A stretch of DNA of 64,000 nt from Halalkalicoccus subterraneus. Lineage in GTDB: Archaea; Halobacteriota; Halobacteria; Halobacteriales; Halalkalicoccaceae. The stretch covers positions 1 through 64,000 of the forward strand of contig NZ_RDQG01000039.1 of assembly GCF_003697815.1 (NCBI RefSeq), given 5' to 3'. Shown here one piece after another: positions 1-64,000 of the stretch. The position numbers were made by a program, and so were the translations under genes. Numbering within the stretch: the first letter of the stretch is position 1; every line of letters starts with the position of its first letter. A model generated the notes under the pieces. That model made no database searches. It was not told the DNA's origin and saw only the letters and a list, made by a program, of their open reading frames with translations.

Positions 1-85
1 GATACAGCTGTAATAGATACTCTGTATCTTGCACGCCGCTCTACCAAGATACGGAGAGATCAAGACCGATACCGGTACGTGTATT

Positions 86-165
86 CCCTGTATGTACTGA
101 TTGGTACTGTCTTCATTACCCGGCCAGAATGGATGAAGCACTCGGTACGTAGGACTGCTTACTGA
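86..165 (+). repeat. Family A repeat, copy 1
   Basis: One of seven related units of about 80 bp in the first 21 kb, all in the same orientation. Each unit starts with a CCTGTATGTAG-like half and ends with a CCTGTTACGTAG-like half. Between them is a dyad whose arms are CTTCAT...ATGAAG outside and TTCT...AGAA inside, around a GGCC centre. In this copy the dyad is intact. The unit lies just before the first small membrane-protein gene. No gene occupies positions 1-267 otherwise. Confidence 0.8.
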
Positions 166-314
166 GCGCTAATCGGCTGGATATTCAATTGTTGGTCATA
201 TGGACTCTTTCAGATTCTTAAACGACTCTCCCGAAAAACATTTCTTATCGGATATCCATACTATCGTATGAAGTCTATAGAGTCCCTTCCGCTAAGGCGA
301 ATTATTGGATTATA

Positions 315-656
315 TTGCTTGCATACTTTGTTCTATTCAGTTCTGCACGTATCGTTGAGTCTGGTACGAGCCCGTGGGGATGGGTTGTGGCATTCGCTAT
401 CGGAACTGCCGTTCTTGTCGGACCTGTTATGTGGGCTATCCGCGACCGATTCTCTGAAAAGCGGCGTGAGTCTCTTGGCTACGTTGCGTGGATCATTGCT
501 CTGATCTTTATATCAGTTATACTCGGTCTCGGACTTATCTTTGAAAACCTACTACTCATGGATGTAGGTACACTCGGGGGTATTATCGGCTATACAGTCG
601 TGTTGATCCTTGAGAGGATGGTTCTACCTGAACGTCTTCAGGGCACCTCTCAATAG
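315..656 (+). CDS. Small membrane protein with about four transmembrane segments
   Basis: This 113-residue product of unknown function is mostly hydrophobic, with likely membrane spans near residues 1-12, 21-42, 53-76 and 84-102, and a short charged tail. The only usable in-frame start is TTG. In the neighbouring frame an ATG at 268 begins a short stretch (MKSIESLPLRRIIGLY) that would join smoothly to this frame if one base were shifted near 313-316. The true protein may therefore start at 268 with a frameshift in the sequence or in the gene. It is flanked on both sides by family A repeats, like several other tiny membrane-protein genes here. Confidence 0.5.
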   Translation: MLAYFVLFSSARIVESGTSPWGWVVAFAIGTAVLVGPVMWAIRDRFSEKRRESLGYVAWIIALIFISVILGLGLIFENLLLMDVGTLGGIIGYTVVLILERMVLPERLQGTSQ

Positions 657-684
657 AGTCCCTGAATTGAGCGATACGCCAATA

Positions 685-764
685 CCCTGTATGTAGCGAT
701 TGGTACTGTCTTCATTTCTCGGCTCGACTGGATAAAACGCCTGTTACGTAGGATTGCGAACTTA
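685..764 (+). repeat. Family A repeat, copy 2
   Basis: This is the second unit of the family described at 86-165. Both CCTGT...GTAG halves are well kept, but the central dyad is partly eroded (CTCGACTGG in place of CCAGAATGG). It follows the small membrane-protein gene directly. No convincing gene lies between it and the end of the permease gene at 1015. Confidence 0.8.
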
Positions 765-1014
765 TCAGTCCGAACCTTGCCTGCGGTTAACCAGCTCTAC
801 CGAGGATCTCAACAGAGCAGAAATATTATGGTATTGAAGTGATTGCCAATCGTATCAGTAGATAGTAGCGCTATTTCTTCATTCAGAAGCGTCCCTATAA
901 CTGAATTAGACGTTCTCACCATTCTAAGTTACCCAATTGAAGTTCCCAACTGATGATTTGCAAAATGTGAAGTATGCTATTGAGCTATCCCCATCCGAAC
1001 GTTCTCATTCGGGT

Positions 1015-1965
1015 TTATCGCCTCTCCATATCGACTCGTGGATCAAGCAGGCTATACGAAAGGTCCTGAACGATATTTCCAAGGACTCCAAGGCCAATAA
1101 TCACAACAGTCCCACCGAGTAGAACCGGAATATCCTGTCCGTGAGCAGCGTTCATCAATAACAGCCCGAATCCTTCAATTCCGAATAGCGTTTCGATTAC
1201 AAACACTGCGAGAATGAGTAATGCGAATGCTTCAGTGAACAGCATTGAGAAGAGTGGAATCGCCGCGTTGCGGACAACGTGGCACGCGATCCGAAACCGA
1301 CCCGCTCCCTTTGCTTTCACCAGCGCAACAAAATCGGCCGAGGCATATTCAAGCGAATGTGCTCGCGAGTAGCTCGCATAGCCACCGATCAGCGTTGTCG
1401 TGACCAGCGCGATTGGGAGAACATGTTCGAATAGCAACGGTGAGTAGCTCATTGGCGACTCGCCACCCCGCACTGTCGAGAACAGGAGCCCACCAAGCCA
1501 GAAATTCGGCAGCGCGAACAGGAGATAAACAGAACCAAGACCCCAGTTTGCGAGGCGACCGTCAGGATTCAGCCCTGCGTAGAGACCGACCAAAGTTCCG
1601 AAAGCAATCCCAATCAGAAGTGCCGGGAGAACATACATTGCCGTCCGAGAGACGGCACTTATCACCAACGTTAGTGCTGGCTCACCAGTCATAAACGACT
1701 CGCCCCAATTAAGCGTGAGCATTCTTTCCATCCACTCAACATACTGTTCCGTGATTGGACGGTCGAGGCCACGTTCCGCGAGATATTGTCGCTGGGCGAG
1801 TTCGATTTCCTCCTCGCTCCCGCCGCTAAACCTAAGTGAGGCTTCCACACCACGAAACGCCCAATCCTCGGTCAATGTAAAGAGAGCGAACACCGTTGTC
1901 AGCACCGCCCACACCGTGATGAGTCCGAGGCCAATTCGTTTTACAATCATCCGAAGGAAGTTCAT
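1015..1965 (-). CDS. dppB: Dipeptide/oligopeptide ABC transporter permease, DppB type
   Basis: This inner-membrane permease of the peptide/nickel ABC family forms half of the transport channel. It has the DppB layout: an N-terminal membrane span, a periplasm-facing domain containing GLDRPITEQY, then five spans. The coupling EAA loop reads VALVKAKGAGRFRIACHVVRN. The frame is open to 2034, but the ATG at 1965 gives the family-typical start MNFLRMIVKRIG and is preceded by an AAGGAGG-type ribosome-binding site, giving 316 residues. The gene is divergent from its partner dppC, which is unusual because dppBCDF genes normally run together. No binding-protein gene lies in the window. Confidence 0.9.
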   Translation of the reverse strand: MNFLRMIVKRIGLGLITVWAVLTTVFALFTLTEDWAFRGVEASLRFSGGSEEEIELAQRQYLAERGLDRPITEQYVEWMERMLTLNWGESFMTGEPALTLVISAVSRTAMYVLPALLIGIAFGTLVGLYAGLNPDGRLANWGLGSVYLLFALPNFWLGGLLFSTVRGGESPMSYSPLLFEHVLPIALVTTTLIGGYASYSRAHSLEYASADFVALVKAKGAGRFRIACHVVRNAAIPLFSMLFTEAFALLILAVFVIETLFGIEGFGLLLMNAAHGQDIPVLLGGTVVIIGLGVLGNIVQDLSYSLLDPRVDMERR

Positions 1966-2059
1966 TCTCCTTGCCTCCTTGTACGAAGCGTTTGTGTTCC
2001 CCCTCGCCAAACGCGAGCTGGTGGCGAAAGACATGGATATCTAAATTTCTGATAGTGGT

Positions 2060-2071
2060 CAGCAGCTGCTG
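2060..2071. promoter_or_regulatory. 12-bp palindrome in the dppB-dppC divergent promoter region
   Basis: CAGCAGCTGCTG is a perfect palindrome in the 274-bp gap between the divergent permease genes. It could be a regulator site for either promoter. A palindrome of this length can occur by chance, so this is only a candidate. Confidence 0.25.
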
Positions 2072-2239
2072 GAAATGCACGTTTCATAAGGGCCAGTACA
2101 TTAGGGATCTATCTGAGTGTCAGGTATGTTCACCGGTATCATTAAGTGTTACTACTGGATAGATACTCCAGTTGAAGGTAATACGATTGACGACAGTGTG
2201 TGGTCTATTCGGTGCTGATATGCAGTATACGTAGTATCG

Positions 2240-3445
2240 ATGAGCACATTTGACGAGTCACCACGGTTCGAGCGGATCAACTGGGATGAGGTCAATCGAG
2301 GGGGGCGGCTCATTTCTTCGGAGCGGGCCATCCTTCTCGCCGGACTTCTACTCGTCCTTTCGCTGTATTTGTATGATGTATTCGTCACTCAGGTTTACAC
2401 CATTGGGATGTGGCGAGCGGAGCCAATCGATTGGGTGGTTTTGCTTGCTATCGTGGTTCTGTTCGCCTACGGTATAGTGCCTATGATCAATCACTGGGAC
2501 TCAGTTTGGCCAGTACTACGTCGGCTCATTTCGAGGCCATCGGGACTGTTCGCAAGCGTCTACCTGTTCGTGTTTGTACTTCTTGGCGCACTCGGTCCCC
2601 CTATTCTCTCTGACCCTGGTCTCGGGTTTCAACACGCGTTTCAACCTCCGATTGGGTTCTCGACGCAAGCGACTCCGGGTGATTGTCTTGGGACAACCAC
2701 CGGTCCACCACTCAGCCAACGCTGTCACGGTTCGCTCACATATCTGCTCGGAACTAATCAGCGCGGCCTTCCAATGGGATTCCTGCTGATCTCCGGCGCG
2801 CGTGTCGCCCTCTACATCGTCGTCTTCACCGCCGCGTTCGTTGTTCCGTTGGCCGCTGCCGTCGGCATCATCGCAGGATTACGTGGTGGTCTCGTTGACA
2901 GCCTTCTTATGTCTTATGTCGATATTCAGCTTTCTATTCCTGCAATTATCCTGTACTTTCTTGGCTATGCGTACTGGAACCCGTCGTTGCTTTTACTACT
3001 AGCCACCTTCGGCCTACTCAGCTGGGGCGGAATCGCTCGCCTTGTTCGAAGCGAAGTCCTCCAACGACGTGAGGACGGCCACGTCCTTGTCGCCCGAAGC
3101 CTCGGTGCTTCCCGACTCTATATCGCAAAACGACACATCCTTCCGAATGTCACCAACACACTTGTTCCCGCGATCTTTCATCTTTTTGCTATGCTTGTCC
3201 TTATCGAAGCGGGGATCGCCTTCCTCGGTTTTCATGACCTGGAACTCTACTCATGGGGATCGACGATCAGCGAATCGATTAACGCCGCAGTTCCAGGCTA
3301 CGTACAGAGCCGTGCGGACGAGCCCGCTTACATGATCTGGTGGGTGTCGACCCTCCCTGCCCTCGCGCTGACGATGACGGTGTTTTCGTTCAAACTGGTC
3401 GGAGACTGTCTCAGAGACGCACTCGATCCCCGGCAAAAAGGATAG
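2240..3445 (+). CDS. dppC: Dipeptide/oligopeptide ABC transporter permease, DppC type
   Basis: This is the second membrane permease of the peptide ABC transporter, 401 residues. The N-terminal third is longer than in bacterial DppC: it adds two membrane spans (about residues 30-50 and 65-82) before the usual first span near residue 105, a form common in haloarchaea. A substrate-side domain with two Cys follows, then five spans. The EAA coupling loop is LVARSLGASRLYIAKRHILPN-like near residue 285. It ends three bases before the dppD start, so dppC, dppD and dppF form one transcription unit. Confidence 0.9.
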   Translation: MSTFDESPRFERINWDEVNRGGRLISSERAILLAGLLLVLSLYLYDVFVTQVYTIGMWRAEPIDWVVLLAIVVLFAYGIVPMINHWDSVWPVLRRLISRPSGLFASVYLFVFVLLGALGPPILSDPGLGFQHAFQPPIGFSTQATPGDCLGTTTGPPLSQRCHGSLTYLLGTNQRGLPMGFLLISGARVALYIVVFTAAFVVPLAAAVGIIAGLRGGLVDSLLMSYVDIQLSIPAIILYFLGYAYWNPSLLLLLATFGLLSWGGIARLVRSEVLQRREDGHVLVARSLGASRLYIAKRHILPNVTNTLVPAIFHLFAMLVLIEAGIAFLGFHDLELYSWGSTISESINAAVPGYVQSRADEPAYMIWWVSTLPALALTMTVFSFKLVGDCLRDALDPRQKG

Positions 3446-3447
3446 TA

Positions 3448-4512
3448 ATGACGGCCGAAATTTCATTCACGACGCAAGCTACACACATGAAAAATGATCA
3501 CCTACTCTCAGTCAAGGACCTCCGGACCTACATCCGGGGTGAGCAGAAAACAATTCATGCTGTTGATGGGGTGAGCTTTGTCGTTAAGCCTGGTGAGACG
3601 GTTTGTCTCGTCGGCGAATCTGGCAGTGGTAAAAGCGTTACCTGTGCTTCACTCACCGGAATTATCCCCCAACCACCTGCAGAAATTGTCGACGGATCGA
3701 TCATTTTTAACGGCGAGTCACTTCTCGATGCAGACGAAGCAGCCCTCCGCCAGATTCGGGGTAACCGTATTGCACATGTCTTTCAGAACCCACAGACAGC
3801 GCTTGATCCGGTTTACACAGTCGGTGAACAAGTGGTTGAGGCGATGACTATTCATCGAGACATCCCCGCACAAGCCGCACGCAGACGGACCGTCGAACTT
3901 TTCAAACGGGTTGGAATCCCGCGCGCGAGTGCTACAGTCGACAGCTACCCCCACGAGTTTTCTAGCGGCCAGCGCCAGCGCATTGCGATTGCGATAGCAC
4001 TCGCGGCCAATCCTGATCTCCTCATCGCTGATGAGCCGACGACCGCTGTCGATGTGACCGTCCAAGCCCGATTGATCGAACTGCTGAGAGAATTAACCGA
4101 CGGTGGAATGTCGCTACTGTGTGTCACCCATGATCTACGCGTTGTTTCCGCACTCGCCGATAGAGTGTTGGTAATGTTCGGCGGGACAATCGTCGAACGC
4201 GGACCCACTAAAGAACTGTTTACGCAGCCGTCGCATCCCTATACGCAAGCTTTGTTCGAGAGCTATAGCGGACTTTCTCGACGCTCAAACCGTTCCACAC
4301 GCACCAAAATTCCAACGAACGGCTGCCGTTTCCGTGCTGAGTGTTCACATGCAATTGAGGAATGCGCGAAAGACGAGCAGCCCCCTTTCTATACGGTTGC
4401 CGGCTGCCAGGATCATTGTACATCGTGTGTGCACTACGGATCAGAAGGGGATCCAGGACCGATCATTGCCAATGCACACGAGGCTCAGCCTAAAGGAGGA
4501 ACTGATGACTGA
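3448..4512 (+). CDS. dppD: Peptide ABC transporter ATP-binding protein, DppD type
   Basis: This cytoplasmic ATPase energises peptide import, 354 residues. Walker A (GESGSGKS) is near residues 56-63, the signature (SSGQRQR) near 171, Walker B (LLIADEP) near 190 and the switch His (THD) near 227. The C-terminus has the Cys-rich oligopeptide-transporter extension (GCRFRAECSHAIEEC, then CQDHC). The ATG at 3448 directly follows the dppC stop and has a GGATAG-like site upstream; another start at 3487 is possible. The 3' end overlaps dppF by eight bases. Confidence 0.9.
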   Translation: MTAEISFTTQATHMKNDHLLSVKDLRTYIRGEQKTIHAVDGVSFVVKPGETVCLVGESGSGKSVTCASLTGIIPQPPAEIVDGSIIFNGESLLDADEAALRQIRGNRIAHVFQNPQTALDPVYTVGEQVVEAMTIHRDIPAQAARRRTVELFKRVGIPRASATVDSYPHEFSSGQRQRIAIAIALAANPDLLIADEPTTAVDVTVQARLIELLRELTDGGMSLLCVTHDLRVVSALADRVLVMFGGTIVERGPTKELFTQPSHPYTQALFESYSGLSRRSNRSTRTKIPTNGCRFRAECSHAIEECAKDEQPPFYTVAGCQDHCTSCVHYGSEGDPGPIIANAHEAQPKGGTDD

Positions 4513-5794
4513 TCCCGCAAAATCCGAACCGCCACTGCTTGAAGTCGAGAACCTCGAAACTCATTATCAAATTACCAAGGGGTTGCTGCGTCGGGAGGTT
4601 GGTCGGGTTCGGGCTGTAGATGGCGTGAGCTTCGCCATCGCCCGTGGCGAGGCGTTTGGGCTCGTAGGAGAATCGGGCAGTGGAAAGACGACGACCGCTC
4701 TCTCCGTACTCGGACTTGAAAAGCCGACCAGCGGTGAGATTCGCTTCGACGGGAATAGTATAACCGGTCTCCCAATGAGCGATTTACAATCGTTTCGCCG
4801 GCGTGCTCAGCTCATCGTTCAGGATCCGAATGAAGCGTTCAGCCCACGGATGAGCGTCGGTCAAGCGGTCGCCGAACCGCTTGCACTCCACGGAATGGGC
4901 GATGGAGATCGTCGGCGGGCGATTATCGAAGACCTACTCGAACGTGTCGGGCTGTCAGCGAGCGACGCTGATCTCTACCCTCATGAGTTCTCTGACGGAG
5001 AAAAACAGCGCCTCTCTATTGCCCGAGCGCTCGTTCTCAACCCCGATTTGATCGTGGCCGACGAGCCAACGAGTGCACTCGATGGTCGGGTTCGATCTGA
5101 TATTCTCGCACTGCTCGACTCAGTACGGAATGAATTCGATATTTCAATGCTGTTCATTAGCCACGACCTCGATACTATAGGTCGATTTTGTGATCGTATT
5201 GGAGTGATGTATCTTGGCAAGATAGTTGAAAAGGGCAATATCGATAATGTTCTTGAATCACCCGCACATCCTTATACCCGCCTGTTGCTCAATTCGGTTC
5301 CGAATCTCGATCCGACCGATCAGGATTTTCCCCGGCCATTAACCGATACAGTTCCAGATCCGTCTAATCCGCCATCCGGATGTCGGTACCACACCCGGTG
5401 TTCAGAAATAATCCCACCCGATGATATAGACCTGCCCCATGAGCAGTGGCGGTCAATTGCTGCATTCAAGTTTGCACTCAAAACGGGTGAACTGCCTGAA
5501 GAAATCGACGTGGGCAAGTCGTCGCGCGGCGAGATACGAGCGGTATTCGAGCTTCCCAAGACGATTCCTGATGATCGTATGGACCGTAGGGTCAAAGCGG
5601 CGATCATCTCTTTAGCTCATGGTGAGAGATGTGATGCATATGAACAGCTCAATAACATAACCGTGAACGTCTGTGAGAGAGCAGTACCCGAGGATATTGA
5701 AAAAGACGGACGATACATTGCATGTCATCACTACGATCCAACGGTTGAGGGCGCTGCGGGGCGCGTGCTTTCACAGTGCGACATGACGCGATAG
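4505..5794 (+). CDS. dppF: Peptide ABC transporter ATP-binding protein, DppF type
   Basis: This is the second ATPase of the peptide importer, 429 residues. Walker A (GESGSGKT) lies near 55-62, a modified signature (FSDGEKQR instead of SGGQ) near 161, and Walker B (LIVADEPTS) near 181. After residue 290 there is the Cys-containing C-terminal domain (GCRYHTRCSEI) followed by a long extra tail of about 100 residues with further Cys and His, typical of haloarchaeal DppF. The start was chosen because the ATG sits behind AAGGAGGAACTG and overlaps the dppD stop. It pairs with dppD as a heterodimer. Confidence 0.9.
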   Translation: MTDPAKSEPPLLEVENLETHYQITKGLLRREVGRVRAVDGVSFAIARGEAFGLVGESGSGKTTTALSVLGLEKPTSGEIRFDGNSITGLPMSDLQSFRRRAQLIVQDPNEAFSPRMSVGQAVAEPLALHGMGDGDRRRAIIEDLLERVGLSASDADLYPHEFSDGEKQRLSIARALVLNPDLIVADEPTSALDGRVRSDILALLDSVRNEFDISMLFISHDLDTIGRFCDRIGVMYLGKIVEKGNIDNVLESPAHPYTRLLLNSVPNLDPTDQDFPRPLTDTVPDPSNPPSGCRYHTRCSEIIPPDDIDLPHEQWRSIAAFKFALKTGELPEEIDVGKSSRGEIRAVFELPKTIPDDRMDRRVKAAIISLAHGERCDAYEQLNNITVNVCERAVPEDIEKDGRYIACHHYDPTVEGAAGRVLSQCDMTR

Positions 5795-6226
5795 CAGGCT
5801 GACGATAGATACGATGAATTGATATGTCATAGACTATCGAAAGCTCTTATGTTATAGGGCTGACCGCGTGATCGCCTCGGAGATCTCGCGTCTCTCCCAT
5901 TCCAGGCGCAGCCTCGTAACCTCCGTCGAGCTCGACGGTTTCGCTGCTCATACTCAGTATCGTTTGACGTCGAGGCCGTCGACGTTCTTGAAGTAACTAT
6001 GTGATTTGCATTCCTGCTATTCGTTGCTGATGTATTCATTGCAGGCACTATCGGTCCCGCAACACCGTTTGGGTAAACATGTACGTGAGCGGTATCTACT
6101 TCCCCTGTATGTAGCGCTGAGTAATCCCAGAAGTTCATCTACGGAGGATGTCAACAAAACTAAATCCTGTATTCTGCACCTGTTTAATCTATGTATTTAT
6201 AGTATGTACACACATATAATATCGCA
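5795..6226. other. Gene-free gap with gene scraps and a repeat half
   Basis: No intact gene was found. On the minus strand, about 5847-5998 reads like two haloarchaeal coding scraps: a C-terminal end (YFKNVDGLDVKRY, then stop) and a 34-codon frame beginning MSSETVELDGGYEAA. They are probably remains of a lost gene. At 6103-6140 the sequence matches the left half of a family A repeat, followed by unrelated bases. Confidence 0.35.
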
Positions 6227-6547
6227 ATGGTAGATGAGGCTACTGAACGAGTTCTCTGGATATGGACGCTGTCGGAACTTGCTCTACTTGGCGTCTTCTT
6301 TCTCCTCCTTGCCGCCAGTCTATTTGGTGAGGGTTCACTCCTTTCAACAGTATCTCGGCAAGTACGAATCATAGCACTGGGGCTATTAACAGTTGAATTG
6401 CTCATTCCGCTGTTCGTGTACCTTAATCTACGCCGGAGTCCTCATAGGTCAGACACCATTTGGATCCATATCGCTGCAATGCCCTTGCTCAATATTCTCG
6501 GCCTCATGGCCTATCTTGCAGACCGAAACCAGAATCAGCAAGAATGA
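6227..6547 (+). CDS. Small membrane protein, three predicted spans
   Basis: This 106-residue hydrophobic protein of unknown function has predicted membrane spans near residues 10-32, 46-66 and 78-98, and a short polar C-terminus ending DRNQNQQE. A degenerate family A half-repeat lies upstream and an intact copy follows immediately (6578-6657). Base composition is AT-richer than in the transporter genes to the left. No relative was recognised. Confidence 0.55.
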   Translation: MVDEATERVLWIWTLSELALLGVFFLLLAASLFGEGSLLSTVSRQVRIIALGLLTVELLIPLFVYLNLRRSPHRSDTIWIHIAAMPLLNILGLMAYLADRNQNQQE

Positions 6548-6577
6548 CTGTTCTACTGGTACACCGATACGTAGACG

Positions 6578-6657
6578 CTCTGTATGTTGTGATTGGTATG
6601 GTCTTCAGTTCTCGGCCAGAATGGATGAAGCGCCTGTTCTGTAGGACTGGGAACTGA
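6578..6657 (+). repeat. Family A repeat, copy 3
   Basis: This is a well-conserved unit with an intact central dyad (CTTC...GGCC...GAAG). It sits between two small membrane-protein genes that converge on it, one on each strand. The right half reads CCTGTTCTGTAG. Confidence 0.8.
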
Positions 6658-6705
6658 ACAGCAGTTATCAGTTGGTCAAAGAGGGGCCCAAAGAGTCGCT
6701 CTCGT

Positions 6706-6903
6706 TCAGTCCATTACTCTTCTGGCACCAACAACTACAGCAATTCCGGCAACGACGACACCGATGATTGTTGGAATGAGCTGTCCAGATCCCCACTCCC
6801 ATCCGAAGAACTGCGTTCCCACAATAGCGATGATGGCTATGAGGATGGCGAATGCAGTAATCACAGATGACTGGTCTTGATACTTAGCGACCATCTTTGC
6901 CAC
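6706..6903 (-). CDS. Very small membrane protein, two spans
   Basis: This 65-residue protein has a short charged N-terminus (MAKMVAKYQDQSS), two hydrophobic spans (about 15-31 and 43-60) and the end GARRVMD. Its function is unknown; size and layout suggest a membrane-inserted hairpin. It is bracketed by family A repeats at 6578-6657 and 6935-7014. The repetitive context and the clean membrane pattern argue that the frame is real. Confidence 0.45.
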   Translation of the reverse strand: MAKMVAKYQDQSSVITAFAILIAIIAIVGTQFFGWEWGSGQLIPTIIGVVVAGIAVVVGARRVMD

Positions 6904-6934
6904 GAATATTACTGGCTGGTGTGAAAAATGTATG

Positions 6935-7014
6935 CCCTATATGTAGCGATTAGTTCTGTCTTCGTTTCCAGCTCGGATGGATGAAGTACCTGTTACATAG
7001 AGGTGCACATTGAC
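6935..7014 (+). repeat. Family A repeat, copy 4
   Basis: This is a diverged unit: the left half is CCTATATGTAG and the right half CCTGTTACATAG. The dyad is weakened (CCAGCTCGGATGG centre). It follows the promoter side of the 65-residue membrane-protein gene. Confidence 0.7.
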
Positions 7015-7154
7015 TGTCTTGTTGGATTTCATGGCCAGTTTGTGGAAAAGCGACCGTGTGAGTTCGTGACTATCAACCTTCTCTCTGTCTCAATAGATAT
7101 CAGTATGCAACTCGTCCGTGGAAACTAGAAAAGACCGACCGGGGCATGTTATGT

Positions 7155-7889
7155 TTATGTGTCCTCAGGAGGGTCCGGTGCTTGTGGAACGTGAGAGAGC
7201 GCAAGGATAAACAGTAGAATTGCGACCAGCAGTAATGCTAATCCAACAATCGAATCACTAGTAACTGGAATCTGGGAAATTGCTATTGTAACTATAACGG
7301 AAATAACGGCGACCACAGTACTTGTTGTGATTCTGTTTGTTTCGGCAGAGATCGTTTCAGCCGTTGTCCCAACCTGCTCACCGAGTCTGATTGCTTGGTT
7401 CGCTACATCCCAAGATAGAAACACTCCTCCCACCGCTACTGCTAACCGCCAGAACGGTGGTGTATCAACGATAGTAGCTCCTAGTATGCCACCAAATATT
7501 AACGCAATTCCAACACTTGCAAGCCAGCGTGCTAACCGAGCCTTAACTGAAAACACCCCAAGAGTCACTACCAACAGCCCAATTCCACACGAAAGACAGA
7601 CGAGTAAAATCGGTAAGGGTGGAGCAAGGACTACAAAACCACTCAGTGCTAAAACAGCGCCTACGAATCCTACTCCAGTGAGAATCCGTCCAATAATTCT
7701 GTGGCTACGTCGACGGAGGAGTACCCCACCAATGAACAGTGTGAGACCTACTGCTTCTAACAGGAGTGGCACGGTCTGAATCGGTCCCGTCGAACCCGCT
7801 AAACACGCACCAACTAGTATAACAAAAGCAGTACTTGAACTCACTGTTGTCGGTAGCTGGTTCCTCGGATTGCCTGGAAGAGAACTCAT
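7155..7889 (-). CDS. Polytopic membrane protein, last gene of MoxR/DUF58 operon 1 (DUF7519-like)
   Basis: This 244-residue protein has about seven membrane spans. It is the last gene of a five-gene minus-strand operon headed by moxR, and its start overlaps the DUF58 stop by four bases. The protein at 44176-44895 is its counterpart in a second operon: both have a double-Arg motif after the second span (LLRRRSHRIIGR here, LVRRRGHRVLGG there) and matching stretches SWDVANQAIRLGEQVG and TWDMAEHAITLGNDVG. Its role is unknown; it probably anchors or assembles the DUF58 partner at the membrane. The DUF number is from memory. Confidence 0.75.
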   Translation of the reverse strand: MSSLPGNPRNQLPTTVSSSTAFVILVGACLAGSTGPIQTVPLLLEAVGLTLFIGGVLLRRRSHRIIGRILTGVGFVGAVLALSGFVVLAPPLPILLVCLSCGIGLLVVTLGVFSVKARLARWLASVGIALIFGGILGATIVDTPPFWRLAVAVGGVFLSWDVANQAIRLGEQVGTTAETISAETNRITTSTVVAVISVIVTIAISQIPVTSDSIVGLALLLVAILLFILALSHVPQAPDPPEDT

Positions 7890-9145
7890 TGTCTTACTTC
7901 GGTAGAGATCGCCGTATCGAGTGATTCTTCTGGCTTCCAGTCAACAGTTCTGATATCTGCCCGCCTAAGAGCAGCGAGACGATTCATCCGTTGAAGTTGC
8001 GCAACTGCAGCCCCCGTTGATTGTGCTGTCGTCACATTCGGTGATACCACTGTCACTGAGTGGCCGTCTGCTTGGAGGAGGCGAGCTGTTTCGATCGGAA
8101 ACATATCGAGTACCGGTGAGAGAATGATTACTCCCGTATCCCGTCCAATTCGTGTTTGGAGCAGACGAACCTGTTCACCAACACTCTCGTCAGCAGTGCG
8201 TTTGTCTGGTGGTTCAAGCGGGAGGATAGTGGGGTCCTCAAGAGTCTGTTGCACGGTTGCAATGTGATGAGGTCCGGTATCTGGAGCGAGCCAACAGTGA
8301 TTGGACCCAAACGTCGTGATTCCTATCGGCTTATTTACGTCTGAAAATGCATCTAGCAATTCACGTGCCGCAGTACGCTCATAGAAGACGGCATGTGGTT
8401 CACCGGTTCCGGACGATCGATAGCAGCTCTCTCGTGCGTCGAGACAGAGGATCGTTGCTTGGGATTGATCTTCACGGAAACTAATGGTTGTTAACTCACT
8501 GTCTCGAGCATACCGGTTCCAGTCAATTCTGTTCGGTGGATCTCCAAGCTGATAGGATCGTACTTTCGAGAATTCTGTTCCGTTTCCGCCTCCAGTCGTG
8601 AGAGTTGCTCCTGCACGGTGATGCATTGCCTGCCCAAACGAAACTGCTTGGATGGGTGAGCGACAGGCGAGTTCAGTGTCTGTTGAGACGGTCGTTTCGA
8701 CCGCAATACTGCCACTCATATCTCTCAGAATGACAGTTGCCGGTCTGAACCGATGAACACCGTGTTTTGCGAGAACTGTATACGGGAACGTCGTATCATC
8801 ACCGGGTCCGAGTGCTGCTGCATGACGCGCTGATCCACCTTGGACTGCAAGCATTGGAGGCACTCCGTCAACGATAGAGACATGAGAAAGGGGCTGATCG
8901 CCACTATTTCGGAGTGTAACAGTGACCTCGATATTCTGATTATGTGCTGGATCGGTCTCGGAGATAGTTCGTTCAATGGCAAGTGTTGAATCCGGGATCG
9001 CTGTAAGATGTGAATAGAGAGCAAAAACTACACCAGGAATCGACAGGAGCAACAATGCTGGTTCTCCCAAAAAAACGCCGAGTCCACTCGTAAGCAGTGC
9101 GGCGATAAGAGCGCCATTCCAGAATGTCGTTCGTCGGGTCACCAT
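7886..9145 (-). CDS. DUF58 (vWA-like) membrane protein, operon 1
   Basis: This 419-residue protein has two N-terminal membrane spans (about 10-45), a beta-rich domain of the kind seen in surface proteins (residues 50-150), then the DUF58 core. The DUF58 signature is clear near residues 188-225: GTEFSKVRSYQLGD, RIDWNRYAR and TTISFRED. DUF58 proteins resemble von Willebrand factor A domains and work with MoxR AAA+ ATPases as chaperone-like pairs, often on envelope or redox proteins. It overlaps both neighbours. A paralogue sits at 42893-44176. The substrate of this system is not known. Confidence 0.85.
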   Translation of the reverse strand: MVTRRTTFWNGALIAALLTSGLGVFLGEPALLLLSIPGVVFALYSHLTAIPDSTLAIERTISETDPAHNQNIEVTVTLRNSGDQPLSHVSIVDGVPPMLAVQGGSARHAAALGPGDDTTFPYTVLAKHGVHRFRPATVILRDMSGSIAVETTVSTDTELACRSPIQAVSFGQAMHHRAGATLTTGGGNGTEFSKVRSYQLGDPPNRIDWNRYARDSELTTISFREDQSQATILCLDARESCYRSSGTGEPHAVFYERTAARELLDAFSDVNKPIGITTFGSNHCWLAPDTGPHHIATVQQTLEDPTILPLEPPDKRTADESVGEQVRLLQTRIGRDTGVIILSPVLDMFPIETARLLQADGHSVTVVSPNVTTAQSTGAAVAQLQRMNRLAALRRADIRTVDWKPEESLDTAISTEVRQ

Positions 9146-9738
9146 TGGGATATTTCCTCCTGTTCGGAGCGATGAAGAATCACGTGTGCCGTTCGTTGAG
9201 CTCGATACGAAAAGAGTACGTAGTCTACAAGCGATCGAACCCCTCGAACCCCCGAAACTGGCCCGGTGCGAATGAATGCCGTGGCGATCTGATCATCACT
9301 CCATGTTCCCTGTTCGATTTTTTCATGAGCGGATTCTACCGAACAGTCTGTCGTCCGAACAATTGTTTGTATCGCCACTTTTCGCAGTTGGGAATGAATA
9401 CGCTCACGAGTAGATGGTACTAGTGGAAATAACACTAACCATCGACCGTCTAGTATATTTTCGAGCTCATATCCTGGTACTGGGGTTAACGGGACCTGCT
9501 CTGGTGTCGGTTCACTCTGGTCTCGATGGGTGGGATCGTCCAATAGAATAAGTGGCCCAAGTGTGCCAGCGATCACAATAACCACCGTAAAGAAGGCAAT
9601 CAATACTGTTTCATTATCCCACGGCCAGGAGAGTATGACATCAGCGGACGGGATAAAGAGGACGATTAGTGCACCACAGAGCGAGAGAATACCAACAGTT
9701 AGCAACAGCCACCGCGACATTACGGTTAGTCGTGTCAC
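9139..9738 (-). CDS. Membrane protein of MoxR/DUF58 operon 1 (DUF7269-like)
   Basis: This 199-residue protein has two membrane spans at about residues 9-30 and 44-64. A cytoplasmic helical region follows that is shared with the operon 2 counterpart at 42255-42896 (RIHSQLRKVAIQTIVR here, ALRMRLRDAAVNTIHR there, each followed by W-x-D/E-N/D-x-x-A-T-A-A/F). Its position between the DUF4129 and DUF58 genes and its overlaps (4 and 7 bases) suggest translational coupling. The molecular role is unknown. Confidence 0.75.
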   Translation of the reverse strand: MTRLTVMSRWLLLTVGILSLCGALIVLFIPSADVILSWPWDNETVLIAFFTVVIVIAGTLGPLILLDDPTHRDQSEPTPEQVPLTPVPGYELENILDGRWLVLFPLVPSTRERIHSQLRKVAIQTIVRTTDCSVESAHEKIEQGTWSDDQIATAFIRTGPVSGVRGVRSLVDYVLFSYRAQRTAHVILHRSEQEEISQW

Positions 9739-10481
9739 TCTGTATCGTCCTCAAGTTGTTCGAGTACGAGCTCTGTATCTTGGGATATTTCAATAGTCGT
9801 AGTCGAATCGGCATAACGAATCTGCCTGAGTGCGTCCGTTAACGTCTCTATGGTGTCTTCATCAAATCCAGCGTCGATAGCGCTTTCGGCCCATTCTCTT
9901 GGTGTGCGTGAGTGTGGATGCTCTATCTCGAGTTGTTCTGTCATAGCGACCCAGGTTTCGAATACATCGTGTTTCGGCTCACTGGGAGGCCAGTTGTCGT
10001 CTGTTGAATTCGGATACGTAGACAGCTTTGTTGATTGAGGCCAATTCATCAGTAATGAACGAACTGAGGTAGGTGGTGAGTGAGGGAGATGCCGACTAAC
10101 AACTAGTATGGTTATACCCACTCCACAGACCACAAGAAGTGGAAGACCGATTGAACCCAGGACATCAAGGGTAAGAGCGAGTATGGCACCGATGGAAATC
10201 ATTCCTCCTGCAGAAGCAGAGAGTTCGATCTCGATTCCCAAGAAACCAAAGAGTGTATCGAAAAGCAATAACAGGATGGCTAACGGGGAGAGTGCAGGAC
10301 CATCACTAGCTGTTGTAGAGACCTCATATGGAGATGTAGTGGGAACAGATTCTAGAACGGACGCTGTAATTCCAAGCGTGAAAATAGAAAGGAGAGCAGC
10401 GAAGACGAGTAGAGTCTTGTTCCATTCCGCTTCGCTACGGACGGCGCTTGGTTTTTGAACCATAAATATACGTTCTGTCAC
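9735..10481 (-). CDS. DUF4129-domain membrane protein, operon 1
   Basis: This 248-residue protein has an N-terminal span (about 23-43), a short extracellular loop, two more spans (about 65-130) and a C-terminal soluble domain. The last 80 residues match the DUF4129 pattern: W-x-A-M...RTPREWAESAIDAGFDEDTIETL, then a final helix. DUF4129 proteins regularly accompany transglutaminase-like or DUF58/MoxR genes. The start is eight bases after the moxR stop; a second ATG six codons in is also possible. Its counterpart is at 41534-42262. Confidence 0.8.
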   Translation of the reverse strand: MTERIFMVQKPSAVRSEAEWNKTLLVFAALLSIFTLGITASVLESVPTTSPYEVSTTASDGPALSPLAILLLLFDTLFGFLGIEIELSASAGGMISIGAILALTLDVLGSIGLPLLVVCGVGITILVVSRHLPHSPPTSVRSLLMNWPQSTKLSTYPNSTDDNWPPSEPKHDVFETWVAMTEQLEIEHPHSRTPREWAESAIDAGFDEDTIETLTDALRQIRYADSTTTIEISQDTELVLEQLEDDTE

Positions 10482-10489
10482 TCAGTTAT

Positions 10490-11440
10490 TCATTCGAGGA
10501 TCGGTACCTGGATTGATTCAAGAACAGAATCAATTATGTGGTCTTTGGTGATGTTACTGACGGTAGCATCCGGAGTAAGTACGAGTCGGTGAGCGAGCAC
10601 CGGCTGGGAGACTCGCTTGACGTCATCTGGCACTGTGTAGTCCCGGCCACGAAGAGTTGCATGTGCTCGAGTGGCTTCGAATAACCGCTGTGTTCCACGT
10701 GGTGAAATTCCGAGTTCAACACGGTCATCGGCACGCGTTTCTCGAGCGAGTGCAACAATGTACTCGATAAGATCATCATCAATGTGAACTGTTTCTGGCA
10801 CTTGGCGCAATTCAGTAATACGCTCAGCGTCAATAACGGGCTCGACAGAGGGACTCCTGTTCATCCGATCACGCCGTCGATGAATCATTTCAATTTCACC
10901 GGACTCATCTGGATATCCAATTGATGTTTTAACAAGAAACCGATCGATTTGGGCTTCCGGGAGTGGGAACGTGCCCTCCTGTTCAACGGGGTTTTGAGTT
11001 GCGATTACAAAAAACGGCTGTGGTAGTTGGTGAGTTTCACCACCAACGGAAACTTGGCCTTCTTCCATTGCCTCCAACAAAGCAGCTTGGGTCTTTGGCG
11101 GTGCGCGATTGATTTCATCAGCTAAGACGATATTCGCGAAAATGGGGCCTTCATTGAAGTCAAACGTTTGGTCTTGTTTGTTGAAGATATGTGTTCCAGT
11201 GATATCGGCAGGAAGTAAATCCGGAGTAAATTGAATCCGCGAAAACGAGAGGTCAAGAGCGGTAGCAACAGAGCGTGCAGTAAGCGTCTTCCCGGTGCCT
11301 GGTACGTCTTCTAAAAGAACGTGTCCCCGCCCAATAATACCAGTAAGGATTGTTTCAATAAATTCGCGGTCAGAAATAATCGCAGTAGTGATTTCAGTGA
11401 GAACTGTTTCACAGTCCGAACTCGCTCGATTAACATCCAT
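10490..11440 (-). CDS. moxR: MoxR-family AAA+ ATPase
   Basis: This cytoplasmic AAA+ ATPase has 316 residues. Walker A (VPGTGKT) is at 46-52, Walker B (VLADEINR) at 105-112, sensor 1 in ATQNP near 148-151 and sensor 2 in SPRGTQ near 246. MoxR proteins act as chaperones with DUF58/vWA partners, and the four genes after it encode those partners. The frame is open to 11509, but its first 23 codons run into a family B repeat; the ATG at 11440 gives the family-typical start MDVNRASSDCETVL. This is the only moxR in the window although there are two partner sets. Confidence 0.9.
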   Translation of the reverse strand: MDVNRASSDCETVLTEITTAIISDREFIETILTGIIGRGHVLLEDVPGTGKTLTARSVATALDLSFSRIQFTPDLLPADITGTHIFNKQDQTFDFNEGPIFANIVLADEINRAPPKTQAALLEAMEEGQVSVGGETHQLPQPFFVIATQNPVEQEGTFPLPEAQIDRFLVKTSIGYPDESGEIEMIHRRRDRMNRSPSVEPVIDAERITELRQVPETVHIDDDLIEYIVALARETRADDRVELGISPRGTQRLFEATRAHATLRGRDYTVPDDVKRVSQPVLAHRLVLTPDATVSNITKDHIIDSVLESIQVPILE

Positions 11441-11498
11441 AGGCGCATTTAATTCTGCCTGAAAGATGACTTTTCTGGCTTTGATAAGACTCACGACC

Positions 11499-11592
11499 GG
11501 AACCCTCACTCGCGAGCAAGAAACGCCGTATCCTCACATCGCTTCGCTCCGTTCCGAGACGGGGATTCCTCACTCGCTCGGGACAGTACTCA
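11499..11592 (-). repeat. Family B repeat, copy 6 (reverse orientation)
   Basis: This is the reverse complement of the unit seen at 14244, 16018, 18577 and 21799: GTCCCGAGCGAGCGAGGAA, CGTCTCGGAACGGAGCGAAG, then an ATACGGCG element and GCTCGCGAGTGAGGGTTC. It lies just upstream of moxR and makes its reading frame look falsely long. It is the only copy in this orientation. Confidence 0.8.
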
Positions 11593-11636
11593 CACATCAA
11601 TATCAGTAATTCATCCTGAAATATAGTGTTGTTCGA

Positions 11637-12002
11637 CTAATTATATCCCCCAACTATAGCACCAACTATTAGAACTAATACTATTGAAAAAACTACGCTA
11701 TAAAACCTTCTCAATATTTGAAATACAATTATGAAACTGGCGATAAATGCGAACCGGAACGAAAATTTACTCCACGCCTTTGACACCTGATCATTACGGC
11801 GAAAAAGAAACACAGTAGCACTCCCGATAGCTGCACCCGCAATAATCAACAGTCCACTCTCAATAATAGCTAGTGTAGAACTAACAAGGCCTGTAGCAAA
11901 TAACGCTAAGAGGATAGCAAGAAACACCCCATTGGTAATGATCCCGTAGAGAAGACCCTTCTGTGATGTAGAATCGGTATAATCAGGAAAGTCATTGCTC
12001 AT
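11637..12002 (-). CDS. Small membrane protein, four spans
   Basis: This 121-residue protein has a polar N-terminus (MSNDFPDYTDSTSQ) and four predicted spans near 18-40, 46-67, 83-100 and 101-118. Family and function were not recognised. A family A repeat (12073-12153) lies just upstream of its promoter side and a family B repeat lies downstream. The clean membrane topology and the separate ATG support a real gene. Confidence 0.55.
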   Translation of the reverse strand: MSNDFPDYTDSTSQKGLLYGIITNGVFLAILLALFATGLVSSTLAIIESGLLIIAGAAIGSATVFLFRRNDQVSKAWSKFSFRFAFIASFIIVFQILRRFYSVVFSIVLVLIVGAIVGGYN

Positions 12003-12072
12003 AATGGTACTCAGTTATACTCCGACAAGTTATTTTCTATCTTATTCAATAGACTATATGTAATACAATCTG

Positions 12073-12153
12073 TTACTATCTGTAGTAATTGATGTTGTCT
12101 TCATTTCCCGGCCAGAATGGATGAAGCACCTGTTACGTAGTGGTGGGAATGAA
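12073..12153 (+). repeat. Family A repeat, copy 5
   Basis: This unit has an intact central dyad (CTTCATTTC...GAATGGATGAAG) and right half CCTGTTACGTAG. The left half is degraded (CTATCTGTAG). It lies between two minus-strand membrane-protein genes. Confidence 0.8.
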
Positions 12154-12183
12154 CCAATTCTCTATTTCAACCAGTACGATCCG

Positions 12184-12582
12184 TTAGTATTCTCGTGCTT
12201 TGTCCCATTCTCTGGGATCATCTAACGACTCGGTTTCCAACAACTTCTCTACTTTCTGCTCAAACTGTCCATCAGTAAGTTCTCCGCGGGCGTATCGACT
12301 CCGAAGAACTTCAAGGGAGTCAGCTGAATCAGTGGATGTCTTTTTCGAAGCACTCTGGGAGTCTCCAAACCCTTTGTCCCAGAGGTAATACTGACTCGAA
12401 TCATACGCGTCTGAATCCGGTGGAACCTCTTTGATCGCGAGTTCCATCACCCCAGAGACGAGCATTCCTGCAACCAATGCCCAGTACCACGGAACCGAGA
12501 ATCCCACATACAATCCGATAACGATGAGAGTTGCAATAGCGAGAGTGAACCAATGATCATCAGACCTCAGCAGTGAGGACAT
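12184..12582 (-). CDS. SHOCT-domain membrane protein
   Basis: This 132-residue protein has two membrane spans (about 12-29 and 31-48), a charged linker and a C-terminal SHOCT-type helical hairpin. The hairpin reads LEVLRSRYARGELTDGQFEQ near residues 90-109, the usual R-Y-A-x-G-E-I/L-x-x-x-E/Q-F/Y pattern. SHOCT hairpins are found at the ends of many membrane proteins and are thought to mediate oligomerisation. This architecture is very common in haloarchaea; no specific role can be given. Confidence 0.75.
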   Translation of the reverse strand: MSSLLRSDDHWFTLAIATLIVIGLYVGFSVPWYWALVAGMLVSGVMELAIKEVPPDSDAYDSSQYYLWDKGFGDSQSASKKTSTDSADSLEVLRSRYARGELTDGQFEQKVEKLLETESLDDPREWDKAREY

Positions 12583-12694
12583 TGGGTATTATTCCTCCTC
12601 TCTCATTCTGGTGATCGATCTCATGATCTTCTGTCAATCTTACCACTGAATGTTGATAAGTCTTACACAAACCGTTTAGCTCAACATGGGAGAT

Positions 12695-12774
12695 CTCCTG
12701 TATGTAGTGATTGGTGCCGTCCTCAGTTCACACTTAGGAGAGATGAAGCACCTGGTATATAACGGTGCGAATTT
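12695..12774 (+). repeat. Family A repeat, copy 6
   Basis: This is a diverged unit: the left half CTGTATGTAGTGATTGGT is intact, the dyad is replaced by CACACTTAGGAGAG, and the right half is CCTGGTATATAACGG. It stands between the divergent genes at 12184-12582 and 12824-13084. Confidence 0.7.
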
Positions 12775-12823
12775 AGCAAAACGAGTGACAAAGCCTATTC
12801 AAGTATCCTTCCAACGGTGACGT

Positions 12824-13084
12824 ATGATTAAGCGGCAAGAACGGAACATACGGCGAGATGGAGCCCTCTTTCTGCTCGGCTTCGCTGGTATAATTCTCGT
12901 TGAAATCGCCGTATCATCAGGGCCGGTCGGAAGTGACGGGAGGGTAGTTCAAGGCCTCCTTTTCGGTTGCTCAATTGGAATACTGCTTTCTGGTATTTTT
13001 CGTGCTCCTACCAAACAAGCCCTTTACTCAACACTTTCATTAGGGGTCGGCTTTGCTCTTGGTGCTGTTATCGACATAGTCTGA
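12824..13084 (+). CDS. Small membrane protein, three spans
   Basis: This 86-residue protein has a basic N-terminus (MIKRQERNIRRDG) and hydrophobic spans near 13-31, 42-60 and 66-84. Function unknown. It is preceded by a family A repeat, as are several neighbours of the same size class. It converges with the gene at 13132-13431. Confidence 0.5.
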   Translation: MIKRQERNIRRDGALFLLGFAGIILVEIAVSSGPVGSDGRVVQGLLFGCSIGILLSGIFRAPTKQALYSTLSLGVGFALGAVIDIV

Positions 13085-13131
13085 GTCAAGTCTTGGCACC
13101 TGCAGGAAATGGCTCCTTTTCCGGGGTTCAT

Positions 13132-13431
13132 CTATGTGAAGATTCCCATTGAAACGAAAATAACAATCATAATAAGCGCACTCCCTCCAAGGACTTGACC
13201 GATTCGCAGGTATCGGTGAGTATTCTGATATACTCTTCCAGTGATAACACCAAAAGAGATGATGAGAACACCTACACAAACTGCGGTCACCAAACTGATC
13301 CATATGATAATCTGTATATTTTGGAGATTAGGTTCTAAGAACCAATGAATATACAGGGTATAAATAGCCCAGACTGCAGCAAGGATTCCCGCTGCCAGTT
13401 CCAATCCTGAGCGAGGGTTGAACCAACACAT
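13132..13431 (-). CDS. Small membrane protein, paralogue of 17359-17664
   Basis: This 99-residue protein has three predicted spans (about 11-30, 40-62 and 77-97). It is clearly related along its whole length to the 101-residue protein at 17359-17664: both begin FNPRS/FNPQS, share a central TAVCVGVLIISFGVITGRVY-like block, and end with a hydrophobic span after Y/T-x-x-I/S-x-x-L-G. Two copies 4 kb apart on opposite strands suggest a duplicated or exchanged small gene. Function unknown. Confidence 0.6.
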   Translation of the reverse strand: MCWFNPRSGLELAAGILAAVWAIYTLYIHWFLEPNLQNIQIIIWISLVTAVCVGVLIISFGVITGRVYQNTHRYLRIGQVLGGSALIMIVIFVSMGIFT

Positions 13432-13666
13432 ACGTAGAAATACATTGTATGGGTTGAGATATGTTCGTACAAAATACTATTGTATCTTCTTCAAGAGTTC
13501 GGAAACCGAAGAGTCGGCACCCCGGTCGATTGCGACGATCTATGCAACACTGGGTGACCCCAACCAGGTGGAGAATTTCAACAGGGGCGTTTTACGAATA
13601 GTGAGGGTACCGAGGGAATATCTAACTGAGCCCATCCTTTATGTTATATAGCACGTTCTCAGATAC

Positions 13667-14200
13667 ATGGCCTTCCTCGCCAGTGACCTCCTTGAACTCG
13701 TTCCACTAGATCCTGACAACGAAACGCACGTCGAAATGTATCGTCAGTCTCGTAATGATCCCGAGATGCGTGTGACCGGCGCGTATGGTGAATGTCTCAC
13801 CCGTGAGCAGGCACGAGAGGGAATTACTAGACGGCAGAACACTGAGGCTCCGAGCACGCTCTGTGCAATCCGGGTTGAGGGAGACATCGTCGGTTGGGCT
13901 GGGACAATTCTTCAAGATTCACGGGCTCGTGTTGCAGATGTTGCCTACTACATTCTCCCGGAGTATTGGGAAAATGGCTACGCGAGTGAAGCTACTCGGC
14001 TACTCGTTGTCTTCGCCTTCGAGGAGCTGAATGCCCGACGGATCGAAGCGAGTGTTCAAGTCGACAATCCTGGGAGTAGGCGTGTCCTCGAAAAACTCGG
14101 GTTCCAACAGGAGGGAACGAAACGTGAGGCCTACTACAAAGAGGGCGACTACAAGGATATTACACTCTGGGGGCTGCTCAAAACGGAATTTACGACATGA
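13667..14200 (+). CDS. GNAT N-acetyltransferase, RimJ/RimL type
   Basis: This cytoplasmic acetyl-CoA-dependent acetyltransferase has 177 residues, the usual size. The acetyl-CoA loop is WENGYASEATRLLVVFAFEE near residues 103-122 (the Q/R-x-x-G-x-G/A class). The end has the typical N-x-x-S-R-R-V-L-E-K-L-G-F pattern near 133-146, followed by YKDITLWGLL. RimJ/RimL-like enzymes modify protein N-termini or small molecules; the substrate cannot be told from sequence. A family B repeat follows the stop. Confidence 0.85.
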   Translation: MAFLASDLLELVPLDPDNETHVEMYRQSRNDPEMRVTGAYGECLTREQAREGITRRQNTEAPSTLCAIRVEGDIVGWAGTILQDSRARVADVAYYILPEYWENGYASEATRLLVVFAFEELNARRIEASVQVDNPGSRRVLEKLGFQQEGTKREAYYKEGDYKDITLWGLLKTEFTT

Positions 14201-14243
14201 TAGAAAATACGAGGACAACAGAGATCAGTTACCTATCTGGCAG

Positions 14244-14362
14244 GGCGGCGATCTTGTGCCTGCGGTATGACTACTGTCCCGAGCGAGCGAGGAATCCCCG
14301 TCTCGGAACGGAGCGAAGCGGAGTGAGAATACGGCGTTACTTGCTCGCAAGTGAGGGTTCCG
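14244..14362 (+). repeat. Family B repeat, copy 1
   Basis: This is an intact core unit: GTCCCGAGCGAGCGAGGAA, CGTCTCGGAACGGAGCGAAG, GGAGTGAGAATACGGCG, then TTGCTCGCAAGTGAGGGTTC. A leader (GGCGGCGATCTTGTGCCTGC) is shared with copies 2 and 5. The GGAACCC/GGGTTCC ends and GAGCGAG/GCTCGC parts can pair. Confidence 0.8.
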
Positions 14363-14444
14363 TAACGCTCTCGCGAATATGTTCTGTACACCTTAGTGGA
14401 TCCTGACACTCAAAACCACGTGACACCAATGATCCCTCATTCAA

Positions 14445-15485
14445 ATGTACGAGAGTCTAAATAAGGAGGCAATTGAAGATATTCTTGACGCTCCTGAACC
14501 AACGCTCAACAGGAACGATACCCCCATCATCTATTTCGATCAAAAGATCTGGGGGCAGCTTCATGCCGGCCGCCACGATCCCGACTCCCGCCATACCGAG
14601 GCTTACCAGACCGTCCAGCAAGCCGTCGACAATGATGACGGTATCTGTCCGTATTCAATAGCCCGCTTCTTCGAAACCGACGCACACCCCGACGAGACGT
14701 TCAAGCGAGAACTCTACGAGTTGATGATTGACCTCTCCAACAACTTCTGCATGCGGAACTACTTTGATGCCATCGGTGCCGAGATCATGGCCTACCTTTT
14801 CAGGCATATCGACCTGCTGCCCGAGATTGACCCTGCCGATCAGGTATTCGACCGCGGTCTCATCGCCCCTCACGGTACCCCTCGAATCATGGACGATGGC
14901 GAACCAATCGATGATGAGTGGAAGGTTCACAAGATTTTCCGATCAGAAGAACTTACCCGGCAGATAATTCAATCCGATGACTTCGCTGCCAACCTTCCCG
15001 ACCTCCGGGATGAAGAGGAACGTACTGACTACGTTGAGACACTCGAACCCATACGGCAGGAATACGAGGACATCGCCGATACTGACGAGGAACGCCGCGA
15101 ACAACTGATCATCGAAAGCTTCCGGAATGACGTACTCCCCCGGCTCATCCACACCGCTGAACAGCTTCCCATCGACGTCAACATATTCTCCATTATCGCT
15201 CGCGACACCGCCTTCAATGGGTTCGATGACTTCTTCATGCAATTTCCTACCTACTACGCCCACCTTGACCTCATTCTCGGCCGCGACTTCCACCGGCGCC
15301 GCGACATCGAGGCCAACGACCTCAACGACGTAATGGCCCTCGCCGTTGCCATCCCCTACACCGACGCTGTCATTACCGAGAATTTCTTTGCCGGCGTCGC
15401 CCATAAACAGGGACTCCCCAACCGGTTTGACACCATCATCCGTACCGACCTTCAAGACCTACCTGATCTCCTCGACGACATATAA
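14445..15485 (+). CDS. Putative PIN-like domain protein
   Basis: This 346-residue soluble acidic protein is not firmly assigned to a family. Near residue 30 a hydrophobic strand ends in Asp (PIIYFDQKIWGQL, D32). Near 287-313 there is DIEANDLNDVMALAVAIPY followed by TDAVITEN, giving Asp292, Asp295 and Asp307 and the T-D-A-V-x-T-E/D pattern seen in PIN and PIN-like nucleases. The middle is helical and charged. PIN-like proteins are metal-dependent RNases or DNases in toxin and defence systems, so a defence or toxin role is possible. No antitoxin gene is adjacent. GC is higher than in its neighbours, suggesting separate acquisition. Confidence 0.6.
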   Translation: MYESLNKEAIEDILDAPEPTLNRNDTPIIYFDQKIWGQLHAGRHDPDSRHTEAYQTVQQAVDNDDGICPYSIARFFETDAHPDETFKRELYELMIDLSNNFCMRNYFDAIGAEIMAYLFRHIDLLPEIDPADQVFDRGLIAPHGTPRIMDDGEPIDDEWKVHKIFRSEELTRQIIQSDDFAANLPDLRDEEERTDYVETLEPIRQEYEDIADTDEERREQLIIESFRNDVLPRLIHTAEQLPIDVNIFSIIARDTAFNGFDDFFMQFPTYYAHLDLILGRDFHRRRDIEANDLNDVMALAVAIPYTDAVITENFFAGVAHKQGLPNRFDTIIRTDLQDLPDLLDDI

Positions 15486-15734
15486 AATCTCGATTATATT
15501 AGCGAATAATAGATTCTTTCGAGGATCTATGTAGACCGTACTCTATTGGTTGACAATATAGATGGACCATGCCTCAAGCGTGCTATTGCTCGTCGATACG
15601 CGGTGACAACAGAGTACAGACCGATAGTTACTACGAACAGCCAAAGCGGGTCTGTGAACCGGTCAATAAGGAACGCCGCAGGCGGTCACTGTGAATCGAA
15701 GCGACGAAAACGCCAATAGTAGCGAGAAACGTGA

Positions 15735-15941
15735 CTACAGGGATTCGTGGTTGAACATACCGAAGCGGTCGAACAGAACAAAGAATCCCCAAAACGAGCC
15801 GAGGCCAAAAAGGTACATGAGAAGGAAGCTAGTGTTAATCGAGTTCCCCTCCGGTGAGAGAATCCACGCAGTGATCAGTCCACTAACCAGTATCAATAGC
15901 GGTGCCACGAACAGTACGAATGATCGCTGATAACCCTCCAT
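15735..15941 (-). CDS. Very small membrane protein, two spans
   Basis: This 68-residue protein has a short N-terminus (MEGYQRSFV), two membrane spans (about 7-29 and 37-58) and the tail RFGMFNHESL. Function unknown. It fits the pattern of the other tiny membrane genes in this block. The opposite-strand frame over the same DNA is a shadow. Confidence 0.45.
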   Translation of the reverse strand: MEGYQRSFVLFVAPLLILVSGLITAWILSPEGNSINTSFLLMYLFGLGSFWGFFVLFDRFGMFNHESL

Positions 15942-16017
15942 AATGTATCTGAATTAGTCTGTATTTCGACTACTACTATCAAGAAATTTTCGTCGACGAC
16001 TAACGGATCCACTTTTC

Positions 16018-16141
16018 TGGCGGGGTAGCATCTCGTGCTTGCGGTTGCACTATTGTCCCGACCGACGAGGAACCCCCGTCTCGGAACGGAGCGAAGCGGA
16101 GTGAGAATACGGCGTTTCTTGCTCGCGAGCGAGGGTTCTGG
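16018..16141 (+). repeat. Family B repeat, copy 2
   Basis: This is a full core unit with the leader GGCGGGGTAGCATCTCGTGC and a slightly changed left half (GTCCCGACCGACGAGGAA). The end GCTCGCGAGCGAGGGTTC is intact. It lies in the gap of about 320 bp before the toxin-antitoxin operon. Confidence 0.8.
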
Positions 16142-16210
16142 TTATCATGAGTGTTGATATGATGGACATATTGACCCGGACACCGAGGGCTGTAGTTCAG
16201 AATAGCTCAG

Positions 16211-16268
16211 TGTATAAAAGCAAGAAAGCCAACATCTATTATGATGTGGTTTGTAACATCAATAGATG
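16211..16268 (+). promoter_or_regulatory. TATA box and operator dyad of the tumEA operon
   Basis: TGTATAAAA at 16211-16219 is a good archaeal TATA box about 50 bp before the tumE start. Downstream, CATCTATT (16233-16240) is repeated inverted as AATAGATG (16261-16268), and inside it GATGT (16243-16247) pairs with ACATC (16256-16260). The dyad spans the expected transcription start and reaches into the start codon. That is where an autorepressing antitoxin would bind. Confidence 0.6.
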
Positions 16269-16577
16269 ACCGGGGATGAGGCCACACTCATACTCAGCGA
16301 ATCAATCGACTTCCCCGAGACCCGGCGTATCGCACGGATGAAGGTGTGGTCTGTCCCTGAGTCAGACGCCTATCCAGATGGCATCAAATACCGGTTGCAC
16401 TACGGGACGGTTGAGGGAGAGACCATCCTCCGATACGACAATTCACACGGCGATACGAAAGGCCACGAACGCCACACGGCCGATGGGGTAGATCCCTCCT
16501 ACGAATACCCAGGCGACTACAAAACCGTCTTAGACCGGTTCCAAACAGAGGTCGAAAATCATGAACGCAACGACTAA
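16266..16577 (+). CDS. tumE: TumE-family toxin (DUF6516-like)
   Basis: This 103-residue protein matches the TumE toxin family: M/R-x-K/R-V-W-S-V-P-E-S-D-x-Y-P-D-G-I/L-K-Y-x-L/H-x-Y-G near residues 25-46, ILRYDNSHGD near 54-63, and a C-terminal helix LDRFQTEVENHE near 88-99. TumE is the toxin of a type II toxin-antitoxin pair with the TumA antitoxin; in archaea its partner is annotated as an HVO_A0114-like DNA-binding protein, which is the next gene (17-base overlap). The dyad upstream suggests autorepression. A dead relative lies at 52348-52436. Confidence 0.8.
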   Translation: MTGDEATLILSESIDFPETRRIARMKVWSVPESDAYPDGIKYRLHYGTVEGETILRYDNSHGDTKGHERHTADGVDPSYEYPGDYKTVLDRFQTEVENHERND

Positions 16578-16962
16578 CCACGACAGTACCTCCATGCACC
16601 GAACGCTAACCGTTCGTGTTGCCTCGCCGAGCGACACCTTCGAGAAGGTCGCCGAGAAATTCGAGGCACTTGACCGAGGCGAAGATATTGATCCGCTGTA
16701 CGAGATCACGTTTCAACGAGAGGAGGATTTACAGCGACTTCTCTCGGCGAATAACATCCAGTTACTTCGATCAATCGCCCGTGAATCGCCCGAAAGCATT
16801 CGGGCGCTTGCCCGTGTGGTAGGGCGAGATATTCGACAGGTTCACGACAACCTCCAGGAACTGGAAACCTACGGCCTCGTCGAGCTCAAGGACGGGGGGC
16901 GTTCACGGCAGCCCTCGGTCTGGTATGATAATATTGAGATTGAGGTACCTATCGCTCCGTAA
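16561..16962 (+). CDS. tumA: TumA-family antitoxin, HVO_A0114-like winged-helix DNA-binding protein
   Basis: This 133-residue protein has an N-terminal helical part (SPSDTFEKVAEKFEALDRGE) and a winged-helix domain (LLRSIARESPESIRALARVV, then VHDNLQELETYGLVEL, then a wing with RSRQPSVWYDNIEIEV). It is the standard partner of TumE and should neutralise the toxin and repress the operon. The start may also be the second ATG 11 codons in. A second, broken relative lies at 51900-52397. Confidence 0.8.
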   Translation: MNATTNHDSTSMHRTLTVRVASPSDTFEKVAEKFEALDRGEDIDPLYEITFQREEDLQRLLSANNIQLLRSIARESPESIRALARVVGRDIRQVHDNLQELETYGLVELKDGGRSRQPSVWYDNIEIEVPIAP

Positions 16963-17131
16963 TTCGCATACTGTTCTATCTATGACTGAGGTGGTGGCTA
17001 AGCGAGGCGGTCTATCTTATCCTGCCAGAGCGCCGGCAGGCGCGACGGCTGGATTGCAGCCGGGGAAGTTGAAGTATGCTGCCAGTTAGAGACCACCGGC
17101 GTGCAGTCACCTCCTGTCTTTGCAGTAGGAA

Positions 17132-17225
17132 CAAGCGTCCCGAGTGGCGCGAGAATCTCCGTCTCGAAGCCGACCAACGAGAAGCGAGAATACGGCGTTA
17201 CTTGGAGCGCCGCGTGGGTTCTGTA
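17132..17225 (+). repeat. Family B repeat, copy 3 (degenerate)
   Basis: This is a worn copy: GCGTCCCGAGTGGCGCGAG, ATCTCCGTCTCGAAGCCGA, GAGAATACGGCGTTACTTGG and GTGGGTTCTGTAAC. It lies between the tumA end and the next membrane-protein gene. The minus-strand open frame over it is an artefact of the repeat. Confidence 0.65.
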
Positions 17226-17358
17226 ACGCACGCTAGTGGCTATCACAAACTCTGTCATGCCTTGGTATATCTTCGTTCCCAGGCTGATTGGATATATACA
17301 AATTTTTGATATGTTCGATAATATTAAGTTGTATCTGTCCCAATAAGCTAGAGAGACT

Positions 17359-17664
17359 ATGGCATCAATTGAATTCAATCCACAGAGCCAAGAGGATATT
17401 GCTGGAGGTGTCCTTCTGGCACTTGTGTCGATAGGGCTTTTAATGGGTCATTGGCAGTATGGTGTTAATTGGCAAAATCCAGCTATCATGGCCTGGCTCG
17501 CGACAATCACTGTTGTTTGTGTTGCACTTGGAATCTATGCATTTGGATATATTACTGGAGATATCTACAAAAATAAATCGACTTATACCTCAATTTCACA
17601 TATTCTTGGAACGATTGCGATAACGACAATTCTGATTTTTGTACTGGCTATCTTCTTCGTCTAA
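17359..17664 (+). CDS. Small membrane protein, paralogue of 13132-13431
   Basis: This 101-residue protein has three spans (about 15-30, 42-66 and 79-100). It is homologous to the protein at 13132-13431; the best match is the central ITVVCVALGIYAFGYITGDI block. The N-terminus is slightly longer (MASIEFNPQSQEDIAGG). Function unknown. Confidence 0.6.
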   Translation: MASIEFNPQSQEDIAGGVLLALVSIGLLMGHWQYGVNWQNPAIMAWLATITVVCVALGIYAFGYITGDIYKNKSTYTSISHILGTIAITTILIFVLAIFFV

Positions 17665-17906
17665 AGTAAGGGCCCTTATCGCATGTGCCTATTTAACTAC
17701 TATCGGATCGATCTTGCTTGCGTAGCTTGCTTTTGTGGACTGGTGATTCCGGTATGTCCCCACGCGTAGGTGGCTGGGTATGCCACCACACTATATACGC
17801 TTGATCTGATCGGGAAGCAAAACCTTACTAGGTGTGCGCGACTGCGACGATGTTGTCAGTACCTTTCGGTACAGCGTCGCGTAGGTCTGCGCTGAATATT
17901 CGTTCT
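17665..17906. other. Intergenic stretch without a recognised feature
   Basis: This 242-bp stretch lies between the small membrane-protein gene and the coiled-coil gene. No RNA gene, repeat copy or convincing coding frame was seen. An in-frame GTG upstream of 17907 exists, but the codons there do not look coding. Confidence 0.3.
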
Positions 17907-18233
17907 ATGTCCGCCAGAATGCTGATTGTTCGGGAGTGTCTCGAAGCCTCGCCGTTCGAGGACATGCTACTCAACTACGACGCTCGCGAGGGAGGCGAAC
18001 TCGCACACTACGTTGCCGATGAACACGGCGGCGAGCAGTTCAAGCAGCTGGCCGCGGAGCTTGAACGGACAGACGCACTCGCACAGAAAGACGAGCGGAT
18101 CGCCGAGCTCGAGACACAACTCCGAGAGACGTCGACGCCGTCCACGGTCGAAGCGCGGGCCGACGGTGGCGAGGATCGCTCTCTCGAGGAGCAGGCTGCC
18201 GCTGTCGTCCGCGAGATCGGAGCCAACGACTGA
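17907..18233 (+). CDS. Small acidic protein with coiled coil, unknown function
   Basis: The product is 108 residues from the ATG at 17907 (MSARMLIVRECLEASPFEDM). The C-terminal half is strongly helical (AELERTDALAQKDERIAELE, then QLRET), a probable coiled coil, followed by an acidic tail. Third-position GC is much higher than in the flanking small genes, which supports coding and suggests a different origin. It may be the surviving part of a longer gene. No family was recognised. Confidence 0.5.
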   Translation: MSARMLIVRECLEASPFEDMLLNYDAREGGELAHYVADEHGGEQFKQLAAELERTDALAQKDERIAELETQLRETSTPSTVEARADGGEDRSLEEQAAAVVREIGAND

Positions 18234-18378
18234 AAGCCACGTCTACATAAAACAAACTACGAAAATGCACGCACTTGCCGCATGGCAATAGGGTGGCCGA
18301 CAGTTGGTGAATAAACTAGTTGCTTTAGCGCGCCCAACATCTTTTGTCGTTTGTAGGGTAGTAGTAAAAACTGATTGG

Positions 18379-18552
18379 ATGGAGTACTACTGCTTAGAGT
18401 GCGCCTGGACAGCAGCTACAGATGAACCACTGAAGAACGACTCAGGGCAGGCAGCTGTTGACCACCACGTTATGACGGGCCATTCGATTGTCTCTGAGAG
18501 CTATTCGGATACAAGCAAGAGCGACTATCGAGTACAGCAGGTTTTGAAGTAA
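18379..18552 (+). CDS. Small CxxC zinc-finger protein
   Basis: This 57-residue protein starts MEYYCLECAWTAATDE. A Cys5-x2-Cys8 pair is followed by a His cluster (AVDHHVMTGHSI) near residues 29-40, giving a Cys2-His2-like zinc site. Such mini zinc proteins are abundant in haloarchaea and mostly uncharacterised. The frame is open further upstream, but the ATG at 18379 fits the family start. A family B repeat follows. Confidence 0.6.
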   Translation: MEYYCLECAWTAATDEPLKNDSGQAAVDHHVMTGHSIVSESYSDTSKSDYRVQQVLK

Positions 18553-18576
18553 GTCTCAGACAGTCATATCTGGTCA

Positions 18577-18755
18577 GCGGTCATCCCATATTTGCGGTAT
18601 GACTACTGTCCCGAGCGAGCGAGGAACCCCCGTCTCGGAACGGAGCGAAGCGGAGTGAGAATACGGCGTTACTTGCTCGCGAGTGAGGGTTCCAGTAGTC
18701 CGCTGTGGCACGTATCAGAGGTTAGTTCACATCTGTTGAGCGTAACTGGAGGACT
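18577..18755 (+). repeat. Family B repeat, copy 4 (long form)
   Basis: The core (18594-18692) is intact. Similarity to copy 5 continues a further 60 bp beyond it: both have CTGTGGCA...CAGAG, TAGTTCACA and a GTTGA-CGTAACTGGA-like end. The unit is therefore about 180 bp in this form. It fills most of the gap before the peptidase gene; 18756-18963 holds nothing else that was recognised. Confidence 0.75.
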
Positions 18756-18963
18756 GTGGGATACAGAGACCTCACGTATCGCTCAATACAGCGGAAAGAT
18801 TATATGGTATAGTATTATTCTCTGAAAACAGAGACTGAAGGATGACCGTTTCCACCCTCTTCTAAGTCGTCGCGTCCCGCTTTGGGGCCGCGAGAATCGT
18901 CTTTGTAACGAATAGAGCGATGTATCTGATTCTATCGCTCACAGCGCCAAGCATTAGCAAAAC

Positions 18964-20775
18964 ATGAGTAAACTACCGACACGAGCAGACATCGATAACC
19001 AGTACAAGTGGAACCTCTCAGTTATCTTCGAATCCGGCGAAGATTGGGGGAGCGAATGGACCGCAGTTCACAACCGGTTGAAAGACCTCCGCGAGTACGA
19101 GGGCCACATCGCACGAGACGATGAAACGTTATTGCGCGCTCTCCAGTTGTTCGAGGAAATACTCCGCCGCACGCAACGGCTTCGGCTGTACGCCCAATTG
19201 AAGCGTAACGAGGACACCGAGAACAGCGCCCATCAGGAACGCCTCCACAAGTCAAATCGGTTAGACCGGGATGTAACAAAAGTCACCGACATGGTGCGAC
19301 GTGAGATTCAGGCTGCTGGCCGCGAGACGATAATGCAGGCGGTTGACGAGGCTGAGAAGTTGGGTGTCTACAAGCATTTCCTCGATGACGTTCTTCGGAT
19401 GGGAAACCATGCACGATCCTCAGAGGTTGAAGACCTGCTGGCAGATTTCACCGAGGTCATCGAATCGCCGATACGTGTCTACTCCTCGGTCACGAACAAC
19501 GATATCAAGCCACAGCCTGTGGAGACGTCCAATGGAAAACAGATCGAGGTGACGGGGGTCAATCTCGGTAAACAGCTCCGCTACCGGGACCGCGCGTTCC
19601 GTCGCCGTGCCTACCAGTCGGTGTACGAAGAACACGCCGCCGTAGAGCACACTATTGCGACAGCATACGCGGATAAAGTGAACGCACAGGTGGCCCTCGC
19701 AGACGCTCGAAACTACAACTCAGTGCGGGAAATGGCGTTCAATAAACCAAGCTATCCTGAAACCGGGCTGCACATTCACCTCCCTGTCGAGGTTCACGAC
19801 GCCCTGATAGCCGCAATCCGCGACTCACTCGACCCACTGCATCAATACTACGAGCGGCGAAAAGCAATCCTGGAACTCGACGAACTCAAAGCCTGGGACT
19901 TGGGTGTTCCACTTGCCGACGCGAACGAGCCGTCTGTGTCATATGAGGATGCGCGAGACCACATCCTCACTGCCGTCGAACCACTGGGGGAGTCGTACAA
20001 AAATCGGCTCGAAGAGTTCTTTGCGTCCCAACGTATCGATGTCTATGAGACAAAAAACAAGCAGAATATCCTTGCGTACGGACCGTGGGCTTATGATACC
20101 GGATCGTACCTCCTGTTAAACTATCAGGACGACGTACGTTCGATGTCAATCCTTGCCCACGAACTTGGTCACGCGATACACGCTGAGTACCTACGAGAGG
20201 CCCAGTCGCCTGTGTATGCGACAGGGGCACGCCCTATCGAGGAAGTTCCGAGTTACATCCACGAACTCTTGCTCATACATCACCTGCTCGATGTGGACGA
20301 CTATGCTCTCCGCCAGTATGCACGTGACCGCTTGCTCGATGTGGTACAGGGTATATACGGCTCGACGCTACACTCACTGTTCACGCATAAGACGTATCGG
20401 ACCGTCGAAGATGGAAAGGACCTAACGCTCGACCGCATCGAGGAGATCTATACCGATCTCCTGTCCGAATTCCGTGATCCAATGGAGATCGATACGTGGG
20501 CGAAACGAGGGTGGCTCGTCGGTAGTCACGGACGACTCCCTTATCATTTCTATCAGTACGCCCTTGGGACAGCTGGCGCACTACGCACCGTCGAACAGCT
20601 TCTCGACGGTACCGTCACACCGCACGAGTACCACGACTTCCTGCGAGCAGGTGGAACGATACGCTCTGTCGAGGCATTTGAAACACTCGGTCTCGACATC
20701 CGGTCACGAGAACCGTTCGAACGGGCATGCTCAGCAGTTGAGGAACACGTAGAGGAACTGGGCACGGTTAAATAG
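18964..20775 (+). CDS. pepF: Oligoendopeptidase F, M3 family zinc metallopeptidase
   Basis: This cytoplasmic metallopeptidase of 603 residues is the family's usual length. The zinc site is HELGH at residues 399-403, with the third ligand expected at Glu426/427 in PIEEVPSY. The N-terminal helical region (NQYKWNLSVIFESGEDW) and the C-terminal block (FYQYALGTAGALRTVEQLLDG) are standard for PepF. It degrades short peptides, which fits the peptide importer near the left end, although the two are 13 kb apart. The gene stands alone. Confidence 0.93.
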   Translation: MSKLPTRADIDNQYKWNLSVIFESGEDWGSEWTAVHNRLKDLREYEGHIARDDETLLRALQLFEEILRRTQRLRLYAQLKRNEDTENSAHQERLHKSNRLDRDVTKVTDMVRREIQAAGRETIMQAVDEAEKLGVYKHFLDDVLRMGNHARSSEVEDLLADFTEVIESPIRVYSSVTNNDIKPQPVETSNGKQIEVTGVNLGKQLRYRDRAFRRRAYQSVYEEHAAVEHTIATAYADKVNAQVALADARNYNSVREMAFNKPSYPETGLHIHLPVEVHDALIAAIRDSLDPLHQYYERRKAILELDELKAWDLGVPLADANEPSVSYEDARDHILTAVEPLGESYKNRLEEFFASQRIDVYETKNKQNILAYGPWAYDTGSYLLLNYQDDVRSMSILAHELGHAIHAEYLREAQSPVYATGARPIEEVPSYIHELLLIHHLLDVDDYALRQYARDRLLDVVQGIYGSTLHSLFTHKTYRTVEDGKDLTLDRIEEIYTDLLSEFRDPMEIDTWAKRGWLVGSHGRLPYHFYQYALGTAGALRTVEQLLDGTVTPHEYHDFLRAGGTIRSVEAFETLGLDIRSREPFERACSAVEEHVEELGTVK

Positions 20776-20871
20776 CACCAGAATCTAGTTTTCTGACTTC
20801 TTTGTTTGATTCGATATGAGATTATGCTACTACTATCGTATTTATTATAAATATTGGAAGTGATAATAATT

Positions 20872-20955
20872 CTCTGTATGTAGTGGGTTGGTGCTATCTT
20901 CATTTCTCGGCTAGAATGGATGGAAAGACTTGCTACTGAGGACTGCAAACAGAAC
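20872..20955 (+). repeat. Family A repeat, copy 7
   Basis: The left half is CTGTATGTAGTGGGTTGGT, the central dyad is mostly kept (CTTCATTTC...CTAGAATGGATGG), and the right half is eroded (CTTGCTACTGAGGACTGC). This is the rightmost copy; none was seen between 21 and 64 kb. Confidence 0.75.
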
Positions 20956-20977
20956 ATATAAGGAATATTTATCTTCA

Positions 20978-21691
20978 TCACAGGAGTGTAGATACGTCAA
21001 TGGGATCTTCTTCGTATAGTTCAGAGTAGCCAGTTGATCCGTTACTGTATCTATAACTGTACGCTGTTTCTTCCCCAGTTACAGAAAGAATCCGATACTG
21101 ATCATCAGTAATTTCAATTGCGCAACCGTCTTCGAGTGCTATTCCGGACATACATTCTGATCGTAGTTGATCTTGAAATGCAGATCGTCGTTCTGATGTT
21201 GCATGCGGAGTACATGCGAGGTTCTCGATCCAGTTTAGACACTCGACCAAAGTGAACTCCGTCCCGTCTATCGAATCGGATAGACCACTGGCAAACCAAC
21301 ACATTGCTCCTGCGCTCAGTCCCGCCATGATTGTCCCTTCCTGATAAGCTTCGTAGAGCAGTTGATCAACATCATATTCTCTCCAGCAACTGATCAACAG
21401 CGGAAGGCTTCCCCCGCCTACGTACACAACGTCAGCCCAGTCGATATCACTGTAGATTTGCTCTTTTTCGACTTTCTTATCATGAAGCACCAAATGTCGA
21501 GTCTGGCACCCAAGTACGTCTCCATAATAATTATCAAATAGATCACGATATCCGACTGCATCACCACTCGCAGTTGGGACAAAGAGTGCTCGAGGAACCT
21601 TAGAGTCAGTTGTATCACAAATATACTGGTCGATTGGCTTTGTTTCCTCTCTCGCGATCTCCCCACCACCGATAGCCACAATCGTAGTCAT
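20978..21691 (-). CDS. Peptidase E-like (family S51) serine peptidase
   Basis: This 237-residue cytoplasmic protein has the S51 fold of peptidase E and cyanophycinase. The nucleophile elbow is GLSAGAM (Ser126), preceded by VYVGGGSLPLL near residues 89-99, and the likely catalytic His is His163 in TPHATSERR. The start MTTIVAIGGGEI is typical of the family. Peptidase E cleaves dipeptides with N-terminal Asp; whether this member keeps that specificity is not known. Confidence 0.85.
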   Translation of the reverse strand: MTTIVAIGGGEIAREETKPIDQYICDTTDSKVPRALFVPTASGDAVGYRDLFDNYYGDVLGCQTRHLVLHDKKVEKEQIYSDIDWADVVYVGGGSLPLLISCWREYDVDQLLYEAYQEGTIMAGLSAGAMCWFASGLSDSIDGTEFTLVECLNWIENLACTPHATSERRSAFQDQLRSECMSGIALEDGCAIEITDDQYRILSVTGEETAYSYRYSNGSTGYSELYEEDPIDVSTLL

Positions 21692-21798
21692 AGTGCTGTA
21701 AAATCAACTACCGTTCAAATAATTATTTGTTGTGTGAGGGCTTCACCCGTATGTGACGCTGAGTGACTCAACCATTTGTCTATGGAGAACCCCTTCTA

Positions 21799-21976
21799 CG
21801 GCGGCCATCCCGTACTCGCGGTTGTACCACTGTCCCGAGCGAGCGAGGAATCCCCGTCTCGGAACGACCAACGGGAGTGAGAATACGGCGCTACTTGCTC
21901 GCGAGTGAGAGTTCCGGTAGTTAACTGTGGCATATACCAGAGAATAGTTCACACCCGTTGATCGTACTTGGAAGAC
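21799..21976 (+). repeat. Family B repeat, copy 5 (long form)
   Basis: The leader is GCGGCCATCCCGTACTCGCG and the core is intact except for an altered middle (GGAACGACCAACGGGAGTGAG). The 60-bp extension is shared with copy 4. It lies between the S51 peptidase and methyltransferase genes. A degraded family A left half precedes it near 21745. Confidence 0.75.
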
Positions 21977-22004
21977 CGATATACACAGATAATGAATTGA
22001 ACAG

Positions 22005-22619
22005 TTACGGGAGAGTAGCGAGGAAGAAGGGTTTCACCCCGTCATCGGTGGTTGGGTCCAGGACGTCCCATACGTCTCGTATCTCGAACCCACAGCCCTG
22101 CAGGTCTTTCCGAGTTGCTTCGGGACCTGCCATTGACCAGCGCATCTTGACCCCACTGTCAAGCCAATCGGGGTTTGATCCGGTCCACTCAACACCGCCC
22201 TCGGTGACCAGTAACGTCCCGCCGGGCCGGAGTACGCGTGCGAACTCTGCGAGGGCGCGTCGGTGGTCGTCCACCGGAACGTGGATCAGCGAATAGATTG
22301 CGCTAACGGCATCGAATGAATCGCTGGCGAAAGGGAGTGAGGTCATGTCGCCTTGTACGAGTCTTGCGGTAACCCTTTCGCTGGCCAGCGATAACTGCTC
22401 GCGGGAAATATCGAGGCCGACGCCGTTCTCCCCAGCCATTAGTAATGTCGACCTGCCCGGTCCACAACCGGCGTCCAGCAGTTCGTCTTCGGGCCCGAGT
22501 TCTTTCTGAAAGCGCTTCACGGGCTTGGGTAATTCCGACGAGGACTCAGAAGTCACTACGTCTATGTAGTGTTTAGCCATTTCATCATAGGCTTCCTTTA
22601 CGTCTCGACGTTCATCCAT
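22005..22619 (-). CDS. Class I SAM-dependent methyltransferase
   Basis: This cytoplasmic methyltransferase has 204 residues from the ATG at 22619 (MDERRDVKEAYDEMA). Motif I is LLDAGCGPGRST near residue 48, motif II GVGLDIS, and motif IV ASDSFDAVSAIYSLIHV; LRPGGTLLVTEGG follows. This is the methyltransf_11-like family, so the substrate is open. It stands alone beside a family B repeat and upstream of the mobilisation module. Confidence 0.85.
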   Translation of the reverse strand: MDERRDVKEAYDEMAKHYIDVVTSESSSELPKPVKRFQKELGPEDELLDAGCGPGRSTLLMAGENGVGLDISREQLSLASERVTARLVQGDMTSLPFASDSFDAVSAIYSLIHVPVDDHRRALAEFARVLRPGGTLLVTEGGVEWTGSNPDWLDSGVKMRWSMAGPEATRKDLQGCGFEIRDVWDVLDPTTDDGVKPFFLATLP

Positions 22620-22744
22620 ACACAAGTCGAGACATGACGGTCACTTCAGTGCCCCCCTGATCGTTCTATGCGCTCGGTCTATGTATCAGTATGATCGCTG
22701 AAGGTTAACGTGAAACCAAGTCAGTCGGATCATTCTCTGGTACC

Positions 22745-22798
22745 CTCCCTTGTGCAACAATCGCCTTTGGGAGAAGGAGAATATGTTGCACAAGGGAG
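22745..22798. other. Candidate origin of transfer: perfect 15-bp inverted repeat
   Basis: CTCCCTTGTGCAACA (22745-22759) is repeated exactly inverted as TGTTGCACAAGGGAG (22784-22798), separated by 24 bp. It lies 280 bp upstream of the relaxosome-like genes, in a gap with no gene (22626-23078), which is the usual place for an oriT. A terminator is less likely because no T-run follows and no gene ends here. The nick site cannot be fixed by eye. Confidence 0.45.
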
Positions 22799-22919
22799 AT
22801 CGAATCAAAAACATCAGATACAAAGATACGATTGGTATGCCCTCGCTCTCAAGCCGGCCAGGTATGCCCACACCTTGTTGGGATCAGATGACCACAAAAT
22901 ACTAGAAATAGGACTATTA

Positions 22920-22992
22920 TAGTGTATCCATGCAGTACACTAGTCGAAATCGCGCGACGAGAAGCAGACAGCTACTATTCTATAGTACTATA
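22920..22992. promoter_or_regulatory. Short dyads upstream of the mobilisation genes
   Basis: TAGTGTA (22920-22926) and TACACTA (22936-22942) form an inverted repeat, and TATAGTACTATA (22981-22992) is a perfect 12-bp palindrome. Both lie between the large hairpin and the start of the first mobilisation gene. They are plausible sites for the ribbon-helix-helix protein. Confidence 0.35.
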
Positions 22993-23078
22993 CTAACTTG
23001 CAATCACTCTACCACCCCGCACAACCCAGAATCAAAGCCGGCCTGCATACCCCACGCAGAAAGACGAGGGACCCTCCA

Positions 23079-23477
23079 ATGAGCGACAACCAGCAGTCCG
23101 ATACATCACGTAATAAACCCGTCACGATGTACTATACGGCCGACGAAAAAGCCGCCATCAAACGCGAAGCCAATGACGCCGGGAAAACTGTCTCGACCTA
23201 CTGTCGCGATCTCGTTGAACGCCAGCGAACGGCCGACGACCTCGAGCAACTCGATGCCGAGGCCCGCCTCGAACGAGTCATGGCCGAAGGGACCGACCGC
23301 GTCGAAGAGATTGCCGAGGATGTCCGCGAACAGAACGGCCTCGTGATCCACCTCCTTCGAGAGATCGAAGACCAACTCGACGGCGTCGACCTCGAGGAAA
23401 CCGACAACGGAACAGACACCGATGACGATAACGGCTCAGGCTCAGGGAAGGCCAAGAGCGTCGACGAGCTGCTATGA
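23079..23477 (+). CDS. Ribbon-helix-helix relaxosome accessory protein (MobC-like)
   Basis: This 132-residue protein has an N-terminal RHH DNA-binding part (PVTMYYTADEKAAIKREAND, then KTVSTYCRDLVERQ), the pattern of MobC-like accessory proteins of mobilisable elements. A long helix and a very acidic tail follow (TDTDDDNGSGSG). The start at 23079 follows an A-rich leader; the longer frame begins in non-coding DNA. Its stop overlaps the relaxase start by four bases, so the pair is translationally coupled. It probably binds the upstream inverted repeats. Confidence 0.7.
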   Translation: MSDNQQSDTSRNKPVTMYYTADEKAAIKREANDAGKTVSTYCRDLVERQRTADDLEQLDAEARLERVMAEGTDRVEEIAEDVREQNGLVIHLLREIEDQLDGVDLEETDNGTDTDDDNGSGSGKAKSVDELL

Positions 23478-24028
23478 GTTCACAGTCTCCTGTCTCCGCC
23501 TCGGAGTTCTATTTCAACGTCTCGAACTTGGACGGCGACGAGGCGCAGGGAAAGATGAACTACATTTCTCGCGATTCGGAACAGGAACAGGCGAAAGGAC
23601 GCGAACAGGTGCCGGTCCACAACAGGGCTGGCCGCCCCATGTCCGAGAGAGAACGCGAGCAATTCATCGAGCACGCGGAGAGTCACGACTACTGCCAATG
23701 CTGGCAAGTGAGCCCACCGAACGGGAACGACCTCTCTCGCGACGAACTGCGGAAAGAGACCCGCCGCGTGGTCGACGACTACACTCGGGACAAGTCGACC
23801 TCCCGAGTTGCTTACGCCGTCCATACGGACCAGGACGGTCCGAACCACACCCACGTCTTAGTCACCGGCAACGAGCGAGAGCTTCGGATGGACCGCGAGG
23901 ACATCGAACAGACGCGAACGAACGCACATGAACGTATGACCGAAAACGAACGATACCGCCAGCGACGGCGAGAACACGGGCAGGAGAATGACCGTAGGCG
24001 TGATCTCGGAGGCAGGAGGGGACGATAA
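23474..24028 (+). CDS. Short HUH-type relaxase (MobA/VirD2-like)
   Basis: This 184-residue basic protein should nick DNA at oriT. The diagnostic element is the HUH motif in AVHTDQDGPNHTHVLVTGN (about residues 117-135), the H-x-D...H-x-H-V form of MOBP/MobA relaxases. The catalytic Tyr may be in KMNYISRDS near residue 29. The C-terminus is short and highly charged (RRREHGQENDRRRD). Bacterial relaxases are usually much larger because of primase or helicase parts; here only the nuclease core is present. The coupling-protein gene follows after two bases. Confidence 0.7.
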   Translation: MSSQSPVSASEFYFNVSNLDGDEAQGKMNYISRDSEQEQAKGREQVPVHNRAGRPMSEREREQFIEHAESHDYCQCWQVSPPNGNDLSRDELRKETRRVVDDYTRDKSTSRVAYAVHTDQDGPNHTHVLVTGNERELRMDREDIEQTRTNAHERMTENERYRQRRREHGQENDRRRDLGGRRGR

Positions 24029-24030
24029 AG

Positions 24031-25347
24031 ATGATCGAGACCCTTCTGCCAGTGGCCGCTGTAGGAACAGCCGGGTTGGCCTACAGCGTGAAACGGAAAG
24101 TGTTCCCACCCATGCCGGAGCCCGACGAGGATCACTTCGTCCTCCCGATCAAACTCAAATCCGGTGACGCCGAGGACATCAGTAACCGCTTCGTCCGAGG
24201 TATCCGAATTCCTCGCCGATCGTTGCTTACACTCGGGGCGAGCGGGGCCGGTAAATCCGAGACGCTGAAACACTTCGTCGATCAGCTCCAGAACGATCCG
24301 AATGAGCCGGTCGTCGTCTACGATCACAAAACCGACTATCAAGACTTCCTCGGTGACCACGGAACGCCTATGATTCGGCTCTCATCCGAGGGTTCGGCCG
24401 ACGAGAATGGGGACGCAATCGCGTGGAACATCTTCGCGGAGATTGAGGACGAGGAGGACGCCGATGAACTCGCTCGTGCGCTGTTCCCCGAGCAGAGTGG
24501 GGACTTCTGGAACGCAGCCGGACGGCAGTTGTTCGCGGCGATTCTGAAGTACCTCAGACGCGAGCTCGAGGATCCTGACAACGCCGATCTCGTGGACTAC
24601 TTCGCACGGGCGACTCCCGAAAAGATGCACGAGCACCTCACTCGGGACGGCCACGAGGACCTCACGGCCGCCGCAAGCGCGATCAATCCCGAAACGGAAC
24701 GGCAGGCCGGCTCCGTGTTCGCGACGGCCCAACAGCAAATCACGGACCTCTTTGTGGGTGACTTCGCCGAATCGGGCGACTTCTCGATTCGCGAGTATAT
24801 GGACGATCCTGACGGGCGGGTCTTGGTACTCGATTACCCGACCCGACAGTCCGGTACGATCGCGCCCGTGTTCCGCTACCTGATCGACCAGGCGATCATG
24901 CACGGCATGGACGACCCGGATCGGTCGGCGTACTACCTGCTCGACGAGATTGAGCACTTGGACGCGACGATCAAGCGTCTCGGCGAGTTGATCAACGTCG
25001 GCCGAGGCGTCAACTGTCAGGCGATCCTCTCGCTTCAGTCGGTCGCCCAGCTCGAGGATACGTATGGGAAGGAACGCGCTCACGCGCTGCTGTCGGGCAT
25101 GGTCACGGTGATTGGGCTTCGAGTGGCCGACGAGGAGAGCGTCAACTTTCTCCGCGAGACTGTCGGAACGTCCTTCGAACAGTATACTCGGAATTCAGGC
25201 GACAGTCGTATGCCCAACGAGAGCGAGGAGAAAGAGGAGTATCAGTTCGCGAAAGGTGATCTCCGGAACTTCGACCCTGGCGAGGCCGTGATTTGCCGAC
25301 AGGGCATGGGGTGGGTTCACGCACAGATACAGCTGCTCGAGGGGTAG
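24031..25347 (+). CDS. Type IV coupling protein-like ATPase (VirD4/TraD family)
   Basis: This 438-residue protein has one N-terminal membrane span (about residues 4-20), then a RecA-like motor. Walker A is GASGAGKSE near residue 70, Walker B YYLLDEIEHLD near 302, and a Gln/Ser motif follows in AILSLQSVAQLED. It matches the VirD4/TraD coupling proteins that bring relaxase-bound DNA to a type IV secretion channel. No channel genes are present, so the element would be mobilisable rather than self-transmissible. It is the last gene of the three-gene operon. Confidence 0.8.
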   Translation: MIETLLPVAAVGTAGLAYSVKRKVFPPMPEPDEDHFVLPIKLKSGDAEDISNRFVRGIRIPRRSLLTLGASGAGKSETLKHFVDQLQNDPNEPVVVYDHKTDYQDFLGDHGTPMIRLSSEGSADENGDAIAWNIFAEIEDEEDADELARALFPEQSGDFWNAAGRQLFAAILKYLRRELEDPDNADLVDYFARATPEKMHEHLTRDGHEDLTAAASAINPETERQAGSVFATAQQQITDLFVGDFAESGDFSIREYMDDPDGRVLVLDYPTRQSGTIAPVFRYLIDQAIMHGMDDPDRSAYYLLDEIEHLDATIKRLGELINVGRGVNCQAILSLQSVAQLEDTYGKERAHALLSGMVTVIGLRVADEESVNFLRETVGTSFEQYTRNSGDSRMPNESEEKEEYQFAKGDLRNFDPGEAVICRQGMGWVHAQIQLLEG

Positions 25348-25472
25348 CAGACTGACGGGGTTACAAGCCGGATCTTTTGAAACTGTAAAATCCTGTTTGT
25401 CGATCTAGGCTTGACGTACTCAGTTTTTGTTAGCGTAGTCACCGAGACGACCGGCGTCGTCGCTTCCTCCAC

Positions 25473-27611
25473 TTACGCCTGCCAGTCGCCGACGTACTCG
25501 CCGGTCGAGTCAGTTGGGGCGGTATACTGACGGTTCGATCCGGATTCCCACGTCACCTCGCCGCTCTCGTCGATTTTAACGAACTTGAACGCCACCGTCG
25601 TCCCCGCGGGGACGTTCACGTCGTAGTACCACGCTGGGTACTCATAGACGACCTCGTTAAAGAACGGTCCGACCGCACGGTCGGTGTCCCACTCGCCCAA
25701 TTCGTGGACATCACCCATGATGTAGACGTTTTCGCCAGGTTCAGTCTCGGCCTCGTCGACGATGAACCTCACGGAGACTTGGTCACCGCTGAGCACCTCG
25801 TAGCCTCCGAACACGTTACTCTCGGTTCCGTTGTCGTCGACGATATGAACATCGTAGTAGCCACCCGACACCGAGGGCACGTCAACTTCTATCTGCGTAT
25901 CAGACCACGAGACGACTGTGGCATCCGTCGATCCGAACTGCACCGATCCAGCGGTGTCGCCAAATCCCTCGCCGCTTATCGTTACGGTGTGGCCGGGTTG
26001 ACCCATCGTCGGACCGACGTGGCCGAGCGTTGGTTCCGTCGTCGTCCCACTATACTCCCAGACGCAGACAGTCTGCGGCCCAAGTGAGAACTCGTCTATC
26101 GAGCCATCAGCGTTGACGACGGTGTCGAAGCCGCTGAGTAACCCACCGAGGGCGTCCGAGTAGGTGCCCTGCGGAAGCGCTGTGTACACGCCCGACACAT
26201 CGTACCGGTTGAGACTACGGTTGATAGCGACCAGCACGACGTTGTCGCCGAACTCGCGCTCGTAGACGAATACGTCGCTGTTCATCCAGCGCTGCTCGGT
26301 ATCACCGAATGCCAACGCCGCATTCGATTTTCGCAGCGGAGCAAGTGCCTGGATCACTTCGTATGCCGTCGTCGTGGTGTTGAACGACGGCATCGGCTTA
26401 CGATTGTCGGGGTCATTACCGCCGGTAAGATACTGCTCAGTGCCGTAGTAGACCGTGGGAGTACCACGAGAGGTCAGAAGCACCGCCAGCGCCATATCGG
26501 TGTTTCGGGTGTCGCCGCCGGAGGTGGTGAACCGTTCCATATCGTGGTTGTCGATGAAGGGCACTTGGTCGACGACTTGATCGTGTTCGCTCGCCGTCTC
26601 CTGTAACATATCCCAAAAGTCGTTCCAGTCGTCATCGAACTCGCGAAGCACCTGCCGAATCTCCTGACCAAAACGGAAGTCAAGGAGGCTCATTCCGCTG
26701 TCGTTCGAGAACTCGTAGTAGCGCTGGTTTGACTCGTCCGCCCCGAGGAACCACTCGCCGAACGTGAACACGGGCTGATGGTCGTAGATAGTGTCCATCA
26801 GCGTCTTCTGCCACTTCGGAGCCATATGAGCTACGGCGTCGACACGAAGGCCGTCGATACCGGTGTCGAGCCACTGTCTAATGGCGTCCTTCAGGTACTG
26901 GTCGATGTACGCCTCCTGCTGGTCGAAGTCAGCCAGGTTGTACAGGTTCCGGTATATTTGGTCTTCGTAACTGGAGTAGTCGGTGCCGCCGTTGTGGTGG
27001 AAGTAGTCTTCAGGGTCGTTACTGTAGGATGCGACGACCTCGTCGTCATCGTAGAGAACACCGTCCTCCAATTCACCGCCGTCGGTCGACGGCGAGGTGT
27101 GGTTCGGTACAAAGTCGATGACGATCTTGATACCGTTCTCGTGGGCGGTGTCAACGAGGGTCTGAAACGTCTCCATGTCGCCGAAGTAAGGGTTCGGATC
27201 TTGGAAGTCTCGCGCCCAGTAGCCGTGGTACGAAGTACCGCTGTCGGAGTCGACTTCAGTGATGTTCTCGAATGGGGGTGAAATCCAGATGGCCGAGATG
27301 CCCATATTTGTCAAGTAGCCGTCCTCGATTCTATCGATGACGCCCTGCCAGTCACCACCGCAGTACTTTCGTAAATTCGAGCAGTCCTCGCTGTAAAGAT
27401 CGCCGCTCGGATTGTTCGATTCATCGCCGTTTTCGAAGCGGTCCGTGATGATCTGGTAGATGACATCATCGGTGAAATCAACGGCTGCTCTCGGTGATTC
27501 CGTCGTAGCCGTTTGCGTCGCATACGTGAGCTCCGCGTTCGCGCCGGTTCCCGTGACGCCGATGGTTCCGAGGCCGATCCCTTTCAGTAGATTTCTGCGA
27601 TTGAGTTTCAT
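25473..27611 (-). CDS. cgt: Secreted cyclomaltodextrin glucanotransferase (GH13 with CBM20)
   Basis: This 712-residue exported enzyme converts starch to cyclodextrins. It has a twin-arginine signal (N-R-R-N-L-L-K, residues 4-10). The GH13 barrel has nucleophile Asp258 (DGLRVDAVAHM), acid/base Glu286 (FTFGEWFLG) and Asp357 (FIDNHDMER). The blocks NDSGMSLLDFRF and GGNDPDNR...TTTTAYEVIQ are those of CGTases, not plain amylases. Domain C ends near 530, an IPT/TIG domain follows (about 533-615), and a starch-binding CBM20 closes the protein. The acceptor-site Lys in the usual DAVKHM is Ala here. Length equals that known for a haloarchaeal CGTase. Confidence 0.9.
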   Translation of the reverse strand: MKLNRRNLLKGIGLGTIGVTGTGANAELTYATQTATTESPRAAVDFTDDVIYQIITDRFENGDESNNPSGDLYSEDCSNLRKYCGGDWQGVIDRIEDGYLTNMGISAIWISPPFENITEVDSDSGTSYHGYWARDFQDPNPYFGDMETFQTLVDTAHENGIKIVIDFVPNHTSPSTDGGELEDGVLYDDDEVVASYSNDPEDYFHHNGGTDYSSYEDQIYRNLYNLADFDQQEAYIDQYLKDAIRQWLDTGIDGLRVDAVAHMAPKWQKTLMDTIYDHQPVFTFGEWFLGADESNQRYYEFSNDSGMSLLDFRFGQEIRQVLREFDDDWNDFWDMLQETASEHDQVVDQVPFIDNHDMERFTTSGGDTRNTDMALAVLLTSRGTPTVYYGTEQYLTGGNDPDNRKPMPSFNTTTTAYEVIQALAPLRKSNAALAFGDTEQRWMNSDVFVYEREFGDNVVLVAINRSLNRYDVSGVYTALPQGTYSDALGGLLSGFDTVVNADGSIDEFSLGPQTVCVWEYSGTTTEPTLGHVGPTMGQPGHTVTISGEGFGDTAGSVQFGSTDATVVSWSDTQIEVDVPSVSGGYYDVHIVDDNGTESNVFGGYEVLSGDQVSVRFIVDEAETEPGENVYIMGDVHELGEWDTDRAVGPFFNEVVYEYPAWYYDVNVPAGTTVAFKFVKIDESGEVTWESGSNRQYTAPTDSTGEYVGDWQA

Positions 27612-27636
27612 CTGAACTCTGTTGAAAAATTACTAC

Positions 27637-27682
27637 ATACTTTGTTGTAAGTATTATCTATGATAGACTATAATATTAAATT
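27637..27682 (-). promoter_or_regulatory. Promoter and operator candidate of the CGTase gene
   Basis: ATACTT (27637-27642) is repeated inverted as AAGTAT (27649-27654) with a 6-bp spacer, 26 bp before the cgt start. A TATA-like TTTAATATTATA lies at about 27670-27682 on the coding side. The dyad therefore falls near the expected transcription start. The TrmB-family regulator at 36942 is the obvious candidate ligand. Confidence 0.45.
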
Positions 27683-27778
27683 ACTTACTAAGGTAAATAG
27701 CGGAACAAAACGCCTCTGTCAGCGTTTATTGCTGATTTGAGCAACGGAGAAAATCGAAGGTGATGAGGGCACACCCGC

Positions 27779-28861
27779 TTACCCTTCCATGCCGCTGAAC
27801 GACAGGCCACCTTCAATATAGCGCTGAGCGAACAGGTAGACGAGCATGATGGGAGCGGCGAACGTCAGCGCGAACGCCGAGAACCGCGCCCATGGGATGG
27901 AGTACTCGCTGATAAGCGAAAACAGTCCTACAGGTAGGGTGTAGTTGTCCGTCGACAACAGAGTCTGTGCGACAACGAACTCCGTCCACCCCGTTAGGAA
28001 GACGAAGATAAAGACGGTCGCCAACCCCGCCGCCGACAGCGGGATGATGACCTCGGTGACGACGCGCCACGGCGGTGCGCCGTCAACGACAGCTGCCTCC
28101 TCGTAAGAGACGGGGATACCGTCCATGTATGTCTTCAACAGCCATGTGTTAAACGGCACTGCCGTCGCCGCATAGTAGACGGCGAGCGCGAGCTTACTAT
28201 CGTTGAGTCCGACCTGAACGTACACTGCATAGAGGCCGATAAGCAATGCGATACCGAGTCCACCGCCGACCTGCGTCAATAAGACGTAGACGAATAGGAT
28301 TTTTCGTCGGAAGATAAATTCGCGACGTGATAGCGCGTACGACGCCGGAATAATGAGACACATCGCAATGATGACTGTCGGAATCGAAACGGTGAGGCTG
28401 TTCCAGAAAAATTGTTTGAATTCAGAAGGATTCTCGACCCCGTAATCAGAGACATCGAGGAAGACGATCTCGGGCGTGTTTATCACGATCGCGAGATCAC
28501 TCAAGGGAACATTGAGACTAATGGCGTAGCCGGGAATCGCGAGATCACCGATGACCCAGAGAAACGGCTGCAACGACGGATTCTCCGGCAACAACGTCAA
28601 TCCATTCGACGAGTAGATCGAACCGCCCGAACCGGACAGTGCCGCCATTAGAATCCAGTAGATAGGGAACATTAGCCCAGCGACAAGTATGAGTGCGCCA
28701 AGCGTCGACCCGACAACTTTTAACGGCACCATCGGAGAGGTCTCCCCTCGACGGACGCTTTCGATGGTGTACTTCGCATCATGGGCCGTTTCCACCGGAG
28801 TTATTGCGACGTTCCTGACGTCCTCCTTTAGCTTGCGGATGATACCATTTAAAAGGCTCAC
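27779..28861 (-). CDS. malG: Maltodextrin-type ABC transporter permease, MalG-like
   Basis: This 360-residue inner-membrane permease has a soluble N-terminal stretch of about 50 residues, then six spans. The EAA coupling loop is EEAAVVDGAPPWRVVTEVII near residue 260. It overlaps the malF-like gene by four bases. Its position next to CGTase and two intracellular glucosidases points to cyclodextrins or maltodextrins as substrate. The specific symbol is by family and context. Confidence 0.85.
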   Translation of the reverse strand: MSLLNGIIRKLKEDVRNVAITPVETAHDAKYTIESVRRGETSPMVPLKVVGSTLGALILVAGLMFPIYWILMAALSGSGGSIYSSNGLTLLPENPSLQPFLWVIGDLAIPGYAISLNVPLSDLAIVINTPEIVFLDVSDYGVENPSEFKQFFWNSLTVSIPTVIIAMCLIIPASYALSRREFIFRRKILFVYVLLTQVGGGLGIALLIGLYAVYVQVGLNDSKLALAVYYAATAVPFNTWLLKTYMDGIPVSYEEAAVVDGAPPWRVVTEVIIPLSAAGLATVFIFVFLTGWTEFVVAQTLLSTDNYTLPVGLFSLISEYSIPWARFSAFALTFAAPIMLVYLFAQRYIEGGLSFSGMEG

Positions 28862-29823
28862 GAGTCATCCACCCCGTCGGCGAGTCGACCACGCTTGACG
28901 TTCAACCACATGAATGCCCCGATAAAGACAACGGCAATGATAGAGATGGCTGCCCCTTCACCGTATTCGGAAAAGGAGAACGCCTCACGATAGCCGTAGA
29001 CGATGATCAGTTCGTTCTGTCGTGCTGGTCCGCCTTCGTTGAAGACATAGGGGAGAAGAAACTGTTGGAACGACGCTGCTGCGGTCAGGATCGACGCGAA
29101 CAGTACTGGTCGCTTTATCGAGGGAAGCGTCACATGGAAGAACCGGGAGAAGTAACTCGCGCCGTCGACCATCGCTGCCTCGTGCAGTTCATCCGGTACG
29201 TCTTGTAATGCACTGACGGTGATGATGACCATAAACGGATAAGCAAGCCACGCTTCCGTGATATTGTATGCGACGAATGCCATCCAGCGTTCACTCAGCC
29301 ACGCGACAGAGTCGAACCCGAGTGAACTGAGCACCTGATTGGCGAGACCGAACTCCGCGGAACTGAAAATGCCACGCCACACTGTAATGGTGAAGATAGC
29401 CGGTAGGCCCATCGGGAGAATAATAAGAGAACGCATGACGCGTTTCCCCCTTACTCGATCGCCGGTAACGACGAGCGCGATACTGATACTCAATATGAGT
29501 TTCAGTGTGACACTGGTTGCGACGAATAGCCACGTGATTCCAAAGGAGTTCCAGAACGTTGGATCGGTAAGTACTGCAGCGTAGTTGTCTACACCAATGA
29601 ACATCGCCTCGCCAAACGTTAATACTGCCCGCGCACCCTCTCCTGCAAAGAGATTCGCCGGTTCGGCGTTCGTAAACGAGATTCCAACGAGATACAACAC
29701 AGGAAACAGCATGAACGCCGAGAAGACGAACAGTCCGGGAAGGACGAACAGCAGCGATACGTCCCGCTTATCGAGGAATGGGACCTCTTCAACACGATTA
29801 GCGACGCGTGATACGGTACTCAT
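28858..29823 (-). CDS. malF: Maltodextrin-type ABC transporter permease, MalF-like
   Basis: This 321-residue permease has six spans. The EAA loop is HEAAMVDGASYFSRFFHVTL near residue 215. It lacks the large extra domain of E. coli MalF and resembles the short sugar permeases of archaea and Gram-positive bacteria. It starts four bases after the binding-protein gene ends and overlaps malG. Confidence 0.85.
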   Translation of the reverse strand: MSTVSRVANRVEEVPFLDKRDVSLLFVLPGLFVFSAFMLFPVLYLVGISFTNAEPANLFAGEGARAVLTFGEAMFIGVDNYAAVLTDPTFWNSFGITWLFVATSVTLKLILSISIALVVTGDRVRGKRVMRSLIILPMGLPAIFTITVWRGIFSSAEFGLANQVLSSLGFDSVAWLSERWMAFVAYNITEAWLAYPFMVIITVSALQDVPDELHEAAMVDGASYFSRFFHVTLPSIKRPVLFASILTAAASFQQFLLPYVFNEGGPARQNELIIVYGYREAFSFSEYGEGAAISIIAVVFIGAFMWLNVKRGRLADGVDDS

Positions 29824-29827
29824 CTGG

Positions 29828-31084
29828 TTATTCCCAGTTGCTGCGGATCTCGTTCGCCGCCTGTTCTAATGCCGGTTGGGGCTCAGTACTGTCATTGAAC
29901 ATCTCGGTGAGAGCATTCCTCACGGGATCCCACACCTGATTCATCTTCGGATCGGACGGCATTGGGATACCTCGTTCAACGACCTCTGCGAAGGTCTGTA
30001 CTGTATCGGGGAGGTCGTTGTCTTCGACCAGACTCTTGAGCACCGGAATGCTACCGCGCTCCTCTGCGTTCCGTAGCATGAGTTCCTCGTTCGTAACGTA
30101 CCATTCGACGAAATCCTGTGCAGCCACCGTATCGTCGTTGTCCTCTTCCATTCCGGTTGCGAAATACCACATCGTGATACCTGTGTACGGAGTCGGTTCG
30201 CCCCCTTCCACTGCGGGAAGAGTTGTGACCTCATAATTGACTCCTTTTTCGTTGAGCGTCTCGAGATACCAGGGACCGTTAATAGCGAAAGCAGCGTTGC
30301 CCTCGGCAAACACCGACGCTTGTGGTTCGTATTCGGGGTCGTTCGGGGTGTAGGGAACGAAATTCTCAACGGCGAACTCCGCACCGCGGACGACCTCCGG
30401 ACTGGCCACACCAAGTTCCTCATCAGCCTCGGGGTCGAAAATATAGCCGTCGAACGCCTGTAGCCACGGGCTGAGGAAGTATGGATCCGCAAAGGGGTAA
30501 CTTAGGCCGTACTGGTTGCTCGAGGGATCGTGAAACTCGTCCATCATCGACGTCATGTCTGCTACGCTTTCTGGAGCTTCGTCGATCATATCGGTGTTGT
30601 AGATGAGCGTGACGGTCTCGGAATCGTAGGGAAGACCGTAGATATCACCGTCGAACTGAACGGCCTCGGCTGCGGCCTCGATGAATTCATCGATATCGAC
30701 GTTCAGTTGATCGGTCCGGTCGACAAGAAAACCACGTTCGGAATAATCTCCAACCCAATCGTTGGCCCACTCGAAGACGTGTGGACCTTGTCCGGCGGGA
30801 ATGGCGCTCGTCGTCCTCTGGGCCATATCGGAGATATTAGAGGCATTGACGCTGTGGTTCGTCTCTTCTTCGAACTGCTGTATCGCTTCTTGGCGTCCGT
30901 TTCGTTCCGATTCGGCTAACGAGTACCACACTGTTGCTGTACCGGACGGCCCATTACCGGAACCCCCTCCGTTGTTGTCGGAATCCGTTTCGCTCTGTTC
31001 TTCGACACCGATGCACCCGGCCACTGCGCCGGTTGTTGCGATAACACCAGCTTTTTTAAGTATAGTCCTGCGGTCCATTGTCAT
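29828..31084 (-). CDS. malE: Extracellular sugar-binding lipoprotein, MalE-like
   Basis: This 418-residue family 1 solute-binding protein starts MTMDRRTILKK at 31084; the longer frame upstream is non-coding. It has a Tat-type RR, a short hydrophobic region and a lipobox ending in Cys24 (GAVAGC), followed by the Gly/Ser/Asp-rich linker usual for haloarchaeal lipoproteins. The mature part (from TATVWYSLAE) contains the FAINGPWYLE block near residue 266, typical of maltose-binding proteins. It delivers maltodextrins or cyclodextrins to the two permeases that follow in the operon. Confidence 0.88.
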   Translation of the reverse strand: MTMDRRTILKKAGVIATTGAVAGCIGVEEQSETDSDNNGGGSGNGPSGTATVWYSLAESERNGRQEAIQQFEEETNHSVNASNISDMAQRTTSAIPAGQGPHVFEWANDWVGDYSERGFLVDRTDQLNVDIDEFIEAAAEAVQFDGDIYGLPYDSETVTLIYNTDMIDEAPESVADMTSMMDEFHDPSSNQYGLSYPFADPYFLSPWLQAFDGYIFDPEADEELGVASPEVVRGAEFAVENFVPYTPNDPEYEPQASVFAEGNAAFAINGPWYLETLNEKGVNYEVTTLPAVEGGEPTPYTGITMWYFATGMEEDNDDTVAAQDFVEWYVTNEELMLRNAEERGSIPVLKSLVEDNDLPDTVQTFAEVVERGIPMPSDPKMNQVWDPVRNALTEMFNDSTEPQPALEQAANEIRSNWE

Positions 31085-31315
31085 GGATGTATTTGTGATG
31101 AATAAGTAGTTCATCCTTAAATCTTTGGATACCACATGATCGTTAACACAATCAGAATAGAGGATAGAGAGGTAGATACGAAGCACACAGCTTTTTTGTC
31201 ATACTCTATATGAAACTACGGCAGCTTGAGATCTAGAAGCTGCTATGAAATTATACGTAACAAATTCTAGTTCGAGAGCAAGTATTATATGCATGGAATT
31301 CCATTCGCGAGAATA
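31085..31315. promoter_or_regulatory. Divergent control region between malE and malK
   Basis: The 231-bp intergenic region drives malEFG leftward and malK rightward. GCAGCTT (31221-31227) and AAGCTGC (31237-31243) form an inverted repeat with a 9-bp spacer. ATGGAATTCCAT (31293-31304) is a perfect 12-bp palindrome just before the malK start. AAATTATACG near 31249 could be the malK TATA box. A sugar-responsive regulator such as TrmB could use these sites. Confidence 0.4.
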
Positions 31316-32443
31316 ATGGGAACTGTAACACTCAATAATCTTAGAAAAGAGTTCGATAACGGTCAAATCGTCGCCGTCGACGATGTCTCTCTCGACGTTG
31401 CGGACGGCGAGTTTATCACCGTCGTCGGTCCCTCGGGATGCGGGAAGTCAACGACGCTACGGATGCTCGCAGGCTTAGAACAACCGACCTCGGGCCGCAT
31501 TATGATCGACGACGAGGACGTGACCAATGTCCACGCTCGGAAGCGCGACGTAGCGATGGTGTTCCAGAACTACGCGCTCTACCCCCACAAGACCGTCCGC
31601 CAGAATATGGCGTTTGGCCTCCGGATGAGCACGGACCTTTCGAAGGACAATCGGCACGAACGCGTCCGCGAGACGGCCGAGATGATGGGCATCGAGGAAC
31701 TGCTCGACGACCGTCCGAACGAGCTCTCTGGCGGGCAGAAACAGCGCGTCGCGCTCGGTCGCGCTATCGTCCGCGAACCCGACGTATTCCTCTTCGACGA
31801 ACCACTGTCAAATCTCGATGCGAAGCTCCGGACGACGATGCGCACCGAGATTCAGCGTCTCCAGAACGACCTCGGTACCACGTCCATTTACGTCACCCAT
31901 GACCAGGAGGAGGCAATGACGATGGGCGACCGAATCGTCATTCTGAAAGACGGCGAACGCCAGCAGGTCGGCGCGCCAAAGGAAGTATACCGCAACCCCA
32001 TCAACGAGTTCGTCGGGGGATTCGTCGGATCGCCGTCGATGAACTTCATCGAGGTGCTCGCCAGTATCTCCGGGGACACAATTCGTCTCGAAGACGACTC
32101 AGGACGATTTGACTACTGTCTCAACGCCGCCAACTACCCGAACATCTCCGAGGGTGACCGACTCTCATTGGGGATCCGCCCAGAGAGCGTGTACGTTGTT
32201 AACACAACTAAAGGTATCCAGACGACCGTGGAAGTCGTCGAACCCATCGGCAGCGACAATTATCTCTACATGGACCTCGCGCCCAACTTTATCGCTCGCG
32301 TCGACTCCGATGTCGAACCCGAACCAGACGACACTATCGCTATCTCGTTCGACGAAGCGGACGTCCACCTCTTCGACGGCGAAACGGGTGAGTCGCTCAC
32401 CTTCGAAGAACGAAGCAAGACGGTAACGACACCGGTGTCATAA
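31316..32443 (+). CDS. malK: Maltodextrin-type ABC transporter ATPase, MalK-like
   Basis: This 375-residue cytoplasmic ATPase is for the sugar importer. Walker A is GPSGCGKST at residues 38-46, the signature LSGGQKQR near 134, and Walker B VFLFDEPLSNLDAK near 154. The C-terminal TOBE/OB regulatory domain (from about 235) is present, as in MalK and UgpC. The ATG at 31316 gives the standard start MGTVTLNNLRKEF. It is divergent from malEFG, sharing a control region. Confidence 0.9.
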   Translation: MGTVTLNNLRKEFDNGQIVAVDDVSLDVADGEFITVVGPSGCGKSTTLRMLAGLEQPTSGRIMIDDEDVTNVHARKRDVAMVFQNYALYPHKTVRQNMAFGLRMSTDLSKDNRHERVRETAEMMGIEELLDDRPNELSGGQKQRVALGRAIVREPDVFLFDEPLSNLDAKLRTTMRTEIQRLQNDLGTTSIYVTHDQEEAMTMGDRIVILKDGERQQVGAPKEVYRNPINEFVGGFVGSPSMNFIEVLASISGDTIRLEDDSGRFDYCLNAANYPNISEGDRLSLGIRPESVYVVNTTKGIQTTVEVVEPIGSDNYLYMDLAPNFIARVDSDVEPEPDDTIAISFDEADVHLFDGETGESLTFEERSKTVTTPVS

Positions 32444-32502
32444 GCTGACCACGTTCCCGCTCTTGTTTCGGTTCAATTCAGGAATCAGAGCGTTTTCCGA
32501 TC

Positions 32503-34545
32503 TCAGTCAGCGAGCGTCGGTGCTTGTGCACTTACGTCGATGCCAAGTTCGTCTGTCAGCGCGACGGTCGCCAATCGGAGTGCGTGTGGCCACCCTAGCG
32601 GTGTCGCACTGTCGGGCGTGCCATCGTCGAACACCTGTTCCGGTAGGTAACCCGTCTCCATGCAGAGCGGGCCGTCCGGGAGCACAAGCGACAGTAAGTC
32701 ATCTGTTATCATCGCAAATGACTCTGCGCGCTTATCACCCTTCTGACGAAGCAAACCGGTCATGCTTGCGGCGGCGTGTGCACCCCACGCTGTTGAAACT
32801 GTCCAGACTTTCTCGTGGCCCTGTCCACGCTGTCGCCAACTGTCGCCTTCATACCGAACGAGTCCACGAACGTCGTTCTCGTCGGGATCGTACCAGAGAT
32901 TGTCGACCGTCTCCTCGACATGCGAGACGAGTCGGTCGAGGCGTTTGTCATCTACATTGCCGACACGGGCGTAGAACCGGTGCGCCGCTACGAGCGCCAG
33001 TGACGCCGAGTCGTATCGCAGGTCCAACTCGCCTGTCTCGCACTCGCGGAGTGCGTAGATTCCACGGTCGTCGACCCAGAGATCGTCGACCGCCTCGTAG
33101 ATCCGATCGGCCTGCTCCTTCGCGTGCATCGTCGTCTCCGCGGGAAGATCGGCATCAGCGACCGCCGCATACGCGCCGAGGAATGTCGCCGTCGTGTGGC
33201 TGAACCGTCCATTCATGTTCTCCCATGCGTTCTGGCATGCGACGGGCCGGCCGTCGGCGGCGAGCGTGTCATCCAGTCCGTCGAGGGCGGCGTCGAGTGC
33301 TGCCACGACGTCGTCGCAGAGGTCGCCGTCAAGGTCGTCCAGTACCGACGCGAGGAACGTCACGACGCTGCCGGTCTGGTCGGCCTGATAGTCGACGGCA
33401 TCGCCGGCTTCGAGGCGACCGTTGGCCCACCCCGGCGCAAGCGTCCCGTCGCGGGGCCAGACGCGGTGCGGCCACGTCCCGTCCGACTGTTGAGCGGCAA
33501 GGTACGCCCGTGCGCTCCGGTCTGTCCACGCGTCGAGACCTAGGCCGGCGTAGTCGGATACCTCGTTGACGAACAGCGAAATCTCGGCGTCGTCGCGGAA
33601 CCACGTGTAGCCGTAGCCGCCCGAGTGCGCGTAGTAGGGGTCGAAGTCAGGGCCGGCGATACGAAGCCCGGTTTCCGCCGATAGGAGGCGGAGCACGCGG
33701 ATGTCCGCCGCCACCGCGTCGGCGTGCGGCGCATCGTCGGGTAGGTCGAGCGTCTCGGCCTCCGCTGTCTGCCGGAGCGCCGCGACGTCGCCGTACTCTG
33801 CCGCCAGTTCATCGAGTCGATCAAGCGCCGTCTCTCGGGTGGTCGTCCCCTTGTCGGTGAGCAGCGTCACGAGCGACGTCCGTCCGGATTCGAACAGGAA
33901 AAACGCGACGAGATCGCCGCTGAGGCGGTCTTCTTCGTAGCGATCCTCGGAGACCGGTCGTGGCAGGTCGACCGTGGTGTTGTCCAGCACTTCAGCGAAG
34001 CGTATCGGGACCTGACCATGGAGATCCGAGAAGTCGGTTGCACTCCCGACGAAATCATGTTCGGTCATGTGATACAGTTCGACGGCGTCCTTGTGTCGGA
34101 GCTGTCCGATTCGCGTGTCTTGGGCGTTCGGCGCGAAGCCCATATAGGCGACGAGCTCGACGTCGGCTTCGGATCCCTCACCTAGTTCGACGTGCGTCAC
34201 ATGTGCATCGTCGATAGTGAGGTCGTACTGCGTGAGAGCACCGAAGGGGGTCTCACGCTCGGTGACGACGAGCGCCGTCGAATCGTGGTACGTCTGTGAG
34301 ACAGTGTCGTCGGCGTCGAACCAGTATATCTCGCCGTCGACGCGGAGGCCGAGACGACTCCGATCAACGCCGCTGCGTCCGGTCAGCGGGTAACCAAAGT
34401 CGCGAAGTGAACCGTCGCGTTCGATATGGACGAGTCGGCCGCCGAAGCCTGAGAAGAGACCGGTTGTTGAACGGCGTTCACCCGGGAATCGCGTGTCGTG
34501 GCCCTCGTGTCGCTTGTAGTCGTTGAGGGCGTCGCGAAGTTGCAT
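32503..34545 (-). CDS. GH15 glucan 1,4-alpha-glucosidase (glucoamylase-like)
   Basis: This cytoplasmic enzyme of 680 residues has no signal peptide. An N-terminal beta-sandwich (about 1-250) precedes the alpha/alpha barrel. The substrate site is in YTWFRDDAEISLF near residue 313, the catalytic acid is probably Glu442 in the WENMNGRFSHTTATF block, and the end GWPHALRLATVAL is typical. GH15 enzymes release glucose from maltodextrin ends. The ATG at 34545 gives MQLRDALNDYKRHEG; the longer frame runs into the opposite gene. It is divergent from the GH13 gene with 104 bp between. Confidence 0.88.
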   Translation of the reverse strand: MQLRDALNDYKRHEGHDTRFPGERRSTTGLFSGFGGRLVHIERDGSLRDFGYPLTGRSGVDRSRLGLRVDGEIYWFDADDTVSQTYHDSTALVVTERETPFGALTQYDLTIDDAHVTHVELGEGSEADVELVAYMGFAPNAQDTRIGQLRHKDAVELYHMTEHDFVGSATDFSDLHGQVPIRFAEVLDNTTVDLPRPVSEDRYEEDRLSGDLVAFFLFESGRTSLVTLLTDKGTTTRETALDRLDELAAEYGDVAALRQTAEAETLDLPDDAPHADAVAADIRVLRLLSAETGLRIAGPDFDPYYAHSGGYGYTWFRDDAEISLFVNEVSDYAGLGLDAWTDRSARAYLAAQQSDGTWPHRVWPRDGTLAPGWANGRLEAGDAVDYQADQTGSVVTFLASVLDDLDGDLCDDVVAALDAALDGLDDTLAADGRPVACQNAWENMNGRFSHTTATFLGAYAAVADADLPAETTMHAKEQADRIYEAVDDLWVDDRGIYALRECETGELDLRYDSASLALVAAHRFYARVGNVDDKRLDRLVSHVEETVDNLWYDPDENDVRGLVRYEGDSWRQRGQGHEKVWTVSTAWGAHAAASMTGLLRQKGDKRAESFAMITDDLLSLVLPDGPLCMETGYLPEQVFDDGTPDSATPLGWPHALRLATVALTDELGIDVSAQAPTLAD

Positions 34546-34649
34546 TAAGAATGTGACACCGCGCCGGTGTAATAACTCTTGTTGAATTTGTCGTTCACAT
34601 TTTCTAGTAGAAGCGGAACAATGATGTTTCCTCACTCGACTCGTGGAGT

Positions 34650-36794
34650 ATGCACCATCCCGGCCCACCCCGGTTCATCTCGGTCGGTGAGTCAGTCGAA
34701 CTGGCCCCCAGAAACCCGATTCCGGACGCTTCATACCACTGGTCAGTCGCCGACGCTCCGGCGGAAAGCGACTTCGACGCGAACAACGAGCTTCCGGTCG
34801 GCACGCCCGCGGGGTACCCTGACTCTGAGAGCGAGGAGGGCGGTCCCGTCGTCCACTTTCACCCGGACGTTTCCGGTACATACGTTGTCGAACTCGACGC
34901 GCCCGACAGAACCTACGAACTCACCGTTCGCGTCTTCCCTGATGAGCGGCGCGACGCGCAGTTCTCGGTCGCCGCCGAGGATCTCCCGCTCCCCGAATCG
35001 AAGCTTAATGATACCCAGATTTCGGTCAGCGGACCATTCAATAACCATTTGATGGCAACCAAGCGCCCGCGCCGCATTGACAACGACTACGTGCTCAACG
35101 TACAGTTGCTCCCGGGCAAACACACCGCCGCCTTCTCCGTCGGGGACGACCTCGCGGAGGGCGTCCGCACCAGCGTCGATGTCGACGGCCCGGGCCGCCC
35201 CCGCATCCGACTCGACGCAGCCGTCGACAACGAGGAGGTAGTTGTCACCGCGACGCCGAAGAGCGCCCCCGACAGCGAGTTCTCGGACACCGACCTCCCC
35301 GTCGAATTCTATCTCGACGGTCGTGACGACCTCGGCGAGGACAAGGTGAATATCGACGGCCGCGAACTCCGCGTCTCCGTCGACGTACTTCCGCATCGCG
35401 CCCGAATCCACGCCGTTACCGCCGGCGAGCGCCGCAGCATCAGCGACACTGTCGTTCTCGATGCGACTGGCTCCGAATCGGTCGCTGTCACCCGACCAAA
35501 TGACCCGCCGGCGTGGGCTGAAACGCCGACGGTGTACGAGATTTTTGTCCGCTCCTTCGCAGGCGAGACGTTGCCGACGACGTTCGCCGAAATCGAGCGC
35601 CGCATCGAGTACCTCGAATCCTTGGACGTCGACTGTCTCTGGTTGACGCCGATGCTCGCTAGTCCGACGACTCACGGCTATCACATCACCGACTACTTCG
35701 ACACTGCCTCCGATCTCGGATCGCGAGAGGCGTTCGAGTCGCTCGTCGAGCGTTGTCACGAGGCCGATATCAAGGTCGTCTTCGATCTCGTCATCAACCA
35801 TACCTCGCGGGACCACCCTGCGTTCCAGATGCACGCGGCGGGCGTCGAGGAGTACGCCGACCATTTCCGCCGCGTCGACGCCGACCGCAACGTCGTCGAT
35901 GTAGAGTGGGCCGAGATCCGAGAGGAAGGCGGCGACGTTCCAGAATACTACTTTAATTGGGCACGCATTCCCAACTTAAACTACGATTCGCTTGCCGTTC
36001 GCCGGTGGATGCTCAACGTAGTCGACGAATGGGCGGGTATCGTCGATGGCTTCCGTTGTGACGTGGCATGGGGGGTCTCGCACGCCTTCTGGAAGGAGGT
36101 CCGCGACCGCGCACCTGATGATTTCCTGTTCCTCGACGAGACCATCCCGCGGGACGCCGCATACCACGAGGGCGAGTTCCACATGCACTACGATACGACA
36201 CTGTACGAGACGCTGTGTGACATCGGCAAGGGGAAAAAACCCGCTGACGCCATTCTCGACGCCCTTGACGATGCGACGCGGACCGGATTCCCCGATTCGG
36301 CCGTTCACCTCCGCTACGTCGAGAACCACGATGAGGACCGCTACATCGACGAGTGCGACGAAGCGTCGCTGCGCGCAGCCGCCGCGGCGACATTCACCGT
36401 GCCGGGTGCGCCAATGATTTACTATGGACAAGAGCGCGGCGTTCCTGAACAGCGCGGTCCAATGCGCTGGCACGACGGCGACGCCGACCTGACTGCATTC
36501 CACCGGGCGCTCACGTCGCTTCGCGCGGAGACGTTGACGCTCCGCGAGGGGAGCGTCGAGGCCGTCAACTACGACGTTGCCATCGGCGACGAGAAAGCTG
36601 ACGCTGACGCGGTGACCGCTTACGCGCGCGCAGACGAGCATGGCCGCTACGTTGTCGTCCTCAACTTCGCTGACGACCCGGCGACAGTCTCACTAGACGA
36701 GGACGTTGAATCGACGGATCTACTGTCGGGTGAGTCGGTCGTCGCCGGCAACGGCCTCAACGTAGTTGATGCTGTTGTTCTCCGCGCAGCGTAA
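34650..36794 (+). CDS. Cytoplasmic GH13 alpha-amylase/cyclomaltodextrinase-like enzyme
   Basis: This 714-residue protein has no signal peptide, so it acts inside the cell. The first 285 residues form beta-rich domains of the CBM34/48 kind. The barrel starts near 293 (TVYEIFVRSFAGE). The catalytic triad is Asp471 (DGFRCDVAWG), Glu497 (FLFLDETI) and Asp561 (YVENHDEDR). An N-terminal domain of this type is usual in neopullulanases and cyclodextrinases, which open imported cyclodextrins, and that role fits the adjacent CGTase and importer. Substrate preference is inferred from context. Confidence 0.85.
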   Translation: MHHPGPPRFISVGESVELAPRNPIPDASYHWSVADAPAESDFDANNELPVGTPAGYPDSESEEGGPVVHFHPDVSGTYVVELDAPDRTYELTVRVFPDERRDAQFSVAAEDLPLPESKLNDTQISVSGPFNNHLMATKRPRRIDNDYVLNVQLLPGKHTAAFSVGDDLAEGVRTSVDVDGPGRPRIRLDAAVDNEEVVVTATPKSAPDSEFSDTDLPVEFYLDGRDDLGEDKVNIDGRELRVSVDVLPHRARIHAVTAGERRSISDTVVLDATGSESVAVTRPNDPPAWAETPTVYEIFVRSFAGETLPTTFAEIERRIEYLESLDVDCLWLTPMLASPTTHGYHITDYFDTASDLGSREAFESLVERCHEADIKVVFDLVINHTSRDHPAFQMHAAGVEEYADHFRRVDADRNVVDVEWAEIREEGGDVPEYYFNWARIPNLNYDSLAVRRWMLNVVDEWAGIVDGFRCDVAWGVSHAFWKEVRDRAPDDFLFLDETIPRDAAYHEGEFHMHYDTTLYETLCDIGKGKKPADAILDALDDATRTGFPDSAVHLRYVENHDEDRYIDECDEASLRAAAAATFTVPGAPMIYYGQERGVPEQRGPMRWHDGDADLTAFHRALTSLRAETLTLREGSVEAVNYDVAIGDEKADADAVTAYARADEHGRYVVVLNFADDPATVSLDEDVESTDLLSGESVVAGNGLNVVDAVVLRAA

Positions 36795-36930
36795 CTCTAG
36801 GTTTCGCCGACTTCGATTATCACTGTCCCGGACAAGAGCCGTTCAGTGTCGCCCGATTTTTGCCGACTATTTCTAGGAATCCACTCTCTCGTGGTGATTC
36901 TACCACTGTGTATTAAGTATTCCACTCGGA

Positions 36931-36946
36931 TCCATACACGTATGGA
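36931..36946. promoter_or_regulatory. Palindrome over the trmB start codon
   Basis: TCCATACACGTATGGA is a 7-2-7 inverted repeat that includes the ATG of the regulator gene. A TATA-like TATTAAGTATT lies 25 bp upstream. The position suggests autoregulation by the encoded TrmB-type protein. Confidence 0.4.
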
Positions 36947-38021
36947 TGACGCCACACTTGGAGATATGCTCAAACAGTTCGGTCTCTCTGATAAGGAAAT
37001 AGACACGTACCTCACGCTCTTGGAACACGGGGAGGCGAAGGCGAGCACCGTTGCAGATGCCGCGGGTGTCTCGAAACGCTACGTCTATAGTATTAGCGAG
37101 AAACTCGAAGATCGCGGCTTCGTCTCGGTGAACGACCACGCCGTACCGACGACGATTCGGGCAAACTCGCCGAAAGAAGTTACCAAGTCGTTAACGAAGA
37201 ACATCGAGACGATGCGTCCGGCACTGGAGGCACGCTATTCGCAAGTCGCCCCACAGACCGAGCAGTTCGAGGTCATTAAATCGCGCGTGACAGTACTCAA
37301 ACGGATCCGCTCACTCATTGACGATGCTGACGAGGAGGTGACACTGTCAATTCCGGCGGCGAATCTCGACGAGATTGCGGATTCGCTTCGCGCTGCCGTC
37401 AAACGTGGGGTGCTAGTGCTACTCGTTATCGCCGATGCCGACGGTTCGATGCAGCCAGAACTAGGAGGCGTCGCCAGTGTTGCCCGCGCATGGGTCGAAC
37501 CGATGCCGACGATGCTTACCGTTGACCAACGCGTCGGAGTGGTCGCACCAATCGAGATGATAACTCGGACCAACAGCGACGCGCACGCAATCACGTTTAC
37601 TGAACCCCGACTCGGTCCAGTCATCGTCGGGTCGTTTCTCGGAAACTACTGGCCAATGGCACAGCAAGTATATGTTACAGAACCGGCCTCACTGCCGGTC
37701 ACCCATACAAATTTCCGTCATACCACACTCCAGACGACACTCCATCTTCAAGCAGAGACGCCGTTTCGCGCCCACGTTCGTGGCCGCTGGACGCGCGACC
37801 GCGACGGCCACGACGAGATCGTTGGCCGTGTTGTCGACGTGCAGCAAGGACTCGTCGCACCGTCGAACAACTCGTTTCCCGTTGAGAACACGCTCGTTAT
37901 TGAGACGGCTGATGGGGTAGTCACCGTCGGTGGTGGCGGTGCATTTGTCGAAGATGTAGAAGCGGAGAGTGTGACGATTGAGGCCGTTGAGACCGAAGAA
38001 AACACGGAAACAGACAGCTAA
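36942..38021 (+). CDS. trmB: TrmB-family sugar-responsive transcription regulator
   Basis: This 359-residue regulator has an N-terminal winged helix (LSDKEIDTYLTLLEHGEAKA, then VSKRYVYSISEKLEDRGF; about residues 13-65), a linker helix, a central region resembling the TrmB effector domain (from about 115, FEVIKSRVTVLKRIRSLIDD) and a C-terminal beta-rich part. TrmB proteins bind maltose, sucrose or glucose and control sugar transporters and enzymes. It closes the starch island and is the likely controller of it. The ATG at 36942 was chosen because it starts the winged-helix family sequence. Confidence 0.88.
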   Translation: MDDATLGDMLKQFGLSDKEIDTYLTLLEHGEAKASTVADAAGVSKRYVYSISEKLEDRGFVSVNDHAVPTTIRANSPKEVTKSLTKNIETMRPALEARYSQVAPQTEQFEVIKSRVTVLKRIRSLIDDADEEVTLSIPAANLDEIADSLRAAVKRGVLVLLVIADADGSMQPELGGVASVARAWVEPMPTMLTVDQRVGVVAPIEMITRTNSDAHAITFTEPRLGPVIVGSFLGNYWPMAQQVYVTEPASLPVTHTNFRHTTLQTTLHLQAETPFRAHVRGRWTRDRDGHDEIVGRVVDVQQGLVAPSNNSFPVENTLVIETADGVVTVGGGGAFVEDVEAESVTIEAVETEENTETDS

Positions 38022-38603
38022 AATTTCGGACAATGAGCTCGCGGAAGGGAGTAAAGCAATGCGTGAACAGCGCGATGGCATTCGCGACTACCTCAAAAGT
38101 GGAGGTGTCGACGTGAGTATGTGGAACGACAATGCTGACACTTCCACCCGTGGCGCTGATCGCGATACTGCTGATTCCGACTAACGATGCTTCTACTTTA
38201 GCTAGTGTGAACAGAACGTACTATGACACATCTAGCATCTCTTTGAACCTCAATCAGTCCTTATAGGAATTCGAGCGATGATACCAGGATCGATTCTAGA
38301 AACCGATGACAAGCGTCGAGCTCGATAACATCTTGAAGGAGATCGAGGAGTTCTGTACGGAGACGCGGGAACTCCTCGCAGAGGAGCTTGGCGGTGATTC
38401 TGAGGACTATCGTGCGACCGTTGCCGCGAGCTCGAGGTTGACGGCGGCGACCGGTAATTGTTCCACTACCAGTACCGAGACATTGGTAGCTGTCCCTTGT
38501 GCACCATCGACCGTACTCACAGAGGCGACCGTTTCACAAGGTGTGAAGCGCGCAAGCCAGACGTCTGACACACTACTATCTGAACACGGTGTATGACGAG
38601 CGT
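38022..38603 (+). pseudogene. Degenerate coding scraps between trmB and the CopG-like gene
   Basis: No intact gene is seen. At 38058-38184 a short frame (MREQRDGIRDYLKSGGVDV) has haloarchaeal codon use. At 38306-38400 another begins MTSVELDNILKEIEEFCTE. After that the better frame changes: 38404-38570 reads CDRC, then an in-frame TAA, then FHYQYRDIGSCPLC in the same frame, the look of a small zinc-ribbon protein. The mixture of frames and stops suggests a decayed zinc-finger gene. Confidence 0.35.
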
Positions 38604-38990
38604 ATGCAGCGGGTGAGCGTGAAATTAGACGAGGACATGGTCGAACAGCTCGATTCGCTGGCTGATGATCAGAGTGTCACACGGTCGGATATCATCCGTG
38701 ATACGTTGGATGATGGACTGAATACGGATGATGACGTGGAGATTCAGCGCCTCCAGGAACGGATCGCCGACCTTGAAACGGAGAACAAAAGACTACGCCG
38801 TGAGAAGCGTCTCGTCCTGGAACAGCGTGAAGAGCACACTGAGTTAGTCAACGCCGTCAAAGAGGAGCAGAGCCTCGCGAAACGAAAGGCCGAGGCCGGA
38901 TTGTGGACGAAAACGAAATGGGCGCTGTTCGGCATCACACTTCCGGTAGATAGGGTGACCTACAACCGAAAACGCGAAAATATGAGTTGA
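38604..38990 (+). CDS. CopG/ribbon-helix-helix DNA-binding protein with coiled coil
   Basis: This 128-residue protein has an N-terminal RHH domain (MQRVSVKLDEDMVEQLDSLA, then VTRSDIIRDTLDDGL), then a heptad-rich coiled coil (about residues 45-90: LQERIADLETENKRLRREKR) and a basic C-terminus. RHH domains dimerise to bind operators, and the coiled coil should strengthen dimerisation. This layout is common in haloarchaea and on plasmids. No toxin partner is adjacent, since the next gene is a transposase on the other strand. Confidence 0.7.
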   Translation: MQRVSVKLDEDMVEQLDSLADDQSVTRSDIIRDTLDDGLNTDDDVEIQRLQERIADLETENKRLRREKRLVLEQREEHTELVNAVKEEQSLAKRKAEAGLWTKTKWALFGITLPVDRVTYNRKRENMS

Positions 38991-39156
38991 TTCTGATAGT
39001 TACTTGAGAGAAAACAATAACAAGCGAGTTCACCAACAAACCGCCGCAATAATACCTACGGGAAGTGACTATTATCGGCGCGTCGGAGAGAAAATCGGGG
39101 GATGCGACCAGCGCTACCGCTCTTCGAGTACGCGAACTCGAACGACTTCGGAAGTA

Positions 39157-40875
39157 TTAGTCGACGGTTCGGAGGAACTCGCCCAGCGCCCGCACGAACG
39201 TCTTGGCCGTCACCTCCGGCGGTGAGCGAATTGAAACACCCTTGCCCCGTTTGATCAGGTAGTCGGTCAGCCGCCACAGTACGTACAGCAGTGTCGCCAG
39301 CACGAAGTTGCACAGCCGCACGCGGTAGTCCGTTGAGGACGTGCGCGGCAGGAACTTCTTGATCGATTTGTATTGGTTTTCGATGTCCCAGCGCCGACTG
39401 TAGCGGTTGCAGATCGCTTCGATCTCGTCAGTCTCGACACGATCACGGTTGGTGACGAACACCGCGTACTTTCCGTCAGCATCGTCACTACTGCTGGGGA
39501 CGTAAAGGAACTCGGCCGTGTGGTGAACTTCACCGTCGTGGCCGAATGGAACGTCGTGTTTGACTGCGGCATCGGCCTCGGGATGAGATTCGATATCCTC
39601 GATCACCTCGTAATCGTCTTCGTATTTAGGCACTGGCGAGAGGTACGTTAGGCCACGGTCGGCGACCGCCGCGTACACATCGTTACTGTAGAAGCCCCGG
39701 TCGAACATCACCTCGTCAATATCCACGAACTGTAATGCTTTGTCCAGCAGACGTTCGACTAACGCGGCTTTCGAATAGGAGGGTGCATCGTCCTCTTCCC
39801 AGTTCGAATTCTCCTTGACTGGCTCGATCGCCAGCGGGATCGGAACGAGATCGCCGACCAGCGTGATCGTCGCGTACTTGTACCCGCGCTTGTACTCGCC
39901 GTCCTTCTTGTACCCACTCACCATGCGCGGATAGTCCGGTTTGGCGATCCCGTCATCCTTGTCCTGCCACGGCCAGACGTGGAACTGCTCGTGGGTGATG
40001 TCGATGGCCGCCGTAACCTTACGGTCGTTGAAAGGGTTATCTCCCTGAATCGTGTTGATGACGTTCTGTACGGAGCTATCGAACGCCTCCATGAGCTTCT
40101 CACGGATCCGCTCGATGTCGGGCATCCGGTCATCGTCGAGGAATTCGTTGAGCGTGAACTGAGCATCTTCGTCGTCGGGTGTGGCGAACAGTTTGAGTAC
40201 ACGAAGGATGGTCGAGCCGTGGGCGGTGAGATCGTCGTCGGTGACCCAGCCATACTCGCCCTCCTCGTGGGCACTCCCGTTGTGTGCGCAGATACGCGCG
40301 ATCATGTCGAGGATTTGTTCGTCGTCGTAGCTCCGATTCAGTGTTCGCCCGCTCTCGAACTCGGGGAAGGCGTGTTTGCGGGCGAGTTTGAACGTCTTCT
40401 TCGCCTTCCGACGGGTGTACTCTACCTCGTCTTCGTCGGTTTCGTCGGTCTCGTCCTCGGGCGGATCGGTCGGGACGAGTGCTTCGGCGATGACGTCGTT
40501 CTCGACGGCAGTACGGCGGAGTCCGATCCCAGCTGCCTTGATGATCTCGCGGGTGTCAGCCCCGAATTTGGCCCAGACATCCGAGAGAGCCTGCTGTGAT
40601 GGAGCGGATTTGAGGCCGAAGCGATGCACCAGTACCGGGCGGGCCTCCATGCGGTCGGCGAGTTCATTCTGTGAGAACGCGCGAGCGTGCTGGTAGAGAA
40701 ACGCCCGCACGATCGGCTCGGTTTCGTGCGTGACCTTGTGCTGTTGGCGGGTATCGACCAGATAGTCAGTCGGAATCGAGACGACTTTGATGAGATCCCA
40801 GAGGTGGTCAATGTGCTTGCTGGCCTCCTCGCCATGCAAAACAAGCGCTTGGGCCGCAGCCGAGGTCTCCGCCAT
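39157..40875 (-). mobile_element. DDE transposase of a haloarchaeal insertion sequence
   Basis: This transposase appears complete at 572 residues. The acidic triad is Asp292 (AAIDITHEQF), Asp392 (VMFDRGFYS) and Glu499 (RWDIENQYKSIKKF, the Y-x-x-R/K...E motif region of IS4-like enzymes). A long N-terminal helical and acidic region precedes the catalytic domain. It belongs to the large DDE_Tnp_1/ISNCY-like transposases of haloarchaea; the IS name is not certain. Terminal inverted repeats and target duplications could not be fixed by eye. It separates the starch island from the second DUF58 operon. Confidence 0.8.
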
Positions 40876-41002
40876 ATATGCTGTTGAGTGTTGTTCGTAA
40901 GGCTAACACAGTCATTTAGACATTATGTTCGCTTCGAACAATCACGTATTCTGTATCATCGGTTATAAACCACTCGGTGACGAAGAGAGTGTTAATCGAA
41001 CA

Positions 41003-41461
41003 ATGATCGAAAACGCTGATATCATCGACTTCCTCCAAAAGAAGGGGGCGATGGAACTCCTCGTCGAGATCGGCGAGGAGCCAAAGCGCCATACTGACCT
41101 GCGCGAGAAGTTCCTGCTGAGTTCGAGTACGCTCCATGGCCGGCTGAAACGCGGGAGTCAACTCGGCCTCTGGGAACAAACACTCAAAGAACGCGACGAT
41201 GGGTTATCGAGCAAAGTCTATCGGTTGAGTGAGAAAGGACAGGAGGTGTACGATGTCGCCGCCGACCATAGCGTGAGTCGCTATCACAAGACGCGCCGTG
41301 ACGCGGTTCGCCACGTTCGAAAAGCGGAGGCAGAGACACTGAAAGCGCTCTCACACGACGACGCCCCATGGCTTGAGGAGATCGAGCCACTCATCGAAAT
41401 CGACCGGGTGGAAACGCAGCGCGGTCTCGGAGAGTTCATCCCGGATACCGAAGAATCGTGA
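41003..41461 (+). CDS. Winged-helix transcription regulator
   Basis: This 152-residue protein starts MIENADIIDFLQKKGAMELL. The winged helix (residues 5-75) resembles HxlR/ArsR-like regulators: a recognition region LREKFLLSSSTLHGRLKRGS and a wing ending SKVYRLSEKGQEVYD. A charged helical C-terminus of about 70 residues follows, with alternating Arg and Glu. The frame is open to 40925, but a TATA-like GGTTATAAACC lies in that part, so 41003 is the better start. It precedes the second DUF58 operon and may control it. Confidence 0.65.
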   Translation: MIENADIIDFLQKKGAMELLVEIGEEPKRHTDLREKFLLSSSTLHGRLKRGSQLGLWEQTLKERDDGLSSKVYRLSEKGQEVYDVAADHSVSRYHKTRRDAVRHVRKAEAETLKALSHDDAPWLEEIEPLIEIDRVETQRGLGEFIPDTEES

Positions 41462-41533
41462 CCGTACCACGATTGAACAGATGATCGGTCCGGTTTCCAC
41501 CCATGCCCTCGTTGGGCCTGTCCCCACTCACTA

Positions 41534-42262
41534 ATGATACACCGAATCACCGGCCTCCGCGATCGCCTGCTCTCAGCACTTGTCATCGCTGTCAGTATGG
41601 TGCTGCTCACCATCATTGCGAACACTCTCGAATCTTCAATCTCGACGACAGGTGCCCCTGCACCACCGAAATCAGCACCAACATCCGGCATCTCACTCCT
41701 CGCTCTCCTCTATTTGCTCCTCAACGCATTCCTTTCGCTCTTCGGGATCACACTTGAGCCTCCGTCCGGCCCACTCTCCGGCGGTTCCATCCTCGAACTT
41801 CTGTCCATAATCCTCCAAATCATCTACCAGCACCGCCTTGCGATTATCGCGACTGTCGTCCTCCTCACCACCGTCAGTCTCCTCTACCAATATCGCCATC
41901 ATCTTGCTGTGCCTCGCGTCTTCGAATCGTCGAGCGAAGTTCCTGAAACAGCCGTCCGGTCCTCGTCGATGGCAACCGGAAGTGCCGACTGGCCGCCTGA
42001 AACAGAGCCGGAGTCAGTTCAGGAAGCTTGGGTCGCAATGATTCAACGCGTCGACGACATCGAGAAACCGTTATCGCGTACCCCAACCGAATGGCAGCGA
42101 ATCGCGATTGATGCGGGCCTTCCACCTGACAGCGTCGAGACGATCACTACGACGTTCTGTGCCATTCAATACGGGGACGCCCCCGAAACGGACACGCAGC
42201 GGAAACGCGTTCGAACTGCGCTGGCCGCACTCGAAGACCAGCAGGGGACCGCAGATGGATAA
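41534..42262 (+). CDS. DUF4129-domain membrane protein, operon 2
   Basis: This 242-residue counterpart of the protein at 9735-10481 has a first span near residues 12-32, two more near 52-75 and 95-118, and a C-terminal DUF4129 part (WVAMIQRVDDIEKPLSRTPT, EWQRIAIDAGLPPDSVETI). The stop overlaps the next start by eight bases. It is now the first gene of the operon: the moxR expected before it is absent, and a transposase and regulator gene lie upstream instead. Confidence 0.78.
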   Translation: MIHRITGLRDRLLSALVIAVSMVLLTIIANTLESSISTTGAPAPPKSAPTSGISLLALLYLLLNAFLSLFGITLEPPSGPLSGGSILELLSIILQIIYQHRLAIIATVVLLTTVSLLYQYRHHLAVPRVFESSSEVPETAVRSSSMATGSADWPPETEPESVQEAWVAMIQRVDDIEKPLSRTPTEWQRIAIDAGLPPDSVETITTTFCAIQYGDAPETDTQRKRVRTALAALEDQQGTADG

Positions 42263-42896
42263 CTTCTCCCGGACCAGCATCCGTCGCTGGATCACGCTGG
42301 CAGCACTCGTCCTCGTCGCGACTGCTGTTCTCATCACCGGGATCGCCGCCGTCGATCCATCGTTACTCGATATATTCCGTCATCCCCGAGAGGATGTCTT
42401 TCTCATCACGAGCTTCCTCGTCGTCGCCCTCTTCAGTGGTTCGCTCCTCTCTATCCCGCTGTACTTGGATCCCAAAGACACTAGCACGAACCCTGACGAG
42501 ACTGATACGGCTGCCTACGAGCCTGAAGTCACGCCCGAGATTCCACATGCCGGCGCAGACCTCGATCCATTGATGAGACATCCATTTCTCGGACGACGCT
42601 TCACTGACGACGAGCAAGACGCGCTTCGAATGCGGCTCCGAGACGCCGCTGTCAACACGATCCACCGCCACACGGGCATCGAAACGGACGACGCCAGCGT
42701 CCGCGTACAACGCGGTAACTGGACGGAGAACGCTACCGCCGCGTGGTTTCTCGGGGAAACACCACCCCCTCGATCAGTCCGACTCTACGCACGGGTCTCC
42801 GATGGACATGCCTTCCGGCACGGAGCTCGTCACACCGTCCACGAAATCGTCGCCTACGAACAGCGCCACGAGTCACGAAGAACCCACTCACCATGA
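42255..42896 (+). CDS. Membrane protein of DUF58 operon 2 (DUF7269-like)
   Basis: This 213-residue protein from the ATG at 42255 has two spans (about 12-32 and 49-70) and a soluble helical domain shared with 9139-9738 (LRMRLRDAAVNTIHRHTGIE, then W-x-E-N-A-T-A-A-W-F-L). The upstream extension of the frame is a shadow. It overlaps the DUF58 gene by four bases (ATGA). Role unknown. Confidence 0.75.
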   Translation: MDNFSRTSIRRWITLAALVLVATAVLITGIAAVDPSLLDIFRHPREDVFLITSFLVVALFSGSLLSIPLYLDPKDTSTNPDETDTAAYEPEVTPEIPHAGADLDPLMRHPFLGRRFTDDEQDALRMRLRDAAVNTIHRHTGIETDDASVRVQRGNWTENATAAWFLGETPPPRSVRLYARVSDGHAFRHGARHTVHEIVAYEQRHESRRTHSP

Positions 42897-44176
42897 CGTC
42901 GGTCGAACGGACGCATCGCTGGCGAGTGGCCTTTGTATTCGTCCTCTTTACGAGCACAGCCGGTCTGTATCTCGAATCCCCGTTCGTTTTCCTGACGTCG
43001 CTCCTCGGCGTCGCGTATGCGGGCTACCCGCTTTTCGTCGGTCCACCGACTGTCGATCTCAAACTCTCGCGAACAGTCACGGATGAAACTCCTAATCATG
43101 GCGACCCTGTGACGGTTACCGTCACCATAACGAACACCGGGCCGCAGACGCTTGCCGACCTCCGAATCATCGACGGCGTGCCGGCTCTTCTGACGGTCAC
43201 CGATGGAACGCCGCGGCATACAGCCACCCTTCGGCCAGGCGCGTCGACGACGTTCCAGTATACGGTCGCTGCGAAACACGGCAGTCACCGATTCACCCCG
43301 ACGACGGTGATTGCCCACGACATCAGCGGGAATACGCGTGTCGAGACTGAGGTTGCAGCCAGCGAACAGTCGACCATCCGTGAGGAACTCGAGTGTACGG
43401 TCGACCTCCGCGCGTTTCAGTTACGCCGGCAGGCTCGCCAGTATGCTGGACAAACGCCCGCTGAAGCGGGTGAGTCCGGTACCGAATTCCAACAGATACG
43501 AGCGTATCAACGGGGCGATTCGATGCATCGCATCGACTGGAAGCGGTATGCTCGGACTGGCGAGCTCACGTCGGTGGAGTTCCGCGAAGAACACCGAACA
43601 GCCGTCGTGCTTTGCGTGGATGCACGGCAGAACGCGATTCGAGCCGCAGGATCGACAGACCCACACGCAGTAGCGTACTGTGTCGCCGCCGCCCAGCAAG
43701 TTCTTTCTACGCTCGAACAGCAGAGTGAACAGGTCGGCGTGGCCATTTTCGGGACCGAGTTCAATTGGCGGGCACCAAGTGCGGGCCGTGAACAGTATGC
43801 TCACATCGAACAGCTATTGGTAGATCACGAGTACGACCAGCCAATCTCGCTCGATGAGGATGACACCACGGTGTCCTCGATGGAGCAGGTTCAGGAGTTG
43901 ATCGCACAGACCCAGGGAAATATCGAGGTTGTGATGTTTTCGCCACTCGTCGATAGATTCGGTGAGACTGCTGCACAGCAGTTGAACGCGCACGGGTACG
44001 CAGTGACGGTTATCAGCCCGGATGTGACGACGAACGAGACCGTCGGTGAGGAATTCGTGAGGATTGAGCGCGCGAACCGCGTCCAGATGCTGCGGAACCA
44101 AGATATACCGGTCGCGGACTGGTCACCCGAGAAGCCACTGGTCTGGCCCGTGGGCCATCACAGAGGGGAACGCTGA
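42893..44176 (+). CDS. DUF58 (vWA-like) membrane protein, operon 2
   Basis: This 427-residue paralogue of 7886-9145 has two N-terminal spans (about 10-45), a beta domain (VTVTVTITNTGPQTLADLRI, near residues 65-85) and the DUF58 signature (GTEFQQIRAYQRGD, RIDWKRYARTGELTSVEFRE; about residues 195-228). The ATG at 42893 is set by the four-base overlap and by homology with copy 1. Without a local moxR it would depend on the MoxR of operon 1 or one elsewhere in the genome. Confidence 0.85.
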   Translation: MTSVERTHRWRVAFVFVLFTSTAGLYLESPFVFLTSLLGVAYAGYPLFVGPPTVDLKLSRTVTDETPNHGDPVTVTVTITNTGPQTLADLRIIDGVPALLTVTDGTPRHTATLRPGASTTFQYTVAAKHGSHRFTPTTVIAHDISGNTRVETEVAASEQSTIREELECTVDLRAFQLRRQARQYAGQTPAEAGESGTEFQQIRAYQRGDSMHRIDWKRYARTGELTSVEFREEHRTAVVLCVDARQNAIRAAGSTDPHAVAYCVAAAQQVLSTLEQQSEQVGVAIFGTEFNWRAPSAGREQYAHIEQLLVDHEYDQPISLDEDDTTVSSMEQVQELIAQTQGNIEVVMFSPLVDRFGETAAQQLNAHGYAVTVISPDVTTNETVGEEFVRIERANRVQMLRNQDIPVADWSPEKPLVWPVGHHRGER

Positions 44177-44895
44177 TGGAAGCATCGTCTGTCGTGAAAC
44201 AGCCGGCGTACGCAGGGAGCGCACTTGCCGTCCTCGCGGCGGCCTGCGTGACCGGTGTGCTGGCGAATCAGCCCGTCCAAGTGTCGATTGCTGGTGTCGA
44301 GGCGGTCGGTGCATTCCTGTTGTTGGGAAGTGGTCTCGTTCGCCGTCGAGGTCATCGCGTGCTCGGTGGCGGACTTGTATTTGTGGGGTGTAGTCTCGTT
44401 TGTCTTGCACTCGGTCTGAGCCTACTGTCTCCAGGGGGGCTGTTTGAGCGGATTGCGTTCTTCGGTGGAACGCTCGCGATGGCGTGTGTCGTCCTCGGTG
44501 TCTTTCCGCTCCGGCAGTCGTGGACGGGCTCTCTTGTCGGACTCGGGATCGTGCTTCTTAGCTGTAGTCTCGTTTTCTTGGCGTGGATCTCAAATCCGGG
44601 TCGAGTGCAACTGTTACTCGGTGTTGGCCTGACGATTGTCACATGGGATATGGCTGAGCACGCGATTACGCTTGGAAACGACGTCGGGCGGAGCGCGCAG
44701 ACGTACTCAGTAACGGTAATTCATTTCGTCGGAAGTCTCGGAGTCGGGCTCGCAGCTGGAACGACCGCACTAGTGGTCGGCAGCGTCCAGTTGCCAGCGG
44801 TTCCGATTGCTTCGCTCGCACTCCTATTAGGGGCTGTTTTGTTGTCGTTGCTCGTGCTTTTTCTTGGAGACAGTGAGTGGATGTCCGACACATGA
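44176..44895 (+). CDS. Polytopic membrane protein, last gene of DUF58 operon 2 (DUF7519-like)
   Basis: This 239-residue protein has seven or so spans and is the counterpart of 7155-7889 (shared RRRGHRVLGG and TWDMAEHAITLGNDVGRSAQT-like stretches). Its ATG shares one base with the DUF58 stop. Gene order and overlaps are the same as in operon 1. GC content is higher than in operon 1, so the two copies have separate histories. Confidence 0.75.
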   Translation: MEASSVVKQPAYAGSALAVLAAACVTGVLANQPVQVSIAGVEAVGAFLLLGSGLVRRRGHRVLGGGLVFVGCSLVCLALGLSLLSPGGLFERIAFFGGTLAMACVVLGVFPLRQSWTGSLVGLGIVLLSCSLVFLAWISNPGRVQLLLGVGLTIVTWDMAEHAITLGNDVGRSAQTYSVTVIHFVGSLGVGLAAGTTALVVGSVQLPAVPIASLALLLGAVLLSLLVLFLGDSEWMSDT

Positions 44896-45166
44896 GTCGT
44901 GGATAGGGTTCTGTTACACGTGTACTGCCTCATCCCTCGTCATGATCTGAATCCAGTCATCTTTGTGGTTGATTCATAGAGCCAGTTCGCCTGCTACCGT
45001 TCCGAATCGGGAGGATAACCTTGGCATGGTGCGCTCGCCAGAGCATATTAGCAGAATGATCCTAACCAAATCGTGCATAGGGCACCGATGATTCTTGATA
45101 ACCATATACACAAATCAACACCACTATATGATCCGTAGCGGTGTTCGGTAGCATGAAGATTTACCT
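44896..45166. other. Intergenic stretch without a recognised feature
   Basis: This 270-bp stretch lies between the DUF58 operon and the gtrA remnant. No coding frame, RNA gene or repeat copy was recognised. The last 60 bp are AT-rich and could hold the old gtrA promoter. Confidence 0.3.
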
Positions 45167-45646
45167 ATGAGTTTCCTCGATACTTTTCACGATCGTTCAC
45201 TGTTGGGCCCACAAAACAAGCGTCTGATACGATATCTCGTGGTCGGAATATTCGGAATTATAATCAATCAGGTCGTTTTTCTGGTCATCTTCAACAAAAC
45301 TGCCATTCTGTATTTCATTGCTGGGCATCTCGGCAGCACTGTAAGTGTTTTTGCCAACTACGTGATGAATGATAGTTGAACATGGAAGGACAGTGGTGCG
45401 CCAGGTATTATTCAATGGATCTGGCGTGGCATCAAGTACGGTGCGACACGATTAGTTGGAATGAGTATCGGTACGATCTCACAGATCGCTTTTGTCGAAT
45501 TTCTCCTAATTGACCCAGCAATAGCGAACGTTCTCAAAATTGGAGTTGGCATACTGTGGGGATTCGGCGCGAGCGAAAAATGGGTGTGGAGTTCTAACAA
45601 ACCGTCTCAGGATCCGTCCACTACACTGACGTCGAGTGATGACTAG
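45167..45646 (+). pseudogene. gtrA: GtrA-family membrane protein gene with one in-frame TGA
   Basis: The frame encodes a four-span GtrA-like protein of about 159 residues: KRLIRYLVVGIFGIIINQVV at the start, ANYVMNDS at codon 70, then TGA at 45377-45379, then TWKDSGAPGIIQWIWRGIKY and the family's typical end EKWVWSS, all in one frame. GtrA proteins have W where the stop lies (N-D-x-W-T-W), so a single TGG-to-TGA change explains it. GtrA proteins help flip or present polyprenyl-linked sugars. Either the gene is dead or the stop is read through. Confidence 0.85.
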
Positions 45647-45783
45647 CGCAAGTACCTGACAATAATAGCTGAAACAGCTGCTCTTCTTCTGGCTGGGTGG
45701 CGCTCCAGCGTGATGAATGCAACACCCCGATATCGAGATGCAGCTGGTAGGTTAGAGGACAACCCCGATAGAACGGTGATGAG

Positions 45784-46710
45784 TTAATCATCTGTCACAT
45801 GGCTTCCTTTTTCGCTCTCGCCAAATTCTTCGAATTCGCTCTGTGGAAGAGAACCCCGAAACTGTTCGATGATGGCATGCGCCTCAGAGAGTTCCGGACC
45901 ACCCACCGCCTGAATCAGCGCGAGCGCCCGTCGCACACGGGTGCGTCGCCACGACTGTTCTCTGGATTCATAGGTGCGTATTGCACGAAGGAAATCGATC
46001 TTCCGAAATTCGGGCCAGTATGCCGTACAAAAGTACACAGCGGCCTCGTTACCATTAGCGTGCCAAGGAAGGAAATTTGACGTGCGCTCCTCTCCACCCG
46101 GGCGTATAATGAGATCAACATCATAGGAAGGACCGTCATAGAGGTACTTTTCGATGGTCTCAACATCAATCTCGTGGGGGCTGAGATCGCCCTCATTTAC
46201 TGCGCATCCGATAGCTTGGGCGGCATTCAGTAGTTCAGTGCGACCGCCATAGGCTAGCGCGATATTAAGCTTGAAGCGGTCGTAGTTTGCAGTGCGACTT
46301 TCAGCGTAGTTGATTGCTTTCTGAAGACGCTGAGGGAGCATATCTGTTTCACCGACGGCTCGTATGGCAACTTCGTTATCGTGAACACGCTCGTTGTCAG
46401 CGAACTTCCTAAATTTCTCACAAATGAGATCAAACAGGGCTTCATTCTCTTCAGATGTACGACTGAAGTTCTCTGTTGAAAACGTGTAGAGAGTTAGTTC
46501 CTCAATATGGAGGTCCTGACACCAGCCGAGAATGCGTTCGGCGGTCTTAGCACCGGCACGGTGGCCGTCTGTGGCAGTACCGCCATTGCTACGGGCATAT
46601 CGACGATTTCCATCTTGGATAACTGCGACGTGATCCGGAGTACCGAAAATTTCGCGTTCAAGCAGTCCTTCGTAAACTGAGTCAATCTGCTGTCTAAACC
46701 ATCCAGTCAT
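45784..46710 (-). CDS. uppS: Cis-prenyltransferase (undecaprenyl diphosphate synthase family)
   Basis: This 308-residue enzyme builds the polyprenyl (dolichyl-type) diphosphate carrier from isopentenyl diphosphate. The catalytic block VIQDGNRRYA has Asp33 with Asn35, Arg36 and Arg37. TLYTFSTENFSR near 73-84 and LNIALAYGGRTE near 148-159 are family motifs. The C-terminal diphosphate-binding block is RPGGEERTSNFLPW (203-216), with an unusual insertion afterwards (HANGNEAAVYFCTAYWPEF). The start at 46710 gives MTGWFRQQIDS. It lies beside a second homologue that lacks the catalytic motif. Confidence 0.85.
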   Translation of the reverse strand: MTGWFRQQIDSVYEGLLEREIFGTPDHVAVIQDGNRRYARSNGGTATDGHRAGAKTAERILGWCQDLHIEELTLYTFSTENFSRTSEENEALFDLICEKFRKFADNERVHDNEVAIRAVGETDMLPQRLQKAINYAESRTANYDRFKLNIALAYGGRTELLNAAQAIGCAVNEGDLSPHEIDVETIEKYLYDGPSYDVDLIIRPGGEERTSNFLPWHANGNEAAVYFCTAYWPEFRKIDFLRAIRTYESREQSWRRTRVRRALALIQAVGGPELSEAHAIIEQFRGSLPQSEFEEFGESEKGSHVTDD

Positions 46711-46762
46711 TATCCAGTTCAGTGCTACCGGCAATAATACTTTTTTGTTCTGCCAATCATAT

Positions 46763-47215
46763 TCAACAATGAGCGGGACGACTTCCGATGATCTGCTGCG
46801 CACAAGCAAACCCTGCCTCGATACCGCCATTGAGACTGCGTTCAGGGTACTGGGCGCGGCTTGCCATCCCAGCATAGTAGGTATCATCAGCGACCGTCTC
46901 CGCGAGATCATAGGGAATCACCATGTCGAGATAGCCTCGTTCGTAAACCGGTGCAGTCCGGGGATTTCGCGCCGTCCGAATCCAGTTCACCGAACTCCGG
47001 TTGAATTCGGGGAAAAGGTCCTCGATACCTGCGAGCCATGTTGCCTCAACTTCGTCATCGGTCATCTGCCAAATATCCTCGCTAGGGTCCTGTACATAGC
47101 TCACAGCATAGAGAAGATGTTCGCCGCCGTAGCGTTCTGTAGGGATAAAATTCGTATGCTCGATGAGCGCGCCGAAGGGCACATCGTCGGCAATATTGAG
47201 CCAGTAGGTATCCAT
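46763..47215 (-). pseudogene. C-terminal fragment of an FAD-dependent oxidoreductase
   Basis: These 150 codons match the last third of NAD(P)/FAD-dependent amine-oxidase-like proteins: LLYAVSYVQDPSEDIWQMTD, a W-L-x-G-I-x-x-L-F-P-E-F region, RNPRTAPVYERGYL, and the closing FAD-binding pattern SLNGGIEAGFACAQQI. The N-terminal Rossmann part (G-x-G-x-x-G) is missing; upstream is only 77 bp before the next gene. It is a truncated gene. Such oxidoreductases often sit with gtrA and polyprenyl-sugar genes. Confidence 0.75.
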
Positions 47216-47292
47216 TAGCGAGTCGGAGAGACTGAGTACCGAACAAACTGTAGCCTGAAAATCAATATCGCAAGTGGTCGGGCAAGACCGTC

Positions 47293-47901
47293 TTATCGCC
47301 CGTAGCGGCGCTGTCGATTCTGATAATCACGTATTGCTCGAAGGTAGTCTCGTTCCCGAAAGTCACGCCAGTTCACATCAGTGAAATGGAGTTCAGAGTA
47401 CACCGATTGCCAGATCATGAAATCGGACAGGCGTTCCGCGCCGGTCTTGATAACCAGATCAGGGTCCGTAGGGAAAATCAACCGTTCTTCGATAGCGTCG
47501 GCATCAATCTCATGAGGAGATAGCGTGCCAGCTTCAACCTCGGTAGCAGTCTCCCGAACTGCCGCGGCGAACTCGTGCTTACCGCCGAGACCAATACTGA
47601 CCTGAATCGGCGCGTCGGCACGCTCCTTGTCGTCGATGTCCCGAACTTCCACCGTACGCGGGGCCTCACACCGCTCGAACACCCGCTGAATAGTGGGTAC
47701 AACACCTCCATCGAGTACGCTGACGTACACCAGCACACGCTCAGCCCCGTACTCGGAGGTCCATTCGAAGAACTTCTCAATTGTTCGATGAGAATCTTGC
47801 TCTAAAAGATCACGCTCGGTGATGACGACGGCAACACAGTTCGGAAGCGGGAGGTCGTTCCGGCGAATGCGAGCGGCGAGATAGCGATCGTACAGTCCCA
47901 C
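47293..47901 (-). CDS. Cis-prenyltransferase homologue lacking the catalytic DGN motif
   Basis: This 202-residue homologue of the UppS family is intact in frame. At the place of the catalytic D-G-N-R-R it reads VVITERDLLEQD, so the essential Asp-Gly-Asn is gone. The C-terminal diphosphate and dimer block is fully conserved: IKTGAERLSDFMIWQ (151-165) and ELHFTDVNWRDF (170-181). It resembles the regulatory partner of two-subunit cis-prenyltransferases such as NgBR. It may form a heteromer with the 45784-46710 enzyme, or be a decayed copy. A similar short form seems common in haloarchaea. Confidence 0.75.
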   Translation of the reverse strand: MGLYDRYLAARIRRNDLPLPNCVAVVITERDLLEQDSHRTIEKFFEWTSEYGAERVLVYVSVLDGGVVPTIQRVFERCEAPRTVEVRDIDDKERADAPIQVSIGLGGKHEFAAAVRETATEVEAGTLSPHEIDADAIEERLIFPTDPDLVIKTGAERLSDFMIWQSVYSELHFTDVNWRDFRERDYLRAIRDYQNRQRRYGR

Positions 47902-48344
47902 AACACCGTATGACGATCACAGAGCCTAAATCTCACGCTTCACTTCTGATATCAGAATTGGCTCGTCTCGCTGCCTCTATGGGCAGATACCGAACTTCGG
48001 TCCAAACGGGGATAGTTTCGTAGCTTCGAGTTGTGCAAGGACCAGACGGCAAAATAACAGTTGCTTCTGAGATACACTTATCATAAATTTGGTGGTTTGT
48101 AGAAATCCAAACGCCGAACCTCTGCGGCATGTCCGACGAGGATTAGAGAAAATATACAGCGGGATGGAGTTTATAGATATAAGAATAGAGGATATGAGAT
48201 CTGTAGTACCTGTTAGCGGGCGAATCGGGCGTTTATCAATTCACTTTTGATTAACCCAATAATCATAAGTAGAGATTGCCATCATCGAGCCCTCTCCTAA
48301 GCTAACTCCCTGGCAGATCCCTAGACCAGGGTTCGGACACCCCT
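47902..48344. other. Gene-free AT-rich gap
   Basis: No supported gene, repeat or RNA was seen in these 440 bp. A minus-strand frame of 65 codons lacks coding character. The stretch borders the first integrase scrap. Confidence 0.3.
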
Positions 48345-48422
48345 TTACGATCTCCCTCGCTCCAGGACGAGCTCACGGAGTTTCTCAAGACAAAATCGAA
48401 AGGTAACGACGCTGGGAATTGA
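48345..48422 (+). pseudogene. N-terminal scrap of a tyrosine recombinase
   Basis: The frame reads SLQDELTEFLKTKSKGNDAG and then N and a stop. It matches the start of the SAM-like arm domain of haloarchaeal integrases (L-x-D-E-L-x-E-F-L-x-T-K-S-K-G, then G-N-Y-R). The rest of the domain is not recognisable downstream. C-terminal scraps of the same family lie at 49774 and 52544. Confidence 0.5.
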
Positions 48423-48655
48423 CGATGTATAACATATTCCGAGCGCGACGGTGTGGATGTTCTCCGGTCAACCCATCTGGTATCCGAGACTCCTTCAATA
48501 TCAAGGGATAACAGATAGCATTAATACAAATCGTGTTAACGTATAACATGCAATGAACGCAGGGAATTTGTCCCTTCCCAGCAGGTCAGCATTAGGTACC
48601 AGAGGAAGGGATCCGTACTCCCCTCGTCCGACTGCTTTGGAGAGGTGGAATTATA

Positions 48656-49495
48656 ATGTCATACCGACAATCGATGTTCAGACGGACAGCCATACAAATG
48701 TTTACGGCGGTAACGGCAATGACGGTAACGAGCCTACCAGGGTCAGGGTCAGAGATGGACAGCGACATCGACATCAACGAGCAGATAACGGCCAGCAATG
48801 ACGGTGCTGGTGAACGCACGGTTTCAACGGACGGATTCAGCCATGAGAGTGAGCACATCGACGGCCACGCGTTCAAGCACCGTTTTCAGGTCGACCTACA
48901 CAATCCCGCGCTCGTCAGCACTCAGGTTCCGGTGACTGTCGCAGTTGCAGTCTACGACGAGACTGACGAGAGCGGCCATGAACGCCATGGGACCGCCGAG
49001 GCCGAGGCGTTCAAGGACAGCGATGGGAATCTCTCTGTGTCGATCCTACTCGATGCGGAGGACACCTATCGTGTCGAGCACTATCCGGTCGGGATCAGCG
49101 TCACCCAACCGATTGATCGATCGGTCCTACCAACTAAGACACATGTCACCGACCCCTCATCCGGGATCAGCGCCGACGGGACCGGCTTTACCGCGGACGA
49201 TAACTCTGCAGTCGAAGATCAATATGGCACCATCCGCGAGTGGGTCGCCCGTGAGATGAGCGTCAAAGGCCAGCCTGCTGACTGGTTGCTTGACGAGATC
49301 GACCTCGTCGCGTTCGACGGCGAAGACGCGACAGCTGGCGAGAGTGTTGCCGAGCACGCAATGAGTGATATCGATGAGAGCGGCGGAGAGCTTCGGAATA
49401 TCCTGCTCGCGGTCGAGGCTGCGAATGGTACAGTCGTCTGGACGCCAGATGCCCGTCTGTTTCCCGAATTTTTGAGGGAGATCATCGATGGTTAA
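48656..49495 (+). CDS. Unknown acidic protein with possible N-terminal signal
   Basis: This 279-residue protein has a hydrophobic stretch near residues 9-28 (FRRTAIQMFTAVTAMTVTSL) that could be a signal or anchor, followed by an acidic region. The body contains NPALVSTQVPVTVAVAVYD near 92-110 and a C-terminal segment ANGTVVWTPDARLFPEFLRE. No family was recognised. It lies inside the island bordered by integrase scraps, upstream of a lipoprotein gene on the same strand. Confidence 0.55.
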   Translation: MSYRQSMFRRTAIQMFTAVTAMTVTSLPGSGSEMDSDIDINEQITASNDGAGERTVSTDGFSHESEHIDGHAFKHRFQVDLHNPALVSTQVPVTVAVAVYDETDESGHERHGTAEAEAFKDSDGNLSVSILLDAEDTYRVEHYPVGISVTQPIDRSVLPTKTHVTDPSSGISADGTGFTADDNSAVEDQYGTIREWVAREMSVKGQPADWLLDEIDLVAFDGEDATAGESVAEHAMSDIDESGGELRNILLAVEAANGTVVWTPDARLFPEFLREIIDG

Positions 49496-49744
49496 GCTGC
49501 TCGATCCCGCTGGACGGCGGAAGCGCTCGCGGAGTCCGAGAGTCAAGTTCCCATCCTTTAGGGTTCGACAGTTCACCCGGAAGATGAAAACGAGGACGTC
49601 GGCTACGGCACGTCCATCCGCATTGACGGTTCGGTCCAGCGGGGCTACAAGATGCTTGGCTTCACTGAACCCAAGGTTAACGACACTCCCGAGCGGTCCA
49701 GCAGCAACGAGGGACGTCAAGACGGCGATCTGATGGACCACTAA
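49488..49744 (+). pseudogene. Frame-broken small gene after 48656-49495
   Basis: A frame starting at the ATG at 49488 (overlapping the previous stop) is plausible only to about 49570. From about 49583 the coding-like sequence is in another frame: DENEDVGYGTSIRIDGSVQR, then GYKMLGFTEPKVNDTPE and a stop at 49744. A frameshift or small deletion near 49560-49583 would join them. The bases around the break (TCCCATCCTTTAGGGTTC) resemble the sequence at 61806, so an old insertion end may lie here. Confidence 0.4.
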
Positions 49745-49773
49745 GAGCCTCTCCTTCCTCTCCTCCGCTCATC

Positions 49774-50010
49774 CTACTCTTCGAGAGACGCCCGTCTCCT
49801 TCTCGTACTTCTATGAAATAGATAAATATCCTCTCGCCGGATCATCCGAAACGCGATCGAGTGGCGGAACGTATGCGGCGAGACGTCGCTCGGATCGCCG
49901 CGTCTGGCACCGTCAACGTATGGTCGGACATTCGCGACCCTAGCGGCTTTCTTTACCATCCGACGCATTGGCGAGATATCACGCTTGAACGGCAGCTGAG
50001 TGAAATCTCA
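49774..50010 (-). pseudogene. C-terminal tyrosine recombinase scrap
   Basis: The minus-strand frame reads PFKRDISPMRRMVKKAARVA, NVRPYVDG, then DPSDVSPHTFRHSIAFRMIR, the region of the H-x-x-R active-site box of haloarchaeal integrases. It stops making family sense right after that box, so the catalytic Tyr end is lost. It faces the similar scrap at 52544-52741 in inverted orientation. Confidence 0.6.
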
Positions 50011-50113
50011 ATTTTCTGCGGATGGTTCGATAATGCCGAACTCGGTTATCGGTAGTACTAACCTGATAATTCACTGAAGAAACTATAACGAATAACCACA
50101 TATAATATCGAAT

Positions 50114-51751
50114 ATGGCAACACGACAGCAGTTCATGATCATCACGGTCGCGATTGCAGTCCTGCTGTCAGGCTGCGCTGGCTGGGGCACCGATAACCCC
50201 GACGATGAGCTCAACGAGTCGGAGCCGGCCCAAGCCGATGCTCCAAACGAGAGCGACGCCGACGAGAGCAACGAGAGTGCTGGTGATGGGTCCGACGCGA
50301 CAGCGAGTGCTAACGATAGCGATAGCGAGAGTCAGAATCAGAGCGGGGATGACGCCGCCTCGGGCACTGAGAAGAGTGAATCGCAACGTTCTACGCCTGA
50401 GGGTAGCAGCGACGAAACACCCACGCACGAGGATGGTCAAACTAAGGATAGCGATTCGTCCGAGAATAGCACGACAGACGACGGCACCGACGAGAAAAAA
50501 TCGGATGAGAACGAACGCGAGAGTAACACGCACACGCTGAGCGTGACCGTCACGGATCCGGACGAGCAGCCCATCGAAGGCGTGACCGTCGAGCTGTCCA
50601 CCTATCCTGATGGCAAGGAGATTGCTACAGCGACGACCGACAAGAACGGCGTGGCTGAATTCGAGGTCGAACCGGGTGACTATGAGGCCGTGGTCGATAC
50701 GGAATCCGTACCGTATACCGACTATGGCACCCACCCGATCGAGGTTAGCGATAGCGACGAGAGTTACACCGTCGAACTCGTCCATCCACCCGATAGCGAC
50801 AACGGCGAAAACGAAACTAACGGCGAACCCGCTACCCACACGCTGACCGTCACAGTGGCTGACGCGACCGGCGACCCAGTCGAGAACGCGTCCGTCAGTG
50901 TCGTCACCTATGACGATGGTGCTGACATGGCTGACGGGACGACTGACGAGAACGGCGAGGTCGTGTTCGACCTCGAAGACGGCAGCTATGAACTGGCCGT
51001 ATCCACTGAAGGACTGATGCAGCCGTCGGACCAGCGTCTTGTCGAGATCAATGGCGAGGACACCGCGACCGAAGTCCAACTGCAGGAAACCGGCAGTGGT
51101 GACGATACCGCAACTGGGATCGTTCGCGTGACCGATAGCGATGGTAATCCAATCGAGGGTGAGCCCGTAAAGATCACGCCGCCGGCGACGGTCACGGAGC
51201 GGGGCACGGAGATCGAATACACTGACGAGAACGGCGAAATCATGATCGAACTCGCCGCGGGCGAGCCTACGGACGTCGTGATGTACGGCGTGGAAGTTCG
51301 CGGCGAAGAGCAAACGCTGGGAATCATGAGCGACGAACATGTCGGCGTCCAGGTCGTCGAATTCCAGCCGACTGATCGGATGTACCTGTTCGAGACCGTG
51401 ATTTACGTCACTGACAAGAGCGGTGAACCGGTCGAAGGCGTGCCGGTCGAAGCACGCCACGGCATGCTCGGCGATGATCCCGCCAACGAGTGGGAGCTAG
51501 TCGGCGAGACTGACGAAAATGGTGAAGTGGTGCTCACTGGCGGCAGTTCCATACCGGACGATGTGATCGCGAAGGAAGTGCTCGTCGGCGATCAGGAACC
51601 CTTCACGACGTACGTGGAAGCGGACAAGCGCGTGGAGGAGATCACGATCAACCAGAACGACGATTCGGCTCAGAACAATGCAACCAACGAGACGGACACT
51701 GCTACTCCGGCGATTGCAGCAGCCAGTCAGGCAGCTGTTCCTGCTGGCTGA
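50114..51751 (+). CDS. Surface lipoprotein with repeated beta-sandwich domains
   Basis: This 545-residue exported lipoprotein has a signal with lipobox LLSGC (Cys21), a low-complexity Ser/Asp/Glu/Asn linker (about 22-138), then four carboxypeptidase-regulatory/Ig-like repeats. These begin near residues 139 (HTLSVTVTDPDEQPIEGVTV), 243 (HTLTVTVADATGDPVENASV), 336 (GIVRVTDSDGNPIEGEPV) and 427 (ETVIYVTDKSGEPVEGVPV). Each contains T-D-E/K-N-G-E/V followed by V/I-x-F/I/L. The end is Ala-rich. Such proteins stand on the cell surface, the linker acting as a stalk, and may bind other cells or polymers. The ligand is unknown. Confidence 0.75.
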   Translation: MATRQQFMIITVAIAVLLSGCAGWGTDNPDDELNESEPAQADAPNESDADESNESAGDGSDATASANDSDSESQNQSGDDAASGTEKSESQRSTPEGSSDETPTHEDGQTKDSDSSENSTTDDGTDEKKSDENERESNTHTLSVTVTDPDEQPIEGVTVELSTYPDGKEIATATTDKNGVAEFEVEPGDYEAVVDTESVPYTDYGTHPIEVSDSDESYTVELVHPPDSDNGENETNGEPATHTLTVTVADATGDPVENASVSVVTYDDGADMADGTTDENGEVVFDLEDGSYELAVSTEGLMQPSDQRLVEINGEDTATEVQLQETGSGDDTATGIVRVTDSDGNPIEGEPVKITPPATVTERGTEIEYTDENGEIMIELAAGEPTDVVMYGVEVRGEEQTLGIMSDEHVGVQVVEFQPTDRMYLFETVIYVTDKSGEPVEGVPVEARHGMLGDDPANEWELVGETDENGEVVLTGGSSIPDDVIAKEVLVGDQEPFTTYVEADKRVEEITINQNDDSAQNNATNETDTATPAIAAASQAAVPAG

Positions 51752-51899
51752 GCCAATCGTCGCCCTGTTCGAACGGGATCAGGCGTCATGCAACACCCTG
51801 TTTGAGGATCGCATCTCGGACGAGCTTCGCTTTTGTGATTACGTACTCCCACCGATCGGTGTACACCCCGTGTTCAAAGAGGCCCTTCTAGAATGTCGA

Positions 51900-52397
51900 T
51901 TACGCCGATGCGGCCGACTCTGACTCTTCGCCACGTGGCAGACTGAACTCAACCTCAATTCCGACCATGTCATAGGGGACGTACGGCTTCTTCGCGCGAC
52001 CATCCTCTTCGAAGTAGATACTACCGTACTTGGCCAGCAGGTGCAGATCGTTGTGGACATCGTGTACGTCACGGTCAAGGCGGTCGGTCAGTGCACGAAT
52101 ACTCGCGGGCGGGTACTCCATCACCTCTTCGAGCAGTTCCATCCGTTAGTCGGTGAGCAGCTGGTGAAGCCGCGCACGGTCCTCGAGTTGACGACGTGCG
52201 GTACTTCTTCCCCCTGCCTCCCACTGTTCGGCGCGCTCGATGGCTGCCGCCTGCGCCTGTTCTGCTGGAAGTGACATAATTCGGAGGGTCGAAGGGTACT
52301 CCACCTCGTCCGGATCAGGCGTGAATTCGTCGTGCATCGGTTCGGTGTTAGTCGGTTCGTCGCTCATGGACTTCGTTCGTCTCGGTTTGGAAGTCAT
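51900..52397 (-). pseudogene. tumA: TumA-like antitoxin gene with an in-frame stop
   Basis: Two minus-strand pieces are in the same frame, separated only by TAA (52148-52146) and one codon. The first ends DRARLHQLLTD; the second begins MELLEEVMEYPPASIRALTD and carries the winged helix (VHDVHNDLHLLAKYGSIYFE, then RAKKPYVPYDMVGIEVEF). Together they match the HVO_A0114/TumA layout of the intact copy at 16561-16962. The gene is broken by one nonsense codon, though the second half could be made from its own ATG (52142). Confidence 0.75.
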
Positions 52398-52436
52398 CGA
52401 TCAGATCGAAGAGGCCTGTGAATTCAACTCGAAAAC
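52348..52436 (-). pseudogene. tumE: C-terminal remnant of a TumE-like toxin
   Basis: In another frame, overlapping the start of the broken tumA-like gene, the minus strand reads FRVEFTGLFDLIDDFQTETN, EVHERRTD and stop. This is the closing helix of TumE (compare VLDRFQTEVENHERND at 16530-16577), with the same toxin-antitoxin gene overlap. Everything upstream of it is lost. Confidence 0.55.
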
Positions 52437-52543
52437 GGGGTCTAGGTCATCGAGAGATATCGATGATTAGGATCCCTAGCTTAGTCGACGACACTATCTG
52501 AGTAGTGTAGACGTATCTCGCTGGCAGCTGGAAAGAGCGTCCC

Positions 52544-52741
52544 GCATTGTTCTTATCGCAGTTGGCGGACCGGATCACGACACAGGGCATCCGGAGCATC
52601 GTGAAGCAGGCAGCGGTTGATACCGGCGTTCGGCCGTACACGATCCATGGCCGTGGTAAGGCGAAGGACATGACACTCTATACGCTCCTGCATTCGGTCG
52701 CCTATCGAATGTTAAACCGAGAAAACAGGAACACGCTGTAG
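52544..52741 (+). pseudogene. C-terminal tyrosine recombinase scrap with lost active-site residues
   Basis: The plus-strand frame reads FLSQLADRITTQGIRSIVKQ, AAVDTGVRPYTI, then TLYTLLHSVAYRMLNREN. It aligns with the scrap at 49774-50010, but the H-x-x-R box has become Y-T-L-L, so both His and Arg are lost. The frame ends at the same place relative to the box as the other scrap. The fragment is not functional. Confidence 0.6.
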
Positions 52742-52844
52742 AATGTGACCAAACGGTTGCGCCACGGTTCTGACCACGGAGCGCGGCTACAGCCACTTCG
52801 ATCGAATCTGAGATATCTGATTTGTCTGGTGTGTCTGCCGTAAC

Positions 52845-53411
52845 TTACGATTCCAGCTCGAGTTCGGCGAGCACTTCATCCTCGTGCCGAGATGCGACAC
52901 GGTAGATGGCGTTGAAGAACTCCTTGTTCATCTGGATTTCGTCGCCACGCTGTTTCATTGCCCGATAGTTTACTTCGGCCAGCAAATCGTTCATCTCGCT
53001 GTGAACACGATCGAACAGGTAGACGTTCACATTCCGGAGATCATCGACCGTAAGACCCTGCTCCTGTGCGGCAAGGAAGAGTTCGCGGATAGATGCGTCT
53101 GGCGGCACGTCTGCCGGAATATCTGTTGTATCTGGCGTATCTTCTGTGTCTGGTATGTCTGTTGTTTCTTCAGTATCTTCTATATCTGTCCTATCTGCTG
53201 TATCTGACGTAGCTGATCCATCTGCTGAGACTGATGTGCCTTCTCTACCTTCTGTTCCTGTGTCCACTGTGCCTGTTGTATCTTGCGTATCTGTTGTGCC
53301 TTCTGTATCTGCTGTATCTTGCGCGTCTGGCGAATTAATGTCCGTGTCGCCGCCACGAACTTCTTCCATATTCCACATCCGCTGCTTCCGATTGTCAAGG
53401 TCGTCGCTCAT
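52845..53411 (-). CDS. Partner protein of plasmid ParA with Asp-Thr-rich linker
   Basis: This 188-residue protein is coded directly after parA with a four-base overlap, the position of a ParB-like or adaptor partner. Residues about 25-105 are a low-complexity Asp/Thr/Glu linker made of units such as DTQDTTGTVDT. The C-terminal 85 residues are folded and helical (SIRELFLAAQEQGLTVDDLR, then FDRVHSEMNDLLAEVNYRAM). No known ParB motif is seen, so the DNA-binding mode is open. The linker DNA itself is a run of near-repeats of TGTATCT-like units. Confidence 0.65.
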   Translation of the reverse strand: MSDDLDNRKQRMWNMEEVRGGDTDINSPDAQDTADTEGTTDTQDTTGTVDTGTEGREGTSVSADGSATSDTADRTDIEDTEETTDIPDTEDTPDTTDIPADVPPDASIRELFLAAQEQGLTVDDLRNVNVYLFDRVHSEMNDLLAEVNYRAMKQRGDEIQMNKEFFNAIYRVASRHEDEVLAELELES

Positions 53412-54241
53412 GCGTTCGCCTCCCGGGTTGTATCGACAGCCTGTAGCTGAGTGGCTACGTCATTCGCCAGTTTATCGTATGCTGCACGGACATCGTCGGT
53501 CTTTGCTGGGTCCTCATGCTGGAAGATGGACTTCCCATTGTTCCAGGCACGTTTGATCGCGGTCCGTTGGTAGATATCGTACGTATCCCACGGCGAATCG
53601 TGCCAGAATTCCAGCATTTCCCGTTGATCGCTGTCGTTACTCCGGTCGTCAATCTCGTTCACGACCAGTGCCACGACCTCAATCGATACGTCGGGGAAAC
53701 TGTTCTCAAGATAGGTGATTTCCTCCTGCATGTCTTCGACCGCAGAGATAAACCGGCGTTTTGGCTGGACCGGGATGATTACGTTCTCGGCAGCGACCAG
53801 TGCGTTGTCCAAGATACGAGAGAGATCGGGCGGACAATCGATCACGATCACGTCATAGTCACGGTCCAGCTCCTGCAGTGCTAGCTTCAACCGCATTTCA
53901 GCATTCGCGACCTGTCCTAGTTTGTCTTTCAAGCCTTTCATCGCCATATTTGCCGGGATGACATCGAACTCGGCATGGCCCTGGATGAGGTCGTTGATCT
54001 CGCTAGTCCGTGCCGGGTCCGTGAGCACTTGATGAAGTGAAAGGACCTTCTGGTGGTAGAGGTCGCCATTTTCGCCGTCCCGATTTTTGAATCCAGTACC
54101 CTCGCTTGCGACGCCTTGCGGATCAAGATCGATCAACAAGGTATCTTTTCCCTGGTTTGCGTACGCTCCAGCTAGTCCTAGTGCCGTAGTGGTTTTTCCT
54201 GCTCCGCCAGCTTGGTTCGCGACTGCGATGGTGTCTGTCAT
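53408..54241 (-). CDS. parA: ParA-family partition ATPase
   Basis: This 277-residue ATPase segregates plasmid copies. Walker A is NQAGGAGKTT (residues 9-18). In canonical ParA this is K-G-G-x-x-K, and here the first, signature Lys is Ala. Walker A' (LLIDLDPQG) and Walker B (VIVIDCPPDLS) are normal. The ATG at 54241 starts MTDTIAVANQ; a start ten codons earlier is also open (MGVDTPDTPD). The next gene overlaps by four bases and should encode its partner. It sits between the origin and the partner gene. Confidence 0.85.
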   Translation of the reverse strand: MTDTIAVANQAGGAGKTTTALGLAGAYANQGKDTLLIDLDPQGVASEGTGFKNRDGENGDLYHQKVLSLHQVLTDPARTSEINDLIQGHAEFDVIPANMAMKGLKDKLGQVANAEMRLKLALQELDRDYDVIVIDCPPDLSRILDNALVAAENVIIPVQPKRRFISAVEDMQEEITYLENSFPDVSIEVVALVVNEIDDRSNDSDQREMLEFWHDSPWDTYDIYQRTAIKRAWNNGKSIFQHEDPAKTDDVRAAYDKLANDVATQLQAVDTTREANA

Positions 54242-54408
54242 ATCTGGTGTGTCTGGTGTATCTACTCCCAAGGTCTTATTTGTACGTCAGACACATGATC
54301 TACAACCCACATATCGGGAAGATCTATTTTAAGAAAGTAGAGACGCTTAGAACGAGTGGAAAACCAGGAGAAGGTAGATATTGTACTGACCCTCCCCCAC
54401 CCCATGAG

Positions 54409-54642
54409 TTCCGCTGTTAACGGAAGAACGACTGTATCACCTCCATAGGAGGAGGTGATTTGTCGGTCGGTGAAAACGCCCTGCGGATATGGTTTTTAGC
54501 CTATATACTTAATACTATATTAGATTTCTAGATATATTATCAGCAGGACTGTCTAGTATGGTCGTCACAGTAACTGTCCTAACAGCGGAAGCAGTGGGGG
54601 GAGGGTCTAGTGACTTATCGTCGCTAACAGCGGAAGCAGTGG
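54409..54642. other. Probable replication origin: 13-bp repeats, hairpin and AT-rich stretch
   Basis: CTAACAGCGGAAGCAGTGG occurs at 54579-54597 and again at 54624-54642. Its core is inverted at 54409-54419 (TTCCGCTGTTA) and, on the other side of the Orc gene, at 55926-55938. Between them is an AT-rich stretch of about 50 bp (54488-54540) that could be the unwinding element. The arrangement of inverted repeats around an AT-rich core next to orc1/cdc6 is that of haloarchaeal origins. Confidence 0.65.
54436..54459. other. Perfect 9-bp hairpin inside the origin region
   Basis: ATCACCTCC (54436-54444) pairs with GGAGGTGAT (54451-54459) over a 6-bp loop. It may be part of the origin or end transcription of the leftward orc gene. 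One arm is identical to the 3' end of archaeal 16S rRNA and the other to a full Shine-Dalgarno sequence, which could be chance. Confidence 0.5.
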
Positions 54643-54644
54643 TG

Positions 54645-55850
54645 TCAGGCTTCTGCTTCAGCCCCTAGAAGTTCTTTCAGACCGGACTTCACGCTGGAGA
54701 CGGGTTGGTCCAGCTTGTGTTTCTTGTACTTTCCACCACTCTTCCCGCGATTAATCTGGGTTGAGGAGATGATTCCGAGTGTCTCAAGTTCGGCAAGATA
54801 TTCACGGATCGCCCGATCGGAGATCGGATCACTTCCTTCGCGTTCACATAGAGTCTCGTACGGTGCCCTGATCTCTCGTGTTCGTGCCGGTGAATCACCC
54901 TGTTCTTCGAGAATGGTTAGTGCCCAGAGTACCAGTTGTCCGTGCTGGGAGTAATTATCAATACCTTTGATTATTTGGTCGGTTTGAAGGCGATCTCTGG
55001 CTTGACGGACATGGAGTTCCGTTACGTGGTCAGCGTTGGTTTCTCGAGCAATGTCACCACTTTCAAGCAATAGGTCCAATGCTTGGCGGGCGTCTCCCGA
55101 GTCTTTTGCACCGAATGCGGCACACAGATCGATCACGCCATCCTTCAGCACGTTTTCTTGAAATGCGACAGCTTCGCGTTGCCGCAGGACCTCGCAGAGT
55201 TCAGTGGCGTCGTAGGCGCTGAACGAGACCTCTTTCTCACAGAGACTAGACCGGACTTTGGAACTCAGCTGTTTTCGGAAGTTCAGATCGTTCGAGATTC
55301 CGATGACACCAAGTTTTGTGTTTACTATGTCGGCGTTTGACCGGGCGCGTGGTAGTTTGTAGAGGAGGCTGTCATCTTTGATGTGGTCCACCTCGTCGAG
55401 GACGATGAGGACGGTGCCACCGATCTGATCGAGTTCCTCGAACAGAAATTCGTAGACAGATGCTTGGGGGTAGCCGGTATTAGAGATCTGGTTTGCGGGA
55501 TTGCGGAGCCTATTGATGATCGCGACTGCGGTTTGGTAGCTGGTATTGAGACCATCGCAGTTGATTTCAATAGTGTTGAGGTCCAGTCCATCGATATTGG
55601 TGGCGTCGCGTTCGAGACGATCCAGGAGGAAACGGGTGGCTGCGGTTTTGCCGACACCGCTTTTTCCGTAGATGAAGATATTGGATGGGGTTTCGCCCTC
55701 GATGACGGGCTGGAGTGCGGCGTGGTATTGCGTAAGTTCTTCATCGCGACCGACCAGTTCGTCGGGCGTCCATTCTTCCAGTAGGGCTTCTCGTTCTTTG
55801 AAGATGCTTCCAGTTGGTTTGAAGCTGAATGCGGTCATTGCACATGGCAT
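54645..55850 (-). CDS. cdc6: Orc1/Cdc6-type replication initiator
   Basis: This 401-residue initiator is an AAA+ protein. Walker A is YGKSGVGKTA (61-70), Walker B VLIVLDEVDH near 143-152, sensor 1 ISNDLNF near 189, and sensor 2 is in the GDARQALDLL region near 263. A C-terminal winged helix (from about 310) should bind the flanking repeats. It starts MPCAMTAFSF; the ATG four codons in (55838) is an alternative. With ParA next door it defines this part of the window as a replicon of its own. Confidence 0.92.
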   Translation of the reverse strand: MPCAMTAFSFKPTGSIFKEREALLEEWTPDELVGRDEELTQYHAALQPVIEGETPSNIFIYGKSGVGKTAATRFLLDRLERDATNIDGLDLNTIEINCDGLNTSYQTAVAIINRLRNPANQISNTGYPQASVYEFLFEELDQIGGTVLIVLDEVDHIKDDSLLYKLPRARSNADIVNTKLGVIGISNDLNFRKQLSSKVRSSLCEKEVSFSAYDATELCEVLRQREAVAFQENVLKDGVIDLCAAFGAKDSGDARQALDLLLESGDIARETNADHVTELHVRQARDRLQTDQIIKGIDNYSQHGQLVLWALTILEEQGDSPARTREIRAPYETLCEREGSDPISDRAIREYLAELETLGIISSTQINRGKSGGKYKKHKLDQPVSSVKSGLKELLGAEAEA

Positions 55851-55871
55851 CTCATCCGCTCTATGTTAACC

Positions 55872-55938
55872 TTTGGTTCCGCTGGTTCCGTTGTTTGGAT
55901 TTGTTTATATACTCTGACTCCGCTACTTCCGCTGTTAG
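55872..55938. repeat. Origin-type repeats upstream of the Orc1/Cdc6 gene
   Basis: CTTCCGCTGTTAG (55926-55938) is the exact inverse of CTAACAGCGGAAG found at 54579 and 54624. Related shorter units GGTTCCGCTGGTTCCG (55875-55890) and ACTCCGCT (about 55917) precede it. They likely bind the initiator and may autoregulate its gene. Confidence 0.6.
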
Positions 55939-56009
55939 AAGTTCAGTTTTGTATTCGATCAAATGGTTTTGGAGGTTTCTAGTTCGTGCCGATCTCGATA
56001 TAGTTCTGA

Positions 56010-56068
56010 TGTGCAAGCTATGTGCAAAGCGACGAAACCATTATGCAGCTGTGTGCAAAACTTGCACA
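56010..56068 (+). promoter_or_regulatory. TGTGCAA operator cluster of the RHH-PIN operon
   Basis: TGTGCAA occurs at 56010-56016 and 56021-56027, and at 56052-56058 it is paired with its inverse TTGCACA (56062-56068) around a 3-bp spacer. The perfect dyad is four bases before the antitoxin start. This is the arrangement expected for cooperative binding of an autorepressing ribbon-helix-helix antitoxin. Confidence 0.65.
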
Positions 56069-56072
56069 TAAG

Positions 56073-56441
56073 ATGAGTGCGAGTGATGAACCTCGACGGG
56101 TCCACTTTCAGTCCCCAGAGTACCTTGTCGAACGTCTCGATGCGATCGCTGATCTCTTCGACAAGGATCGGACGGATCTCCTCGTGGAAGCCATTCGAGA
56201 GTATATCGAGGACACCGCGGATAGCAAGACCTTCCAGGAACTGGTCGCGGCCCAGTACTACGACAATCAGATTGAGTTCGAGACCGTCAAACAATTGGTT
56301 GGTGCTGAGACTGCTCAGCGGCTCCGCCTCCTCAAAGCGGATCTCGAGGGTGAGCCACTGGACCTTGCTGCTCCGGATGACGTCGACATCTATGATGGGG
56401 ATGCGACAACGGTTGCTACCGATGACGCCGACGAGCGATGA
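56073..56441 (+). CDS. Ribbon-helix-helix antitoxin
   Basis: This 122-residue protein starts MSASDEPRRVHFQSPEYLVE. The RHH unit is RVHFQSPEYLVERLDAIADL followed by DKDRTDLLVEAIREYIED (about residues 9-48). The rest is helical and acidic and should wrap the toxin. The frame is open upstream, but those codons are the TGTGCAA operator repeats. The stop overlaps the PIN gene start by four bases, giving the antitoxin-then-toxin order of VapBC-like systems. Confidence 0.75.
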   Translation: MSASDEPRRVHFQSPEYLVERLDAIADLFDKDRTDLLVEAIREYIEDTADSKTFQELVAAQYYDNQIEFETVKQLVGAETAQRLRLLKADLEGEPLDLAAPDDVDIYDGDATTVATDDADER

Positions 56442-57007
56442 GCAGGCCGCGCATGCAGACGGTCGTCGTTGACACGAGTTCACTCATCAGTCTCGCGGTG
56501 CCGCGTGCCGACGCTGACTATGAGACTGACAGTGCACCGGACCCCCTCCAGTATCTCCTCACCTCATGTAATGTCTTTCTGCCGTCCGAAGTCATTACAG
56601 AGCTACGCGATATCGCGCAGTATCAGGACATCCATGGTGCTGCGGCGACCAATGTCCTTGCTGCTCGCGACTACTATACGATCATCGATCCGTATGACCG
56701 ATCGGATACAATCGAAGCACGACCGACATTCGGTCTTGACGATGGCGAAACCGATGGAATCGTCCTTGCGAACGCTCTTGATGTCGACGGCTTTCTGACC
56801 GACGAATTCGGCGGAACGAACTTCGCTCTGGTCCATGCTGCGCTTCGGGGACCGCGAATCATTCCGACACCACGGTTAATCTGTGATTACGCTCATAACG
56901 ATCACATGACTCATGAAGAGGCGCGAACGCTCATCATGACGATTAGCGCGCATCGTAGTTGGGAGAACAGCCCCTACGTTACCCAATTACTGGCTCTCCT
57001 AGAGTGA
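56438..57007 (+). CDS. PIN-domain toxin, VapC-like
   Basis: This 189-residue PIN protein starts MSRPRMQTVVVDTSSLISLA: the first acidic residue is Asp12 in VVDTSS. LPSEVITELRDIAQYQDIHG supplies the conserved Glu, and GLDDGETDGIVLANAL followed by GFLTDEFGGTN the remaining Asp residues. PIN toxins are metal-dependent RNases. Coupled to the RHH gene and close to the replication genes, it probably stabilises the plasmid. It is longer than typical VapC (about 130), with a C-terminal helical extension. Confidence 0.78.
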   Translation: MSRPRMQTVVVDTSSLISLAVPRADADYETDSAPDPLQYLLTSCNVFLPSEVITELRDIAQYQDIHGAAATNVLAARDYYTIIDPYDRSDTIEARPTFGLDDGETDGIVLANALDVDGFLTDEFGGTNFALVHAALRGPRIIPTPRLICDYAHNDHMTHEEARTLIMTISAHRSWENSPYVTQLLALLE

Positions 57008-57225
57008 TGTTCTCTCTTTATCCCCCTGTACGTGAGAGGAATTCTATACTGAGGTGAATACATATTACTATTGAATATATTTTGTCCACCGGATGGGTAT
57101 TTTCATTGTCCAACAAAAGCTGGTCGTTATTTGTGGAAGGTCGTTCCTGATTCGTACCTTTTCATACCGTGACAATCTCTAAGTCGCAATCCTTGATACA
57201 TGCGGGGTGCTGATCTTTCAGCAGT

Positions 57226-57537
57226 ATGAATGATGACGAGTGGTCAGCGGTCCGGTATCAATTTGATGAACCAATTGATCTTCTCGATGCATTTGAGCAG
57301 GCCGCGATCGAACACTTGGAAGTCTCGAATGAACGTACCATCGTCATCTACAGTCACACAGTTTTCGATCTCGAAGTCGATACCGGGGGTTTAGCCGACG
57401 CCCAATCCATTTCTATTGAGGTCTTTGATGTCTCCTCAGACCACACTGCTCCCAATGATCCCGATCCAGTAGCACTCACCGAATCGGTGATCGATGAACT
57501 CACAGCCACTGTTCGTGTCGGCTGGGAGCGCCGCTGA
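57226..57537 (+). CDS. Conserved small acidic protein, unknown function
   Basis: This 103-residue protein begins MNDDEWSAVRYQFDEPIDLL. It has alternating strands and helices (RTIVIYSHTVFDLEVDTGGL, then SISIEVFDVSS) and no membrane span or signal. Codon use is normal for the region. It is isolated between the PIN gene and the TRAM gene. Confidence 0.6.
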   Translation: MNDDEWSAVRYQFDEPIDLLDAFEQAAIEHLEVSNERTIVIYSHTVFDLEVDTGGLADAQSISIEVFDVSSDHTAPNDPDPVALTESVIDELTATVRVGWERR

Positions 57538-57594
57538 ACGTTCTCCAGGCCGGTCGTCTGATCAGTTCTGGAGAGTAGTACTGAGGCTCTGGCT

Positions 57595-58026
57595 CTACTC
57601 TCGTTGCTCTATAATGCTCGCAAAAGCGACGTTCGACTGGACGGTTTCGATTCGAACCGTTACCTCTTCATCGGGTTTAGCGTTCGCAACGATCACGACG
57701 AATCCTCGCTCGACACGGGCAATACCATCCCCTTGATCACCGAGCGTATCGATCGTTACCGTTCGGACCTCGCCTTCTGTAACTGGTGGCTCCGACCTCT
57801 CTCCGGTTGAGGAAGAGGTTGAAGCAGTAGCCTGTGAGGTTGTGTTCCAATTATCGTCCGCTGCGTCTTCGGTCTCAGTCGGAAGGATGGCGATTTGGTA
57901 GACTTCTTCTGGATTCACCGTCGCCTGTTCGACCAGCTCTGTTGGAATCTCAATCTGCAGTCTTCCCTCTGTCTCGGTCAGTTGACTCGTTATGAGGGCG
58001 TGAAGCCGATCTGGAATTGAAACCAT
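57595..58026 (-). CDS. TRAM-domain protein
   Basis: This 143-residue protein ends in a TRAM domain (about 85-140): VTIDTLGDQGDGIARVERGF, VVIVANAKPDEEV, then VAFASIIEQ. TRAM domains bind RNA and in archaea single-domain TRAM proteins act as RNA chaperones. The N-terminal half has a strand-rich part (RLQIEIPTELVEQATVNPEE) and a Ser/Thr linker. The extra N-terminal domain is a haloarchaeal variation of unknown role. Confidence 0.85.
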   Translation of the reverse strand: MVSIPDRLHALITSQLTETEGRLQIEIPTELVEQATVNPEEVYQIAILPTETEDAADDNWNTTSQATASTSSSTGERSEPPVTEGEVRTVTIDTLGDQGDGIARVERGFVVIVANAKPDEEVTVRIETVQSNVAFASIIEQRE

Positions 58027-58138
58027 TGATATTTGTCATCGGTAGCTGATTGTATGTAACCCTGCGGAATCGTTTCCGGCAAACTTGTCTGCTACAGCGT
58101 GTTTGTTGCTGTATGTCGCCGTTATCTCACTCCATACG

Positions 58139-58513
58139 ATGTCACTGGAGCAGTCTGCAGACACCTCTCTCAGCAAGCAGCTACAGATCCTTTGCGATGA
58201 TGCTCCTCAACGCTTTAATCTGTTAGAACGTTATATAGAAGATCTTAGACAGGCTCTCGAACAGACGGATCGGAACTACGCCTCAGCAAAACAGCTGTAT
58301 GCAATATGGGATGATCCGCCGTTTCAGCCACAGATCCTCGGCCAGCTCCTGAGTACTGCCGCGGGTCTCGAAATTTTACAGGTTTATACCCATCGGAGCA
58401 ATCACAATCGGTACGACCTCACTGCGTACGATTCGGCACGGATGGGGCGGCTTATACTACTGTTTACCGATGGGACAGCGTCAACGAGCGATGCGGAGCC
58501 TTCCGAGCGATAG
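58139..58513 (+). CDS. Hypothetical helical protein
   Basis: This 124-residue protein from the ATG at 58139 (MSLEQSADTSLSKQLQILCD) has a helical N-terminal half, then FQPQILGQLLSTAAGLEILQ and HRSNHNRYDLTAYDS. The shape (helices, then a short wing-like part with Asn-His-Asn-Arg-Tyr-Asp-Leu) could be a winged helix, but this is uncertain. It converges with the padR gene. Confidence 0.5.
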   Translation: MSLEQSADTSLSKQLQILCDDAPQRFNLLERYIEDLRQALEQTDRNYASAKQLYAIWDDPPFQPQILGQLLSTAAGLEILQVYTHRSNHNRYDLTAYDSARMGRLILLFTDGTASTSDAEPSER

Positions 58514-58520
58514 CTTTTCT

Positions 58521-58811
58521 TCAGGCTGTGTTGAGAGTGTCCTGGAGATACTGGTGCTCCCACTCTCTCCGAGCGTCAATTTCGCGTTGCCCACGCGCTG
58601 TGAGTGCATAGCTATTTGTTCGACGATCCATCTGTGATTTTTCGACAAGGCCTTTGTTGACGAGTGTATCGAGATTCGGGTAGAGTCGCCCATGGTGGAT
58701 TTCTGTCTCATAGTACTCCTCGAGTTCGTCTTTGAGTGCGAGCCCGTGCGGTTCGTCCAATCCACTGATCACGTACAAGAGATCCCGCTGGAAGCCGGTG
58801 AGATCATACAT
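58521..58811 (-). CDS. PadR-family regulator (PhiH1 repressor-like)
   Basis: This 96-residue winged-helix regulator reads MYDLTGFQRDLLYVISGLDE, GLALKDELEEYYETEIHHGR, LYPNLDTLVNKGLVEK, then a wing RRTNSYALTARG and a C-terminal helix. This is the haloarchaeal PadR type related to the phage PhiH1 repressor. It stands alone; its targets are unknown. A truncated relative lies at 58962-59147. Confidence 0.85.
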   Translation of the reverse strand: MYDLTGFQRDLLYVISGLDEPHGLALKDELEEYYETEIHHGRLYPNLDTLVNKGLVEKSQMDRRTNSYALTARGQREIDARREWEHQYLQDTLNTA

Positions 58812-58961
58812 AGTGTTATATTGACTAGCAACGTTGTCAACTTATCGCATCGTCTACGCTATGAATGTAGCTGATTTAATACTATGCTGGCTTACGGCAA
58901 TGAAAATAGCGAGCCCTTCCATTTGACCCCAATTCCCTCTCTTCACGTGGCTCGTAGGATA

Positions 58962-59147
58962 TTACTCGACAAGGGTGTGGATATCACTAGCCTGGTCGTC
59001 GTCAGTGATGAGTTTCGACGTTCGCCAGGTGAGTTCCCCAAACAATAGCTCGTAGCCCGTCTCGGGCAGTTCGTACTGATTCGTTCGCTTGTCGAGTTCA
59101 CTTTTCGCAACGAGCCCTCGTTTGACGGGATCGTCGAGGTTGGGCAA
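58962..59147 (-). pseudogene. Truncated PadR-family regulator
   Basis: The frame begins at a TTG with PNLDDPVKRGLVAKSELDKR, TNQYELPETGYELL and a short C-terminal part. It aligns with the second half of the PadR protein at 58521-58811 (YPNLDTLVNKGLVEKSQMDR). The first helices are missing upstream, where a cut-off DUF2270 gene begins. It is a remnant. Confidence 0.65.
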
Positions 59148-59220
59148 TCAGCAGTTCGTTCATGCGGTCAACTCACGAGCGTTACGTCGATCCATCTACA
59201 AATTCTCTGCATACCCCCGA

Positions 59221-59505
59221 TTAGCGGCGAGCCTCAATCTGAAGGAAGACACCGACCGCGACCATCCCTATGAGGAGAATATGATGGGGATTATCTCGGT
59301 TAGAAACCGTACATGTAAGGATCGCTACCATTACTGCCACAGTCCAATAGGTCGTCTGATCAAGGCGTTTGCGCCACGTCGTCATACAATTCATCTCTCC
59401 ACGGTAGAGGTGAGCCATGGCCGATCTAAGTCCGCCGCTCTCATCGACGATTTCTCGTCCGAACTCGTTGGATAGAATTCCTCGTCGTTTGACTCTTCCA
59501 TACAT
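59221..59505 (-). pseudogene. Truncated DUF2270 membrane protein
   Basis: These 94 codons match the N-terminal part of DUF2270 proteins: GLRSAMAHLYRGEMNCMTTW, RKRLDQTTYWTVAVMVAILT, then HHILLIGMVAVGVFLQIEAR and a stop. Full-length members continue for more than 100 residues with YREYD-type sequence and further spans. The 3' part is gone; the PadR remnant follows at once, so a deletion joined the two. Confidence 0.7.
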
Positions 59506-59613
59506 AATGTTACCGCCTACTAACTATTGACGTTGGCTCTACAATCAGTGTCTCAATCGTACTGCTCTTCTGCCGCAAGACTAGCAAAAACGGCTCAGAA
59601 ACGCGACTCTCTG

Positions 59614-59877
59614 CTATGATTGGATCTTCTCAACGATCTCCGTTGCCTGCTCTTTTGCTTTGTCCTCGCCAACGGTTTTCTTGATCAGAACGCTTTGGAC
59701 TTCCCAGTCATCACTATCATCCTTCTCACCGGTTCGCACCTCGGCGCCCTCTGAAACGGATTCGGCGGGTTCTTTCGCCCAATCAGGTGTCCGAATCGTC
59801 TCATACTGATCGGGATCGCGAAAGCGCACGTGGATATAGTCGTCCTCGGTCTCAACGGATTGAATTTCGGGCATCAT
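59614..59877 (-). CDS. Conserved small acidic protein, unknown function
   Basis: This 87-residue protein starts at the ATG at 59877 (MMPEIQSVETEDDYIHVRFR). A small alpha/beta protein with GEKDDSDDWEVQSVLIKK and a C-terminal amphipathic helix. It looks like a common haloarchaeal family of unknown role. It lies downstream of a larger membrane-protein gene on the same strand. Confidence 0.65.
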   Translation of the reverse strand: MMPEIQSVETEDDYIHVRFRDPDQYETIRTPDWAKEPAESVSEGAEVRTGEKDDSDDWEVQSVLIKKTVGEDKAKEQATEIVEKIQS

Positions 59878-59956
59878 TCGTAATACAACAGCCACCGTCT
59901 AAACAATTAGGGAGGAGTAATACTATGAAAACAACTCCACAGGGAGACAAAGGAGA

Positions 59957-61009
59957 TCAAGAGTCGTCAAAGTCAGTATTCGACCGAACAACAGCATCTG
60001 AGAGCTGTGAATTAAATGGAAATTTGTCAGCCATTCGCTGGGCTATAATCGTCAAACGAATAATATAGGAACTCAAGAGAAGAAATGGTACAAATCCCGC
60101 AATCAGAACGGCTGGGATAAGCACAGTTAGAGTCGCTGACGACACCAACGGCACAGAGGCTGGGGCTGTATACAACAACATTACAATGACACTTGAGAGC
60201 TGTACTGGGAGTCCAATATAGAGGAGGAACCGAGAGAGTTCCGCTACTTCAGATTCGATAAACGTTGTCTGAAACATTCGGGTTGCGACGACAATATACT
60301 CCAATTTATCAGTCAATTGATCGAGTTGTTCCGTGACTTGGTCGGTAAACTCGTCGGAATGCTCCATTTGAAGATACCAGGCCCGATGAGCGTGGTTCTC
60401 GTAATCCGCATTTACAGAGGTAAATAATGCATGTTTCAACTCACTCGCTGGATGTTCAAGGAACTCCACTACCTGATCGGTATGTGCCTGAAATCCAGTA
60501 ATGAGGTCTTCAAGTTCGTTATGAGCCCTCTTTGTTCGGGCTTGTGATGAGAGTTGTTCGAGAGACTCCAGATCGTCGCGTACATTTGCAAAGAGAAACA
60601 GGAAGAAGATAGCAGGTTTCACTGGCATGACTGACTGGCTGATCGTTTTGCTAATATCTTCACGATACGAGATTGTTTCAGCCATCTCAGCTCGGATTTC
60701 GTCAGGTGATTCAAGTTCTCGTCCGAGGAGAAACTGGCTGAGTGAAGTAATAATAGAAATAAGTGTGAAATTAGCCGTGATCAGCGCGAACAGTAAGAAG
60801 AGAATAGGTCTTTCTGACTCCAATGGAATAAACCCCAACGACATGACTACTAGTAACGTACCAGCCAGGAGGACAATCTGAAAGATACTCACTAGCATTC
60901 GGTTACCCGTCACTATGATCCACTCCCAAGGGCCATCCACGAGTAGAGAAAATTCGAACATAAGCCACGATGTGAAGTTGGTTTTCGTCGTCTGTGTTAA
61001 TCTGCCCAT
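59957..61009 (-). CDS. Membrane protein with cytoplasmic helical domain, unknown function
   Basis: This 350-residue protein has spans near residues 38-60, 68-90, 256-276 and 284-312, plus a shorter hydrophobic stretch near 130. Between them is a soluble helical domain (about 145-250: RDDLESLEQLSSQARTKRAH, then SDEFTDQVTEQLDQLTDKLE). This two-plus-two span layout with a helical middle is seen in several uncharacterised haloarchaeal proteins. No catalytic motif was found. Confidence 0.65.
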   Translation of the reverse strand: MGRLTQTTKTNFTSWLMFEFSLLVDGPWEWIIVTGNRMLVSIFQIVLLAGTLLVVMSLGFIPLESERPILFLLFALITANFTLISIITSLSQFLLGRELESPDEIRAEMAETISYREDISKTISQSVMPVKPAIFFLFLFANVRDDLESLEQLSSQARTKRAHNELEDLITGFQAHTDQVVEFLEHPASELKHALFTSVNADYENHAHRAWYLQMEHSDEFTDQVTEQLDQLTDKLEYIVVATRMFQTTFIESEVAELSRFLLYIGLPVQLSSVIVMLLYTAPASVPLVSSATLTVLIPAVLIAGFVPFLLLSSYIIRLTIIAQRMADKFPFNSQLSDAVVRSNTDFDDS

Positions 61010-61514
61010 GATCTTGTCCCTATGAAACAGCTAAGAAATACTGGCTGCAATTCAACTAGACTTTCGAAAATCAATAATCGTTGGTCGTGATATGCTATAT
61101 TCACTAATATCGTTGCGTGTGAATAAGGTTCTGGGTAACAATATCGATTTCGGGCGAAACTAGTACTCGCGCTGATTCTATACCATCAATAAATATCATA
61201 AATTAATATTTAAATAAACATATTATATATATATCAACCCTCATCAATAAGACTAGCTGCGACGGTTCAGACATCACTACAATCACGATCAACTGAAGCA
61301 GGCGTTCAATGGACGAGCTCTTACTGAGGTGATGGAGGACTACACAGGGCCATGATGTTGATTATAATGTTTTGTTTATATTTCAAGGAGATCAGTTGAT
61401 TAATAACTAGTGTCATGGGGATCTGTAAAACATTTGTATGAACTATTCTCGTTAGTGTCGTATTATCTATTATATCCCCCAATCTTTTATTATTCTTGAG
61501 TCCTAGTCGGATCG
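61010..61514. other. AT-rich gene-free stretch
   Basis: No gene was found in these 505 bp. Around 61195-61240 there is a very AT-rich run (repeated TATA steps). It could hold promoters for the flanking divergent genes. No repeat copies or RNA genes were recognised. Confidence 0.35.
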
Positions 61515-61748
61515 ATGGGAGATTTCAGAAAGTTGTGGGATAGGATTGGTATTGGTGGTGTGATCATTCTTGGATTGGCACTTTTTTTCTTCCCAGAACC
61601 AACAACATCCTTTATCGGAGTCATCATTATTATAACCGCTACTCTAACGTGGCTGGAAGGCTGGTACAGCAGCCGAAAACTAATATTCAAACTTCAGACA
61701 ATGAGAATCAATGAATTTGGAAGTATAGTAGATATAGGTACACCTTAG
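61515..61748 (+). CDS. Very small membrane protein, two spans
   Basis: This 77-residue protein begins MGDFRKLWDRIGIGGVIILG, with spans at about 11-26 and 31-49, then a soluble tail (SRKLIFKLQTMRINEFGS). Function unknown. The start has the usual AT-rich leader. Confidence 0.45.
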   Translation: MGDFRKLWDRIGIGGVIILGLALFFFPEPTTSFIGVIIIITATLTWLEGWYSSRKLIFKLQTMRINEFGSIVDIGTP

Positions 61749-61794
61749 TTGAACAAGTAAACAGAGGAAACGAGGAAATAAAGACGTGGGTAGC

Positions 61795-61927
61795 TATAGT
61801 GGAAGTCCCGTCCTTTAGGATAGGAAAATGTCACCCTGGGATCGTAGAGCGAACAACCACGTCGTCGCCCTGTTATGGCCACGCCTACTGTCGTCGCTAC
61901 GCTGGCGATCATACCCCTCCGTTTCAT
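61795..61927 (-). pseudogene. 5' end of a small secreted or lipoprotein gene, cut by another sequence
   Basis: From 61927 leftward the minus strand reads MKRRGMIASVATTVGVAITG, a good signal-like N-terminus, and then loses coding character near 61845. The plus strand at 61800-61835 reads GAAGTCCCGTCCTTTAGGAT and AATGTCACC, which resembles right ends of haloarchaeal IS200/IS605-type elements. An insertion end may have cut the gene. No transposase remains. Confidence 0.3.
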
Positions 61928-62500
61928 CGTTCTCTCCTCATTTTACTATGTTTGCTCAGATCCCGGTTACCGCAATCAAGCAATAGAGACAGTCGGCTAT
62001 CAAACGTGGTAAAACCACCGTTATCGGAACCGCCGGCCTGTCCGGAACGAGGCGGTGCTCACTCGCATCCGCTCGCTGCGTGCCTGTCCTCGCCGTCTCC
62101 CTCGCTGTGCTCAGTCGGCGGCTGCGACCATCCTCCCGGCCGGCGGACGCTTGTACCGTCGGACACGATAGAACCGCCTACCAGACGGGAGAGTTACCAG
62201 AAAATCTGACTCTTGAAATCGGGATAGGAAAGGGAGATTAGGTGCTCTTGCCGCCATCCGTCGCGACTTCGGCGTTCACGAGTACATCCATCTCAGCGGC
62301 TGCGTCTGACGTGATTTCCTCTCGATCGTTGCTGTCGTCCTGCTAAACATAGTCGGAATCAGTCGATGGAGAAGAAGTCTGTATCCGTGTCTAATGGGTG
62401 GAACCCCCTGATTTGCCAAGGATCTTCTTACCGCCAGTTGTGTTGCGGAACCCGAACCCATCCTGGTTGTCGATCTCATTAGTGAGATCACGAACGTGAC
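61928..62500. other. Gap without intact genes
   Basis: No supported gene was found. 62010-62170 is GC-rich with low-quality frames on both strands and looks like fragmentary or non-coding DNA. No clear repeat or RNA was recognised. Confidence 0.3.
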
Positions 62501-63097
62501 TTATCGAGTAACGCCGTCGAGAACCGAAGACTGAATCTTAGAAGCGGACATAGCAGTCCTAGCACGGAAGAGCTCGATCTTGATTCCTTGACCTCTCTCG
62601 TTTCGATCGAGAACAGCAGCAGGTTTCCGATCGATTGGTGGCACGTGCGGATCAACTCCCATCTCCTCCAAGCGCGATTCGTGAATGTACAGATCACCGT
62701 TCTCGGGATGATACACTAGTCCGAGGGCGGCGAGAACGTCCGGAAGGTACTTGTCAATCGTCGGTTGCGACGATCCGGCTACGTCCTCGATCGTTGCGAC
62801 AAGTGTCCCCTCAAGAATATTCTGGTCCAGCCCAACAGTGTCCCTGATTCGGTCACAGAGACCTTGTGTTTTTCTTCCAGGGTCGTGGGATTACACTCCT
62901 GTTCTTGATCATCCTGCTGCTCACGCTTCTCCTCGATCCTGCCGAGTCGACCACCGTCCTGATACTCGCGGATCGCATACGCGAACATGATACCAGGGTT
63001 CTCGCCGTTGGATCGGGCGAACGAGGAAAACGCCTCCTTCGTTAGTGGGTTGGACGGCCGTGGCAGGGACCGGAGGGGACCTTTTCGGTTCAGTCAT
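62501..63097 (-). pseudogene. Multiply frameshifted plasmid HTH-type gene
   Basis: The minus strand reads MTEPKRSPP, then in another frame PSNPLTKEAFSSFARSNGEN, PGIMFAYAIREYQDGGRLGR, and after about 62880 in a third frame KTQGLCDRIRDTVGLDQNIL, EGTLVATIEDVAGSSQPTID, KYLPDVLAALGLVYHPENGD, LYIHESRLEEMGVDP. Joined, these make one plausible protein of about 190 residues with a helix-turn-helix-like middle. At least two frameshifts break it. It follows the small HTH gene at 63125-63346 by 27 bp. Confidence 0.6.
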
Positions 63098-63124
63098 CGT
63101 TGATGTAGATTACTCTTCGAGTTG

Positions 63125-63346
63125 TCAGAGTCGTGCGTTTGCGACCTTCCGGCTCATGATGGCCGAGTCATCATTGTCCTTGAACCGGCGGAGCGCCGAG
63201 TAGACAGTGTCGTAGTTCGCGTCGAGTACATCAACAATCTCTTGAGTACCGGCGGCACCGCCGAGATCGCGGATCGTCTGGATATAATCCGTCTCCTCGT
63301 ATTTTGTGGCGTAGCGCCCGGAATCCGGATCCACGCTCTCGCCCAT
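63125..63346 (-). CDS. Small helix-turn-helix protein
   Basis: This 73-residue protein has a charged start (MGESVDPDSGRYATKYEETD) and a winged-helix-like unit YIQTIRDLGGAAGTQEIVDV, NYDTVYSALRRFKDND, SRKVANARL. This type is common on haloarchaeal plasmids near replication or partition genes. It is probably the first gene of an operon whose second gene is broken. Confidence 0.65.
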   Translation of the reverse strand: MGESVDPDSGRYATKYEETDYIQTIRDLGGAAGTQEIVDVLDANYDTVYSALRRFKDNDDSAIMSRKVANARL

Positions 63347-63617
63347 CCTTGGACATAGGGATCGGGCTCGTGGCCATCACAGATAGTTATGTCGCACTCC
63401 TATTATATAACACCTACCCAGATAAATTTGATGGAAAATTTTTACTAATACAAGTACTTGTGGTGGATAGGGAAGCTCGGTCCTATTAGGCGTTGAATCA
63501 CCCCGGTGCAGGGACACCGAGGCCAGGTTTCTCTGGATCAGGAAACCCATAAACACGAACATTGCGAGCACAAAAGAAGGTATCGACAAACGAACGATCC
63601 GCGCAGCTACTGAGAGC
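63347..63617. other. Gap before the SWIM gene
   Basis: No complete gene was found. From about 63552 the frame of the following SWIM gene already looks coding (NTNIASTKEGIDKRTIRAAT), but no ATG, GTG or TTG start precedes it. Either the gene uses another start or its 5' end has been altered. Confidence 0.35.
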
Positions 63618-64000
63618 ATGAGCACCGACCGCCACGCCGGCGAGGCCGGCGAATTCGACATCTACAGCGAGAGCGGCTTAGTGTACTGCGTCCGCCTGAT
63701 CACCGAGACCTGTGACTGTAAGAGCGCGACGTACCAAGACGGCGCGTGTAAGCACCAGCACCGCGTCGAGATGATGATCGCCGCTCGCGAAGAGTATCGC
63801 GGACTCGGTGATTCGACGGTCGAACACCGACCAGCCGACGATGCAGCGGTCGTGACCGACAGCGGTGTTGTGGTCGAGACCGCTACACAGGGTGACCAAA
63901 AGGCTCAAATCACCGGCCCGTATCTTGAGCCTCCGGAGCAGGCTGGTGCGACATACTGGAGGTACGAGGACTGTGGCCGCGAGTCGCTCCGACGTGGGGA
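63618..64000 (+). CDS. SWIM zinc-finger protein (cut by the window end)
   Basis: The frame is open from the ATG at 63618 to the end of the window (127 codons). MSTDRHAGEAGEFDIYSESG is followed by the SWIM zinc motif C-x-C-x9-C-x-H (TCDCKSATYQDGACKHQH), then a region with a possible second metal site (WRYEDCGRES). Haloarchaea carry many SWIM proteins, often on plasmids, with presumed DNA or protein binding. Similarity extends upstream of the ATG. Confidence 0.7.
   Translation, partial: MSTDRHAGEAGEFDIYSESGLVYCVRLITETCDCKSATYQDGACKHQHRVEMMIAAREEYRGLGDSTVEHRPADDAAVVTDSGVVVETATQGDQKAQITGPYLEPPEQAGATYWRYEDCGRESLRRG

Follow-up and report, generated by a model that had tools for sequence, protein, structure and literature searches.

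A putative mobilization operon with a minimal HUH relaxase in Halalkalicoccus subterraneus, a possible relict of a haloarchaeal conjugation region

Introduction

In 2011, Guglielmini and coworkers knew of just two conjugative elements in archaea, one ICE and a single plasmid, pNG500 of Haloarcula marismortui, and suspected that unknown relaxases exist (PMC3158045). A 2019 study pointed out a relaxase gene and a TraD gene on Haloarcula taiwanensis pNYT1 and on a contig of Har. californiae, going no further than that remark, and called relaxase rare in archaeal plasmids (PMC6333295). According to a 2025 review, no relaxase is known on the conjugative plasmids of Sulfolobus or Thermococcus. Across the open papers covered here, the class is therefore already known, if little studied.

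Here, we analyze a related locus in a 64,000-nucleotide stretch of DNA (the window) from the contig NZ_RDQG01000039.1 (C39) of Halalkalicoccus subterraneus. Like pNG500, the window encodes a relaxase of this family with a coupling ATPase after it. In pNG500, two ribbon-helix-helix (RHH) genes come before the relaxase gene, and a VirB4-like “conjugal transfer protein” is encoded immediately upstream; unlike the window, it has kept pilin and channel genes, and its relaxase, of about 250 amino acids (aa), is about 33% identical to the window protein over 135 aa. Nearer at hand, plasmid 4 of Halalkalicoccus jeotgali B3 (NC_014301) has a coupling protein 85.6% identical to that of the window, the same conserved block upstream, and a repeat in the same place, but in contrast to the window it retains intact VirB6-like and VirB4 genes upstream of the relaxase locus. 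Its VirB4-like ATPase (1092 aa) has a weak PF19044 match, and MOB-suite calls MPF_T. The VirB6-like protein is polytopic, and the names VirB6-like and pilin-like for the small neighbors reflect membrane topology and position rather than matches to a model. Among named plasmids, the closest relaxase (44.9%) is that of plasmid 2 of the same strain (NC_014299), which is classed as MOBP/conjugative by MOB-suite according to PLSDB. The family is also matched on a Haloarcula taiwanensis plasmid record (CP019156).

Results

An earlier note, made from the DNA letters alone, had described three tightly packed genes encoding an RHH protein, a minimal relaxase, and a VirD4/TraD-like ATPase. All three open reading frames were confirmed on the plus strand, the RHH gene at positions 23079 to 23477 (132 aa), the relaxase gene at 23474 to 24028 (184 aa), and the ATPase gene at 24031 to 25347 (438 aa). 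The RHH and relaxase genes share a 4-bp ATGA overlap and the gap from relaxase to ATPase is 2 bp, a layout expected of a single operon. The three genes (here called the triad) are thus taken as one operon for an RHH protein, a HUH relaxase core, and a coupling ATPase, and mobilization is the best-supported function. Very probably, the encoded proteins nick DNA of the plasmid and pass it on to a DNA-export pump.

The RHH protein was assigned as a NikA/MbpA/TraJ-like DNA-binding accessory protein of the relaxosome from its synteny and from its match to the Pfam model of the mobilization protein NikA (PF21983 NikA-like, E = 1.6e-8, 35 bits against a cutoff of 27); a match to the NCBIfam model MbpA (1.1e-6) fell below that model's cutoff. 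The third gene encodes a type IV coupling protein (VirD4/TrwB/TraD-like), with Pfam matches to PF10412 TrwB_AAD_bind (2.5e-38), PF02534 (8e-17), and PF12696 (4.7e-14) and with the Walker motifs of a TrwB/TraD ATPase domain (GASGAGKS, the Walker A motif, at residue 69, and YYLLDE). Its N terminus, where a transmembrane anchor would be expected, bears only a weak hydrophobic segment (residues 1 to 20), with a maximum mean hydropathy of 1.54 versus 2.53 for the clear segment of a relative that is fused to its relaxase. Purifying selection acts on the coupling protein (dN/dS of 0.09 to 0.14 against four relatives, on deep branches and still compatible with recent relaxation).

The relaxase itself had no match in Pfam or NCBIfam, and its identity was therefore drawn from its relatives and its structure. 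We aligned 24 sequences over the nuclease core, taking them from this genome, from those of other haloarchaea, and from plasmids. Scanned singly, 23 of the 24 members matched PF03432 (MobA/VirD2-like relaxase; best, 6.3e-11), the window relaxase being the sole exception, and MobP1 was the commonest NCBIfam match (15/24). MobP1 and NikA-like, the best-matching models, are those of MobP1 relaxases with NikA/TraJ-type RHH proteins (R64 and RP4 type), from which the window differs in its haloarchaeal host, in a relaxase that is the nuclease core alone, and in the 438-aa coupling protein with its weak N-terminal segment.

Tyr30 (motif I), the candidate nucleophile, and His117 are invariant across the alignment. 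H125 and H127 are common in the family and present in the window copy, with Asp or Gln instead in some relatives. The HTDQDGPNHTHV motif pointed out in the earlier note is indeed present, with H117, H125, and H127, so that the window protein has both the Tyr of motif I and the His motif III of a relaxase. The usual family motif RHxIISP reads QCWQVSP in this protein, with the Tyr and His motifs intact. Because it departs from the family in this way and is alone among the 24 in having no PF03432 match, the window relaxase, divergent in sequence, may be drifting. Its small size is not peculiar to it, since family members in these halophiles usually have roughly 170 to 265 aa.

Structure prediction had been suggested as a check, and it returned an HUH fold with the topology of relaxases (AlphaFold2, eight alignment rows, mean pLDDT 72.8). 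Of the 16 best matches among solved structures (Z = 8.7 to 11.2), 15 were relaxases and the other was an HUH Rep domain; the first structure outside the HUH group fell to Z = 6.9. Relaxases 2NS6, 8A1B, 4HT4, and 1QX0 matched at Z = 9.7 to 11.2, with R1162 MobA at the top (Z = 11.2, 143 residues, 3.2 A); Foldseek alone also placed MobA (2NS6) first, at a borderline E value of 1.6e-3. MobA of R1162/RSF1010 and NES (4HT4; Z = 10.3) are minimal relaxase domains of the MOBQ type, aligned over 142 to 143 residues; in contrast to the window protein they are bacterial, and they share 11 to 14% sequence identity with it. When the family profile was searched against the sequences of solved structures, it gave no relevant match. 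In the predicted structure, Tyr30 lies in the first helix (residues 24 to 40), H117 ends the strand 111 to 117, and H125 and H127 sit on the strand 125 to 131, a modeled placement that fits the HUH arrangement.

We searched 391 Halobacteria genomes. Relaxase relatives (E ≤ 1e-3) were found in 31 of them, from 11 of 86 genera, and PF03432 scored above its cutoff in 28, all within the 31; a bacterial-type conjugation module of this kind, of which the window operon is a pared-down version, is present in about 8% of the sampled haloarchaeal species. Relatives also occurred on 21 plasmid records, all haloarchaeal and several annotated “relaxase,” and none were found in the viral contigs and phage records searched. 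The suggestion that this is an undescribed system does not survive these counts and annotations, nor the description of pNG500 as conjugative in 2011.

Gene order was examined in a sample of 20 loci of 13 to 20 kb, not all of them independent, as some are close relatives. The RHH gene was directly 5′ of the relaxase gene in all 20, and the coupling ATPase directly followed the relaxase, or was fused to it (once), in 19. The search for RHH-relaxase-coupling protein triplets in Halobacteria that the earlier note had proposed thus found them, the reverse of homologs that always occur away from coupling ATPases, which it had listed as evidence against its reading. A VirB4-like ATPase lay within about 8 kb of the triad in 11 loci; 9 had no VirB4 nearby. 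In the fusion (L146:9851-11920), relaxase and coupling ATPase form one 690-codon frame with both Pfam domains, behind an RHH gene, which supports a shared pathway. No earlier report of such a relaxase-coupling protein fusion was found in open papers searched with narrow terms.

Some of the plasmids with a triad have features of their own. On the 16.7-kb plasmid of Halomarina sp. BND7 (NZ_CP100460, L049), a terminase (PF17289) and a Mu F-like head protein (PF04233) accompany the triad, possibly making it a phage-plasmid with conjugation genes. NZ_CP085343 (L050) and NZ_CP119995 (L051) consist of a 10.7-kb or about 16.4-kb unit repeated head to tail with a triad in each, representing either real multimers or assembly concatemers.

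The earlier note had also stated that no mating-channel genes are present. None is intact on C39, but a truncated VirB4 open reading frame (17832 to 18233, plus strand), of which the C-terminal tail alone is kept, had been missed within the window, 5 kb upstream of the triad. Over positions 17940 to 18074 it encodes 45 aa that share 86.7% identity with the C-terminal region of a complete VirB4 encoded on C15, another contig of this genome (E = 5e-20), with a profile match of 1.1e-21. The rest of C39 contains no channel gene, and the contig therefore lacks the combination of VirB4 with channel genes that a conjugative, self-transmissible element would carry. Contig C15 carries a VirB6-like gene along with its complete VirB4. 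The remnant shows that the channel was lost at this locus, and many relatives have VirB4 and VirB6-like genes directly beside the triad, contrary to the idea of an element class that is simply devoid of channel genes.

Between the VirB4 remnant and the triad lie an oligopeptidase-like gene, an S51 peptidase gene, and a methyltransferase gene. The first two, both unrelated genes, are bracketed by direct copies of a dispersed repeat, one just downstream of the remnant (18577 to 18754, plus strand) and the other, 82% identical, at 21801 to 21976 (plus strand), the position at which the H. jeotgali plasmid 4 copy sits between VirB4 and triad. From this arrangement, the simplest history would be that the channel genes were lost and unrelated genes were inserted. 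An empty site was sought in other Halalkalicoccus genomes, where synteny was too poor and the oligopeptidase region alone was matched, in one genome (G225).

This noncoding repeat, about 100 to 200 bp long and mostly 75 to 91% identical between copies, is frequent on plasmid-like contigs of this genome (C15, C20, and C55) and in H. jeotgali; further window copies are at 14244 to 14362, 16029 to 16142, and 11493 to 11587. A second dispersed repeat of about 80 bp (75 to 86% identical) occurs at 20776 to 20977, 83 to 158, 681 to 761, and 6578 to 6660 of the window and on C15 (L086). C39 is probably a plasmid or megaplasmid replicon, since it carries on its minus strand (53408 to 55850) genes for a ParA-like partition ATPase (53408 to 54271; PF13614, 2.4e-39) and an Orc1/Cdc6 initiator (54645 to 55850; PF22703, 9.9e-25; PF09079, 4.7e-22).

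Upstream of the operon, a noncoding block of about 190 bp (22682 to 22872, plus strand) is conserved, with a mean pairwise identity of 67 to 77% among six triads, compared with 34% upstream of it and 46 to 48% downstream. The block sits 200 to 350 bp before the RHH gene and recurs 5′ of other triads; from this conservation we infer a candidate oriT, an operator for the RHH protein, or both. Two direct repeats GGTATGCCC within it (22834 to 22842 and 22861 to 22869, plus strand), largely conserved in the six triads, are possible iteron-like RHH sites, although the strict pattern used for them was too narrow to gauge their association with triads. A 15-bp perfect inverted repeat, CTCCCTTGTGCAACA/TGTTGCACAAGGGAG (22745 to 22798), was considered as a triad-specific oriT and rejected: its 12-bp core palindrome, CCTTGTGCAACA-N20..24-TGTTGCACAAGG (22748 to 22795), is dispersed through this archaeal family at 2 to 27 copies per genome. 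Restricted to Halalkalicoccus and a sister genus (7 of 391 genomes; reversed control, 0), the palindrome has constant arms and a variable loop, and no obvious target duplications were seen at its copies. Given this spread, the block rather than the palindrome is the oriT candidate.

An orphan 364-bp copy of the block (78% identity) is found on contig C78 (L106:9246-9607); no gene of a triad is present in the 18 kb examined, and the copy is possibly an orphan oriT or a leftover. Decayed triads are many in Halalkalicoccus (L107:8025-8900, L108, L017, L016, L078, and L084), with coupling proteins truncated or frameshifted and, among them, an RHH remnant joined to the 3′ end of a coupling-protein gene. 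The triad was also considered as a transposon-like unit. This was rejected, as no consistent ends were found and the block copies away from intact triads are partly decayed triads.

The coupling proteins of C39 and C15 are 88.6% identical, whereas the relaxases of the same two contigs share only 32% and their RHH proteins are likewise only distantly related. Relaxosome and coupling protein thus differ in history or rate.

Discussion

We consider it probable that the operon represents what remains here of a MOBP-type conjugation system of haloarchaea, namely its part for DNA processing and coupling, after the channel genes at this locus were lost. In the most likely mechanism, the RHH protein would bind the conserved block just upstream (the candidate oriT at 22682 to 22872). 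Helped by it, the relaxase would nick one strand by means of Tyr30 and a metal bound by the motif III histidines and would stay attached to the 5′ end, and the coupling ATPase would pass the protein-DNA complex to an export channel. That channel would have to be supplied in trans, since the plasmid now encodes none and keeps the VirB4 tail alone; the VirB6-VirB4 genes of C15 are its nearest candidate source. However, the C15 channel need not accept the C39 relaxosome, because the relaxase and RHH protein are distant from those of C15, though the coupling proteins are nearly identical. The divergence of the relaxase, the many decayed triads in the genus, the palindrome copies away from triads, and the orphan block on C78 all count against this explanation.

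Several of these observations would be expected if the triad were a dying relict without present function, left when recombination broke a conjugative region and the channel was deleted, its three genes not yet decayed. The VirB4 gene cut to its tail, the two repeat-bracketed genes between that tail and the triad, the triad remnants across the genus, and a divergent relaxase without a PF03432 match all suit such an end state. Yet the three frames are intact, the start/stop overlaps are kept, and the Tyr and His motifs survive; the low dN/dS of the coupling protein also speaks for function, but as a deep-branch measure it would allow for recent relaxation. We hold this reading to be possible but, on balance, doubtful. 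Somewhat less plausible to us is the proposal of the earlier note, a self-sufficient minimal mobilization module selected to travel without channel genes of its own, using whichever haloarchaeal channel is compatible or taking advantage of cell fusion. On several complete small plasmids the triad does occur without a neighboring VirB4 call (L049, 16.7 kb; L050, 21.5 kb; L051, 55 kb), nine of the 20 sampled loci likewise have no VirB4 close by, and helper VirB4 genes exist elsewhere in the same genome. On the other hand, the VirB4 remnant of the window points to secondary loss rather than to a module built channel-free, and several relatives carry the full set.

The triad and its upstream block might also be a working archaeal hitchhiking module that lost its own channel and is mobilized by the VirB4/VirB6 channel of another plasmid in the same cell, docking through the near-identical coupling protein while relaxase and RHH protein, and hence transfer origin specificity, diverged or were swapped to avoid cross-talk; we think this unlikely. 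It is very improbable that the HUH protein is instead a rolling-circle replication initiator or a transposase-like nuclease. HUH folds are shared with such proteins, one of the structural matches is a Rep domain, and two family members weakly match the REP_ORF2-G2P model (best, 4.8e-4), but the family models group the protein with MobP relaxases, its linkage to a coupling ATPase is consistent and includes one fusion, and the replicon of the window carries an Orc1/Cdc6 initiator of its own. On the best reading, the operon is left over from a MOBP conjugation region of haloarchaea and may be mobilized in trans through the channel of C15.

What the window copy contributes is one instance of channel loss together with a candidate transfer origin, and no new mechanism. 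Together, the results indicate that haloarchaea have a genuine bacterial-type relaxosome, coupling protein, and VirB4 set. With the relaxase family found in about 8% of the sampled species, including cultured ones, and on complete plasmids, relaxase-driven single-strand transfer in archaea becomes directly testable.
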